This document shows positions 1 through 46,797 of a stretch of 46,797 nt of DNA, in pieces. The notes under the pieces were generated by a model, which did no database searches, was not told the origin of the DNA, and worked only from the letters and a program-made list of their open reading frames with translations. The translations under genes and the position numbers were made by a program. The stretch lies in the NCBI GenBank assembly GCA_905234765.1, contig CAJOIF010000017.1:1-46797 (forward strand). The letters run 5' to 3'. The first letter of the stretch is position 1, and each line of letters begins with the position of its first letter. The DNA comes from an uncultured Bacteroidales bacterium (GTDB taxonomy: Bacteria; Bacteroidota; Bacteroidia; Bacteroidales; F082).

Positions 1-758
1 TCTTTCGCATATCTCAACTCCTTCTTATAAGGATCGTAGCGTAGCATGTCCCAATCCCGATAATCCATATGACGCTTCTTTAATTGGGAGCTGACGTAAT
101 TGTTCATCATATAATCATAGGTGTAACCCGCATAGAGCTTGCCCAAATATACGGCATAGTTATATACATCTTCAAGTTCCAGTGTGTCAATGGAATAGGT
201 ATAGTCTATTTTATGCGTCCAAAACGAATAATCCGTTTTGGAATCGAATCCGTCCATGAGATTGTGTTCACAAAACAGCACGGGCTTCCAATCGCCATCA
301 TTGATCTCAAACCACGAAGCCACATTAACTGTGTTCAAAGGATGCTTATAGCTGTATTTGTCGGTGTCACTAAAAAGATAATCTTCATACTCTGTAATGC
401 GTCCCGAAATCTCAACGCGAGAAAGCATCACCAACCAATGTGTAGAGTCAACCCACACGTTGTTAATATCTTCCGGAATATACACATTGACATCATAGGC
501 TTTCATTGCATCAGCGTATGCGCCATACATCACATCCAAAAACAAATCCTGGCTAAAGCCTTTCAACACCTCGGAGTATTTACCCAACTGCACGTTATAA
601 TCCATCTTCACCTCCGCCTTCTCAGGGAAGTAGACCGCAGCCTGAATGTCAGTCCGCTCAGCCACATAGTGCTTGGCGAGCTTGAGATCGGTTTGACAAC
701 TGGTCAATAGTACAAGCAGCAGTCCTAATATGGTGCCGTGTTTTGTATTCTTATTCAT
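1..758 (-). CDS. Partial lipoprotein of unknown function (3' end outside window)
   Basis: Reading right to left from ATG at 758, 252 codons are open to the window edge, so the C-terminus is missing. The N-terminus is a lipoprotein signal: a lysine-containing start, a leucine-rich core and a lipobox ending at Cys21 (VLLTSC). The rest is rich in Tyr, Asp and Trp with no motif I recognise. The start codon overlaps the parC stop by 8 bases (ATGAATAA), so the two genes are probably co-transcribed and translationally coupled. Function unknown. The lipoprotein call rests on the signal sequence only; in this phylum such proteins usually sit in the outer or inner membrane leaflet. Confidence 0.8.
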   Translation of the reverse strand, partial: MNKNTKHGTILGLLLVLLTSCQTDLKLAKHYVAERTDIQAAVYFPEKAEVKMDYNVQLGKYSEVLKGFSQDLFLDVMYGAYADAMKAYDVNVYIPEDINNVWVDSTHWLVMLSRVEISGRITEYEDYLFSDTDKYSYKHPLNTVNVASWFEINDGDWKPVLFCEHNLMDGFDSKTDYSFWTHKIDYTYSIDTLELEDVYNYAVYLGKLYAGYTYDYMMNNYVSSQLKKRHMDYRDWDMLRYDPYKKELRYAK

Positions 759-3531
759 TATTAAACAAGTCCATTTGAATACCATCACCCTGGGGCTTCA
801 CAATCTCCATGGGTACATCATCGGGATTGACCTCTATTTTCTCTTCGTTCTCGGGAGTATCAGGGGTATCCGGCCCTTCGACCCCTTCGGTAGGCTCTGG
901 GGCATCCAAGTCTTCTATATCATCCTCATCGGGCTCGGGTTGGAAAGGTTCCAAGAACTTGAAACTCTCTATTTCCCTAGTCGACAAGCGTTTGCCCTTG
1001 GCCTTATAACTCTTGATACCGATAAACGCTTCCACATTAACCACATCATCGGGGAAGCAATTGCCTGCATCACTGATCTTATAGCTCAAGTTCAATCGCG
1101 GCAGGTCGTCTGTGCTCATGCCCAAATATTTCGCTTCTGGATGCTCACCAATGAAGGAAGCGCGACTGTTCAGCTTGGTATCTGCCTCGATAGTGAATCG
1201 CTTGAGGTACATTTTCTGCGTCTCTCCTTCGATATATACGACAGAGAAAATCTCGTCGGGGTCAAACTTACGGATTTCCACCATGTCATCGTCGAAGTGG
1301 GTGTTGAGGTCGAAGCCCGAAATCTTGAACTCGCCATTGCTGAAAATTTGCAGAATCTTGTCGTCACCCTCGAAGGCACCAAGGTACTGGCCCCGTTTGT
1401 CGGCATTGAGGCGGCGCACCGTGTCATCAAACCAGATGTCGCGGGCGTTGAGTGTAGACACACCTTCCCCTCCCTTCTTGATTTCCTTGACTTCGTACTT
1501 CGTGAGCAGGTTGCCGCGCGTGTCACGACCTTTCACAGCCAAGTCAGCAAACTTATAGTCGACGGTCTTCTGTTTCTTGTTGAACAGCACCAGTGTCACC
1601 TTGATGACCTCGGCCTCACCGTTAGGATTCGACGAGAAATAACGCACCTTCGAGCCAGGCTTACCCTGCGTGAGGTCGTAGTCCTTGTCGCGGGTAACGC
1701 CCTTCACAGCAAAACGCTTCACATAATGCGGCGCACCGTTCTTGCCATCGCGATAGACGACATTATAGGTGGTGCGGTCGTCGTTTTTGTGGAACACGTC
1801 AACGTGGATGACCTTCTGACCCACAAAGAGTTTTGGCTGCAACTTGACCACCGCATATTTGCCATCCTCGTGGAAAACAATGATGTCGTCCATATCGGAG
1901 CAGTCGCACACATATTCGTAGGCCTCCTTGTTTTTCTCGCGTTTCAGTCCTTCGCCCGTGCAGACAAAGCCCTCGTCCTTGCTGACGTACAGTTTTTCGT
2001 TGTTGGCTGCCACCGCCACTGCCGAAATATTGTCGAAATTGCGGATTTCGGTCTTGCGTTCACGACCCTCACCGTATTTCTCCTTGATGTGCAGGAAATA
2101 GTTGATGGTGTAGTCCACGATATGGTCGAGGTTATAATGTGCCTCTTCCATTTTCTTCTCAATGTCAGCCAGTTGTTCGTCAGCTTTTTTGATATCGAAC
2201 CTCGAAATCTTGCGGACTGGTTTCTCGCACAACTTTTCTACATCTTCACGGGTCACTTCGCGTTTCAACAGTTTGCGATACTTGTCGAATTGACGCTCGA
2301 TGCCAGTGTACATTTCATCCCAATCCGCATAGTCCTTGTTTTCCAACTCCTTATAAATGCCCTTCTCGAAGAAAATCTTCTCCAACGAAATCCAATGCCA
2401 ACTGTTTTCCAGTTCCTCAATGAGAATGCGCAGCTCCCAACTGAGGAGTTCCATGGTGCGGTCAGCGCTATGACGCAAAATCTCGCTCACACCCATAAAC
2501 GCTGGATGGTCGTTGACGATAACACAGGCATTGGGCGAGATGGAAACTTCACAATCCGTAAAGGCATAAAGCGCATCAATGGTCTGGTCGGGCGAGACAC
2601 CTGGATTCAGGTAGATGACGATTTCGCACTGCTCGGCGGTGTTGTCGTCGATTTTCTTGATTTTGATCTTGCCCTTGTCATTGCATTTTACGATGCTCTC
2701 GATAAGGCTGCCCGTAGTGGTGCCGTATGGTATCTCACTGATGACCAACGTCTTCTTGTCTGGTTGACTGATTTTCGCACGGATGCGCACCTTGCCGCCT
2801 CGCAGACCGTCGTTGTAGTTGGTCACATCCATCATGCCACCTGTCGGGAAGTCGGGATAGAGTGTGAAAGGCTCGTCACGCAAATATGCAACCGATGCGT
2901 CAATCAGCTCATTGAAATTATGGGGCAAAAATTTGGATGCCAAGCCCACGGCAATGCCTTCGGTGCCTTGTGCCAGCAACAGCGGGAACTTCACCGGCAG
3001 CGAGACTGGCTCGGCGTTGCGATTGTCGTAGGAACGCGTCCAGTCCGTGGTCTTATGGTTGAAGACGACTTCTTTGGCGAACTTCGAGAGTCGCGCCTCA
3101 ATGTAACGTGGTGCCGCTGCATCATCACCCGTGAGGATATTGCCAAAGTTACCTTGCATGTCTATCAACAGGTCCTTTTGGGCAAGTTGTACGAGAGCAT
3201 CACCGATAGAGGCATCGCCGTGCGGGTGGTATTTCATCGTGTTACCCACAATATTGGCCACCTTATTGAAACGGCCGTCATCGAGTTCATCCATCGAGTG
3301 CAGGATACGGCGTTGCACAGGTTTCAGACCATCCTCGATGGCGGGCACAGCACGTTCAAGGATGACGTACGAGGCGTAGTCGAGAAACCAGTTCTCGAAC
3401 ATGCCTTTCAGCGGTATGACATGATACTCATCCTCTTGCTCTTGAGCCTGAGCGTCTTCCACTCCTTCCAAAGTCTCATCCATCGGCTGCTCGTCTAAGG
3501 CTTCTTTTTCGGTCTTGTCTTCAATATCCAT
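751..3531 (-). CDS. parC: DNA topoisomerase IV subunit A (ParC-type)
   Basis: Type IIA topoisomerase A subunit, 926 aa, which cuts and rejoins duplex DNA to decatenate chromosomes together with a ParE subunit not in the window. An acidic N-terminal extension (about residues 1-35) leads into the breakage-reunion domain, with EDGLKPVQRRIL near residue 66, HPHGDAS at 102-108 and the catalytic tyrosine in AAPRYIEARLS (Tyr143). The C-terminal part carries the DNA-wrapping region and an acidic, proline-rich tail. The residue matching GyrA Ser83 / ParC Ser80 is Ala here. I chose ATG at 3531 because the motif TATTTTTG (3554-3561, minus strand) lies 20-30 bases upstream; the longer open frame would start upstream of this promoter. 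ParC rather than GyrA is preferred because of the acidic termini and divergent tail, but the two are hard to separate by eye. Confidence 0.9.
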   Translation of the reverse strand: MDIEDKTEKEALDEQPMDETLEGVEDAQAQEQEDEYHVIPLKGMFENWFLDYASYVILERAVPAIEDGLKPVQRRILHSMDELDDGRFNKVANIVGNTMKYHPHGDASIGDALVQLAQKDLLIDMQGNFGNILTGDDAAAPRYIEARLSKFAKEVVFNHKTTDWTRSYDNRNAEPVSLPVKFPLLLAQGTEGIAVGLASKFLPHNFNELIDASVAYLRDEPFTLYPDFPTGGMMDVTNYNDGLRGGKVRIRAKISQPDKKTLVISEIPYGTTTGSLIESIVKCNDKGKIKIKKIDDNTAEQCEIVIYLNPGVSPDQTIDALYAFTDCEVSISPNACVIVNDHPAFMGVSEILRHSADRTMELLSWELRILIEELENSWHWISLEKIFFEKGIYKELENKDYADWDEMYTGIERQFDKYRKLLKREVTREDVEKLCEKPVRKISRFDIKKADEQLADIEKKMEEAHYNLDHIVDYTINYFLHIKEKYGEGRERKTEIRNFDNISAVAVAANNEKLYVSKDEGFVCTGEGLKREKNKEAYEYVCDCSDMDDIIVFHEDGKYAVVKLQPKLFVGQKVIHVDVFHKNDDRTTYNVVYRDGKNGAPHYVKRFAVKGVTRDKDYDLTQGKPGSKVRYFSSNPNGEAEVIKVTLVLFNKKQKTVDYKFADLAVKGRDTRGNLLTKYEVKEIKKGGEGVSTLNARDIWFDDTVRRLNADKRGQYLGAFEGDDKILQIFSNGEFKISGFDLNTHFDDDMVEIRKFDPDEIFSVVYIEGETQKMYLKRFTIEADTKLNSRASFIGEHPEAKYLGMSTDDLPRLNLSYKISDAGNCFPDDVVNVEAFIGIKSYKAKGKRLSTREIESFKFLEPFQPEPDEDDIEDLDAPEPTEGVEGPDTPDTPENEEKIEVNPDDVPMEIVKPQGDGIQMDLFNNE

Positions 3532-3553
3532 TGCTCGGTCTTTCTTAGGTGTG

Positions 3554-3586
3554 CAAAAATAGGAAAAAATCCAATTGTTACTCAAA
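3554..3586 (-). promoter_or_regulatory. Promoter of parC, Bacteroidota type
   Basis: On the minus strand a TTTG at 3586-3583 is followed after 21 bases by TATTTTTG at 3561-3554, matching the -33/-7 pattern of this phylum. It predicts a leader of about 20 nt before the parC ATG. Confidence 0.6.
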
Positions 3587-3614
3587 GAGAATCTTTTTAG
3601 AAAACTATTTTTCA

Positions 3615-3622
3615 TACTTTTG
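3615..3622 (+). promoter_or_regulatory. -7 element for the M16 peptidase gene
   Basis: TACTTTTG matches TAnnTTTG. It lies about 90 bases before the ATG at 3713. No clear -33 TTTG is visible upstream, only a T-rich stretch. Confidence 0.5.
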
Positions 3623-3712
3623 CAGCACATTAGGTTGCCGCAATTTAAGAAGAAAAGCACATCAAATTCTTTTAAATATTACTGAAATTCAATTAATTAA
3701 ACATTAACTATA

Positions 3713-6646
3713 ATGAAAAACATGAGCCATTTTTCGACGAAGATGTTGCTGATGGGCGCAGCCTTCGTCATGCTTTTTGCCTCGTGCGACAAAAAAGCAG
3801 CTAGCAAGTACAAGTACGAAACCGTGAAGGGCGACCTCACCGAAGCCCGCGTCTACACGCTCGATAACGGCCTGAAGGTCTATCTGAGCGTCAACAATGA
3901 AGAGCCGCGCATCCAGACTTACATCGCCGTGCGCACTGGTTCGAAGAACGACCCTGCCGAGACCACAGGCCTCGCCCATTATCTAGAACACCTGATGTTC
4001 AAGGGCACGACGCATTTCGGCACCACCGATGCTGAAGCCGAAAAGGTTCTCCTTGACGACATCGAAGCACGCTATGAGCATTACCGCACCCTCACCGACC
4101 CCGAGGAACGCCGCATCGCCTATCACGAGATCGACTCAGTGAGCCAATTGGCCGCGCAGTATTTCATCCCCAACGAGTACGACAAACTCATGTCGACCAT
4201 CGGCGCGGAAGGCACCAATGCCTACACCTCAGAAGACGTGACCTGCTACACCGAGGACATCCCCTCCAACGAAATTGAAAACTGGGCCAAAATCCAGGCC
4301 GACCGCTTCCAAAACATGGTCATCCGTGGTTTCCACACTGAGTTGGAAGCCGTCTATGAGGAATACAACATCGGCATTGCGCAGGACAGCCGCAAAGTGT
4401 GGGAAGCCCTGAGTGCCATGCTCTTCCCCAACCATCCCTATGGTACCCAGACCACCATCGGCACACAGGAACACCTGAAAAATCCGTCGATTACGAACAT
4501 CAAGAACTACTTCAACAAGTGGTATCGTCCGAACAACGTAGCCATCTGTATGGCTGGCGACTTCAATCCCGATGAGGTCATCGCCATCATCGACAAGTAC
4601 TTCGGTCAATGGGAACCTGGCACAGATGTCAAGCAACCTGAATTCCCCGCTTTGGCACCCATCACCAGCCCCCGCGATACGACTGTCTATGGCCTTGAAG
4701 CCGAGAACCTGATGCTCGGTTGGCGCTTCGACCGTGGCAACTCATTGCAAGTTGACACCTTAGAAATGATTGGCGCGATGCTCAACAACGGCACCGCCGG
4801 CCTCATCGACCTCGACATCAACCAACAGATGGCCATGCTCTACGCTTGGGGCGGTTCAAGCACCAACCGCGACTATTCCAGCTTCATCATGGGAGGCTCA
4901 CCCCGTCCAGGACAGACCCTCGAAGAAGCCAAGGACCTTCTGCTGGCCGAAATCGAGAAACTCAAGAGCGGCAATTTCCCCGACGACCTGATGCCTTCTG
5001 TCATCAACAACATGAAACTTAACCACTATAATTCATTGGAGAGCAACATGGCCCGCGCCAATATGTTCGTCAACTCGTTTATCCTTGAAAGGCCTTGGAA
5101 ACAAGATGTAGAATATCTCGACCGTATGGCGGGCATGACCAAGGAGCAAATTGTGGCTTTTGCAAACAAGCATTTCAACGACAACTATGTGGTGGTTTAC
5201 AAACGCCAAGGTGCTGACGAGAACCAGAAGAAGATTGACAAACCCGCCATCACCCCTATCCCAGCCAACCGTGACTTGGTAAGCGATTTCGTGAAAGAGG
5301 TGCAAGAAACCGAAGTGCCGGCTATCCAGCCCCGTTTCGTCAACTTCCAAAAAGACCTGACCTTTGGCAACACCGAGTCCAACTTGCCTTATATCTATGT
5401 CCAAAACAAGGAGAATGGTCGTTTTATTTTGGCGTTCCGCTATGACTTTGGCGACGAGTCAGACCTCCGCTACGGAATGGCCGCCGACTACCTTGAATAC
5501 TTAGGCACCGACAAGCTCAGCAACGAAGAAATCAAACAACAGTTCTACAAGCTCGCTTGCGATTACTACATCAACGTGGGTGCCCGCAATATCACTGTCA
5601 CCCTCCGCGGCCTCGGTGAGAACATGCCTGAAGCCCTTGCCTTGCTTGAAAACGTGATGCAGAACGCCCAGGCCGACCCGATGGTGGCCGAGATGTGCAT
5701 CCAGCAGTTGGAAAAGGCCCGCATGGATGCCAAGCTGAACCAACGCAGCAACTTCAACGCCTTGGTGCAATATGGTGTTTACGGTCCTTACAACTCCCAG
5801 CGCAACATCCTCACCATCGATCAGATGCGCCAACTTGATCCGCAAGAGCTCCTTGACCTGCTGAAGAATCTCAAGAACTACAAGCACACTGTCCTTTATT
5901 ATGGCCCGATGACCGCTGAGGAAATGGCTGCCGCCGTCACCGAGAACCACAAGACTGCAGCTGAGCTGCAAGATGTTCCCGCCGGCAAACATTACGAAAT
6001 GCAAGCCACACCTGAAAATGAAATCCTCATTGCCCCCTACAATGCCAAGAACATCTACTTGCGTATGATCCACAATGAGCAACGTCCGTGGAACCCCGAT
6101 GAGGCCGCTGTAAAGGCTTTGTTCAACGAATACTACGGTGGTGGCATGAATACCATCGTATTCCAAGAGATGCGTGAAGCCCGTGGTTTGGCCTACAACG
6201 CGTATGCCGCCTATATGGAGCCCAGTTACCAAGACCAACCCGAGTATTTCTTCACCCACATCATCACCCAGAATGACAAGATGATGGATGCCGTCGGTCA
6301 TTTCCTCGAGATCCTGAACGAAATGCCTGAAAGCGAGCAAGCCTTCGGCATCGCAAAGGAAGCCCTGACCAAGCGTCTGGCTAGTATGCGTACTACCAAG
6401 TTCGGTCTTATCAATGCTTGGCTGAACGCCCAAAATCGCGGCATTGACTACGACCTCAACGAGCGTATCTACAACGCCTTGTCCAACGTCACGTTGCAAG
6501 ACATCGTGAAGTTTGAACAAGAGCAAATGGCCAACAAGGCATACCGTTATGTCATCCTCGGCGATGAGAAGGAACTCGACATGAAGGCTCTTGAAAGCCT
6601 GGGCACTGTCAAACGTCTTTCCACCGAAGAGATCTTTGGTTATTGA
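3713..6646 (+). CDS. M16 family zinc metallopeptidase, lipoprotein
   Basis: 977-aa two-half insulinase/pitrilysin-like peptidase. A lipoprotein signal ends at Cys25 (LFASC), so it should be membrane-anchored on the periplasmic or outer side. The inverted zinc motif HxxEH is seen as H89-Y-L-E92-H93 in GLAHYLEH, and the downstream glutamates in ELEAVYEEYN (residues 210-219) supply the third ligand. The C-terminal half (from about residue 520) is the usual inactive M16 copy, with an RxxxGLAY-type motif (REARGLAYNAYA) near residue 825. The family degrades peptides inside a closed chamber; substrate unknown. Monocistronic: own promoter and a strong terminator follow. Confidence 0.9.
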   Translation: MKNMSHFSTKMLLMGAAFVMLFASCDKKAASKYKYETVKGDLTEARVYTLDNGLKVYLSVNNEEPRIQTYIAVRTGSKNDPAETTGLAHYLEHLMFKGTTHFGTTDAEAEKVLLDDIEARYEHYRTLTDPEERRIAYHEIDSVSQLAAQYFIPNEYDKLMSTIGAEGTNAYTSEDVTCYTEDIPSNEIENWAKIQADRFQNMVIRGFHTELEAVYEEYNIGIAQDSRKVWEALSAMLFPNHPYGTQTTIGTQEHLKNPSITNIKNYFNKWYRPNNVAICMAGDFNPDEVIAIIDKYFGQWEPGTDVKQPEFPALAPITSPRDTTVYGLEAENLMLGWRFDRGNSLQVDTLEMIGAMLNNGTAGLIDLDINQQMAMLYAWGGSSTNRDYSSFIMGGSPRPGQTLEEAKDLLLAEIEKLKSGNFPDDLMPSVINNMKLNHYNSLESNMARANMFVNSFILERPWKQDVEYLDRMAGMTKEQIVAFANKHFNDNYVVVYKRQGADENQKKIDKPAITPIPANRDLVSDFVKEVQETEVPAIQPRFVNFQKDLTFGNTESNLPYIYVQNKENGRFILAFRYDFGDESDLRYGMAADYLEYLGTDKLSNEEIKQQFYKLACDYYINVGARNITVTLRGLGENMPEALALLENVMQNAQADPMVAEMCIQQLEKARMDAKLNQRSNFNALVQYGVYGPYNSQRNILTIDQMRQLDPQELLDLLKNLKNYKHTVLYYGPMTAEEMAAAVTENHKTAAELQDVPAGKHYEMQATPENEILIAPYNAKNIYLRMIHNEQRPWNPDEAAVKALFNEYYGGGMNTIVFQEMREARGLAYNAYAAYMEPSYQDQPEYFFTHIITQNDKMMDAVGHFLEILNEMPESEQAFGIAKEALTKRLASMRTTKFGLINAWLNAQNRGIDYDLNERIYNALSNVTLQDIVKFEQEQMANKAYRYVILGDEKELDMKALESLGTVKRLSTEEIFGY

Positions 6647-6668
6647 TCTACCCCCAACGACCTAAATG

Positions 6669-6708
6669 AAAATGCCATCCTCGGCGCATGCTGGGGATGG
6701 CATTTTTC
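6669..6708 (+). terminator. Rho-independent terminator after the M16 peptidase gene
   Basis: AAATGCCATCC (ending 6680) pairs with GGATGGCATTT (starting 6695), followed by a T run. It lies 22 bases past the stop codon. Confidence 0.85.
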
Positions 6709-6777
6709 TATCAGTACATGAAACTAATAGGCTAAAGTGGAACTGAGAATTGTCGAATGTAATCAACAAAAACCATT

Positions 6778-6833
6778 AAATTGCAAATTACTTTGAAAAA
6801 ATCGGGGAAAATTGTCGGGTGGAGATGGCAAAA
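6778..6833 (+). repeat. Direct repeat R1 (~55 bp), first of three copies
   Basis: Shares ATCGGGGAAAATTGTCGGGT and flanking bases with copies at 8177 and 8563, all in the same orientation. This copy is the most divergent, and its internal TTGCAAA/TTTGCAA inverted repeat is degraded. It lies upstream of the intact ATPase gene. The rest of the 329-bp gene-free stretch 6647-6975 holds the terminator above and the promoter/operator below. Confidence 0.8.
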
Positions 6834-6885
6834 TTAAAAAAGTCGCCTCGAAAAGTGTATTTTGGTAAGTATTTTTCTTTTACCT

Positions 6886-6916
6886 CTTGTGGATTGAAAA
6901 AAATGCTGTACTTTTG
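6886..6916 (+). promoter_or_regulatory. Promoter of the AAA_14/DUF4143 ATPase gene
   Basis: TTG at 6886-6888, a 20-base spacer, then TACTTTTG at 6909-6916. The predicted start of transcription is near 6920, immediately before the half-site array. Confidence 0.65.
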
Positions 6917-6931
6917 CCACATGAAGTATAA

Positions 6932-6973
6932 TTACTCAAACTATTGAGTAAATTTACTCAATCCATTGAGTAA
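6932..6973 (+). promoter_or_regulatory. Array of four inverted half-sites (operator-like)
   Basis: Alternating TTACTCAA (6932, 6954) and TTGAGTAA (6944, 6966) half-sites begin at 12, 10 and 12-base steps. They include the perfect 20-bp palindrome ATTGAGTAAATTTACTCAAT at 6943-6962. The array fills the space between the predicted transcription start and the ATG at 6976, so a protein bound here could block transcription and the RNA could fold over the start codon. Regulator unknown; autoregulation by the ATPase is an inference. Confidence 0.75.
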
Positions 6974-6975
6974 AA

Positions 6976-8172
6976 ATGTATAATATGTTTCAAAGAGTTG
7001 AATATCAAATAATAAAGAAAAGACTTGAAGAACCAAGAAGGTTTATTCAAGTGGTGATGGGACCGCGTCAGGTGGGCAAATCGACGGTGGTGAGGCAGGT
7101 TTTGGCTGATATTTCACAGCCTTATTCCATGTTTACGGCCGATGCAGTGCCGGCAGGCAATCTGTTTTGGATCAGTGAATGTTGGGAAACGGTGCGGCGA
7201 AAGATGAAGGCGGAAGGTGCCGGGGAATACATTCTCGTCATTGACGAGGTGCAGAAGATTGATTCGTGGAGCGAGGCCGTCAAAAAGGAATGGGATGCCG
7301 ACACTTTCAATGATGTTAACATCAAGGTGGTGTTGCTTGGCTCGTCGCGGGTGCTGCTCGACTATGGCTTGGCCGACAGCCTGATGGGACGCTTTGAGCG
7401 CATCGTGATGCCGCATTGGTCGTATCCCGAGATGCGTGAGGCTTTTGGTTTTAGCTTGGAACAATACATTTATTTCGGTGCTTATCCAGGTGCAGCACCT
7501 TTGATTGATGACGAGAATCGATGGCTGGAATATGTCACGGGTTCCATCATTGAGGCCACCATCAACAAAGACATCTTGCAGGGTGTGAAGGTGATGAAAC
7601 CAGCCTTGCTTCGGCAGGCTTTCGAACTGGCTTCTGCCTATTCGGGCATGGAATTGTCGCTGACCAAGATGATGGGTCAGTTGCAAGACGCCGGAAATGT
7701 GACCACCTTGGCGGTATATCTCGAACTTCTGGGCGAAGCGGGTTTGGTGCGTACTCTGGGCAAGTATTCCGCCGACGTCGCACGGAAACGAAACAGTGTG
7801 CCGAAGTATCAGGTTTTCAATAACGCTTTGAAAAACATCTATTGTGGGAAGCGTTTTAGCGAAGCGATTGCAGATTCGCGTTTGTGGGGAAGGTTATTCG
7901 AGTCGGCCATCGGTGCCTATATTATTAATGGTGCTACCGCAGGGCGATACAACACATACTATTGGCGCGAAAAGACGGGCCGAGAAGTGGATTATGTGTT
8001 GGAGAAAAACGGACAACTTCTTGCCATCGAGGTGAAAAGCAACACTGACGACAGCAATTCAGGTTTGGGCGAGTTTCGTAAACAATTCAAGAATGCGAAA
8101 GCCTTTATTGTAGGCGAGGGTGGCCTCAAGGCAGAGGAATTCTTGCAGATGAAGCCTGAGATGCTGTTTTAG
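6976..8172 (+). CDS. AAA_14 ATPase with C-terminal DUF4143 domain
   Basis: 398-aa protein of the AAA_14/DUF4143 family. Walker A is GPRQVGKST (about residues 29-37) and Walker B is ILVIDEVQK (about 86-94), followed by a sensor-like LLGSS. The C-terminal DUF4143 domain ends with REVDYVLEKNGQLLAIEVKS, which resembles the D...ExK core of the PD-(D/E)XK nuclease fold. The family is common, multi-copy and patchily distributed in Bacteroidota and archaea; its role is not established. ATG at 6976 is the first after the half-site array; Met4 at 6985 is an alternative. The gene stands alone with its own promoter, between ~55-bp direct repeats, which suggests an accessory, possibly acquired locus. Confidence 0.88.
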   Translation: MYNMFQRVEYQIIKKRLEEPRRFIQVVMGPRQVGKSTVVRQVLADISQPYSMFTADAVPAGNLFWISECWETVRRKMKAEGAGEYILVIDEVQKIDSWSEAVKKEWDADTFNDVNIKVVLLGSSRVLLDYGLADSLMGRFERIVMPHWSYPEMREAFGFSLEQYIYFGAYPGAAPLIDDENRWLEYVTGSIIEATINKDILQGVKVMKPALLRQAFELASAYSGMELSLTKMMGQLQDAGNVTTLAVYLELLGEAGLVRTLGKYSADVARKRNSVPKYQVFNNALKNIYCGKRFSEAIADSRLWGRLFESAIGAYIINGATAGRYNTYYWREKTGREVDYVLEKNGQLLAIEVKSNTDDSNSGLGEFRKQFKNAKAFIVGEGGLKAEEFLQMKPEMLF

Positions 8173-8176
8173 AGGG

Positions 8177-8236
8177 AAATTGCAAACTGTACTTTGCAAA
8201 AATCGGGGAAAAGTGGCGGGTGGAGGTGGCAAAAAA
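8177..8236 (+). repeat. Direct repeat R2 (~55 bp), between the two ATPase loci
   Basis: Begins five bases after the intact ATPase stop codon and ends about ten bases before the stop of the oppositely oriented ATPase remnant. Nearly identical to the copy at 8563. Contains the hairpin-capable TTGCAAA / TTTGCAA pair at its left end. Confidence 0.85.
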
Positions 8237-8246
8237 GGTTGTGTTC

Positions 8247-8422
8247 TTATTCCAAGATCAATTGCTTCAAGGTGTGCTTTTTGAAAAACATGATACTGTA
8301 AACAGGCAGATAGGTAATGCCGTTTTTGATACGGATTTCCCTGTCGTTGTTCAAAACAAAGGCTTGTTGGAATCCAACTTCAGATAATCTTCCAAATAGC
8401 TCTGTATCTTTCTTTTAAGCAT
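8247..8422 (-). pseudogene. Remnant of a second AAA_14/DUF4143 ATPase gene
   Basis: On the minus strand an ATG at 8422 opens MLKRKIQSYLEDYLKLDSNK, a typical start of this ATPase family just before where the Walker A motif should be. After 23 codons the frame hits a stop. In another frame, the sequence resumes as FVLNNDREIRIKNGITYLP and runs VYSIMFFKKHTLKQLILE to a stop at 8249-8247, which looks like the family's usual C-terminus. The whole ATPase core (roughly 350 codons in intact relatives) is missing, so this is an internal-deletion pseudogene keeping both ends. It converges on the intact ATPase gene, with repeat R2 between them. Identification by eye from short ends. Confidence 0.7.
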
Positions 8423-8430
8423 ATAAATTA

Positions 8431-8547
8431 CAGTTTTCCTATAAATTTTACCCTGTAAAAATACACTTTTCCTATAAATTTCGGACTATAAAAATACATT
8501 TTTCCTATAAATTTTGTCTTGTGAAAATACGGTTTTCTTATAAAACC
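8431..8547 (-). repeat. 33-bp tandem repeat, about 3.5 units, upstream of the ATPase remnant
   Basis: On the minus strand, units at 8547-8515, 8514-8482, 8481-8449 and a partial 8448-8431 share AAATTTATAGGAAAA followed by TGTATTTTTA. The last partial unit ends 9 bases before the remnant's ATG. Because 33 is a multiple of three, the array is open in one frame as an 11-residue repeat (KFIGKxYFYxx), but this is more likely a regulatory array than a gene. It occupies the same position relative to the start codon as the half-site array of the intact ATPase. Confidence 0.8.
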
Positions 8548-8562
8548 CGTAAAAATCGGTAA

Positions 8563-8617
8563 AAATTGCAAACTGCACTTTGCAAAAATCGGGGAAAATT
8601 GTCGGGTGGAGGGGGGA
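8563..8617 (+). repeat. Direct repeat R3 (~55 bp)
   Basis: Third copy, lying upstream of the 33-bp repeats and the ATPase remnant. Arms TTGCAAA and TTTGCAA with a 6-base loop are intact, followed by AAATCGGGGAAAATTGTCGG. The gene-free stretch 8173-8678 is fully accounted for by R2, the remnant, the tandem repeats, R3 and about 60 featureless bases before the endonuclease stop. Confidence 0.85.
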
Positions 8618-8678
8618 CATAAACTCGCCAAAAGAAGTCTTTAGGCGTTGGACTTGTTGAGTTTATCCCAATGGTAAT

Positions 8679-10406
8679 TTAAGAAAGAAACAACTGTTGT
8701 TGCACCCGATAAGAGTTCATTTTGTCGGTATAAATCGAAATGGAGCTGTTTTTCAAGAGTTGGAGAATCTCATCATAATTAATGCCTAACGATTGAAGTG
8801 TTTCACTATCCATAAACAAACCCACAGTTCTTTCAATTGTCACAGGAGTGATTTTGACATCTTCACGAATTGCTTTGAATTGAAAGAAGTCGGCCACATC
8901 GTCATGCACACATGGAGCGACCATCATGACACGATATTTCAATTTGGTTTTAGACTCTTCTTCTTTTACATGACGGACAATGTTGGTGGTTTCACTATTC
9001 TGTTGTTGTTGTCGGCTAGTGATCATCGTCGGTTCAAGAATATAAGACCCAAACTTGCTATGGAAAATAATGTCGCTTTTCCCTCCAGGTGCACAATGTA
9101 AAGGCAGACCATCTTCGTCATAAATAATATTTGAAACCAAACCTTCCAATCCATATCTTTTGCCAAAACATAACGCAAGAAGATATTCTAGCCGCAATGG
9201 TTCTGGGATGTCATCCAAATCAGATTTTCTTTTGTTCCGATGAGCCAATATTAGCAGTTCTCTATTAATGAAATCATAATCATAGCGGTTGACAGCTTTT
9301 TGCAGTGAATGAGTGAAAAATATCCTATCCAATAGTTCTTCATTGTCCTCCAAAGTATTAGAAGGGTTCATAGTCATTCCAAGGACTTTTGCCTTTTCTT
9401 CTACTATCTTTCTCCGAATGAAATCGTTCGTTTCCCATGGAATGTTTTGGCATTCCATGAAAGCGTAGTATTCAGGAATAGAGCTAAATTGATGGAACTT
9501 GTAGCTTTTGAAGGCATCTATTATTGCTTCCACTTTAGCTCGATTGTATTTGGAGAAATTGATGTAAATGTAGGCAAATTGTCCATGTTTAACAAGAAGA
9601 CCTGTCATTTCAAATTTACGGAACACCTCGTCGGGATAATCGCGAATAAGGCTATTATATTGGATAGGCAGTATGCCTTCGTCTCGAAGATGTTTTTGGA
9701 GTTGCAAGCGTTTTGCTTCATATCTGTTTTTCAATCTATAATTGATGATTTTCTCGGCACACGCTTGATAATCACAATCTTTCATGCTAAGAACGAAAGT
9801 GCCAAACTCATGCATTAGAATGCCTTTGGGCTGATGCCCTAACATACTCCATCTTTTGTTGACTTCATTGATGACAAACAAAGTATTAAGGAAAGGGCGA
9901 GATTGATTGAGCAGTTTAACTCTAACAGGGCTGTTGGCATGCATTCCAAGCATGACCTTTGTATAGGTCACGGTTGGATCTATTATATTGTCAATAAGAT
10001 CTTTACCCAACTTGGTAATAGAAATTCTATATGTTCCTCTTCTGACCTCCTCAAACATTAAGAATCCCTGATCTTTAAGCGACCTGATTTGTGTCATTAC
10101 CCTACCATGCAAACCCGTCGCTTGAGGATTGTCATCAATGGCCCTTCGGATTTCTTCGGGTGACAAGTCTATATCGTTGTTCCATTTTTCCTTAATTTCT
10201 GATGAAATGTCTGAAACCTGATAGATTCCCTTTTTGATTAGTTCATAAAGATATGCATACGAGCATTCATCATCAAAGACTTTCCCATCAAAAGGTTGAA
10301 ATAAAGTCAGGAAATCTCTATTTCGTTTTGGGTTTCTTATCGTGGTGTTAATAGAAAACACCTTGAATCCTTTTCTGTTTCCGCTTCTGCCTTGGATTTC
10401 AGTCAT
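8679..10406 (-). CDS. AlwI-family type IIS restriction endonuclease
   Basis: 575 aa, the usual length of the RE_AlwI family (AlwI, relatives of the GAGTC enzymes), which cut beside short asymmetric sites. Family signs: the N-terminal FSINTTIRNPKRNRDFLTLF followed by LIKKGIYQ (residues 19-60), and near residue 460 the motif APGGKSDIIF ... YILEPTMITSRQQQ, which in this family supplies the PD-(D/E)XK-like catalytic Asp and Glu. A winged-helix-like stretch (residues 90-160) may contribute to DNA recognition. The start overlaps the end of the upstream methyltransferase gene by 8 bases, so it is the last gene of a three-gene operon; being downstream of both methylases suits safe establishment in a new host. 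Base composition is clearly AT-richer than the flanks. The recognition site cannot be read from sequence. Confidence 0.85.
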   Translation of the reverse strand: MTEIQGRSGNRKGFKVFSINTTIRNPKRNRDFLTLFQPFDGKVFDDECSYAYLYELIKKGIYQVSDISSEIKEKWNNDIDLSPEEIRRAIDDNPQATGLHGRVMTQIRSLKDQGFLMFEEVRRGTYRISITKLGKDLIDNIIDPTVTYTKVMLGMHANSPVRVKLLNQSRPFLNTLFVINEVNKRWSMLGHQPKGILMHEFGTFVLSMKDCDYQACAEKIINYRLKNRYEAKRLQLQKHLRDEGILPIQYNSLIRDYPDEVFRKFEMTGLLVKHGQFAYIYINFSKYNRAKVEAIIDAFKSYKFHQFSSIPEYYAFMECQNIPWETNDFIRRKIVEEKAKVLGMTMNPSNTLEDNEELLDRIFFTHSLQKAVNRYDYDFINRELLILAHRNKRKSDLDDIPEPLRLEYLLALCFGKRYGLEGLVSNIIYDEDGLPLHCAPGGKSDIIFHSKFGSYILEPTMITSRQQQQNSETTNIVRHVKEEESKTKLKYRVMMVAPCVHDDVADFFQFKAIREDVKITPVTIERTVGLFMDSETLQSLGINYDEILQLLKNSSISIYTDKMNSYRVQQQLFLS

Positions 10407-11274
10407 AATTGGTAACTAATACTTCTATTGTGTCTGTTATATTGATTTTCTGATAATTGGCATTTCTATACTGCCGTTTCATAAAGTGTACATGGTAGTT
10501 CTCGGACCATTTTTTCAAGATGGCGTTTTCCTTACCGTTTGAAAGAAAAACATTTGAGAGAGCAAAAAGCTTCCCTTCCGCATTTAATCTATCCAATAAG
10601 GATAGTAAATTGTTCTCTTCTTGTACACCCCAATTGTTATTGTACGGAGCAGTTGTCACAAGATACGGTGGGTCATAATAATAAAAAGCCTTTGGCATTT
10701 CATATAGAATTTCATCCTTGAAATCTAGGGTGCTAAAATTCAAAGATTTGCCTTTTATTCCATCCAAAAAACTCTTCAGGTGACCATAAATAGATTGAGA
10801 CAAGTCAACTTTCCCTACAGGCACATTGAATTCACCTTTACCATTGAAACGCAAGTAATGATTAAAACCATAAATAAGTAGCACGACCAACTTACTAACT
10901 TCATGCCTCTTATTGTAATCGTCTTTCAGCCGTTCATATCCTTCCTTATTGTATAAAGACAAACCTTCATGTTTGTATTCCACATAGGTTCCTTTGGGAT
11001 GTATGCGAGAATATGTCAAACCATAGGCTTCTATTATTCGTTCCAATTCTCCAATAACAGTCTCAAAATCATTCTCATAGAAATAGCGCAACACTTCTAT
11101 AATATAGGGGTTGTTGTCGTTACAATAAATAGTCTTTGCGGCTGAATTGACTCCAACTACACCACTGCCACAGAATACATCAACGAAAATACTAATATCA
11201 TCAGGAAAAAGCGGAACTATTTCCTTTAGAAGTTTGTTCTTGTTTCCAGGGTAACTTATCGGATTGACAATCAT
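10399..11274 (-). CDS. D12-class (Dam-like) N6-adenine DNA methyltransferase
   Basis: 291 aa. Order typical of Dam/DpnM enzymes: N-terminal SYPGNKNKLL (residues 7-16), AdoMet motif FVDVFCGSGVVG (about 30-41), and the catalytic DPPY in FYYYDPPYLV (near residue 200). Expected to methylate adenine on one strand of the site cut by the neighbouring AlwI-type nuclease. Asymmetric sites commonly need one methylase per strand, which explains the second methylase next door. Overlaps the upstream methylase by ATGA and the nuclease gene by 8 bases. AT-rich like the rest of the operon. Confidence 0.92.
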   Translation of the reverse strand: MIVNPISYPGNKNKLLKEIVPLFPDDISIFVDVFCGSGVVGVNSAAKTIYCNDNNPYIIEVLRYFYENDFETVIGELERIIEAYGLTYSRIHPKGTYVEYKHEGLSLYNKEGYERLKDDYNKRHEVSKLVVLLIYGFNHYLRFNGKGEFNVPVGKVDLSQSIYGHLKSFLDGIKGKSLNFSTLDFKDEILYEMPKAFYYYDPPYLVTTAPYNNNWGVQEENNLLSLLDRLNAEGKLFALSNVFLSNGKENAILKKWSENYHVHFMKRQYRNANYQKINITDTIEVLVTNYD

Positions 11275-12104
11275 AGTCTTGCGATGGCTTTTTGATAGTA
11301 GTTATTGTCAATTTCACACCCAATGAACCTCCGTTTTAGTGTCAAGCAAGCAACCGCTGTTGTCCCTGACCCCGCAAATGGATCGAAAATAATATCGTTC
11401 TCGTTCGAGTGAATCTTGATTAGCTCCGAAAACACTTGTAGGCTTTTTTGAGTTGGATGGATTCTGTTTTTCCCACCAAGTAAAACGCTAGTGCGGAAAG
11501 CAGGTCGCAAATAGGGAATATCGTCTGGCTTATTGAAAGTCCACTTCTGTTTATTACCTTTTACAGCCCAAACAGCAACCTCGAAATCCATCACATATCG
11601 ACTGTTCACATTGCGCGGCATGGGATTTGACTTCTCCCATCGAATTAAGTCTTTTATTACAAAACCATTTTCGAGCAATGCCTCAACAAGATAAGAAAGG
11701 TTTTTCCAGTCGTTGAATATGATAATTGAACCGCCCGCTTTAACATAAGGTGAGCATAGATTTATCCATTCCTTTTGGTCAAAATTGTAATCCCAATTAC
11801 CATAATTCATCCCTGACCTTCCCATGTTCGAAAAACCAAGTTGGTAATCACGGCTAACGCAATACGGAGGGTCAGTAAGAATCAGGTCAACTAAAACTCC
11901 TTTTGACTGAATTTCGGGCAAAAGATCTTTATAATCGCAGTTGCGAAATAGGATGTCTTCGGTTTCCAAGCATGCATCAAATATTGTCGGTCCAGAGAAA
12001 CCTGATCCATCACTTAATAAATTGTCATCATCTAAAGATGACAATCCGAATTCATTATTATATTGAATATCGGAATATTTAGCTTTTTTCTTCTTTTCTG
12101 ACAT
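11271..12104 (-). CDS. N6/N4 DNA methyltransferase (second modification enzyme)
   Basis: 277 aa from ATG at 12104. The catalytic motif TDPPYCVS (DPPY at 78-81) comes before the AdoMet motif FDPFAGSGTTA near residue 250, the beta-class order of the N6_N4_Mtase family (DpnA/HinfI-like). A lysine-rich start (MSEKKKKAK) was chosen over the longer open frame, whose extra 45 residues would be read through the repeat structure upstream. First gene of the restriction-modification operon. DPPY rather than SPPY favours adenine methylation. Confidence 0.9.
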   Translation of the reverse strand: MSEKKKKAKYSDIQYNNEFGLSSLDDDNLLSDGSGFSGPTIFDACLETEDILFRNCDYKDLLPEIQSKGVLVDLILTDPPYCVSRDYQLGFSNMGRSGMNYGNWDYNFDQKEWINLCSPYVKAGGSIIIFNDWKNLSYLVEALLENGFVIKDLIRWEKSNPMPRNVNSRYVMDFEVAVWAVKGNKQKWTFNKPDDIPYLRPAFRTSVLLGGKNRIHPTQKSLQVFSELIKIHSNENDIIFDPFAGSGTTAVACLTLKRRFIGCEIDNNYYQKAIARL

Positions 12105-12105
12105 T

Positions 12106-12261
12106 GTGGTAGTTTGCAGAGTTAGGAAAATAAAATCGCAGGGTACTCCTATCGGACTCTGCGGGCTACCACACCCTTTCCCCACAATAGTTTCACCTGC
12201 GAAAACGCAGGCATCAACCATTTTCAATGGGGAAATCAAAATAGTGGTAGTGAGCAGAGTT
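12106..12261. repeat. Structured leader repeat of the restriction-modification operon
   Basis: Three copies of GTGGTAGnnnGCAGAGT: plus strand at 12106-12122 and 12244-12260, minus strand at 12172-12156. The last two face each other and close a ~105-nt imperfect hairpin. Inside it TTTCCCCA (ending near 12183) pairs with TGGGGAAA (12228-12235), and CCTGCG/CGCAGG (12196-12211, AAAA loop) forms an inner stem. The element begins two bases upstream of the methyltransferase ATG and would be transcribed as its 5' leader. It could be an operator, an RNA structure or a recombination or MITE-like relic; nothing in the sequence decides. Confidence 0.7.
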
Positions 12262-12351
12262 TCCCGAATTATAGTTAATGTTATGTTTTACAATATGTAA
12301 TTATCTCAATTTTGTCCTTTTAATCCTTTCTTTTTCGTTTGTAACTTGCTG

Positions 12352-12359
12352 CAAATATA
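12352..12359 (-). promoter_or_regulatory. Possible promoter of the restriction-modification operon
   Basis: CAAATATA on the plus strand is TATATTTG on the minus strand, matching TAnnTTTG. It implies a leader of about 240 nt containing the inverted-repeat structure. No convincing -33 element. The rest of 12105-12519 holds the repeat structure and 120 bases with no clear gene. Confidence 0.45.
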
Positions 12360-12519
12360 CATCTTTATTCTTATATTCATCTTTTTTTGTTTCTTGCGCC
12401 TCAAGCATTGTACCATAAGTCCATAGTCGAGAAGCACAAGGTGTGTTTGCAGAATGCGTTGAATGGGTAGGAATGAGTCTTTACCGTCCACAAGTTGTGG
12501 ATGTTTTTCGTTTAAACAT

Positions 12520-13584
12520 TCAATTCCCAGTTATCGTTTCTCCAAATCTATTATTCACATGTTGTTTCCAATTCCTCACCGCCACTTCCTTGCTCGCATT
12601 CGCATAGCAATACTCGCACAAATGCGGGCAGGTGTTGTATTCGCCAATGTCCTTGCTCACCATGCAGCCGCAGAACTGCCGCTGGCCTTTGTCGCGGTTG
12701 TCCTTTTTCTTCAGGGCGTATTGCGTTTCGCTGAGCATCATAGCATTGGCGGGAATCGGCTCCGTGCCAAACAAAGAGTTTTCCACGGTCTTAATCTCCA
12801 CATCGAGGAAGTCCATCAAAGCCTTATCGTGATGCGCAAAGCGAATCATCAAGTCATCATCCACACAGCGGTTGTGTTGGATGACGTATGGCGCAAGGTC
12901 AATCTTCTCGCCACAGGTGGCCAATTGGTAGTGCCATTTCTGTTTGAGTTCCGAAAGCCTTTGGGCAAACTCTTCCATCTGGTCGGTCGTCCATTCCGTA
13001 TAGTTCACATGGCTTTTCTCAAGGTTGGCTTTCACCTTTTTATATAAGGCGATGTCGGCATAGCTGAAAACGAGTTTCTCGGTGTAGCCCAAAAGTTGGT
13101 CGCCAATGTTTTCCACTTTCCTCAATAGATCATCCAAACTGATGTGGTCGGTCAGAATCAGCGGGTCAAATCGCCAAATCACACGGCCTTTGCCCAACTT
13201 GTCCACCAACCGCTTGAAGGTGTCAATGCGCTCATCCAAGGCTGGCACACCTTTTTCCATGCCTTCTTTCACATAGTCGTTCAGCGTGTATTGTATATAG
13301 CAGTCGATGTTTCTTTCCTTCAGTTCGTCCAAATGTTCAAGCAACGGCTTCGGGTTCTTCGACCAAAACACGATGAAGCGGCATTTTTCATACGAGATGA
13401 AACTCTTCACGCCATTGAATGGATTGGTCCAAGCGGAATAACCGACCTTTAGCCGATGGAAGAACCAGTCGGCATAAAAAGCGGGAATGTCCGTGCTGCG
13501 GCTTGCGGAGATGATGACAGGGGCTTGCGCCTCGGCCATCATGCCGTTATCTCGCTGGATTTGTGTCTTTTGCCATTGGGTCAT
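12520..13584 (-). CDS. DUF1848 family protein with C-terminal CX3CX2C cluster
   Basis: 354 aa. The N-terminal half has VIISASRSTDIPAFYADWF (about residues 23-41) and FIVFWSKNPKPLLEHLDELK (about 70-89), followed by YIQYTLNDY, the recognisable DUF1848 core; it resembles the barrel of radical-SAM enzymes such as spore photoproduct lyase. Near the C-terminus five cysteines occur, C305, C307, C319, C323 and C326, the last three spaced CX3CX2C exactly like a radical-SAM iron-sulfur site but at the opposite end of the protein. Biological function is not known. ATG at 13584 follows a TAATTTTG promoter by about 30 bases; an internal Met at about residue 15 is possible. Base composition returns to the background here, so it is probably not part of the AT-rich island. 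Confidence 0.8.
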   Translation of the reverse strand: MTQWQKTQIQRDNGMMAEAQAPVIISASRSTDIPAFYADWFFHRLKVGYSAWTNPFNGVKSFISYEKCRFIVFWSKNPKPLLEHLDELKERNIDCYIQYTLNDYVKEGMEKGVPALDERIDTFKRLVDKLGKGRVIWRFDPLILTDHISLDDLLRKVENIGDQLLGYTEKLVFSYADIALYKKVKANLEKSHVNYTEWTTDQMEEFAQRLSELKQKWHYQLATCGEKIDLAPYVIQHNRCVDDDLMIRFAHHDKALMDFLDVEIKTVENSLFGTEPIPANAMMLSETQYALKKKDNRDKGQRQFCGCMVSKDIGEYNTCPHLCEYCYANASKEVAVRNWKQHVNNRFGETITGN

Positions 13585-13615
13585 ATGGATGTTATATATG
13601 TTTGGATGTCAAATG

Positions 13616-13623
13616 CAAAATTA
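13616..13623 (-). promoter_or_regulatory. Promoter -7 element of the DUF1848 gene
   Basis: TAATTTTG on the minus strand, giving a predicted leader of about 25 nt. Confidence 0.55.
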
Positions 13624-13701
13624 GGTAAAGCCATTCCATTCCGCAAGCAGAAAACCGAAATAGTTTTCAACAATGCATCATTCCAAGATGCTTTCCAAAA
13701 A

Positions 13702-15726
13702 TCACTTCCAAAACCGCAAAACGGCAATCTCTCCCAGCAACGCCAGCAAAGCTATCAAAGCAAAAAGTTTCCACTGCGAGGACTGATGCGCCATGGCCTC
13801 CACGAGGTCAGCGGTAGCGAAATCAGAAGTGTTGAGGACAGCAGCCACGTTAAAACCTGCTTTCTTGAACCGAGGTTCAATGTCGTCGCGGTCGGCAAAA
13901 AGCATTTTGGACTCCACACGACTTTCGTTCCAGGCCGTGACGCGGTTCATAGTGTCGTTGACAAGCAGATCATAGAAGCCTGCTGCAGGCAAATTGTCAT
14001 TCAGATAAAGATAAACCTTTCCATTGCGCACCTCAGAGGCGGGCATCAGCTCGAAGCTACGGTCTTCGCTGGCAAAGAGGTACTTGCTGTCACCTTCGAG
14101 GTTCATATCATTCAGCACCAACATCTTATCCATTCCGATGGTGTAAGACAACCGTCCCATCTTGCCACCCATAAAGACCATCTTGACCATCATCGGGACA
14201 AAAATGGCATTATCGGTGAAGTCACTCCAATCGGAACTGAGCGCCGTGGCCATCACAAAGGCTTGCCCCTTCCCCACTGTTGCCGACAACAAAAGCGGGT
14301 CGCCATTTTTCAAGCTCAGCAAGGAAGTAGGAATGCCATTGAATTTCCATCGAATATGCTGTTTCACCTTAGGCAGGTCAGGATGCTGCGGCATGTCGAG
14401 AATCATGTCGCGGAAGAAGGCATGCTGGACTGCCAAATCTTCGACCGAAGTGGTGTTGGTATCGACCTCAACTACAGTAAGTCCTAGTTTCTGATACAGA
14501 TAACTATTGTTTTTGGAGTCATCCAGGGAAGGAAACACCATCAGGCTCGCGCCTTCAGACACGGCATCCAACAAAGTCTGCTGCAAAGTCTCATTCAGTT
14601 TGGCTGTCTCGTTGACGATGAGAAGTTGTGCCTGAGCTATCGTGCCCAAATCAAAACGCGAAGGTTCCATCAAGGTGTAACGAAACTGCTCGTCGTCCTC
14701 GAAAAGCAAGGCACAGTCAGATTCCACTGCACCCAACTCCACCACGGAGAGACAGGGCTTCACACTCAACACGAAATGGTAGCTGTCGTCAAAAGTGATG
14801 GGATGGTCAGTTAGCGAAACAGAACAGCGTTGGTCTCCGTTGTTTTCCACCACAAACTGCATCGTGAGCTCCGCCGTGCCGTTTTTCTCCAAGTCAACGG
14901 TCGTGGAAGCAGCCATGGCACCATTCATCGTGAAGTTGACAGGCAGACTTTTGACTTCCTTATCGCCTTGATTGACAACACGCACCATCAAGTCATTGGT
15001 CAAACCAACTTGTACGATGGGCGATGCCAGCCATACCGAGTCGATGTAAAGGTTGGTCTTGAACTCAGGAATCATCGGAACGACCACTACCTGCATTGCC
15101 GTGTCAGCCTTAGCTGCCGACAGATCAAATGTATTCTCCTGAAAATCTGAATAGACAAACAAGGTAGAGGTAGCGAATCCATGCTGTTTGCTCAACATTT
15201 CAAAACGGTCGATGACCTCACCCATGGGCACTGGTGCCCCATCGGGATTCATGCGGTCGAGCTGGTCAAGCATCTCCTCCTGGTTCATCGGATACTCATT
15301 CTGTATCTCAAAACTGTTTGTCATCAACAGATAACGATTGGAGGGATTGAGTTTATGTACCAAATCCCGCGCCGACTGCCTTGCGTCTTCCAACAAAGTT
15401 GTCCGCTGAGACTGCCCTTTCATGCTCATCGAATTGTCGATATAGATTCCGACAAGGCTCTCCGCCGTATTGACATTCAACTGGTTCTCAGGATGATAAG
15501 GAAAAGCGAAAGCCAGCACCAATGCCGCAATGAACAGACAGCGTAGCAACAAGGTAACAAGATACTTCAGTTTTCGCGTCTTGGCATTCTCCTGCTGGAT
15601 GCTGCGCAACACAGCGGTATTGCTGAAATACACCAACTTATGCCGCCTGAAGTTGAACAGGTGGATAAGAATGGGTATCAGCAGGGCGAATAGCCCCAAA
15701 AGCATATTCGGATAAAGGAAACGCAT
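13702..15726 (-). CDS. BatA-type membrane protein with VWA domain
   Basis: 674 aa. Begins with the BatA/aerotolerance N-terminal signature: a first membrane helix (residues 5-24, LLGLFALLIPILIHLFNF), a basic loop and a second helix (about 58-76). A VWA-like domain follows, with the metal-site motif DNSMSM near residue 97. A long periplasmic region includes a glutamine-amidotransferase-like fold (LLIVNE, LMVFPS). A last helix near the C-terminus (ALIALLALLGEIAVL) ends in a basic tail. In Bacteroidota this long form is common, but its function is not settled. Last gene of a probable operon starting at 19752; 26 bases separate it from the barrel-protein gene upstream. Confidence 0.85.
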   Translation of the reverse strand: MRFLYPNMLLGLFALLIPILIHLFNFRRHKLVYFSNTAVLRSIQQENAKTRKLKYLVTLLLRCLFIAALVLAFAFPYHPENQLNVNTAESLVGIYIDNSMSMKGQSQRTTLLEDARQSARDLVHKLNPSNRYLLMTNSFEIQNEYPMNQEEMLDQLDRMNPDGAPVPMGEVIDRFEMLSKQHGFATSTLFVYSDFQENTFDLSAAKADTAMQVVVVPMIPEFKTNLYIDSVWLASPIVQVGLTNDLMVRVVNQGDKEVKSLPVNFTMNGAMAASTTVDLEKNGTAELTMQFVVENNGDQRCSVSLTDHPITFDDSYHFVLSVKPCLSVVELGAVESDCALLFEDDEQFRYTLMEPSRFDLGTIAQAQLLIVNETAKLNETLQQTLLDAVSEGASLMVFPSLDDSKNNSYLYQKLGLTVVEVDTNTTSVEDLAVQHAFFRDMILDMPQHPDLPKVKQHIRWKFNGIPTSLLSLKNGDPLLLSATVGKGQAFVMATALSSDWSDFTDNAIFVPMMVKMVFMGGKMGRLSYTIGMDKMLVLNDMNLEGDSKYLFASEDRSFELMPASEVRNGKVYLYLNDNLPAAGFYDLLVNDTMNRVTAWNESRVESKMLFADRDDIEPRFKKAGFNVAAVLNTSDFATADLVEAMAHQSSQWKLFALIALLALLGEIAVLRFWK

Positions 15727-15752
15727 TATTCAACACACATAAACAGGTTGAA

Positions 15753-16571
15753 TCAATAGCCATAATACCCTCTCCTGCCGTGCTTGAACCAGCGGCGGTC
15801 TTTGGAGAAAGTCGAACATGGATCATCTGGTGCTTTCTCCAACGGGATGGCAACACCCAAGGTGACCTCCAAGCCTTGCGGCAAACGAGCCCCCGTCACT
15901 TTATAAGCGTTGACGTTGACGGCAGGTACTTTCTCCTCCTTCTCAGCATCACCATAGGTATCAAGAAAACCCTGATGTGCGGTTGCGCTAAGTTTTATAA
16001 GCAAATGGCGACTCCCCATCGGGATTCTGCTGCGAATGCCTAGTCCTGCAAAGGCTCCGGCATGAATCAAACTCATGTTGGCATTACCCACATCGATGGT
16101 TTCGTCCAACTCTACAGGAGCCGTACGGTCGATGTGAATCTGTCCGCCCAGGCGATATCCCCCTTCAGCACCTATGGTGAGATACGGTTGGAGATAAGGT
16201 CTAATGGGCCAGCGCAATTCCAATGGCAGACGCAAATCCACATAATTCACGGCCATGGCGTAATGCACCTGCATACCCGAACGATGCTCGTAGCTGATGT
16301 CGGTGCCGCGTTGCAGATAGACCGCCTCGGGTGCCAATGCAAATATCCTTCCCAAAGGAATGTCGACAAAGAGACCTCCCATCGGAGTAAATAAAAGGGC
16401 TTGAGGAAGTTGTTGCAAAGCCTCGTTATTGTAGTAGTACATCCTCGGCACGTTCACGCCACCTTTGATGCCAATTGCAATGGCTTTTTCCTCTGTTTGC
16501 TTGTTTTTCGTTTGTGCCTGTGAAACACCGACAATACCAACTAATAATATAACGAATAAATACTTTTTCAT
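15753..16571 (-). CDS. Exported outer-membrane beta-barrel protein
   Basis: 272 aa. A signal peptide (MKKYLFVILLVGIVGVSQAQ, cut near residue 20) is followed by GIKGGVNVPRMYYY and alternating hydrophobic/polar strands typical of the PorT/OmpW-like small barrels of this phylum (YLTIGAEGGYRLGG, LIHAGAFAGLGIRS). The final ~30 residues are unusual for a barrel: a charged, aromatic tail (KDRRWFKHGRRGYYGY) instead of a terminal membrane strand. Cotranscribed with neighbours. No ligand can be inferred. Confidence 0.75.
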   Translation of the reverse strand: MKKYLFVILLVGIVGVSQAQTKNKQTEEKAIAIGIKGGVNVPRMYYYNNEALQQLPQALLFTPMGGLFVDIPLGRIFALAPEAVYLQRGTDISYEHRSGMQVHYAMAVNYVDLRLPLELRWPIRPYLQPYLTIGAEGGYRLGGQIHIDRTAPVELDETIDVGNANMSLIHAGAFAGLGIRSRIPMGSRHLLIKLSATAHQGFLDTYGDAEKEEKVPAVNVNAYKVTGARLPQGLEVTLGVAIPLEKAPDDPCSTFSKDRRWFKHGRRGYYGY

Positions 16572-16585
16572 TGTCTTTCAATTAT

Positions 16586-17209
16586 TTACCATTCTTCAAT
16601 TTTTGCTAATCCGTCGCCATCCTTATATATAAAGAATGAACCGCTCGAAGTTTGACTGGCTGGACTGCTAGACGAGTTTTCCGTTGACAAAGTGATAGTA
16701 GCATAACGGAAATCTGCGAGTCCCTCATCGGTCATCTTGCCTTTCATCACGATACCACGTTTCATCTTACCCAACTCACTCACCATATTCTCGATAAAGT
16801 AAACTGCAAAATCTTGACCCTCGCCACAAACGAAAACGGTGTCCGTTATCGTCTCAGTAGTCTCAAAAAGATCCATCTTTACGATACCATTGTGCTGATC
16901 GGAAAAACGAAGCCACATATTCGGTTCCGGAATCTGCAGCGGCCACATAGATACGTTGGAAGCCACGCGTGTCTTGGGCTCTACCACATAGCTCCCTTCG
17001 ATTTTAGGTGGCACGGGGCCTTCCGGGATGGTCCCAAATGCATTCCAAAACTTCGACTGAAGCGAATCGGGAATGACCGATACGATGTCGTCAATATAAT
17101 ACTCCGTCCCAATGAGAGCGACAGTGTTTTCTTCGTTTTTCGTGCATGACATAAAAACCATACCTCCAAACACTACAAGCCAAATGGCCACTACTATTCT
17201 TTTCATCAT
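16586..17209 (-). CDS. Small lipoprotein of unknown function
   Basis: 207 aa from the MM start at 17209; an ATG at 17230 in the same frame is an alternative. The signal ends in a lipobox at Cys22 (MVFMSC), followed by TKNEENTVALIGTEYYIDDI. No known domain recognised; strand-rich, with a serine-rich segment (SSSSPASQTSSGS) near the C-terminus. It lies between a T9SS cargo gene and a barrel gene in the same operon, with 14 bases to the next gene, so a cell-envelope role is likely. Confidence 0.7.
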   Translation of the reverse strand: MMKRIVVAIWLVVFGGMVFMSCTKNEENTVALIGTEYYIDDIVSVIPDSLQSKFWNAFGTIPEGPVPPKIEGSYVVEPKTRVASNVSMWPLQIPEPNMWLRFSDQHNGIVKMDLFETTETITDTVFVCGEGQDFAVYFIENMVSELGKMKRGIVMKGKMTDEGLADFRYATITLSTENSSSSPASQTSSGSFFIYKDGDGLAKIEEW

Positions 17210-17259
17210 AAATCGTTTATATTTTGGCATAACACATTTTTTAACTAATTATTGTCTAC

Positions 17260-19752
17260 TTATTGTGTGACTATCACCTTCTTCGTAACAGTCCCTTCTT
17301 TTCCAATGACCATAAAACAAAAGACACCTATCGCATGACCCTTCATTTCATACGGCAAGATCATGAAATCTCCATTACCGAATGTACCTATCTGATCCAA
17401 AAGGTTGCCAGTCACATCGAACACTTTTATTTCTATTTGCCCAGTAAGGTTTTCAAGCGACAACGTCATCATACCGCTGTTTGGATTGGGTGCCACACTG
17501 AAACCAGGAATCCCTTGCCTCTGTTCGTCAACATCATAAAACGAGCTCACGAACCAATAGCGTTGCAGTTTGCCTTGTGGAGCGCATGGATTATATACCC
17601 TAACATCAAGCCAAACAGTATCTTCTATATGATTCAACACATACATGCGGCATCTCTTTCCCGCTGGCGAAGTCGTGGTGTCAGGTTCAAGCAACCACCT
17701 TACATTCGGGTTTTCAAATTCCCATCTGATGGAGTCCCAATGACAGGTATAAGGGTGGTCAGTTTCCCAAATGCTGAAGTCATAGCTATTAACTTGGAAC
17801 TCCGTGGCAGTGACGACCCAATGGGGTGCCGTGATGTCCGCAGGCGTTATTTCCATGGGACTTGGTGTGTATTCAAGATGGAGCTGCATAGTGACAACAC
17901 TATCACATTCCGAGTGGTTTTGATAGATTCTTTGATAAGTGCCTGAAACACTATAGTAATGGTTTTCAGGGTCGTATGCATCATTTGTGATGTATTCGAA
18001 TCCATTGGGCATCCATGGGAAGCTATCGCATTGGACGGGCTGATCAGGCCCAGGAACCATGAACTCATTCGTCTCATAAGTATTAATTTCCAAATGAAGC
18101 ACATAGGTACTGTCACAAATCTTGTCGCCAAAATAGATTGGGAAAGTCTTCTCAACATCCTGGCTTTCTGAATAGGTCAATCCTGTGATGGGCCAAAGAT
18201 AGGCATCGCAAGCCCTTATTGAATCTTCGCGGTAATACTCCTCATGGAATTTGAGGTCAAGACGATGTAGTATGGGACAGCCTCCATTCGGGTCGTCAAG
18301 AACGATTTCATCATAGGTATCCTCATGATAGGTGGTTCCCGTTTTGTCCCAAGTCCACGCCGGAGTAGTCGCGTGCCCATAACATTCAAATTGATGCAGC
18401 ATCGGCGGCATTTGGTATTCGCCCACCGAAAGCACTAGTTTCTCTACTCGCGGACAACCGTGAATGTCAACGGTATCGAAATAAGCGGTTTGCCCATTCT
18501 GGTCATATAGCGTTCCGTGAAAATCATATGTCTCTCCCACACAGATGCTTGGGTCGATGAGCAATGTATCGTTGGGCGGATAAACGGTCAGGTTGAGCCA
18601 CACGATACTATCGCAACCGTATTGTGTATGGTCAGTATGGGAAATTTGGCAGGATTGGCTATATGGAACACCATAAAACACGTAACTCTCACCATAGCAA
18701 AGCGTGTCGTACACAAACGTCTCAGCATTGGGATGCACAACGATGGTGACGTGTACATCCTGCACACCCAAACCGTCAGTAATGTGACAATTGTATGTAG
18801 AGGTGCCAAGAGGCGGCGTGGCCACTGGATTTTGCACGTTGGGATTGCTCAATGTGTTGGCTGGTGTCCAGCTGTAGGAATAATTGCCCGAGCCACCTGA
18901 CGGAACAGCATGGAGCGTAGTGGAGGCACCCTCACAAAGCTGGGTTTCATCAGCATAAGCGGTGGCCAACATGGAATTCACAGTGACTGTGCATTGGGGA
19001 GCGCCCACAAGCACAAGCTGGCAGAATGAAATATCGTCCAAGCCGAAATCGTTGCCACCTGCCACGGTGTTTTGGTTCAGAATAGTGATGGTGGCTGAGG
19101 TAGCGCTTCCACTGTACCAAAGCTCATAAAACTGCATCCATACGTTCAACTGGTTAGGTGCATTGAAAATATCGCCAATCTGAGTGCCGTTGATGCTGAA
19201 TTGCAGCAACGCCACCTGATTGGGGTCGCCCACACTGACGTTACAGGCCCAGGTGGAGAAGGCATAATAGGTGTTTGGCACCACCGAAATCTGTTCAGTC
19301 CATACGTTTGTCCCAGGACTAGTAGCACCGTTGACAATCATGAAATTGCCTCCGTTGTGACCGTGGCCAGAAAAACTCTCATGATGCAGGCTAGCATCAG
19401 AATCCACGTAATAAGTGCCTTCGCCCCAAAGATTGGTGTTGTATTGATATGCTGATGTGAAACCTACGTTGCCTTGTTCAAAATCACCATTGACCACGCT
19501 TTCATCTCCAGGAGCATAACCCGAGCAGGTGTAAGTAGTTGTTACCGAAGGCGATGCCACGGTGACAGGCCCTTCGGTGGTGGAAAGTCCGGTAGCGGGC
19601 GACCATTGGTAATACATGGCTCCCGATGCGGTCAGCGTCACCGATCCGCCTGGCTCAATGGTGGCTGAAGGCGGCGAGATGGTCACTGGCTGCGCTACGG
19701 CAACACCTACCAACATGGTTAGCATTAGGGTTATTAAGGCTTTCGTCTTCAT
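17260..19752 (-). CDS. Secreted T9SS cargo protein with Ig/PKD-like repeats
   Basis: 830 aa from ATG at 19752; the open frame extends further, but the TAATTTTG promoter lies at 19784-19777. Signal peptide MKTKALITLMLTMLVGVAVAQ. Then a PKD/Ig-like region (SATIEPGGSVTLTASG, YYQWSPATGLS), a carbohydrate-binding-like segment (GDFEQGNVGFTSAY ... AFSTWACNV), another Ig-like unit (CEGASTTLHAVPSGGSG), and several repeats built on DTLCYGESYVFYG and CDSIVWLNLTVY. The final 80 residues are a type IX sorting domain (SVAPNPNSGMMTLSL ... IKVFDVTGNLL ... KKVIVTQ), so the protein should be exported through T9SS and anchored on the surface. Role probably adhesive or structural. First gene of its operon. Confidence 0.88.
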   Translation of the reverse strand: MKTKALITLMLTMLVGVAVAQPVTISPPSATIEPGGSVTLTASGAMYYQWSPATGLSTTEGPVTVASPSVTTTYTCSGYAPGDESVVNGDFEQGNVGFTSAYQYNTNLWGEGTYYVDSDASLHHESFSGHGHNGGNFMIVNGATSPGTNVWTEQISVVPNTYYAFSTWACNVSVGDPNQVALLQFSINGTQIGDIFNAPNQLNVWMQFYELWYSGSATSATITILNQNTVAGGNDFGLDDISFCQLVLVGAPQCTVTVNSMLATAYADETQLCEGASTTLHAVPSGGSGNYSYSWTPANTLSNPNVQNPVATPPLGTSTYNCHITDGLGVQDVHVTIVVHPNAETFVYDTLCYGESYVFYGVPYSQSCQISHTDHTQYGCDSIVWLNLTVYPPNDTLLIDPSICVGETYDFHGTLYDQNGQTAYFDTVDIHGCPRVEKLVLSVGEYQMPPMLHQFECYGHATTPAWTWDKTGTTYHEDTYDEIVLDDPNGGCPILHRLDLKFHEEYYREDSIRACDAYLWPITGLTYSESQDVEKTFPIYFGDKICDSTYVLHLEINTYETNEFMVPGPDQPVQCDSFPWMPNGFEYITNDAYDPENHYYSVSGTYQRIYQNHSECDSVVTMQLHLEYTPSPMEITPADITAPHWVVTATEFQVNSYDFSIWETDHPYTCHWDSIRWEFENPNVRWLLEPDTTTSPAGKRCRMYVLNHIEDTVWLDVRVYNPCAPQGKLQRYWFVSSFYDVDEQRQGIPGFSVAPNPNSGMMTLSLENLTGQIEIKVFDVTGNLLDQIGTFGNGDFMILPYEMKGHAIGVFCFMVIGKEGTVTKKVIVTQ

Positions 19753-19776
19753 AAGCGAAATTTCTGATCGAGACTG

Positions 19777-19784
19777 CAAAATTA
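19777..19784 (-). promoter_or_regulatory. Promoter -7 element of the T9SS cargo operon
   Basis: TAATTTTG on the minus strand; predicts a leader of about 20 nt before ATG at 19752. It lies just past the stop of the preceding operon. Confidence 0.55.
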
Positions 19785-19798
19785 TGAAAAAACATTTA

Positions 19799-21064
19799 TC
19801 ATGGGGTTACATCCTGGACGAGACGAACGGAGCATCCAGTATATCGAGGATTCTCAAACCCTGTACTGTAATTCACATTAGTAAAATAAAAACTATGTGC
19901 ATGAGTATAATCAATATTGCTATGCACGTATGTAGCCGACCATAAAAAGCCATGAGACAAGACCTCACTTACCGTTCTTCCGAACCTTCTACCAGCAGCT
20001 GGCAAAAACACCACCCCATACTGTTTCAAGGTATCCCATTGAGTAGCATTTATGATGTTACTATCAAAATCTGCATCGGGGTTTACGTTGTTAAAAGAAT
20101 AATATGAGGCATCCCAATCGTCAGGAAATATTATTATTCCATTTATTCCGTCAACTTGCGCTTTTATAAAAGTGTAGACTAAGTTCAATTCTTCATCCCT
20201 TGTATATATGAGAAAATCCAATTCATCGTGCGTCAGGGTTCTCCATATTCCAGGGGAATTGCCGCCATTACTAATGGCATTTACACCCCAATCGGCTTGA
20301 CCTGTCTGGTCATCTAAATTATACATATTTGGATAAGTAGTATAGCCATATGCGCAATAGTCAACATAATTGGTGGTCGATGACCAAGGCTGATAACACA
20401 CTGCCCCGTGATTATAACCACTTGTTCCCCATCCAAACAAATCTATCCAACCGTCATACGTCGAAGAAATCAACTCATTATTACACTTCACACCGTTTTC
20501 TTCAACAGTACCATGAACGCCATCACCTACATAATCCCACTGGTTTTCCGCAAACCTCCATGTATTCGTTGAAGCCTGATACTGCAAATTGCCTTGTGAG
20601 AAATAGACTTTCTGTGTTCGACTCACAGAAAACAAACCGTTGATTATTCCTTCAGGAACAGTATCTTGTGGTGTCGGTGGTTCAGGCGGCTCTGGCATAT
20701 CAAAAACCTGTGTGTGGAAAGTCTTTTGATTCGTCTGATAAGCACTACCGCCATTGGGAAACAATTCATAATAATAGTAGTATAGCGTATCGCTCAACAA
20801 ATCGTTTAGCGTAAGTTCAAAGAAAGCCTCCTGCTTTGTCATTTCGGCGGCTGCGAATTGTTGTTCCTCGGTAAGGCTGTAATGGAACACCACCTTTTGC
20901 AATTCCGCGTGATCCGTCCGTGTGTATTCCACATGGACATCCTTCATGCCCACCGTCATGATTTCGTCATTGCCATCCCCAATTTCCGGATGGACTTCTT
21001 TGCTCTTGGTACAGGCTGCTAAGGCGAGTAATGCACATGCTAATATGATTGATATCTTTTTCAT
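19799..21064 (-). CDS. Surface lipoprotein, FISUMP-like paralogous domain
   Basis: 421 aa. Lipoprotein signal MKKISIILACALLALAAC (Cys18). Residues 20-130 form a strand-rich region with an acidic/proline hinge (MPEPPEPPTPQD). Residues 140-421 form one copy of a domain starting VYFSQGNLQYQASTNTWRFA and ending FLPAAGRRFG ... GCSVRLVQ, related to the Fibrobacter-succinogenes-major/C-type-lectin-like family. The same domain forms the C-terminus of the next gene upstream, so the two are paralogs. Last gene of the operon from 24861; 33 bases from its neighbour. Function unknown; surface display likely. Confidence 0.82.
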   Translation of the reverse strand: MKKISIILACALLALAACTKSKEVHPEIGDGNDEIMTVGMKDVHVEYTRTDHAELQKVVFHYSLTEEQQFAAAEMTKQEAFFELTLNDLLSDTLYYYYYELFPNGGSAYQTNQKTFHTQVFDMPEPPEPPTPQDTVPEGIINGLFSVSRTQKVYFSQGNLQYQASTNTWRFAENQWDYVGDGVHGTVEENGVKCNNELISSTYDGWIDLFGWGTSGYNHGAVCYQPWSSTTNYVDYCAYGYTTYPNMYNLDDQTGQADWGVNAISNGGNSPGIWRTLTHDELDFLIYTRDEELNLVYTFIKAQVDGINGIIIFPDDWDASYYSFNNVNPDADFDSNIINATQWDTLKQYGVVFLPAAGRRFGRTVSEVLSHGFLWSATYVHSNIDYTHAHSFYFTNVNYSTGFENPRYTGCSVRLVQDVTP

Positions 21065-21097
21065 TTTGCTTAATTTTAAATATTGTCAGAAGGAAGC

Positions 21098-23227
21098 TTA
21101 TTGAGCAATATGCACCAAACGTACAGATTGACCATAATAGTGATGACCCCAAGTGCCCGGTTCAAGGCTGATATCAGAGAAATTCACAAGGTAAACTTGA
21201 ATGTCACTCATGTGCGACGACGACCAATAGCGACCATAGTTAACATCAACTGTATCAGTTCCATATCGTCCGCCAGCAGCAGGCAGAAACACAGCACCAG
21301 CATTTTCCAAAACACTCCATTGAGCGATGTTGATTGTATTACTGCTACAATCAGCATCGCTTTGGTTCGTGTTATTTAAAGTGTAAGTACTCGTACTCCA
21401 GTTGTCGGGTAACAATATTACGCCTTTAACATCGTTCACAATGGCTTTGGCATAGCGGATACCTGATGACGTACTACGAGTTTCGAATAAATAAACCCAC
21501 TCCTCGACAGTCAATGTTCGCCAAGAATTAGTTATATTGCCTCCATTACTAATGGAATTGTAACCCCAATCAGCTTCACCTGTCTGATCGTACAGATTGC
21601 CTGTGATTTGCCCATATGGATAGTAGTCAGACCAATCACAACTCGTACTCCATGGTTGATAGCAATTTGCACCATGATTGTAGCCGCTCGTTCCCCAGCA
21701 AAATAAATCAATCCAACCATCATATATGGATGAAATTAAAGAATTGTCACATTTAATATTATTTTCATACACAGTGCCACTCCAACTATTCCCAACATAA
21801 TCCCATTGATATTCTGCAAAGCGCCAAGTATTTGTTGAAGCCTGATATTGTAGGTTCCCTTGCGAAAAATACATTTGATCAACATTGGCATTGATGGTGA
21901 ACAGGCCGTTGATGGCACCTTCAGGAACGTTACCAGGAGGAGTAGGTGTGTTGTTTTTGCGTACAGGACGAATAGACTGACCGCTATAACGAAAACTAGT
22001 ACCAATGCCACCTCCGTTCGGACTAAAGGAAAACATCCAAGCGGCAATTGGATAGTTTGTGTCAAGCGAACTCGACCAGTACAAGCCTTCGCTACCTTCG
22101 CCTTCGATATCATACCCAACATTTCCTGTATTGTTGCCATTATAATGACCCGCTGCTGGTAGAAATAAACTATTACAACTTGAAGTAAGAAGCAGCCCGA
22201 ATATTCCGTTTTGGGTTGTCCATGTGGTATCGGTGTTATCAAAAAGCTCTTGCCATTGTTCTTTGGTTGGCATACTCCAATTCTCACCCAAATTCACTAT
22301 TGCCGCATCATCTTCTGGTAACAAAACACTAAGATTATCGGTGAATCCGTTGCTACCATAAGTAGGATTATTACAGTACTTGGTTAACGAGTAGAAATCG
22401 CCATTGCAGTATTTATAGGTTCCTACAGTGAAATCGGTTTTTGGATCCGTTTCACCCCATGCAAAGTAATCGCCATATTTTTCTGGAGAATCTGCACCTA
22501 TATTACATGTAGCCCAAAGTGTTCCGCTTGGCAGGCAAAGGTCAACGTATTCTTCTATCGTTCCCGTCACAAACTCCCTATCCAATCCATAAGCGGTACC
22601 TTTCTCATTGGTAGCATAAGCACGAACATGATAAATGGTATTGGCTTCCAAACCATCCATCATAGTAGTGAATGCACCCGTTCCTGTGCCTGAGGCCACA
22701 TGACTATCGCTCAAAGTGGGATTGGCATTAGTACTCCAGCAAATACCGCGCTCAGTCACTTCGGCGCCGCCGTCATTGGTTACCTCACCACCGCCCTTGG
22801 CGGAATTGGCGGCGATTTCTGTCACTTCAGCGGTAACCACTGTAGGCAATGTAATCGTTGTGCCAGAGCCTTCTGTCTTGAACGTTTTTGCCGTCGTCCG
22901 CATAGAGTTGAAGCCATTATGAAACTCGTAATAATAACTATATGTAGTGTTCGCCTTCAATCCTGCGAGATCGACATACAAGGTATTTTGCACCACGAGC
23001 ATCTCGGCGGTGTTCATGTCGTCTTCTTCTACGCCTTCACCATAATAGAGATAGGCTTTCTTCAAAGTGGTGATGTATTGGTAGTCGCATTGCACTGTTG
23101 CCGTAGTGGTGCCAACAGTAATCAGATCACGCTCTACATCCACATATTTCAGGTTTACCTCTGGGGTCTTCTTGCAGGAAGCTAAAGTCGCTACAAGAGC
23201 CAATATAATTATGCTTATTTTTTTCAT
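21098..23227 (-). CDS. Surface lipoprotein: FN3-like plus two FISUMP-like domains
   Basis: 709 aa. Signal ends at Cys18 (ATLASC), and the first residues closely match the neighbouring paralog. An N-terminal region (20-118) is followed by an FN3-like domain (about 125-222, GICWSTNANPTLSDSHVASG ... YHVRAYATNEKGTAYG). A FISUMP domain (226-432) runs from YVDLCLPSGTLWATCNIG through WSMPTKEQWQEL to GQSIRPVRK. A linker TPTPPGNVPEG leads to a second domain (440-709, YFSQGNLQYQASTNTWRFAE ... GQSVRLVHIAQ) shared with the next gene. Such modular lipoproteins are common in gut and oral Bacteroidales; no ligand is known. 12 bases from the upstream gene. Confidence 0.85.
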   Translation of the reverse strand: MKKISIIILALVATLASCKKTPEVNLKYVDVERDLITVGTTTATVQCDYQYITTLKKAYLYYGEGVEEDDMNTAEMLVVQNTLYVDLAGLKANTTYSYYYEFHNGFNSMRTTAKTFKTEGSGTTITLPTVVTAEVTEIAANSAKGGGEVTNDGGAEVTERGICWSTNANPTLSDSHVASGTGTGAFTTMMDGLEANTIYHVRAYATNEKGTAYGLDREFVTGTIEEYVDLCLPSGTLWATCNIGADSPEKYGDYFAWGETDPKTDFTVGTYKYCNGDFYSLTKYCNNPTYGSNGFTDNLSVLLPEDDAAIVNLGENWSMPTKEQWQELFDNTDTTWTTQNGIFGLLLTSSCNSLFLPAAGHYNGNNTGNVGYDIEGEGSEGLYWSSSLDTNYPIAAWMFSFSPNGGGIGTSFRYSGQSIRPVRKNNTPTPPGNVPEGAINGLFTINANVDQMYFSQGNLQYQASTNTWRFAEYQWDYVGNSWSGTVYENNIKCDNSLISSIYDGWIDLFCWGTSGYNHGANCYQPWSTSCDWSDYYPYGQITGNLYDQTGEADWGYNSISNGGNITNSWRTLTVEEWVYLFETRSTSSGIRYAKAIVNDVKGVILLPDNWSTSTYTLNNTNQSDADCSSNTINIAQWSVLENAGAVFLPAAGGRYGTDTVDVNYGRYWSSSHMSDIQVYLVNFSDISLEPGTWGHHYYGQSVRLVHIAQ

Positions 23228-23239
23228 AGTCGTTCGGTT

Positions 23240-24076
23240 TTAACGGTTTTCAAAACTATATCCCAAGCCAACTTTGCCTTCGAAGATACTGAAGTTGGTC
23301 GTCACGGCATCCAATGAGAGGATAAAACCTCCGAAGCGGAACATCATACCCGCCGACACATCCACACCCACAGCAGAATAACCACCATTGCGTACCCAGC
23401 GGTTGTCTAAGGTCTTCCACGACAGCGAGCGGTTGCCGAAGCCTGCGCCCAACTTTACACACATCATATCGTTCAAACGCATCACGCCACCACCCATGAT
23501 GGAGAGCGCTGTATGCGCATATTCGTCCTTATAGAAAGGCAAATCTTCACCCACATAGCCTTCAGCATCGCTTGTGGCTGCTGGTGCCAAGCCAGCAAAG
23601 TTGAAGCCCGTCATCACCGAGGCGAACCAACCAAACTTTTGCACCTGTCCGAAGGTAAATCCTACAGAAGGATTATATGTATTGGTGTAGGCACCATTCA
23701 AGGTGGCGAAGGTAATCTTAGGGATGCGTTTCACCTTAGGTGTTTGTGGCGGTTCCTTTGTTATGAACTTAAAGCGAATCAAAGGATAGTCACCATAACC
23801 CAGATTGTTGAAGGCTTGCCAACGGATGGTGCGGTTCTTGCCCGCAGGAACAACTCTGTTAATATAGCCCGTTACCTTCATGGTGTCGGTATAATGTTCC
23901 CCGTCATCAATCGAAATGAGCAATCGCACCTCGGAGCGAGTTTTCAAGTCATATGTGATGGTCACCATCTTGTCCTGCTGTTGGGCACGGATGTTAGTCA
24001 CATTATCCTGTTGTGCCATAATGCTTTGCACACCCATTAATAATAAGATGGCCAAAATCAATCTTCTTGTCTTCAT
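23240..24076 (-). CDS. Exported barrel protein with N-terminal beta-sandwich
   Basis: 278 aa. Signal peptide cut after SIMAQ (residue 22). Residues 23-115 form the Bacteroidales beta-sandwich (VTITYDL ... VRLLISIDDGEHYTD ... VPAGKNRTIRWQAF) often found ahead of SUMF, FISUMP or barrel domains. Residues 115-278 look like a small outer-membrane barrel: alternating strands, glycine-rich turns (SIMGGGVMRL, KLGAGFGNRS) and a C-terminal aromatic strand (KVGLGYSFENR). Start overlaps the upstream gene by 4 bases, so the two are translationally coupled. Confidence 0.78.
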   Translation of the reverse strand: MKTRRLILAILLLMGVQSIMAQQDNVTNIRAQQQDKMVTITYDLKTRSEVRLLISIDDGEHYTDTMKVTGYINRVVPAGKNRTIRWQAFNNLGYGDYPLIRFKFITKEPPQTPKVKRIPKITFATLNGAYTNTYNPSVGFTFGQVQKFGWFASVMTGFNFAGLAPAATSDAEGYVGEDLPFYKDEYAHTALSIMGGGVMRLNDMMCVKLGAGFGNRSLSWKTLDNRWVRNGGYSAVGVDVSAGMMFRFGGFILSLDAVTTNFSIFEGKVGLGYSFENR

Positions 24077-24861
24077 GGCTGCGGAGTGTTTGAGGGTTCA
24101 ACATCAGCAAAAGCATCGTGGATAGTGATCTCCACCGAGACGCGGCGGTAGCCTCCACCCTTCTCCTTGTTTTCCACAGCGATGCTTTGGAACGTGTTAT
24201 TTGTATGCTTCATCGGCCCCACCTGAGTTTTCAGGAAATGCTCCACACCTTGAGTGCGAAGAAAAGCCAACTGGCCGTTAGTCGTCACGCCAGTTTTTTG
24301 CGTTACCGTCACATTATATGGTGCGCCATTCAGCGTGATGGGTCTGTCGGTGAAATCACCGTACTCACCATTATAGGCAAGTTTGGAACGGATAGGCGTG
24401 CCATCAGTGGCGCCAGTAATCTTCACATCGACCTTCGTGCCTTCCTTCAGATACTCGGCAAGTTCGTTTTCCATCTTGCTTTTCAAGAAGTTGCACATAA
24501 AGGTACAAGCATTGGAATTCTCTATGGCGTACTTGCCAAGAGCATAGTCGTCGGCCGCATCGGTGACGACAACCGTCTCATAAGCGACGGAGACAATGAG
24601 ATCGGGATTCTTCACATCCGTCGTCACCGTAACCTTCACATTGTCCGAAATGCGGCTACCCTCGTCAAGACCAGATTTCATGGCCTCAAACTCCTCTTGC
24701 CAGTTGCGCTGACGTTCTTCGTTGTCCTTCTGGATTTGCTCCAATGTCGACTCTTTCTTAAGATACTGATAATGAAAACGTTCCGATACCATCTCGACTT
24801 CCTGCCCGAAACACACCGCGGACAGGGAGATTAGGATTGTCATTAATACAATTTTCTTCAT
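24073..24861 (-). CDS. Exported protein with OmpA-like C-terminal region
   Basis: 262 aa. Signal peptide MKKIVLMTILISLSAVCFGQ, then a charged helical region (residues 25-65, rich in E, Q, K and R) and a strand-rich middle. The C-terminus (about 195-255, NGQLAFLRTQGVEHFLKTQV ... GGGYRRVSVEITIHD) has the spacing and RRV ending of an OmpA-type peptidoglycan-binding domain, although the family's classic Asp/Arg pair is not clearly placed, so the call is tentative. First gene of a four-gene envelope operon (24861 down to 19799) with its own TATTTTTG promoter. Confidence 0.7.
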   Translation of the reverse strand: MKKIVLMTILISLSAVCFGQEVEMVSERFHYQYLKKESTLEQIQKDNEERQRNWQEEFEAMKSGLDEGSRISDNVKVTVTTDVKNPDLIVSVAYETVVVTDAADDYALGKYAIENSNACTFMCNFLKSKMENELAEYLKEGTKVDVKITGATDGTPIRSKLAYNGEYGDFTDRPITLNGAPYNVTVTQKTGVTTNGQLAFLRTQGVEHFLKTQVGPMKHTNNTFQSIAVENKEKGGGYRRVSVEITIHDAFADVEPSNTPQP

Positions 24862-24896
24862 ACTATGAGTTTTACTGATTTTCTATATATCGGGGA

Positions 24897-24904
24897 CAAA
24901 AATA
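24897..24904 (-). promoter_or_regulatory. Promoter -7 element of the 24861-19799 operon
   Basis: TATTTTTG on the minus strand, about 36 bases before the ATG at 24861. Divergent from the dgt promoter. Confidence 0.55.
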
Positions 24905-24958
24905 CACTATTTTTTCGGAAAGGCGGAAAGAAAACATTGGAAAAATCACAGAATCTCG

Positions 24959-24988
24959 TTTGTGGTTGATGGGAAATGCTTACTTTTG
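24959..24988 (+). promoter_or_regulatory. Promoter of dgt
   Basis: TTTG at 24959-24962, an 18-base spacer, then TACTTTTG at 24981-24988: one of the best matches to the -33/-7 consensus in the window. Leader of about 20 nt. Confidence 0.7.
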
Positions 24989-25011
24989 CATTTACAAAAT
25001 AGTCATTCCCC

Positions 25012-26325
25012 ATGAACTGGACCGACCTACTCTCCAACAAACGCTACGCGCAGGCACAGAAAAGCCCCGACATCCGCAGCAGCTTCCAGCGCGACTACGA
25101 CCGCATCATTTTCAGCAGTCCCTTCCGCCGACTGCAAAACAAGACGCAGGTTTTCCCCCTGCCTGGCGCACAGATGGTCCACAACCGCCTGACCCACAGC
25201 CTCGAAGTGGCCAGCGTGGGGCGTTCCATCGCCTGCCGCACGGTGGAAAAACTTGCCAAAAAACACCCCGAGCTGAAGGAACGCCAGTCCGACATCGAAA
25301 CCATCGTGGCATCAGCTTGTCTGGCCCACGATTTGGGCAATCCACCTTTCGGCCATTCGGGCGAGGACACCATCAGCAGCTTCTTCAAGGATGGCAAAGG
25401 CAAAGAATTGGAAGACAAGGTTTTGCCAGAACAATGGAGCGACCTCATCGCCTTTGAGGGCAACGCCAACGCCTTCCGTCAGCTGACGCACAAGTTCACG
25501 GGCCGTCGTGCAGGCGGCTTCTCGCTCACTTCCGCGACATTGGCCACCTTGCTGAAATACCCCTACCCTTCCTACAACAAAGGCAATCGCAAGAAATACA
25601 ACGTGTTCTATTCCGAAATCCCTGCCTTTGAGGAAGTCGTCAACGAATGTGGGATTCCCAGGTTGGATTCGGAACACCTCGTCTATGCCCGTCATCCGTT
25701 GTCGTACATGATGGAAGCCGCTGACGACATCTGCTACCTCGTCCTCGACATGGAAGACGCCCACAAACGTGGCATCATCAGCACCGAGGCCATCGAGAGT
25801 TGCTTCCTTTCGTTCTTCGACCCCGAAAAAGACAAACAGTTCTTCGTCCATAAGGAAAAAGCCTACAGCGAAGTGAGCGACGTAAACGAACGCATGGCCT
25901 TCCTGCGCGCTATGCTCATCAACAAACTGGTGAACTGCGCCAGCGACATCTTTTGCAAGAACTACGATGCCATCATGGAAGGCAAGTTCGAGAAGAGCCT
26001 CATTTCTCACCTGCCCGATTTCGAGAAAAACGCCCTCGACCTATGCCGTGATGCCTCGGTAAAACACATCTACCGCCACTCGTCCGTGGTGAAAATCGAA
26101 CTGACGGGCTTCAATGTCATCGGGACGCTGTTGGAGAACTTCACCGATGCGGTTTTGAATTCTGAAACACCGTATAACAAAAAACTGCTCTCGCTGATCC
26201 CCGAACAGTTCAAGGTGGAGACCGATGACACTTACACCAAGCTCCAGTCTGTCATCGACTTCATCTCCAACATGACCGACCTCTACGCCGTGCAACTCTA
26301 CAAAGATTTGAGAGGAATCGACTGA
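25012..26325 (+). CDS. dgt: dGTP triphosphohydrolase (dGTPase)
   Basis: 437 aa HD-domain enzyme that hydrolyses dGTP (or other dNTPs) to deoxynucleoside and triphosphate, affecting dNTP pools. Seen: FRRLQNKTQVFPL (residues 38-50), NRLTHSLEVASVGR with metal ligand His62, the HD pair H106-D107 in LAHDLGNPPFGHSGE, and a downstream AADDICYLVLDMED that provides the last Asp. Length and order match the Dgt family. Own promoter; the stop codon overlaps the next start by one base (TGATG). Confidence 0.93.
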   Translation: MNWTDLLSNKRYAQAQKSPDIRSSFQRDYDRIIFSSPFRRLQNKTQVFPLPGAQMVHNRLTHSLEVASVGRSIACRTVEKLAKKHPELKERQSDIETIVASACLAHDLGNPPFGHSGEDTISSFFKDGKGKELEDKVLPEQWSDLIAFEGNANAFRQLTHKFTGRRAGGFSLTSATLATLLKYPYPSYNKGNRKKYNVFYSEIPAFEEVVNECGIPRLDSEHLVYARHPLSYMMEAADDICYLVLDMEDAHKRGIISTEAIESCFLSFFDPEKDKQFFVHKEKAYSEVSDVNERMAFLRAMLINKLVNCASDIFCKNYDAIMEGKFEKSLISHLPDFEKNALDLCRDASVKHIYRHSSVVKIELTGFNVIGTLLENFTDAVLNSETPYNKKLLSLIPEQFKVETDDTYTKLQSVIDFISNMTDLYAVQLYKDLRGID

Positions 26326-27977
26326 TGAGGCGGGTTCTAGCTATACTAATCATCAACCTGCTCGGTATTGATGGCTTTTCGTATCGAGTTTCGTCGTGCA
26401 TAGATTCGCTTCGACCATCCGCCCATGTCATACCGACCGAGGAACGAGGGAGCGTATCTATGGACGGATGGTCTCGGAATGACATACACGACGAGGCGAG
26501 TATATCTATGCCTTCATACGCCAAAGACTCTTTAGTTAGAAGCACAAAGTCCTATCTGATAGTCGATTACAACCCAAAAGATACCGCATTTCTGAAAGAG
26601 AAATGCCGTCAGGCAGGGCTTGATATGGGCATTTCCGTATGGGCCAACCGTATTCCTACCGACAGCAAACTTGTCACACCCAGACCTTCTGAACACCTTT
26701 TAAAACAAGGCATCTTGCACCTGCAGCTGCCTATGGATGAACACCAAGACGAGTTTGCGGTCTATCATTCCGATTTGTTCGACACGCCTTCGAACATCAA
26801 CGTGCTGCAAATTGAAGACGAACTGATTACTTACCGCACGATGGAGACCACAGGTAACATTCACCTTTTGTACCATTGCGTGCGCGGTGCATTCGGCACG
26901 AAAGCCAAGGCACACAGCAAAGACGCCCCTGTCTACAAACTCTGGGACACGCCCGAGCGTACGCTCCTCCCCGACCTTGAGTTGCAAGACCAGATGGCAC
27001 AAGCCATAGCCCAAGAACTTGCCCAAACAGACTATTCCATTCTGATTTTCAACGACTTGAAAAGCTATTCCTACAACGAGCAAGGCGATACTGCCATTAG
27101 CCATTTTTTTGACACGATACGCAAATACAATCCCGACAAACTCTTGCAAGCCGACCTGCTCACCCCTGCTTCGTGGTATCACTTGAGCCGCGTCAACGAA
27201 AACCAGCTATGGAACGAATCCATGCGGACCAAAATGGAGGAAACGCTATCCGAGAAATTGATGTTCTATGATTTCTGCATGGTTCCTTGTATGCTTGGCA
27301 ATTTTCAAATCATTCTTGCCGACAAAAACCGTAAAGCCACCACACTTGAGGAGTTGGAATGGTTCCTCTCCAAAACTGCTGCCTACAATACGGGGTTCGG
27401 TCTTGAGTTTAGCGAAAAAGCCATGCGCACTCATGGCCTGACAGAGGAGATGCTGAACACCATCCGAATTTGGGAAATGCTACGCCTGAACGGTGCTTTC
27501 AGCGAAGCGCAAAAAGAGGAACTCAAAGACCCCTACGGCAACTGGCATTTGGAGCAGGCTGACGACACCACTTATCTGCTTTATCCCCAACACATTTCGC
27601 GACGCTATTTCTACAATTTCACTGATGACTCTTGGGAATGGAATAACCCTTACCCAGGCCAATTCGCGCTGCAAATCGCCATGGAAGGCAAAGGCAGTGT
27701 CAGCGAACTGGAATTCCGCACTGAAAATGGGATTCTGCTGTTTCCCTGCACTCTCAAAGCGGGGCAATATCTATTCTATAGTTTTGATGGAACAGCACGC
27801 GTTACTGATTTGAATTATAACACTTTGGAAGAGTTCATCCCTTATGGTACGTCCTTTCTTCCCGAAGGTCTTTCTAAAGTTTTTTTCCGTTGTACTGTAC
27901 AGCATGAAGGCAAAAAACAACCAGAAGTGACGGTTCGCTTCCTCACACGTGGCAAGGCCGAGACTCTACTGGAGTAA
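26325..27977 (+). CDS. Exported glycosidase-like protein carrying a palindromic insertion
   Basis: 550 aa. The N-terminus (MRRVLAILIINLLG) looks like a signal peptide. Residues 23-57 are encoded by a ~104-bp palindromic repeat (26391-26494) and resemble no protein. The real domain starts near residue 72 (SYLIVDYNPKDTAFL). It has INVLQIEDELITYRTME and HCVRGAFGTKAKAHS, a pattern seen in TIM-barrel glycoside-hydrolase-like proteins, then a helical region and a C-terminal beta-sandwich (LQIAMEGKGSVSELEF). No catalytic pair can be assigned. Translation starts within the dgt stop codon. If the insertion damages the signal peptide, Met62 (26508) could serve as an internal start giving a cytoplasmic product. 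Confidence 0.7.
   Translation: MRRVLAILIINLLGIDGFSYRVSSCIDSLRPSAHVIPTEERGSVSMDGWSRNDIHDEASISMPSYAKDSLVRSTKSYLIVDYNPKDTAFLKEKCRQAGLDMGISVWANRIPTDSKLVTPRPSEHLLKQGILHLQLPMDEHQDEFAVYHSDLFDTPSNINVLQIEDELITYRTMETTGNIHLLYHCVRGAFGTKAKAHSKDAPVYKLWDTPERTLLPDLELQDQMAQAIAQELAQTDYSILIFNDLKSYSYNEQGDTAISHFFDTIRKYNPDKLLQADLLTPASWYHLSRVNENQLWNESMRTKMEETLSEKLMFYDFCMVPCMLGNFQIILADKNRKATTLEELEWFLSKTAAYNTGFGLEFSEKAMRTHGLTEEMLNTIRIWEMLRLNGAFSEAQKEELKDPYGNWHLEQADDTTYLLYPQHISRRYFYNFTDDSWEWNNPYPGQFALQIAMEGKGSVSELEFRTENGILLFPCTLKAGQYLFYSFDGTARVTDLNYNTLEEFIPYGTSFLPEGLSKVFFRCTVQHEGKKQPEVTVRFLTRGKAETLLE
26391..26494. repeat. REP-like palindromic element inside a coding sequence
   Basis: TCGTCGTG at 26391-26398 is inverted at 26487-26494 (CACGACGA). 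GACCATCCG and CGGATGGTC recur in opposite orientation, as do TGTCATACCGA and TCGGAATGACA. The whole unit can fold as a nested cruciform. It keeps the reading frame open through 104 bases. Confidence 0.75.
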
Positions 27978-28007
27978 AGCCAAGGCATCAATCTTCAATT
28001 TGGGTAG

Positions 28008-28038
28008 TTGCTTCAATTCATATAATACGCTATCTTTG
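28008..28038 (+). promoter_or_regulatory. Promoter of the small lipoprotein gene
   Basis: TTG at 28008-28010, a 20-base spacer, TATCTTTG at 28031-28038, then a ~20-nt leader to ATG at 28063. This also argues against the longer open frame that begins within the preceding gene. Confidence 0.6.
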
Positions 28039-28062
28039 CAGCGTCAATATCAACCTCACATC

Positions 28063-28431
28063 ATGCGAAACAAAACTTTACTCTTGATTCCTTTTCTAGT
28101 CCTGCTGATAGGCTGTCACTCGCGACCACGGACAAACCAGACAAATGCCGTAACTGTTGAAAACGACACCTGCCTTAATGTCATGAACTCCGATCTTGCG
28201 CAACTTGGCCTATCGAAAGGTGTGCATTTCATCCGCTTTAAGACCCAAGCCGACAATTGTCTTTGGTCGAACGAGTATGAATTCGATAGTTCGGGCATGT
28301 TACAGTCATTCCATAGCTTTGTGGACAACGAACCGCTATACGACTGGTACCGAGGCCAAGACGACCTCAGTATTGAAGACATACTCGAGGCCATCCAAAT
28401 AGATGAACCTAACATGGAAATCGAATACTAG
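28063..28431 (+). CDS. Small lipoprotein of unknown function
   Basis: 122 aa. MRNKTLLLIPFLVLLIGC is a lipoprotein signal (Cys18). The mature part is acidic, with FIRFKTQADNCLWSNEYEFD and a C-terminal run rich in Asp/Glu (DDLSIEDILEAIQIDEPNMEIEY). No domain recognised. Its own promoter separates it from the gene upstream; it is followed by 143 bases with no gene and then feoAB. Nothing links it to iron transport except position. Confidence 0.75.
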   Translation: MRNKTLLLIPFLVLLIGCHSRPRTNQTNAVTVENDTCLNVMNSDLAQLGLSKGVHFIRFKTQADNCLWSNEYEFDSSGMLQSFHSFVDNEPLYDWYRGQDDLSIEDILEAIQIDEPNMEIEY

Positions 28432-28543
28432 GAGCCCCCCCGATGATCACTTGCCAGTAAACAGTTGTTTCATCCTCATAAATAGTGATACTTGCCGACA
28501 AAAACTATCATTATTGAGGGCAAACTCATTCGATGGAACTCCA

Positions 28544-28551
28544 TATTTTTG
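28544..28551 (+). promoter_or_regulatory. -7 element of feoAB
   Basis: TATTTTTG, about 23 bases before the feoAB ATG. I saw no convincing Fur-box palindrome around it. Confidence 0.5.
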
Positions 28552-28574
28552 CAAGCTGAAAAACAAAACCACAA

Positions 28575-30941
28575 ATGATTACCCTCGACCAACTTCATAT
28601 AGGACAATCTGCTTGCATACAAGCCGTTGGTGGTGAAGGATCGCGCCGACAGCATTTCTTGGACATGGGCCTCATCCCTGACGCTATCGTCAAATTAGTG
28701 AAATTTGCACCCCTTGGCGACCCTATGGAAATCATGGTGCACGGTTATGCACTGACGCTGCGCAAGGCCGATGCCACCCTTATTACAATTGAGCCATGCA
28801 GCGACTCTATTGAGGCTGAAGGCACTGACCATCAAGATGATGACCGTCTCTACATCACTTCCCTACCCGACCACAACGCCCACCCAGGCTTGGGTGAGGA
28901 AGGCATCTACCACGACAAGACCCATGAGCACCCACTACCCAAAGGCACCAAACTGACTTTTGCTCTTGCGGGACAACAGAACTGCGGCAAGACCACTCTC
29001 TTCAACCAGTTGACAGGCTCCAACCAACATGTCGGCAACTTCCCTGGCGTCACCGTGGACAGAAAAGACGGCACCATCAAGGGACATCCCGAAACCTCCG
29101 TCACCGACCTACCTGGCATCTACTCGCTCTCGCCTTACACTTCCGAGGAGGTCGTCTCACGTGAGTTCATCATGCAGCAGAAGCCCAAGGCCATCATCAA
29201 CATCGTGGATGCCAACAACATCGAGCGCAACCTTTACCTCACCATGCAACTGATGGAACTTGGTGTACCTATGGTTCTGGCTCTCAATATGATGGACGAA
29301 GTGCGCAACAACGGTGGCAGCATCCTCGTGAACGAGATGGAGCAAATCCTCGGTCTGCCCGTGGTGCCCATCGCGGCGGCCAAAAACGAAGGTGTCACAG
29401 AACTCGTCGACCACGCCATCCACGTGGCGAAATACCAAGAGGCTCCTATCCGTCAAGACTTCTGCGACAAGGACGACCACGGCGGTGCCGTACACCGTTG
29501 CCTCCACAGCATCATGCACCTCATTGAAGACCATGCACAACGCGCCGACATCCCCGTGCGTTTTGCCGCTTCCAAGCTCGTCGAAGGCGACCCCATCGTA
29601 CTGGAAGCCTTGCAACTCTCTCAAAACGAGAAGGAAACGCTCGAACACCTTATCGTACAGATGGAAGAAGAACGCGGCTTGGACCGCGCCGCGGCCATGG
29701 CGGAGATGCGTTTCACCTTCATCAAACGGCTGTGCGACAAGACCGTAGTGAAGCCCAAGGAAAGCAAGGAATACCAACGCAGTCGCCGCATCGACCACAT
29801 CCTGACGGGCAAGTGGACCGCTATCCCCATCTTCATCCTCGTTATGGTGGGCATCATCTACCTCTCCATCGATGCCATCGGCGCGCCTTTGCAGGATTGG
29901 CTCGACCATGGTATTTCGTGGCTCGCTGAGCAATGTGGCAACGCCTTGGTCAGCTGGAACGTCAGCCCGGCGGTGCAGTCGTTGGTGGTGGACGGCATCT
30001 TCGGCGGCGTGGGCAGTGTTTTGAGTTTCGTACCTATTATTATTCTGCTGTTCTTCTTCCTCAGTCTGTTGGAAGACAGCGGCTATATGGCCCGTGTGGC
30101 CTTCGTTAGCGACAGTTTTTTAAGAAAGCTCGGTCTCACGGGTCACAGCATCGTGCCCATGCTCATCGGCTTTGGTTGCACCGTACCCGCAGTGATGGCC
30201 ACCCGCACCCTCCACTCCACCCACGACCGTTGGCGCACCATCTTGCTGACGCCATTTATGAGTTGTTCAGCTAAAATCCCGATCTACGCCTTCTTTACGA
30301 GCATGTTCTTCCCGCACCATGGCGGCGTGGTCCTGATTTGCCTTTATCTGCTAGGCATCATTGTTGGTATCATTACCGCACTGGTTACCAAATGGTTCGG
30401 CAACAAGAGCGATGTCGCACCTTTTGTGATGGAACTGCCCAATTACCGTTTGCCCGGCCTGAAAAATGTCGCCCACCTACTCTGGGACAAGACCAAAGAC
30501 TTCTTACAACGCGCCTTCACGGTGATTTTCCTCGCCTCACTGGTGATTTGGTTCCTTCAAACCTTCGATTTCCACTTCAACATGGTGGAAAACGGCGAAG
30601 GTAGTATATTAGCCTGCGTCGCTGGATGGATTGCTCCCGTGTTCCGTCCTATCGGGTTGGGCGAATGGCAGATTGTCACGGCCTTAGTGAGCGGTTTCAT
30701 GGCGAAAGAGAGCGTCGTTGCCACCCTTGAGGTGCTCAACGCCATGCCTTTGTTCACTACTGTCACCAGCATTTCAATGTTGGTCTTCTGTTTGCTTTAC
30801 ACGCCTTGTGTGGCAGCCGTGGCTTCCATCCGCCGCGAATTGGGCAGCAAATGGATGTTGTTCATCATTTTGTTCCAGTGCGTCGTCGCATGGATTTGCG
30901 CATGGTTCGCTTACCTCATCGCCAATGCCGTCATCGCATGA
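28575..30941 (+). CDS. feoB: FeoA-FeoB fusion, ferrous iron transporter
   Basis: 788 aa. Imports Fe2+ across the inner membrane. Residues 1-75 are a FeoA SH3-like domain (LDQLHIGQSACIQAV ... RRQHFLDMGLIP). Residues 125-300 form the G domain: G1 GQQNCGKTT (133-141), the G2 region FPGVTVDRK, G3 DLPG (178-181) and G4 NMMD. A helical spacer follows, then about ten membrane helices with the Gate motifs (GFGCTVPAVMATR and a second GFMAKESVVATL). FeoA-FeoB fusion is the normal arrangement in Bacteroidota. Overlaps the next small gene by ATGA. Confidence 0.96.
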   Translation: MITLDQLHIGQSACIQAVGGEGSRRQHFLDMGLIPDAIVKLVKFAPLGDPMEIMVHGYALTLRKADATLITIEPCSDSIEAEGTDHQDDDRLYITSLPDHNAHPGLGEEGIYHDKTHEHPLPKGTKLTFALAGQQNCGKTTLFNQLTGSNQHVGNFPGVTVDRKDGTIKGHPETSVTDLPGIYSLSPYTSEEVVSREFIMQQKPKAIINIVDANNIERNLYLTMQLMELGVPMVLALNMMDEVRNNGGSILVNEMEQILGLPVVPIAAAKNEGVTELVDHAIHVAKYQEAPIRQDFCDKDDHGGAVHRCLHSIMHLIEDHAQRADIPVRFAASKLVEGDPIVLEALQLSQNEKETLEHLIVQMEEERGLDRAAAMAEMRFTFIKRLCDKTVVKPKESKEYQRSRRIDHILTGKWTAIPIFILVMVGIIYLSIDAIGAPLQDWLDHGISWLAEQCGNALVSWNVSPAVQSLVVDGIFGGVGSVLSFVPIIILLFFFLSLLEDSGYMARVAFVSDSFLRKLGLTGHSIVPMLIGFGCTVPAVMATRTLHSTHDRWRTILLTPFMSCSAKIPIYAFFTSMFFPHHGGVVLICLYLLGIIVGIITALVTKWFGNKSDVAPFVMELPNYRLPGLKNVAHLLWDKTKDFLQRAFTVIFLASLVIWFLQTFDFHFNMVENGEGSILACVAGWIAPVFRPIGLGEWQIVTALVSGFMAKESVVATLEVLNAMPLFTTVTSISMLVFCLLYTPCVAAVASIRRELGSKWMLFIILFQCVVAWICAWFAYLIANAVIA

Positions 30942-31087
30942 ATCTCGCTACCGTCATAGTGCTGTTGGTCGTTGCGGTTCTCGTTGTAGTCGCTATTCAC
31001 TTCTTGCGAAATGAAAAAAATCCTTGTTGTGGAAATCAAAAGAACAAATGTACAGGCTGCTCGGTGGATTGTCCGTTTAGGCAGTGA
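30938..31087 (+). CDS. FeoB-associated Cys-rich membrane protein
   Basis: 49 aa. One membrane helix (residues 3-23, LATVIVLLVVAVLVVVAIHF) and a cysteine-rich tail, CCGNQKNKCTGCSVDCPFRQ, with five cysteines. Matches the small FeoB-associated family (often filling the FeoC position). Translationally coupled to feoB by a 4-base overlap (ATGA). The cysteines may bind iron or an iron-sulfur cluster; that is inferred from the family, not shown here. Confidence 0.88.
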   Translation: MNLATVIVLLVVAVLVVVAIHFLRNEKNPCCGNQKNKCTGCSVDCPFRQ

Positions 31088-31133
31088 TTAAAAGTTTGTG
31101 TCACCATTACTGGCGTGGTTTAATTTTTGTTCG

Positions 31134-31141
31134 TACTTTTG
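31134..31141 (+). promoter_or_regulatory. -7 element of the clpC operon
   Basis: TACTTTTG, followed by a leader of about 70 nt. The -33 region is poorly defined. Confidence 0.5.
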
Positions 31142-31215
31142 CACCTCGTTTCGTTGAAATTAACTTGAAACGACAAAATTGTAATTTTTATTGATTATCA
31201 AGAAATTAAGTTGAT

Positions 31216-33783
31216 ATGGACGCAAAATTCTCGCCAAGGGTTCGTGACATTCTGTCATTCAGCCATGAAGAAGCGAAACGCCTTGGCAACGCATACGTCG
31301 GATTGGAACATCTTTTTCTTGGCCTTTTGAAAGACGGAGGCAGTATGGCTATCAAGATTTTGGAGAACCTCAACCTCAACATAGAGGTCTTCACGAAAAA
31401 GCTCGAAGCCTCAGTCCGCACGGCCAATGCCAACCCGAACAACAATCTCGCCCTGCCACTGACCAAGCAAGCCGAGCGCGTCTTGAAGTTCACCTACATC
31501 ATCGCAAAGGAATTCCATTCCGATATCGTGCGCTCCGAACATCTTATGCTGGCCATCCTGCACGAGAAGAACAATATCATATCGCAAAACCTTGAGTTTG
31601 AAGGCATTGACTATGACAACTTCAAAGCCGAGCTGATTCGTTACAGCCAAAGCATCGGCAACGAACTGCCCAGCGACGAAAAGCAAAGCAGCGATAACAT
31701 TTTCGATAGTGACGAAGAGAGCGACCTCATGGACGACATTCCACCGCAACCCGAAAAGCCTAAGAAAACGCCTGCCGCGAAAAGCAAAACGCCTGTTCTC
31801 GACAACTTCGGTCGCGACCTGACCAAGGCCGCCGAGGAAAATAGACTCGATCCCATCGTGGGCCGTGAACGCGAGCTGGAGCGTATCGCACAAATCCTAA
31901 GCCGTCGCAAGAAGAACAACCCGATCTTAATAGGCGAGCCCGGCGTAGGCAAGTCAGCCATCGCAGAAGGCTTGGCCCTCCGCATTGTGCAGCACCGAGT
32001 GCCACGCACTTTGTTGGATAAGCATGTCGTCATGCTCGACCTCGGCTCTGTGGTGGCCGGCACCAAATACCGTGGCCAGTTCGAGGAACGCATCAAAGGC
32101 ATTCTCAACGAGTTGACCGCCAACCGCGACATCATCCTTTTCGTGGATGAAATCCACACCCTCGTCGGTGCGGGCAATGCCAACGGCTCATTGGATGCCA
32201 GCAATATGTTCAAGCCCGCCTTGGCGCGTGGTGAGTTACAATGCATCGGTTCCACCACCCTTGACGAATACCGCCAGTACATTGAGAAGGATGGCGCTTT
32301 GGAACGTCGTTTCCAAAAGATCCTCGTCGAGCCGACCACACCCGAAGAGACCGTTGAAATCCTGAACAACATCAAACCCAGATATGAAGACCACCACCTG
32401 GTAACCTATACCCCCGAGGCCATCGAAGCCTGCGTGAAACTCACCGACCGCTACCTGACCGACCGTCACCTGCCCGACAAGGCCATCGACGCCTTGGACG
32501 AAGCCGGTGCACGTGTCCACATCAAGAATATCAACGTACCTGCCGAGATTACTGAGATCGAGAGCCGTCTGGAAGCCGTGCGCAAGGACAAGAAAGCCGC
32601 CATCGCCGAGCAGAAGTTTGAGGAAGCAGGCGTATATCGCGCCGAAGAAGTCAAACTCATCGACCGCTTGGAAAAGGCCAAGAAAGCATGGGATGACAAC
32701 GCCGTCGCACACCGTCAGATTGTTACGGAGCAGAATGTTGCAGAAGTCGTGGCCATGATGACCGGTGTGCCTGTACAGCGTATCGCCAAGAACGAAGGCG
32801 ACCGCTTGATGAGCATGGAGAGTGAGTTGGCCGGCACCGTCATCGGTCAAGACGAGGCCATCAAAAAAGTGACGCGTGCCATCCGCCGCAACCGAGCCGG
32901 ACTGAAAGACCCGAACAAGCCTATCGGCTCGTTCATTTTCCTCGGCCCCACGGGTGTCGGTAAGACCTATCTGGCCAAGGTGTTGGCGAAGTATCTCTTT
33001 GATTCCGAGGACGCTCTGATTCGTATCGACATGAGCGAGTACATGGAGAAGTTTGCCGTGTCGCGCCTCGTAGGTGCGCCTCCTGGCTATGTGGGTTACG
33101 AGGAAGGCGGACAACTGACAGAGAAAGTGCGCCGTAAGCCCTACTCCATCATCCTGCTGGACGAAATCGAGAAGGCCCACCCCGACATTTTCAACCTCTT
33201 GCTGCAAGTGCTTGACGACGGCCTGCTGACCGACAGCCTTGGCCGCAAGGTCGACTTCAAGAACACCATCATCATCATGACCTCCAACATCGGCTCGCGT
33301 CAACTGAAAGACTTCGGCCAGGGTGTGGGATTTGGCACACAGGCCAAACTCAACGCCAAGAACGAGTACTCACAGAGCGTCATCGACAATGCCCTGAAGC
33401 GCACCTTTGCGCCCGAATTCCTCAACCGTGTTGATGATGTGGTGATGTTCAATTCGTTGGAAAAGAATGACATCCGCAAAATTATCGCGCTTGAGATTCA
33501 CGATGTGTTGAAGCGCGTCGAAGAGATGGGCTACAAGGTCGAATTGACCGAGAAAGCCATGGACTTCCTCGTCGAAAAGGGGTGGGACGAGCAGTATGGT
33601 GCCCGCCCGCTGAAACGCGCCGTGCAACGCTATGTGGAAGACACCGTGGCCGAGTCCATCATCGGCATGAGCCTCCACATCGGCGACACCATCATCATCG
33701 ACATGGCCGAAAATGGCGAAGAGACCGTAGCCACCGTGAAGCACCACGAAGAGAAAATTCTTGAGGAAGCTCCCGTCGCATGA
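31216..33783 (+). CDS. clpC: ClpC-type AAA+ protease ATPase
   Basis: 855 aa. Unfolds proteins and feeds them to ClpP. The N-terminal Clp-N repeats (residues 1-150, FSPRVRDILSFSHEEAKRLG) are followed by a proline/acid linker. AAA1 has Walker A GEPGVGKS near residue 240 and DEIHTLVGAG. A UVR-type middle segment (about 450-490, KKAAIAEQKFEEAGVYRAEE) marks ClpC rather than ClpA or ClpB. AAA2 has GPTGVGKT near 580 and LLDEIEKAH. The ClpP-docking loop equivalent lies in the region VGFGTQAKLN. Start of an operon with the nucleotidyltransferase gene (4-base overlap). Confidence 0.94.
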   Translation: MDAKFSPRVRDILSFSHEEAKRLGNAYVGLEHLFLGLLKDGGSMAIKILENLNLNIEVFTKKLEASVRTANANPNNNLALPLTKQAERVLKFTYIIAKEFHSDIVRSEHLMLAILHEKNNIISQNLEFEGIDYDNFKAELIRYSQSIGNELPSDEKQSSDNIFDSDEESDLMDDIPPQPEKPKKTPAAKSKTPVLDNFGRDLTKAAEENRLDPIVGRERELERIAQILSRRKKNNPILIGEPGVGKSAIAEGLALRIVQHRVPRTLLDKHVVMLDLGSVVAGTKYRGQFEERIKGILNELTANRDIILFVDEIHTLVGAGNANGSLDASNMFKPALARGELQCIGSTTLDEYRQYIEKDGALERRFQKILVEPTTPEETVEILNNIKPRYEDHHLVTYTPEAIEACVKLTDRYLTDRHLPDKAIDALDEAGARVHIKNINVPAEITEIESRLEAVRKDKKAAIAEQKFEEAGVYRAEEVKLIDRLEKAKKAWDDNAVAHRQIVTEQNVAEVVAMMTGVPVQRIAKNEGDRLMSMESELAGTVIGQDEAIKKVTRAIRRNRAGLKDPNKPIGSFIFLGPTGVGKTYLAKVLAKYLFDSEDALIRIDMSEYMEKFAVSRLVGAPPGYVGYEEGGQLTEKVRRKPYSIILLDEIEKAHPDIFNLLLQVLDDGLLTDSLGRKVDFKNTIIIMTSNIGSRQLKDFGQGVGFGTQAKLNAKNEYSQSVIDNALKRTFAPEFLNRVDDVVMFNSLEKNDIRKIIALEIHDVLKRVEEMGYKVELTEKAMDFLVEKGWDEQYGARPLKRAVQRYVEDTVAESIIGMSLHIGDTIIIDMAENGEETVATVKHHEEKILEEAPVA

Positions 33784-35255
33784 ACCACGATTTCAAGAAA
33801 CATATTGAAAGCCAAATATTTAAGGTGATCGCCTATTCCAGCATGGAATTGGGTTACAAAAGTTATGTCATCGGCGGCTATGTGCGTGACATCCTGCTGC
33901 ACCGACCCTCAAACGATATCGACGTGGTTACCGTAGGCAGTGGCATCGCTTTGGCCAAAAAGGTGGCTTCTCACCTGCCTGGGCATAAGGAAGCCAAATA
34001 CTATGGGGCTTTTGGCACAGCTATGATCCACTACAAAGGTATGGAAGTGGAGTTTGTCGGGGCCAGGAAAGAATCCTACGACCGCAACAGCCGCAAGCCA
34101 GTAGTGGAAAACGGCACCCTTGAGGATGACATCAGCCGCCGCGACTTCACCATCAATGCCATGGCCATCAGCCTCAATGCAGAGGACTACGGTACCCTTG
34201 TTGACCTCTACAACGGCATGGCCGACATGAAGAAACTGACACTGCGCACCCCACTCGACCCCGACATCACTTATTCCGACGATCCTTTACGCATGATGCG
34301 GGCCGTGCGTTTCGCCTCCCAACTGAAATTTCACATCGAACCCGAGTCGTTCGAGGCCATCAAACGCAACGCCGAGCGCATCAAAATCGTCTCGATGGAA
34401 CGTGTCACCGAGGAACTGAACAAAATCATCCTATCACCGAAGCCGTCCATCGGTTTCAAATTGCTTGACGAAAGTGGTCTGTTGAAGCTTATCTTCCCGC
34501 AACTGGCACTTCTCAAAGGAGTTGAAGTGATACAAGGTAAAGGACATAAAGACAATTTCTTGCATACTTTACAAGTCCTCGACCAAGTGGCTGAAAAGAG
34601 CGATGACCTGTGGCTGCGTTGGGCGGCTTTGTTGCATGATATCGCCAAGCCCCAGACCAAACGTTGGGAAGACGGCACGGGCTGGACTTTCCACGGTCAC
34701 GAGTTCAAAGGCTCCAAGATGGTGCCCAAGATCTTCGCCGCGATGAAGCTGCCCTTGAACGAGAAGATGAAGTATGTGCAGAAGTTGGTGTTGTTGCACC
34801 TCCGCCCCATCGTCCTGGCTGAGGATGTCGTTACTGACAGCGCGGTAAGAAGGCTCCTGTTTGATGCTGGCGACGACATTGACGACCTTATGTTGCTCTG
34901 CCATGCTGACATCACCTCGAAGAATGAGGAAAAAATCAAGAAATACCACCACAACTTCGAGATTGTGCAGGAGAAACTGAAGGAAATCGAGGCCAAGGAC
35001 CACCTGCGCAACTGGCAACCGCCTATTGACGGCAATGCCATTATGGAAACTTTCGGTATCCCCGAGGGACGCGAAGTCGGCGTCATCAAGAACGCCATCC
35101 GCGAGGCCATTTTGGACGGTGTCATCGGCAACAACTTCGAAGAGGCCTACGCTTTCATGAAAGAAGAAGGCAAGAAGTTGGGACTCAATGTGGTAAAGGA
35201 AATTCAAGAGCCGATTGTTGTTGCCAACAATGGGCCAGTACCGAATAAAGTATAA
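33780..35255 (+). CDS. CCA-adding/poly(A) polymerase-type nucleotidyltransferase with HD domain
   Basis: 491 aa class II nucleotidyltransferase. The head has YVIGGYVRDILLHRPSNDIDVV (GG at 32-33, metal-binding Asp46 and Asp48), then the RRDFTINAMA and DPLRMMRAVRFASQL motifs of tRNA-processing enzymes. An HD domain follows (HDNFLHTLQVLDQV, then LLHDIAKP near residue 285). Probably adds or repairs the CCA end of tRNAs, which fits its position before miaA; a poly(A) or CC/A-splitting role cannot be excluded. ATGA overlap with clpC. Confidence 0.9.
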   Translation: MNHDFKKHIESQIFKVIAYSSMELGYKSYVIGGYVRDILLHRPSNDIDVVTVGSGIALAKKVASHLPGHKEAKYYGAFGTAMIHYKGMEVEFVGARKESYDRNSRKPVVENGTLEDDISRRDFTINAMAISLNAEDYGTLVDLYNGMADMKKLTLRTPLDPDITYSDDPLRMMRAVRFASQLKFHIEPESFEAIKRNAERIKIVSMERVTEELNKIILSPKPSIGFKLLDESGLLKLIFPQLALLKGVEVIQGKGHKDNFLHTLQVLDQVAEKSDDLWLRWAALLHDIAKPQTKRWEDGTGWTFHGHEFKGSKMVPKIFAAMKLPLNEKMKYVQKLVLLHLRPIVLAEDVVTDSAVRRLLFDAGDDIDDLMLLCHADITSKNEEKIKKYHHNFEIVQEKLKEIEAKDHLRNWQPPIDGNAIMETFGIPEGREVGVIKNAIREAILDGVIGNNFEEAYAFMKEEGKKLGLNVVKEIQEPIVVANNGPVPNKV

Positions 35256-35273
35256 AGCCTATGGAACGTTTTA

Positions 35274-35350
35274 CGTCACTGCGAGGAACGAAGCGGTCTA
35301 GGGAACAAGTTTATTTCTGGATTGCTTCGTCGTGCCTCATCGCAATGACG
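35274..35350. repeat. REP-like palindromic element between nucleotidyltransferase and miaA genes
   Basis: CGTCACTGCGAGGAACGAAGC (left arm, 35274-) is inverted on the right as GCTTCGTCGTGCCTCATCGCAATGACG. This is the classic form of intergenic REP seen in many genomes. It lies within the ~120-bp gap and would be transcribed in the miaA leader. Confidence 0.85.
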
Positions 35351-35373
35351 CAAAGCGACGTAGTAATTCTACC

Positions 35374-36267
35374 ATGAAAACCTTGATAGTCATAGCAGGC
35401 CCGACTGCCTCGGGAAAAACAGCTTTTTCCATCAAGTTGGCCAAAGCCCTGAATACCGTCATCATCTCCGCCGACAGCCGTCAGTTTTACAAAGAAATGT
35501 CCATCGGAACGGCCGCACCAACACATGAAGAACTACTTCAAGTAAAACATTATTTCATACACAATATCAGTATAAAAGACAAGTACGATGTTGCGGATTA
35601 TGAACGAGAGGTATTGCAGCTTTTGGACGAGTTGTTCAAGACACACGACCAGGTCATCATGACGGGTGGTTCCGGCTTATTCATTGACGCAGTGTGTAAT
35701 GGCATTGACGAGATGCCCGATGTGGAACCTGAAGTCCGCCAAAAGGTAGAAACCATGCTACAAATTGGCGGTATTGATGCTTTAAGTAAGGAGCTTCAAA
35801 AATTTGATTCTGAGTATTTTTCAATCGTTGACAAGCAGAACCCAAGAAGGCTGCAACGCGCCTTAGAAGTGTGTTACCAAACAGGACAACCTTTCTCCTC
35901 CTTCCGCACGGGAACGGCCATCAAGCGTGATTTTGAAATCAAGAAGTTCGCTTTGCTCTGGGACCGTCAGGAACTCATTGAGCGCATCGACCGTCGAGTG
36001 GATATGATGATGGAACAAGGCCTGTTGGAGGAAGCCAAGTCACTTTATCCAATGCGTCAACTGAACGCGCTCAATACGGTGGGTTACAAGGAGTTGTTTT
36101 CTCACTTTGATGGAGACTACACCCTTGAAGAAGCCGTAGAACAAATCAAGATCCACACACGGCAATATGCGAAAAGGCAGATGACTTGGTTGAGACGAGA
36201 CACCAGCTACCATTGGATTACACTCGATGATTTTGACACCGTGCTGAAAGGCTTCCTCAAAGAATAG
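35374..36267 (+). CDS. miaA: tRNA dimethylallyltransferase
   Basis: 297 aa. Adds the isopentenyl group to A37 of tRNAs reading UNN codons. P-loop GPTASGKT (residues 9-16), SADSRQFYKEMSIGTAAPT (about 36-54), MTGGSGLFIDAV and the C-terminal RQYAKRQMTWLRRD are all present. Start at 35374 is chosen because it gives the standard MKTLIVIAGPTASGKT beginning; the longer open frame runs through the REP element. Length is normal for the family. Confidence 0.95.
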   Translation: MKTLIVIAGPTASGKTAFSIKLAKALNTVIISADSRQFYKEMSIGTAAPTHEELLQVKHYFIHNISIKDKYDVADYEREVLQLLDELFKTHDQVIMTGGSGLFIDAVCNGIDEMPDVEPEVRQKVETMLQIGGIDALSKELQKFDSEYFSIVDKQNPRRLQRALEVCYQTGQPFSSFRTGTAIKRDFEIKKFALLWDRQELIERIDRRVDMMMEQGLLEEAKSLYPMRQLNALNTVGYKELFSHFDGDYTLEEAVEQIKIHTRQYAKRQMTWLRRDTSYHWITLDDFDTVLKGFLKE

Positions 36268-36289
36268 CAACAAATTCGTAAAAAATACG

Positions 36290-36297
36290 TACTTTTG
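36290..36297 (+). promoter_or_regulatory. -7 element of smpB, almost leaderless
   Basis: TACTTTTG ends 8 bases before the smpB ATG. With the usual distance, transcription would start only about 5 bases before the start codon. Confidence 0.55.
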
Positions 36298-36305
36298 CAC
36301 CCGCA

Positions 36306-36767
36306 ATGGACAAGAAAAACACCAACCATATCAAGATAAAGAACAAACGCGCCTCGTTTGAGTATTTCCTTGTTGAGACGCTCACCGCTGGCATCGTGCT
36401 GACTGGAACCGAAATCAAATCCATCCGAGAAGGCAAGGCAAGCCTTGCGGATTCGTACTGCAGTTTCAAGGAAAACGAACTGTTTGTCATCGGGATGCAT
36501 ATCGCCGAATACGCACAAGGCACCTACAACAACCACGACCCCAAGCGCGACCGCAAGCTATTGCTCAACGCCCGTGAACTACGCAAACTGAAGAACAAAG
36601 TCCAGGAAAAAGGCTTTACCATCATACCCGTCACCTTGTTTATCAATGATAACGGCTTGGCAAAACTCGACATCGCGCTCGCTAGAGGCAAGCATTATTA
36701 CGACAAACGCGAATCGTTGAAGACCAAGGACACCAAACGTGAGTTGGAGCGCCTTGACAGGTACTAA
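36306..36767 (+). CDS. smpB: SsrA-binding protein SmpB
   Basis: 153 aa. Partner of tmRNA in rescuing stalled ribosomes. [34 protein letters not shown] (the oligonucleotide-binding barrel), [23 protein letters not shown], and the basic C-terminal tail with [15 protein letters not shown] are all standard. Convergent with the next gene, with 9 bases between their stop codons and no clear terminator. tmRNA itself was not found in the window. Confidence 0.96.
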
Positions 36768-36776
36768 TCCGTTGGT

Positions 36777-37334
36777 TTAGAAGCAGAAACCTACCCTTAT
36801 TTCTATTGGGAACGAATAAGGCGTATCCCATTTCTCTCTCGGAAGGGTATTCCAACTTAAGTTGTAAAGCACCAGAATGAACACATAGCTGTTTGAACGG
36901 GTGTATTGACGATACCCTCCACCCGCAAAGACCGTGTTGAACCAAATCCCATCCGAGTTTTGATGGTTCCAACGGGCGAAGCCATACAACACCTCATCCT
37001 CGACATGGACAAACAAGCCTTTGTAAATCTGATAGTTGGTGTAAGGCGCGAAACCGATATAATGGCTGGACTGGTTACCATACTGACGGTCGAAAAGGCA
37101 TTGCAGGCTATAAGTACCTCTGATGCCCACCTCCCAAGGATTGAAGATGCGATAGCCAACCTGCGGCGAGACAGATAGGCTGAGATAGTTGCCCGACATG
37201 CCACCACCGAAAATGCCGCCATAAACAAACTTCCCTTTCAAATCAGGAATGTCTTGACGCTTCTGAGCATTGGCTTGCGTACTCAGGCCGAGAAGCATCA
37301 AACAAAGTGTTGCAAGTATACCAAACCGTTTCAT
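36777..37334 (-). CDS. Small exported beta-barrel protein
   Basis: 185 aa from ATG at 37334, with TATTTTTG (37358-37351) about 17 bases upstream. Signal peptide MKRFGILATLCLMLLGLSTQ cut at ANAQ. The mature part has FVYGGIFGGGMSGNYLSLSV, YRIFNPWEVGIRGTYSLQ and a strongly aromatic, strand-alternating pattern ending in EIRVGFCF, a typical terminal barrel strand. Likely an outer-membrane protein of about eight strands. Function unknown. Confidence 0.78.
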   Translation of the reverse strand: MKRFGILATLCLMLLGLSTQANAQKRQDIPDLKGKFVYGGIFGGGMSGNYLSLSVSPQVGYRIFNPWEVGIRGTYSLQCLFDRQYGNQSSHYIGFAPYTNYQIYKGLFVHVEDEVLYGFARWNHQNSDGIWFNTVFAGGGYRQYTRSNSYVFILVLYNLSWNTLPREKWDTPYSFPIEIRVGFCF

Positions 37335-37350
37335 TTTTTTAGATTTTTCG

Positions 37351-37358
37351 CAAAAATA
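37351..37358 (-). promoter_or_regulatory. -7 element of the 37334 barrel gene
   Basis: TATTTTTG on the minus strand, back to back with the plus-strand promoter at 37374-37403. Confidence 0.5.
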
Positions 37359-37373
37359 CAATAAAATCCGTTG

Positions 37374-37403
37374 TTGACCGTATCAGATAAAAGTTTATTT
37401 TTG
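37374..37403 (+). promoter_or_regulatory. Promoter of the beta-helix lipoprotein gene
   Basis: TTG at 37374-37376, a 19-base spacer, TATTTTTG at 37396-37403, then a ~15-nt leader to ATG at 37422. Confidence 0.6.
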
Positions 37404-37421
37404 CTCTTCAAATCCATTCCT

Positions 37422-38885
37422 ATGAAAAAATGGCATATTCCGATCATATTGTGCGCGTTATTATTGTTGGGACAATCTTGCCGTAAAACCAATTCCATCA
37501 GCGATGACACCAGTTTGATGCTTTCTTTCTCAGCGGATACCGTGCTGTTCGACACTGTGTTCACCACTTTGGGCTCGGCCACCCACCAGTTGAGAATCTA
37601 CAACCGAAACAGCGACGACTTGAAAATCAGTTCGATACGTCTTAAGAACGGTCAGACCTCCCCTTTCCGCGTCAACCTTGACGGCGAGAACGCTACAGAG
37701 TTTTACGACAAGATCATCCCTGCCAATGACAGCCTTTTCTCGTTCTTGCGCGTCACCATCGACCCGAACGACCTCAACTCACCCTTTGTCGTGGAAGATG
37801 AACTGGTGTTCGTCACCAACGGCAACACACAAACTGTCAAATTGTTGGCATGGGGCCAAAACGCCGTTTACATCGTTGCCGACAAAGTGGTCAACATTGG
37901 TGGTGTGCCTTACCCCTACCACATCGTTGCCGACAGTCTTGACATCACCACTTGGACCAACGAACGCCCCTATGTCATCTACGGTTATGCCCTCATCAAC
38001 TCGTATGGCACCTTGCAAATCGAGGAAGGCACCCGCATCTACTGCCATCAGGACGGCGGCATTTTCTCATGGAGCGACGGACAGCTTATCATCAACGGCA
38101 CATTGGAGAACCCTGTTATTATCCAAGGCGACCGGTTGGAGCCGTATTACAACAACACCCCTGGCCAATGGGGACAAATCCTGCTCCTTGACGGCCGTGC
38201 CGGCGCCGACCACCGTGTGAGCCATGCCATCATCCGCAACGGCACCATCGGTCTGAACTGCCAGTCGTCGCTGAAAGAAACGGAATGCTCCTTGCTCATT
38301 GACAACACCATCATCGAAAACCAAAGCGGCTACGGCCTGTTTTCCATCATTTACCCTGTTGAGGCAAAGAATTTCGTCATCACCAACTGCGGCACCGCCA
38401 ACGTATGGGCTTTGGGTGGCCAATACCGCTTTTTCCATGGCACCATAGCCAACTATTGGGATGCCTCCGAGCACAAAGACAACATCGCCATGTCGCTGCA
38501 CAACTATACCACTGATGCCCAAGGCAATGTGAACGCATCCTGTCGCATCAACATGGAGATGACCAATTGCATCGTCTATGGCGGGCAAAAGGACGAGTTT
38601 CAGACCCAGTTCGTTGCTGATGCCGACACCTCTTTCCTTTGCGACCACTGCCTCTTCAAGTCGGAGAAGTTCGCTGGAGCCACGGCTGGTTTCAGTCACT
38701 GTCTCTTCAATTACGAGCCCTTCTTCGCCGACTACCGCAATAATGACATGCACATCGCCGACATCGCCTCACCCGTTATCGGGACAGGCAATCCTTTAAT
38801 CGACAACGATTTGTCTTACGACTTGGATGGCAGGCCACGACTGAACACACCCGACATGGGCGCGTATCAGTATGTTCCGAGATAA
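37422..38885 (+). CDS. Lipoprotein with right-handed beta-helix
   Basis: 487 aa. Lipoprotein signal MKKWHIPIILCALLLLGQSC (Cys20). Residues 25-165 form a strand-rich N-terminal domain (MLSFSADTVLFDTVFTTLGS). From about residue 205 come short repeating turns (YGTLQIEEGTRIYCHQDGGI, GQLIINGTLENPVIIQGD, HAIIRNGTIGLNC) typical of a pectin-lyase-like beta-helix, ending in DMGAYQY. Common in Bacteroidales and usually unassigned; no catalytic residues for polysaccharide lyase activity are evident. Monocistronic, with a strong shared terminator. Confidence 0.82.
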   Translation: MKKWHIPIILCALLLLGQSCRKTNSISDDTSLMLSFSADTVLFDTVFTTLGSATHQLRIYNRNSDDLKISSIRLKNGQTSPFRVNLDGENATEFYDKIIPANDSLFSFLRVTIDPNDLNSPFVVEDELVFVTNGNTQTVKLLAWGQNAVYIVADKVVNIGGVPYPYHIVADSLDITTWTNERPYVIYGYALINSYGTLQIEEGTRIYCHQDGGIFSWSDGQLIINGTLENPVIIQGDRLEPYYNNTPGQWGQILLLDGRAGADHRVSHAIIRNGTIGLNCQSSLKETECSLLIDNTIIENQSGYGLFSIIYPVEAKNFVITNCGTANVWALGGQYRFFHGTIANYWDASEHKDNIAMSLHNYTTDAQGNVNASCRINMEMTNCIVYGGQKDEFQTQFVADADTSFLCDHCLFKSEKFAGATAGFSHCLFNYEPFFADYRNNDMHIADIASPVIGTGNPLIDNDLSYDLDGRPRLNTPDMGAYQYVPR

Positions 38886-38903
38886 GTTTCCTTAAAATGC
38901 AAT

Positions 38904-38940
38904 AAAAATCCCCGTGGAACCAATGTCCCACGGGGATTTT
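38904..38940. terminator. Bidirectional terminator between convergent genes
   Basis: AAAAATCCCCGTGG (38904-38917) pairs with CCACGGGGATTTT (38928-38940). A run of A on the left and T on the right allows it to serve both the lipoprotein gene and carbamate kinase. Confidence 0.85.
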
Positions 38941-38958
38941 ACATGATAAACACATCGT

Positions 38959-39897
38959 TTATGCGATAATTCTTGTTCCACAAGCAGGATCACCCAGACG
39001 GGTGGCCTCTGTGATGATAGCCTCGTGACCCGTGGCTTCCACGAACAGGATGGCGGCACGTACTTTCGGTGCCATGCTTCCCTCGGTGAATTGGCCTTCG
39101 GCAAGATATTGCTTGGCTTCAGCCACGGTGATGGTATCCAAAGCCTTCTCATTCTCCTTGCGGAAATTGATGTACACCTTCGGCACGTCGGTGAGGATAT
39201 AGAACTCGTCAGCCTTGATGTTGACGGCGGTCATGGCCGAAGCCAGATCCTTGTCGATTACAGCTTCCACACCACCGAGACTGCCATCGGCCTTTTCGAT
39301 GACGGGAATACCACCGCCGCCCACAGTGATGACGATATTGCCTTGCTCGGCCAGCTGTTTCACCAGTTCAACGTTTTGAATAGCAATTGGTTTCGGTGAA
39401 GCCACCACCTTACGCCAGCCACGACCTTTGGGGTCTTCCTTATAAATGGCACCTGTCTCCTGAGCATACTTCTCAGCCTCTTCCTTGCTGTAGTAAGGAC
39501 CGACAGGCTTAGTCGGATTCTGGAACATCGGATCGTTCTTGTCAACCACCACCTGCGTCACAAGGGTGACCACATTGCGTTTCAGGCCGTTTTTGGCAAA
39601 CGTTTTGCCAAGACCCATCTCGATCATGAAACCGATGAGGCCTTGGGTCTCTGCCACACAGAAGTCGATAGGCATGCCCGGCACACCAAACTGATGGTGA
39701 CCCGCCTCGTGTTGCAGCATGACGTTGCCCACTTGCGGGCCGTTGCCGTGGCCGATGACCAAATTGTAATCGTTCAAGAAAGGCAGCAGTGATTGGCAAG
39801 TCTCCGTGACATTCTCCATCTGCTCCTTGTAAGTTCCTTTTTGTCCGCCTCTCAACAGAGCGTTTCCTCCGAAGGCGATAACTGCTAATTTCTTCAT
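38959..39897 (-). CDS. arcC: Carbamate kinase
   Basis: 312 aa. Makes ATP from carbamoyl phosphate and ADP in arginine or purine fermentation, or runs the reverse reaction. The amino-acid-kinase fold is clear: AVIAFGGNALL (residues 4-14), IGHGNGPQVGN, GRGWRKVVASPKP (the carbamate-kinase signature), VTVGGGGIPV and DKDLASA, ending EGSMAPKVRAAILF and AIITEA. Start at 39897 gives the standard MKKLAVIAFGGNALL; a Met two codons earlier is possible. No arcA or arcB nearby, so its pathway is not shown here. Confidence 0.94.
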   Translation of the reverse strand: MKKLAVIAFGGNALLRGGQKGTYKEQMENVTETCQSLLPFLNDYNLVIGHGNGPQVGNVMLQHEAGHHQFGVPGMPIDFCVAETQGLIGFMIEMGLGKTFAKNGLKRNVVTLVTQVVVDKNDPMFQNPTKPVGPYYSKEEAEKYAQETGAIYKEDPKGRGWRKVVASPKPIAIQNVELVKQLAEQGNIVITVGGGGIPVIEKADGSLGGVEAVIDKDLASAMTAVNIKADEFYILTDVPKVYINFRKENEKALDTITVAEAKQYLAEGQFTEGSMAPKVRAAILFVEATGHEAIITEATRLGDPACGTRIIA

Positions 39898-39930
39898 ATG
39901 CATGTATTTATATTTCTAACTTCAAAACAT

Positions 39931-39982
39931 AATCCATCAGCCATCATTGCGGGCTTGACCCGCAATCTCTTACGGCTGATTG
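39931..39982. repeat. REP-like palindrome between arcC and a lipoprotein gene
   Basis: Outer arms ATCAGCC (39936-39942) and GGCTGAT (39974-39980); inner arms ATTGCGGG and CCCGCAAT with loop CTTGA. It lies just past the stop of the upstream gene at 39987 and could stop transcription. Confidence 0.8.
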
Positions 39983-39986
39983 CCAA

Positions 39987-40334
39987 TTATTTTCTCATAT
40001 AAGTCACGGTATATCCCGCTTGCTCAAGGACAAGTTGCTGCTCATCCAATTTCACAATCTTCATCGAGTCGACGAAATCATGCGGATTGGTGCCAGTGTA
40101 TGTGCCTTTCAGATAAATCATGTCGCCAGAGCGCTCCCAAGATTTGAACTCGGCGTAACCCATGTTGATGGGGATGACCTCACCGTTTTCGAGCAAAGTG
40201 AAACCCATTTCGGTGGTAATTCCTTCTTCCGACTGGGGTTCCACCCATGTTCCCAACAGCGAAGGATGGCTACACGAAGTGAAAAACAGCCCCATAAGTC
40301 CACATAAAGTCATGACAATCAATCGTTTGTTCAT
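39987..40334 (-). CDS. Lipocalin-like small lipoprotein
   Basis: 115 aa. Signal ends at Cys21 (LFFTSC). The mature protein begins with SLLGTWVEPQ and shows alternating strands (GFTLLENGEVIPI, DMIYLKGTYTG, QQLVLEQAGYTVTYMRK) typical of the Bacteroidota lipocalin-like family that starts LxGxW. Own TACCTTTG promoter at 40369-40362. Ligand unknown. Confidence 0.75.
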   Translation of the reverse strand: MNKRLIVMTLCGLMGLFFTSCSHPSLLGTWVEPQSEEGITTEMGFTLLENGEVIPINMGYAEFKSWERSGDMIYLKGTYTGTNPHDFVDSMKIVKLDEQQLVLEQAGYTVTYMRK

Positions 40335-40361
40335 TTTATATTCCTTTTAAGTTTGGAGCGG

Positions 40362-40369
40362 CAAAGGTA
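40362..40369 (-). promoter_or_regulatory. -7 element of the lipocalin-like gene
   Basis: TACCTTTG on the minus strand, ~28 bases before the ATG. Confidence 0.5.
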
Positions 40370-40420
40370 GCAATATTTTCCTTAATTAAAACGCATTCAG
40401 GGAATTATTTTTCGCCAAAC

Positions 40421-40451
40421 AAAAAAGGCCATCCCGTGAGATGACCTTTTT
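40421..40451 (-). terminator. Terminator after the 87-aa exported protein gene
   Basis: AAAAAAGGCCATC and GATGACCTTTTT form a stem with one bulged base each side, flanked by A and T runs, 24 bases past the stop on the minus strand. Confidence 0.75.
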
Positions 40452-40474
40452 GCGAAGCTGGTGTTTCAACACCT

Positions 40475-40738
40475 TTATTCTTCTCTGCGTTTCTTTGCCA
40501 CAGCGTAGGCCGCGCCAAGGCCGAGCAACACGGCCACGCCGCTGCCCAAGGGTGAGGTTTGGTCGGTGTCTTGACCGTGGCTACCGGGCAGCATGAGCGA
40601 CTCCGTGCGAGAGCTCGTGGCGTTGTCGCATGACTCAGCACCGCGCTTGAACAAGCCGCCGTTGTTATTGTCGCCATCGGCAAAGGCTGTCATGCCCAGC
40701 CCGAGGACGATTGCGAGGGTTAATGCTGTTTTTTTCAT
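40475..40738 (-). CDS. 87-aa exported protein with C-terminal PLGSG-helix-basic tail
   Basis: Starts MKKTALTLAIVLGLGMTAFA, a signal peptide. The mature chain is only ~65 residues: GDNNNGGLFKRGAESCDN, a serine-rich stretch, LMLPGSHGQDTDQTS, then a hydrophobic helix PLGSGVAVLLGLGAAYAVA and a basic tail KKRREE. That layout (short motif, helix, arginine/lysine tail) resembles sorting signals such as LPXTG or PEP-CTERM, though the motif itself is not one of those named families as far as I can tell. It follows the short T9SS-tail gene on the same strand, separated by a large hairpin. Function unknown. Confidence 0.72.
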   Translation of the reverse strand: MKKTALTLAIVLGLGMTAFADGDNNNGGLFKRGAESCDNATSSRTESLMLPGSHGQDTDQTSPLGSGVAVLLGLGAAYAVAKKRREE

Positions 40739-40793
40739 TGTATGTTGTGTTTTTGTTTGTTTGTTATTCCGTTTTATTCTGTTCGGGTTTTGA

Positions 40794-40886
40794 CTCCCCC
40801 GCCCTTCGGGCACCCCCTCAAGAGGGGGACGGGCTTAAACCCTATGTGGAAGCCCGTCCCCCTTTTAAGGGGGGCAGGGGGGATTA
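40794..40886. repeat. GC-rich multi-hairpin intergenic element
   Basis: GGGGGACGGGCTT (40824-40836) and AAGCCCGTCCCCC (40850-40862) form a perfect 13-bp stem. Each arm also carries its own hairpin: CCCCCTC/GAGGGGG at 40813-40828 and CCCCCTT/AAGGGGG on the right, plus GCCC/GGGC near 40801. The structures are mutually exclusive. It sits between two co-oriented genes and may end or attenuate transcription; it looks like a dispersed repeat. Confidence 0.82.
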
Positions 40887-40889
40887 AAA

Positions 40890-41435
40890 CTATCTCACCA
40901 CCACCTTCTGCACCTTCACATCGTCTCCGTTCACCAGGCGCAGCATATACACGCCAGCGGTCTCCTTGAGGCTGACCGAGGTGCTGCCGTTGATGGTCTC
41001 GCTACTGAGTACACGGCCCGTGATGTCGATGACCTGCAGCGTGGCGTTGCCCGTGTTGCTGACGACCCATTCGCAGCCATCAAAGTAAGCGAAGGTCTCA
41101 TCGTCCCCATCTGCGTTGCCGCTGTTGGCGTTGAACACCAAGCGGAAGCGGCTGACGAAGTCCGTCGTCTTGGCCTCGAAGGTATATGTAGAGACGCAAG
41201 GCATTGCGTCTCCTTCATTCGTTGCCAGCAAATCAACATCGGCACCGGTGAGGTTGTCGATGAGGTGGAGGTAGTCGATTTCAAGGCCCTTGACATCGAC
41301 GGCGATGGTGTAGGTGCCGTCTTCGGCGGCCTCGAAAGCGATGGGCATCTCCTTTTCCAAGGCGGGGTCGATGCTCTGGGCATAACCCATAATGCAGGTC
41401 AATGCCAGCAAGATAATGGTAAATGTTCTCTTCAT
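40890..41435 (-). CDS. Signal peptide joined to a T9SS sorting tail, little passenger
   Basis: 181 aa. MKRTFTIILLALTCIMGYAQ is a signal peptide. The rest is what normally forms only the C-terminal end of large Bacteroidales secreted proteins: AAEDGTYTIAVDVKGLEIDY, LHLIDNLTGADVDLLAT, TYTFEAKTTDFVSRFRLVF, then the type IX domain (WVVSNTGNATLQVIDITGRV ... YMLRLVNGDDVKVQKVVVR). So it is either a truncated or deleted gene or a real minimal cargo. The segment NEGDAMPCVS is encoded by a palindromic repeat inserted in frame. Confidence 0.8.
   Translation of the reverse strand: MKRTFTIILLALTCIMGYAQSIDPALEKEMPIAFEAAEDGTYTIAVDVKGLEIDYLHLIDNLTGADVDLLATNEGDAMPCVSTYTFEAKTTDFVSRFRLVFNANSGNADGDDETFAYFDGCEWVVSNTGNATLQVIDITGRVLSSETINGSTSVSLKETAGVYMLRLVNGDDVKVQKVVVR
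41187..41215. repeat. In-frame GAGACGCAA palindrome inside the T9SS-tail gene
   Basis: GAGACGCAA (41191-41199) and TTGCGTCTC (41204-41212) with loop GGCA form a perfect 9-bp inverted repeat. It interrupts the usual DLLATPSYTFEAKTTD run, adding about nine residues without changing frame. Confidence 0.75.
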
Positions 41436-41461
41436 GTTATTTGTATTTTAAGGTTAATAAA

Positions 41462-44239
41462 TTATGATCTCGACCTAATTCTTCTCACCAATCTCCCCAA
41501 CTCCCCTATCCAAAGGATAACAGAAGTGCCCAAAATGATGCGCAACCAATCGCCGAAGGAAATCGGGACAACATTGAACATCTCGCCACCGAAGTTGACG
41601 ATAAGGACTTGGCCGATGAAAATAATCAACAATGTGGCACCAAAGCCACGACGGACATCTTTGTCGAGAAGGCTTCTCAGCGCGGATTGGCGGGTGTGAT
41701 ATGCCTTGGCGTTGAAGATATTCCAAAACTGCATGAACACGAAGATGGTGAACAGTAGCGAGAGCTCATAAGGCGTAAATCCATTGCTCACATGCTTGAA
41801 ATTGAACAAGTTGATGAGATAGTCAAGGAAAGAGAAATCGGCCAGACTGTTCACCGTGCAGTGCTCGAAATACTGCATGAAACCGAAAAGCACAACGACA
41901 AAAGCCATTCCCACACCGAGAATACGTCTTGCCATGCCTTTCGTGATGATGAAGGCATTGCGGCGGCGCGGTTTCTCGCCCAACACGCTTTGGTCAGGCG
42001 GCAACGAGGCCAAAGCCAATGCCGCAAAGGTATCCATTATCAGATTGATCCACAACATCTGAGTGACGGTGAGCGGCGAGGCAGTGCCCAAAACTGCACC
42101 AAGCAGCACGATGAGACAGGCCGCCACATTGATGGTCATCTGGAACAGGATAAAGCGCTGTATGTTGAGATACAATGAACGGCCCCACATCACGGCACGC
42201 GCGATGCTCTTGAACGAGTTATCCAAGATGGTGATGTCGCTGGCTTCCTTGGCCACCGAAGTGCCGTCGCCCATCGACAAGCCTATCTGGGCGCGGTTCA
42301 AGGCAGGCGCGTCGTTGGTGCCATCGCCTGTCACGGCCACCACCTCGCCCCGCTCTTGCAACAGCCTGACGAGCCGTTCCTTATCGGAAGGACGGGCCCG
42401 CGACATAATCTTCAGGTCGCCAATGCGTCCGCGCAATTCGTCGTCGGTCAACAGGTTGAATTCCTTTCCCGTAATCATCTGACGTTCAACGGCATCCTTT
42501 TCTGTCCACAACCCCACCTGACGTGCAATCTCCTTGGCCGTGCCAGGCGTGTCGCCCGTAACGATTTTGATGCCGATGCCAGCATTCAGGCAGTCCTGGA
42601 TGGAGTCGGCCACGTCGTCGCGAATCGGGTCGATGATGCCCACGACACCAAGAAAACAGAGATCCTCGACCGCCAGTTTGGTGTTGTTGACAAACACACG
42701 ATCCAACTCCGCTTCGGTAAGGTATTTATAGGCGAAACCCAGCGTACGCATGGCTTTGTTTTGATACTCAAGCAATTTGCTCTCCACCTCGGTTCTCACC
42801 CACTGGATGCCTGCCTCGCCTGTCGACAGTCGAGCCGTGGCGCAACGTTTCATCAGGATCTCGGGAGCACCTTTCACATAAAGGATATACTCGCCCGAAA
42901 ACGCTGTCTTTACCACCGTGGCCATGTATTTGTACTTCGTAGTGAACGGCAGCTGTTTGACGATTTGTGCGCCATCGCGGATCTTGACGAAGTCCACGTT
43001 GCTATCGAAAAGCCAAAGCAACAGGGCACCTTCGGTAGGGTTGCCCACCACTTTCACTTTCTGTTTGTCGCTGTAATCAAGGAACGCAGTAGAATTAATG
43101 GCGATGTTTTCCTGCAACAGACGCGCCGTTTCCGAACCGTCTATGTGACCGCCTCTCAAGCCAAAGATATGGCAGTCGCCAAGGCTCATGCGGTTTTTCG
43201 TCAAGGTGCCGGTCTTGTCGGTACAGATCACTGTGGCGGCACCCATCGTTTCGCAGGCATGCATCTTACGCACCAAATTGTTGGATTCCAGCATCCTATG
43301 CATACTCAAAGCCAAACTCAACGTAACGCTCATCGGGAGCCCTTCGGGGACTGCCACCACTATCAAGGTCACGGCAATCATCAAGGTGTTCAGGGCATAG
43401 CGCGCGAAGTCCATCCAGTCGAGCGACATCTCGTCGATGTGCAGGAAATACATCAGCATACGCAGCACGATAATCAGGCCAGCGATGACATAACTGGCCA
43501 AAGTGATGCCGTGTCCAAGACGGTCAAGCTGCTCATTCAGAGGCGTTTTCACATTGTTGTCAATCTGCGCCCCACGGTACACCTTGCCCCATTCGGTAGC
43601 GTCGCCGACCTTCTCGACCACAAACACGCCATGTCCTTCCATCACCGTGCTGCCACGACAGACGTAATTGGAAGGATAAGTGGCGTCTTCCTTGAACTCG
43701 GCTTCGTCTACTGTCTTGCTGCACGAGGGCTCGCCCGTCAAATCCGACTCGTTGACGCGCATGGCGATAGCTTCTTTCAGCGTTCCGTCGGCAGGCACCT
43801 CGTCGCCCGTGTTCAGGATGACCGAATCGCCTACTACAACCTCCTTGCGTTCAATGCGTTGCACAAAGCCATCGCGGTAGACCGTCACCAATTGTTCGTC
43901 CTCGCTTTGATTCAAAATCTCGAACTTTTTGTTGGCGCTCAACTCGAAAAAGAAGCCCACCGTCGTAGCCAGCATCACCGCCACGAAGATGCCCAAAGGC
44001 TCAAACAAAACGTTCCAACCCTCCGCGCCAGTACACAACTGATAGACCGACACGCCTACCGACAACGCCAAGGCTATCAACAATATACGGATAATCGGGT
44101 CGCTGAATTTCTCAAAAAATTGTTTCCACAAAGAGTCCTTTTCGGGTGGTGTCAACACATTGTCGCCATATTTCTTACGGCTTTCCAGCACCTCTTTCTG
44201 CGTCAAACCGTCTCTAAAATCTCTTGACTTTCTTGCCAT
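41462..44239 (-). CDS. P-type Ca2+-transporting ATPase (P2 type)
   Basis: 925 aa. Pumps calcium (or a related divalent cation) out of the cytosol. The cation-ATPase N-terminal domain (GLTQKEVLESRKKYGDNVLT) and first helix pair are followed by the actuator TGE-type loop (DLTGEPSC), the helix-4 ion-binding motif VPEGLPM, and the phosphorylation site ICTDKTGTLTKN (Asp near 340). Then come KGAPEI, the hinge VTGDGTNDAPAL, and a C-terminal six-helix domain. VPEGLP (rather than CPC) and overall order mark a P2A/P2B calcium pump. Leader of ~45 nt from its promoter; divergent from the TerB-like gene. Confidence 0.92.
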   Translation of the reverse strand: MARKSRDFRDGLTQKEVLESRKKYGDNVLTPPEKDSLWKQFFEKFSDPIIRILLIALALSVGVSVYQLCTGAEGWNVLFEPLGIFVAVMLATTVGFFFELSANKKFEILNQSEDEQLVTVYRDGFVQRIERKEVVVGDSVILNTGDEVPADGTLKEAIAMRVNESDLTGEPSCSKTVDEAEFKEDATYPSNYVCRGSTVMEGHGVFVVEKVGDATEWGKVYRGAQIDNNVKTPLNEQLDRLGHGITLASYVIAGLIIVLRMLMYFLHIDEMSLDWMDFARYALNTLMIAVTLIVVAVPEGLPMSVTLSLALSMHRMLESNNLVRKMHACETMGAATVICTDKTGTLTKNRMSLGDCHIFGLRGGHIDGSETARLLQENIAINSTAFLDYSDKQKVKVVGNPTEGALLLWLFDSNVDFVKIRDGAQIVKQLPFTTKYKYMATVVKTAFSGEYILYVKGAPEILMKRCATARLSTGEAGIQWVRTEVESKLLEYQNKAMRTLGFAYKYLTEAELDRVFVNNTKLAVEDLCFLGVVGIIDPIRDDVADSIQDCLNAGIGIKIVTGDTPGTAKEIARQVGLWTEKDAVERQMITGKEFNLLTDDELRGRIGDLKIMSRARPSDKERLVRLLQERGEVVAVTGDGTNDAPALNRAQIGLSMGDGTSVAKEASDITILDNSFKSIARAVMWGRSLYLNIQRFILFQMTINVAACLIVLLGAVLGTASPLTVTQMLWINLIMDTFAALALASLPPDQSVLGEKPRRRNAFIITKGMARRILGVGMAFVVVLFGFMQYFEHCTVNSLADFSFLDYLINLFNFKHVSNGFTPYELSLLFTIFVFMQFWNIFNAKAYHTRQSALRSLLDKDVRRGFGATLLIIFIGQVLIVNFGGEMFNVVPISFGDWLRIILGTSVILWIGELGRLVRRIRSRS

Positions 44240-44265
44240 TTTCGCTCAGTTTTCAAATAATACAG

Positions 44266-44273
44266 TATTTTTG
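44266..44273 (+). promoter_or_regulatory. -7 element of the TerB-like gene
   Basis: TATTTTTG on the plus strand; gives an ~84-nt leader to ATG at 44361, or ~39 nt if ATG at 44316 is used. Confidence 0.5.
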
Positions 44274-44288
44274 CAATGCAAAAACGCG

Positions 44289-44296
44289 CAAAAATA
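44289..44296 (-). promoter_or_regulatory. -7 element of the calcium ATPase gene
   Basis: TATTTTTG on the minus strand. It overlaps in space with the divergent promoter at 44266-44273, so the two transcripts would overlap at their 5' ends. Confidence 0.5.
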
Positions 44297-44360
44297 CAAT
44301 CTTCGTATAAACCGCATGGAGGTTGCAAGGTTGCAACCCAAAATTCAACTCCATAAACAG

Positions 44361-45734
44361 ATGAAATTCAAGGAGAACCAAAAAACGGCGTTAGCCAAAG
44401 TGCTTTCAGACCTCGTGCAGTGCGACGGTATTGTCAACCAGGGCGAAATCGACTTCCTGCAAAGGGTTTACGAGGCTTTTGGCATCACTGCGGCCAGTCG
44501 GAAAAAAGCCACATCCATCAGCCTCTCCGATGCCGTTGTCATACTGAAGTCACTCGGAAAAAAGGAAAAAATCGCCATCCTGCGGCTGTTCCAAACCCTC
44601 TCCATGTCAGACGACGCACTTGACCCTAATGAGTCGCTGCTCATCACCGCGCTCATCCTCTCTCTCGACATCGAGCTGCCGGAAACACAAGGCATCAAGG
44701 CCCACTTCGTCTCCATCCCGAACCTTAACTTCGACACCCGAAACGCTGTGCTTTACGTCGAGGCGGAATATGACAAGGCTGTAAACCAAAGCCTTATGCG
44801 CAACTACCTCGCCATCCGACAAATGTTGGGCGACGACCGCGAACTGTTTTACCTCCCCATGGCGTTACGCGAGTTGAGCGACAAACACGCCACCTTCCGA
44901 CAAGCCTTGAACTACATCGAGCCTACCCTCTCCGACGAGCAACTCGACTACATCGACAACCGACTGCCTTCCATCGACAGCGCGTTTCTCTCGAAAGAAA
45001 TATTTCTCAACTACTTAAAAACCAACGGACTAAATATCAACAAACCGTCGTTTTTCTTCAAAATCGGGAAGTTGAAGCCAGGCAACCAGCAGGATTTCCT
45101 CATCCTTGAAATCGACAAAGACCCTTTGGTAACGCTTCAACACTTCTACGAACTGAACGCAAACATCGTCAACCTGCAGCCTGAAGGCTTCAGTCCGAAG
45201 GAAGAACGCTTCCTGCAACAAATGACCCAAGTGCCAAGTAACATCGGGAAAGATGCTTTGGACTACACAGGCTTTCACAAAATCCTCATCGATATTGTGT
45301 TGAAATACAACGGTTCACACGAGGTAAGTCGCCTTTATGTCACCAAACGCGGAGACCTGTTCCTCACCGACCGCAACAATACAGAGGTGAAAATGCCCGC
45401 CATCAGCAAAGCCCTGTACATCCTTTTCCTCTTCCATGAGGAAGGCATACCCCTAAACTGCTTAAGCGATTACAAGACAGAGCTTTACCGCATCTACCGT
45501 CCCATCTCCACCTACGGCGACGACGAGTTGCTCCGTCGGGCTATCGAAAACCTCACCGATTTCGTTGGTAACACGCTGAATGCCACGCTATCGCGCATTA
45601 AAAAGGCCTTCACCGACATCCTCGGCGACGCGGCTGCAAGCTACCTCATACAAGGCGAAAAAGGTGGACGAAAAATCATCCACCTTGATCGTAACCTTGT
45701 GGTCTTTGAAGACCGCCAAGCGTTTGAAGTTTAA
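44361..45734 (+). CDS. TerB-like N-terminal domain protein, unknown function
   Basis: 457 aa from ATG at 44361; an upstream ATG at 44316 would add 15 residues coded by a small tandem GGTTGCAA repeat. Residues 1-110 are all-helical with ALAKVLSDLVQCDGIVNQGEIDFLQRVYEAFGI, resembling a TerB/DjlA-type acidic metal-binding helix bundle (VxxDGxxxxxE). The middle is mixed alpha/beta (HFVSIPNLNFDTRNAVLYVE). The C-terminal part (about 330-457) has a winged-helix-like LYILFLFHEEGIPLN and ends KIIHLDRNLVVFE. I do not recognise the whole protein. The stop shares TTAA with the convergent pepE stop. Confidence 0.75.
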   Translation: MKFKENQKTALAKVLSDLVQCDGIVNQGEIDFLQRVYEAFGITAASRKKATSISLSDAVVILKSLGKKEKIAILRLFQTLSMSDDALDPNESLLITALILSLDIELPETQGIKAHFVSIPNLNFDTRNAVLYVEAEYDKAVNQSLMRNYLAIRQMLGDDRELFYLPMALRELSDKHATFRQALNYIEPTLSDEQLDYIDNRLPSIDSAFLSKEIFLNYLKTNGLNINKPSFFFKIGKLKPGNQQDFLILEIDKDPLVTLQHFYELNANIVNLQPEGFSPKEERFLQQMTQVPSNIGKDALDYTGFHKILIDIVLKYNGSHEVSRLYVTKRGDLFLTDRNNTEVKMPAISKALYILFLFHEEGIPLNCLSDYKTELYRIYRPISTYGDDELLRRAIENLTDFVGNTLNATLSRIKKAFTDILGDAAASYLIQGEKGGRKIIHLDRNLVVFEDRQAFEV

Positions 45735-46504
45735 GCGTTTTGTTCTCCCAAGAGGAAAGTCACATCAGAATTCGGGTCAATCTCGACCGCCTCCTTGCCG
45801 TAGCGCATGACAATCATCTTCTTTCCGCCCTTCAGCATCATCTTTCCGTCGGTCACCCAAAGTGCCGTGGCCTCACGTAAACCTACAACGGTAACATTTT
45901 GATTCACTGCAAGATACTCATTGATACGGTCTTGGCGTGTTTCGCCACCGTGTTTGATCATCTTGTCGATTTCAGGGTGCGGGTCGAGATAGTGCGGATT
46001 GATTTGGAACGGCACCAAATTGAGGCACTTGAACGAAGTGGGCTGCACGATGGGCATGTCGTTGGTGGTACAGAGTGTCGGACAAGCCACGTTGGAGCCG
46101 GCGCTCCAGCCCATGTAAGGCACGCCCTTCAAGGCCTGCTCACGGATGGCATCCATCAGACCATAACGATGCATCTCGGCCACCAGATGGAAGGTGTTGC
46201 CGCCACCGACCACGATACAATCGGCTTCCTTGACGGCTTTCACTTTGTCGTCGAAATGATGCACGGAGTTAAAGTTTTCAAGGCCGAATTTCTCACGGAA
46301 AACGGTCTTCACCTTGGCTTCATAAGCGTCGTAACTCTCGGGATACGCCTTCCCGCCGATGTTGACACCTGCGAAGGGGATAAAGATGATACGGCTATCC
46401 TTGGTGATATGGTTCTGCAAGCAGAAAAACTCGATTTGGCTCGAAGCCCAAGCTAAATAATTCTCGCCGAAATTGGTCGAATTGCTGATCAGTAACAGTC
46501 TCAT
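45731..46504 (-). CDS. pepE: Peptidase E (S51 family, alpha-aspartyl dipeptidase)
   Basis: 257 aa cytoplasmic dipeptidase that cleaves N-terminal Asp-Xaa dipeptides. VVGGGNTFHLV (residues 98-108) and the nucleophile elbow MGWSAGSNVACP with Ser134 are present; INPHYLDPHP supplies His171, and an Asp in TTNDMP completes the catalytic set as in E. coli PepE. Length fits. Promoter TATATTTG at 46540-46533 gives a ~25-nt leader. Its 3' end overlaps the convergent gene by 4 bases. Confidence 0.93.
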   Translation of the reverse strand: MRLLLISNSTNFGENYLAWASSQIEFFCLQNHITKDSRIIFIPFAGVNIGGKAYPESYDAYEAKVKTVFREKFGLENFNSVHHFDDKVKAVKEADCIVVGGGNTFHLVAEMHRYGLMDAIREQALKGVPYMGWSAGSNVACPTLCTTNDMPIVQPTSFKCLNLVPFQINPHYLDPHPEIDKMIKHGGETRQDRINEYLAVNQNVTVVGLREATALWVTDGKMMLKGGKKMIVMRYGKEAVEIDPNSDVTFLLGEQNA

Positions 46505-46532
46505 AGCGTAAAAAGTTTAGTTGTAAACGGGG

Positions 46533-46540
46533 CAAATATA
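46533..46540 (-). promoter_or_regulatory. -7 element of pepE
   Basis: CAAATATA on the plus strand reads TATATTTG on the minus strand, ~29 bases before the ATG. Confidence 0.55.
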
Positions 46541-46656
46541 GTAAATTTTCGGATAACGGTTTATGAAAACGATAAAATGCGACATTGTATTGTACATTTA
46601 TTCATTTGTCATTCAACAATTTGCGAAATTGGATAAAATTTTTCTCGATTTTTTGC

Positions 46657-46685
46657 TTGCGGGAATGAAAAAAGCTGTAATTTTG
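46657..46685 (+). promoter_or_regulatory. Promoter of tRNA-Arg
   Basis: TTG at 46657-46659, an 18-base spacer, TAATTTTG at 46678-46685, 17 bases before the mature tRNA. Confidence 0.6.
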
Positions 46686-46702
46686 CAGCGTCAATAACGA
46701 CT

Positions 46703-46776
46703 GGACTAGTAGCTCAATTGGATAGAGTCCCTGACTACGGATCAGGCGGTTGTGGGTTCGACTCCCGCCTAGTTCA
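46703..46776 (+). tRNA. tRNA-Arg, anticodon ACG
   Basis: 74 nt. Acceptor GGACTAG pairs with CTAGTTC (one G-U) followed by discriminator A. D arm GCTC...GAGT. Anticodon stem CCTGA/TCAGG encloses the loop CTACGGA, giving anticodon ACG (Arg CGN; A34 expected to become inosine). T arm GTGGG-TTCGACT-CCCGC. The CCA end is not encoded, so it depends on a CCA-adding enzyme such as the one at 33780. Confidence 0.95.
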
Positions 46777-46797
46777 CGAAAGGTTCCGCAAAAAGAA

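Follow-up and report, generated by a model that had tools for sequence, protein, structure and literature searches.

What is a short repeat doing beside a pair of ATPase genes in a Bacteroidales genome, three times within 2 kb? The window, by which we mean the whole 46,797-nucleotide stretch of DNA analyzed here, contains such a repeat (R; copies R1, R2 and R3). The original prediction, made from the letters of the window, described three same-orientation copies of ~55 bp that share a core and a hairpin and bracket two AAA_14/DUF4143 ATPase loci, and it suggested that ATPase genes may travel as cassettes bounded by these repeats.

Anatomy and distribution of R

A repeat search of the window located three same-strand R copies at about 6776-6835, 8176-8236 and 8563-8622, with 72% and 88% identity to the reference copy over 60 nt (repeat family D2). 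The predicted common core is borne out, since three places in the window, and no more, match ATCGGGGAAAANNNNCGGGTGGAG with 3 or fewer mismatches, compared with none in 100 shuffles. The hairpin is also present, as TTTGCAAA-N6-TTTGCAAA, and is degenerate in R1. The placement is as had been claimed, with R1 before intact ATPase A, R2 a few bases past the stop codon of A, and R3 beyond broken ATPase B. The predicted length fits R2 and R3, which are 60 bp, but not R1, whose full extent (6748-6836, ~90 bp) includes a left third that is missing from R2 and, judged by eye, also from R3.

The full site R1 is made up of three imperfect palindromes (u3, u2 and u1) that lie about 33 bp apart and therefore on one face of the helix, while R2 and R3 are partial arrays (u2+u1) that stand at cargo boundaries. 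The R consensus matches itself best at a lag of 33 (33 of 62 positions), and the next lag by fraction is 56 (19 of 39). The 6-base spacer between the TTTGCAAA arms is inverted in G097, G130 and G002 (CTACAC, compared with GTGTAG elsewhere; alignment A3), which would be a change tolerable to a symmetric dimer site. A conserved RNA was rejected as the source of R: although the alignment of 12 sites folds into a single long imperfect hairpin, it shows no pair with changes in both partners. An Rfam search of the window gave a tRNA as the sole match.

Scanning the genome collection with a 20-base-specific pattern returned two loci, both in Bacteroidales MAGs with RUG in their isolate names, which we take to mean rumen origin. 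There were 0 exact R matches in viral_contigs, and hence no viral carrier was seen. Within the family of one of these two MAGs, 11 of 173 genomes carry the R core when up to 3 mismatches are allowed, against 0 for a control pattern; one of the 11 has two copies and the others a single one, and the left part of R is found exactly once in each of the 11. A sequence model of R built from 12 full sites extends this set, at E <= 1e-9, to a convincing site in 20 of 172 family genomes, namely the same 11 and nine diverged ones; extra sites under the model are a second in G119 and three partial ones in G114. At E <= 0.1 the model listed 122 of 172 genomes, and these weak matches, which are probably chance, were left out of all counts. 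With few copies per genome and few genomes carrying it, R is no ordinary REP, and the contrary case named in the original prediction, a genome-wide REP with no link to the ATPases, does not describe these 20 of 172 genomes with their few copies. A dif or terminus site was not supported either, as the GC skew keeps its sign from one side to the other in both places tested (G113 and the window).

ATPase genes and remnants beside R

R lies next to a particular ATPase gene. Intact M, an AAA_14/DUF4143 ATPase, starts 45-46 bp from R in all three loci where it is intact, and the M proteins of these loci (G072, G109 and G119) are 88-100% identical. The left ends of R could be assigned more generally. 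Out of 25 rows examined, 22 have a left end (partial sites G114b, G121 and G137b were left out), and 17 of these, the window included, adjoin an ATPase gene or its remnant, with p 0.005 for each assignment against 200 simple shuffles and three references per row. The 22 divide into the M leader (10, three of them with intact M), the M tail (3: the window, G100 and G137), the tail of another DUF4143 gene (4) and nothing recognizable (5). Coding matches to AAA_14/DUF4143 ATPases occur within 3 kb of R in 12 of 24 loci, counting G114a and G114b as one locus and with several flanks shorter than 3 kb. R-bearing genomes carry 6-63 DUF4143 genes each, and vicinity at 3 kb is therefore partly chance, direct abutment less so. 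The predicted tie between R and these ATPases is supported by the left ends and by the distance to intact M.

The best account of R1 from these alignments is that it would be the upstream array of M, with the gene itself lost from the window; M would sit to the left of R1. R retains 88% mean column identity (alignment A3) even though most sites are without M, which mere decay does not predict. In the upstream repeat test described below, G072 is the only intact M locus that passes (p 0.01, with p 0.03 for G119 and p 0.14 for G109), and the poor values are due to divergence of the R units.

Table 1. Features of the window around the R copies, in order of position
Feature	Position	Strand	Basis
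Degenerate remnant of 3' tail of M	6717..6747	-	Local alignment to M tails of G109, G119 and G072; p 0.005, 200 shuffles
R1, full site u3+u2+u1	6748..6836	+	Model R1, 78.6 bits; alignment A3; self-match lag 33
Orphan single unit of the array of ATPase C (genome G001)	6839..6860	+	By eye; one place in window
Array of ATPase A, a pair of ACTCAA..TTGAGT palindromes at a 22-bp interval	6932..6973	+	Inverted repeat I16; lag 22, p 0.005
ATPase A, AAA_14 + DUF4143, PDC-S01	6976..8172	+	Pfam, PADLOC, structure model
R2, 60-bp partial array u2+u1	about 8176..8236	+	57.2 bits, model positions 32-91
ATPase B, broken	8247..8422	-	Three-frame reading; first codons fused to last ~45, middle missing
Array of ATPase B, 33-bp direct repeats	8425..8544	-	Repeat D3; lag 33, p 0.005
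R3, 60-bp partial array u2+u1	8563..8622	+	65.8 bits; model match runs 8544-8618
AlwI-type restriction endonuclease and two DNA methylases, island cargo	8679..12239	-	Pfam
DUF1848 gene, near far end of island	12520..13584	-	Pfam, cross-locus comparison

R1 is not the only array in this part of the window. Arrays or units of M, C, A and B are all found there, which makes 6717-8622 a pile of four ATPases' arrays in which A alone is intact and orphan arrays stand beside ATPase remnants (Table 1). The array of A sits between promoter and start codon, the 3' end of broken B matches a PDC-S01 protein (E 1e-9), and the array of C has three 33-bp units in G001, as read by eye. Comparison with G001 also delimits one module. 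Window 6776-8156 matches a u2u1-A block of that genome at 89%, starting exactly at u2 and with a different left context, and this block, which lies at R in the window, is found elsewhere in the G001 island. In turn, 411 bp of the window (8177-8587) match, at 92.7%, the G001 stretch that runs from R1 through the same broken B with its array. Taken together, the two matches make the window look like the G001 stretch with u2u1-A set between u3 and u2. Among the closest relatives of A (82-95% identical), 10 of the 12 inspected are without R in their 1.5-kb flanks, which rules out R as the partner of A-type ATPases in general. Of the predicted repeat-bounded cassettes, one block found in two settings is supported; R as a general end of a mobile unit is not supported.

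Housekeeping genes lie to the left of R and differ across loci, with an M16 peptidase in the window and, read from ORF starts, what are presumably rpsO/pnp, frdB, pheT and others elsewhere. The right side is a variable island with genes mostly reading towards R. Near its far end lies a DUF1848 gene in 12 loci including the window (75-90% identical to the window's); the gene of G098 is in two pieces, one of them 64% identical to the window gene, and G097 is a 13th locus, with a distant one. G002 has another ATPase beyond DUF1848, so the DUF1848 gene is not always the last of the island. The island is AT-rich in G113. Three pairs of genomes (G052 versus G113, G002 versus G130 and G097 versus G098) contain island-free loci, in which frdB directly adjoins the same right neighbor; these are related genomes and not the sister strains in which the original prediction asked for empty sites. 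The absence of transposases and integrases also held, in that none appear among the Pfam matches of ten window ORFs around R. Neither a recombinase nor a target duplication was found at the R loci, where flanks of other genomes were read from ORF starts, and no R copy was found at the right island end in the 12 right flanks compared.

Several other sequences recur in these islands. One TTGGAATGG-type unit lies upstream of the DUF1848 gene (window 13675-13696), and the same type of repeat is present at 33-bp spacing in related loci L184 and L193; it is probably another orphan ATPase array. BspA-type leucine-rich-repeat proteins with a common N-terminal stretch, MDNPTFDKVRDLSTKF..., are recurrent island cargo (L033 11910-14071 and several other islands), and PADLOC gave no match for the one tested. 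A ~400-aa protein (...MKVIIICLAIIVVPIIIKAIWVGIATRHNGDFESEK) recurs beside R (L033 8479-9701 and several other islands) and has no Pfam or PADLOC match. Further along the window, 20258-21948 holds a stretch in two copies, 71-81% identical and about 1.27 kb apart (D1, D4, D5).

Upstream arrays in the PDC-S01 family

All five ATPases tested match the PADLOC models of PDC-S01, with M the weakest (E 2e-27) and A matching PDLC04791 over its full length (E 8e-174, residues 4-397). PDC-S01 is a phage-defense candidate of PADLOC that combines AAA_14 and DUF4143, and its anti-phage role has candidate status. We take the family to be COG1373. In the upstream repeat test, tandem repeats were scored against 100 dinucleotide shuffles for each gene and called significant at p <= 0.02. 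Repeated units stand at the gene's own promoter, as an autoregulatory operator needs, in 81 of 108 PDC-S01 family genes compared with 12 of 104 control genes. The lags are almost always 22-23, 32-33 or doubles of these. Relatives of A are positive in 28 of 28 cases, with lag 22 in 23 of them (30 loci, two dropped for short flanks), and relatives of M in 14 of 30, at lags 32-33. The controls for these two sets are DUF1848 (4/30, three at lag 33, which are perhaps orphan arrays), FrdB (0/19) and rpsO (2/15), and the rate in controls is above the 2% expected.

Since many of the tested genes are relatives, the greatest weight goes to the single-genome and cross-phylum sets. An upstream repeat is present at 18 of 24 DUF4143 genes of genome G119 compared with 3 of 16 neighboring genes, with lags of 22, 23, 29, 32, 33 and 66 and with units that differ between genes; the set was drawn from the best-scoring 30 of 63 DUF4143 matches, less six without a complete ORF. 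A search of 198 genomes across the phylum gave 14 of 18 genes versus 3 of 24 neighbors (8/8 in G002 and 6/10 in other genomes). For named plasmid records, 7 of 8 genes reach p 0.005 with 200 shuffles and no neighbor control, at lags of 32, 33, 64 and 66. These eight were chosen for spread from 59 matching records and cover Bacteroidota, Fusobacteriota, Actinomycetota, Chlamydiota and Pseudomonadota; a Parabacteroides distasonis plasmid gene (lag 33, p 0.035) falls short of the threshold. No significant direct repeat was found for 16 of 30 M relatives and 6 of 24 G119 genes, including the four best-scoring DUF4143 genes fetched. In MLRFIDNDLRRWQ-like ATPases from other genomes of the phylum (L264-L269), a short CCTTGTA unit occurs at 33 bp, and three of the six arrays miss significance.

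A unit over the score threshold could be defined for 74 of 107 genes, and 72 were used for placement, where upstream copies are present by construction. Extra copies were seen within 300 bp downstream for two genes, elsewhere in the locus for one and inside the gene for none. The last unit is a median of 39 bp from the ATG in these 72 genes, and TAnnTTTG occurs within 130 bp upstream in 60 of them.

Unit similarity follows protein similarity, with a mean of 0.80 above 80% protein identity and 0.30 below 25%. Among the 700 pairs with 25-85% identity, the unit is best predicted by the winged helix (partial r 0.36, p 0.003), and AAA+ has a negative value. When all 2,688 pairs are taken, the partial r is 0.02 for the winged helix, 0.19 for the nuclease and 0.14 for AAA+. 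The nuclease part leads within the A and M families (0.31 and 0.54; p 0.005) and the winged helix in the remaining genes (0.22, p 0.015), all p values of these correlations being permutation values that ignore phylogeny. We conclude from these sequence comparisons that the DUF4143 half, rather than AAA+, appears to follow the array where proteins align well, and conclude nothing beyond that. The comparisons do not secure the winged helix alone as the reader of the array. The structure model of A (pLDDT 89.4; 85-63 for the other four ATPases) can be divided into an AAA+ part, a winged helix and a PD-(D/E)XK-like end. Its fold matches in the PDB are an archaeal ATPase (2qen, TM 0.51) and, more weakly, DNA-bound Orc1/Cdc6 (2qby, TM 0.33), and no convincing solved relative was found by sequence (best E 0.71).

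Origin of the R loci and meaning for PDC-S01

With a probability of about 0.62, we favor the explanation that R1-R3 are orphaned, self-recognized operator arrays of PDC-S01 ATPases in a hotspot of ATPase turnover. PDC-S01 genes commonly have such an array in their own promoter region, each with its own unit sequence and repeating every 22-23 or 32-33 bp. We infer that each ATPase most likely binds its own array through its DUF4143 half (winged helix and PD-(D/E)XK-like fold), that the bound ATPase would hold its own promoter down, and that common array pieces would give later array-plus-ATPase modules a site for recombination. ATPases would come and go in islands, and an array can outlast the gene to which it belonged; R2 and R3 would be the two distal palindromes of the M array, brought by or left from other modules. 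Much like the arrays described here, the autoregulatory operators of defense and toxin-antitoxin genes have palindromic or direct-repeat units at their own promoter; the arrays differ in clade-typical spacing (22-23 or 32-33 bp) and a unit per paralogue, and their repression is predicted. Plasmid iterons and Orc1/Cdc6 origin repeats likewise stand in tandem and in phase with the helix, next to a gene for an AAA+ winged-helix protein, whereas the ATPase genes here number 6-63 per genome and no replicon function is indicated.

There are alternative explanations for the R loci. First, u2+u1 could be an attachment site, one for each cassette of block and gene, with an unknown recombinase inserting circles at u3/u2. 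Integron and pdif gene cassettes are such gene-plus-short-site modules, and as here they are rearranged at one place. One full R per genome in 11 of 11, the common start of about half of the listed partial copies (model 32-35), the u2u1-A block in two different settings (window and G001) and the order of A then u2u1 in the window, G137 and G119 would all fit. We nevertheless consider it unlikely, as no integrase is found among the window ORFs tested, gene orientation varies, R is part of an ATPase promoter region and lies at the promoter of M wherever M is intact (3 of 3), 10 of 12 A relatives inspected are without R, and recombination between 60-bp homologies accounts for the same junctions.

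Second, and somewhat less probable again, the arrays could be read by another protein, such as a host regulator or nucleoid protein. Binding of the arrays by the ATPase is a prediction, many genes are without a clear array, and the winged helix does not predict the unit over all pairs; on the other side, a single shared regulator would not produce units that vary among the paralogues of a genome and resemble each other in close relatives. An improbable third possibility is that the ATPase-nuclease moves or copies its own gene by acting at the array, which would make the arrays element ends and not operators. The PD-(D/E)XK-like end in the A model and the turnover of ATPases and modules are consistent with it, but arrays occur on one side of the gene only (downstream in 2/72) and at the promoter (60/72). 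Finally, R is short and can form a hairpin, as REP and MITE sequences do, yet an ordinary repeat of this kind or a chance match is barely credible for a sequence with 1-2 copies per genome in 11/173, no multitude of dispersed copies, a tie to one gene family and three core matches in the window against 0 expected.

The explanation by orphaned operator arrays concerns a family that is widespread and, in the parts of the two papers available to us, described without experimental validation (PMC12988326, PMC13356809). As far as the available text of the first goes, PDC-S01 is the fourth most common defense class across prokaryotes, most such candidates still await validation, and the protein is the same fusion of an ATPase with a PD-(D/E)XK domain that we see here, with upstream arrays absent from that description (PMC12988326). 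According to the accessible part of the second, no individual locus is more frequent than it in the genomes of the cattle rumen (PMC13356809). No mention of upstream arrays at PDC-S01, DUF4143 or COG1373 genes was found in the literature within reach, which leaves out most subscription papers.

More tentatively, and with less confidence than for the R loci, we suggest that much of PDC-S01 may have a private upstream array for each ATPase at a clade-fixed spacing, such that dozens of paralogues would amount to dozens of codes, and orphan arrays would record losses and receive new modules. The array at the gene's own promoter offers a handle on which DNA the PDC-S01 protein binds and how it is kept quiet. 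Private arrays would bear on why dozens of paralogues per cell need not cross-talk, and orphan arrays would trace lost defense genes. The turnover of such an island can be followed at the R loci.
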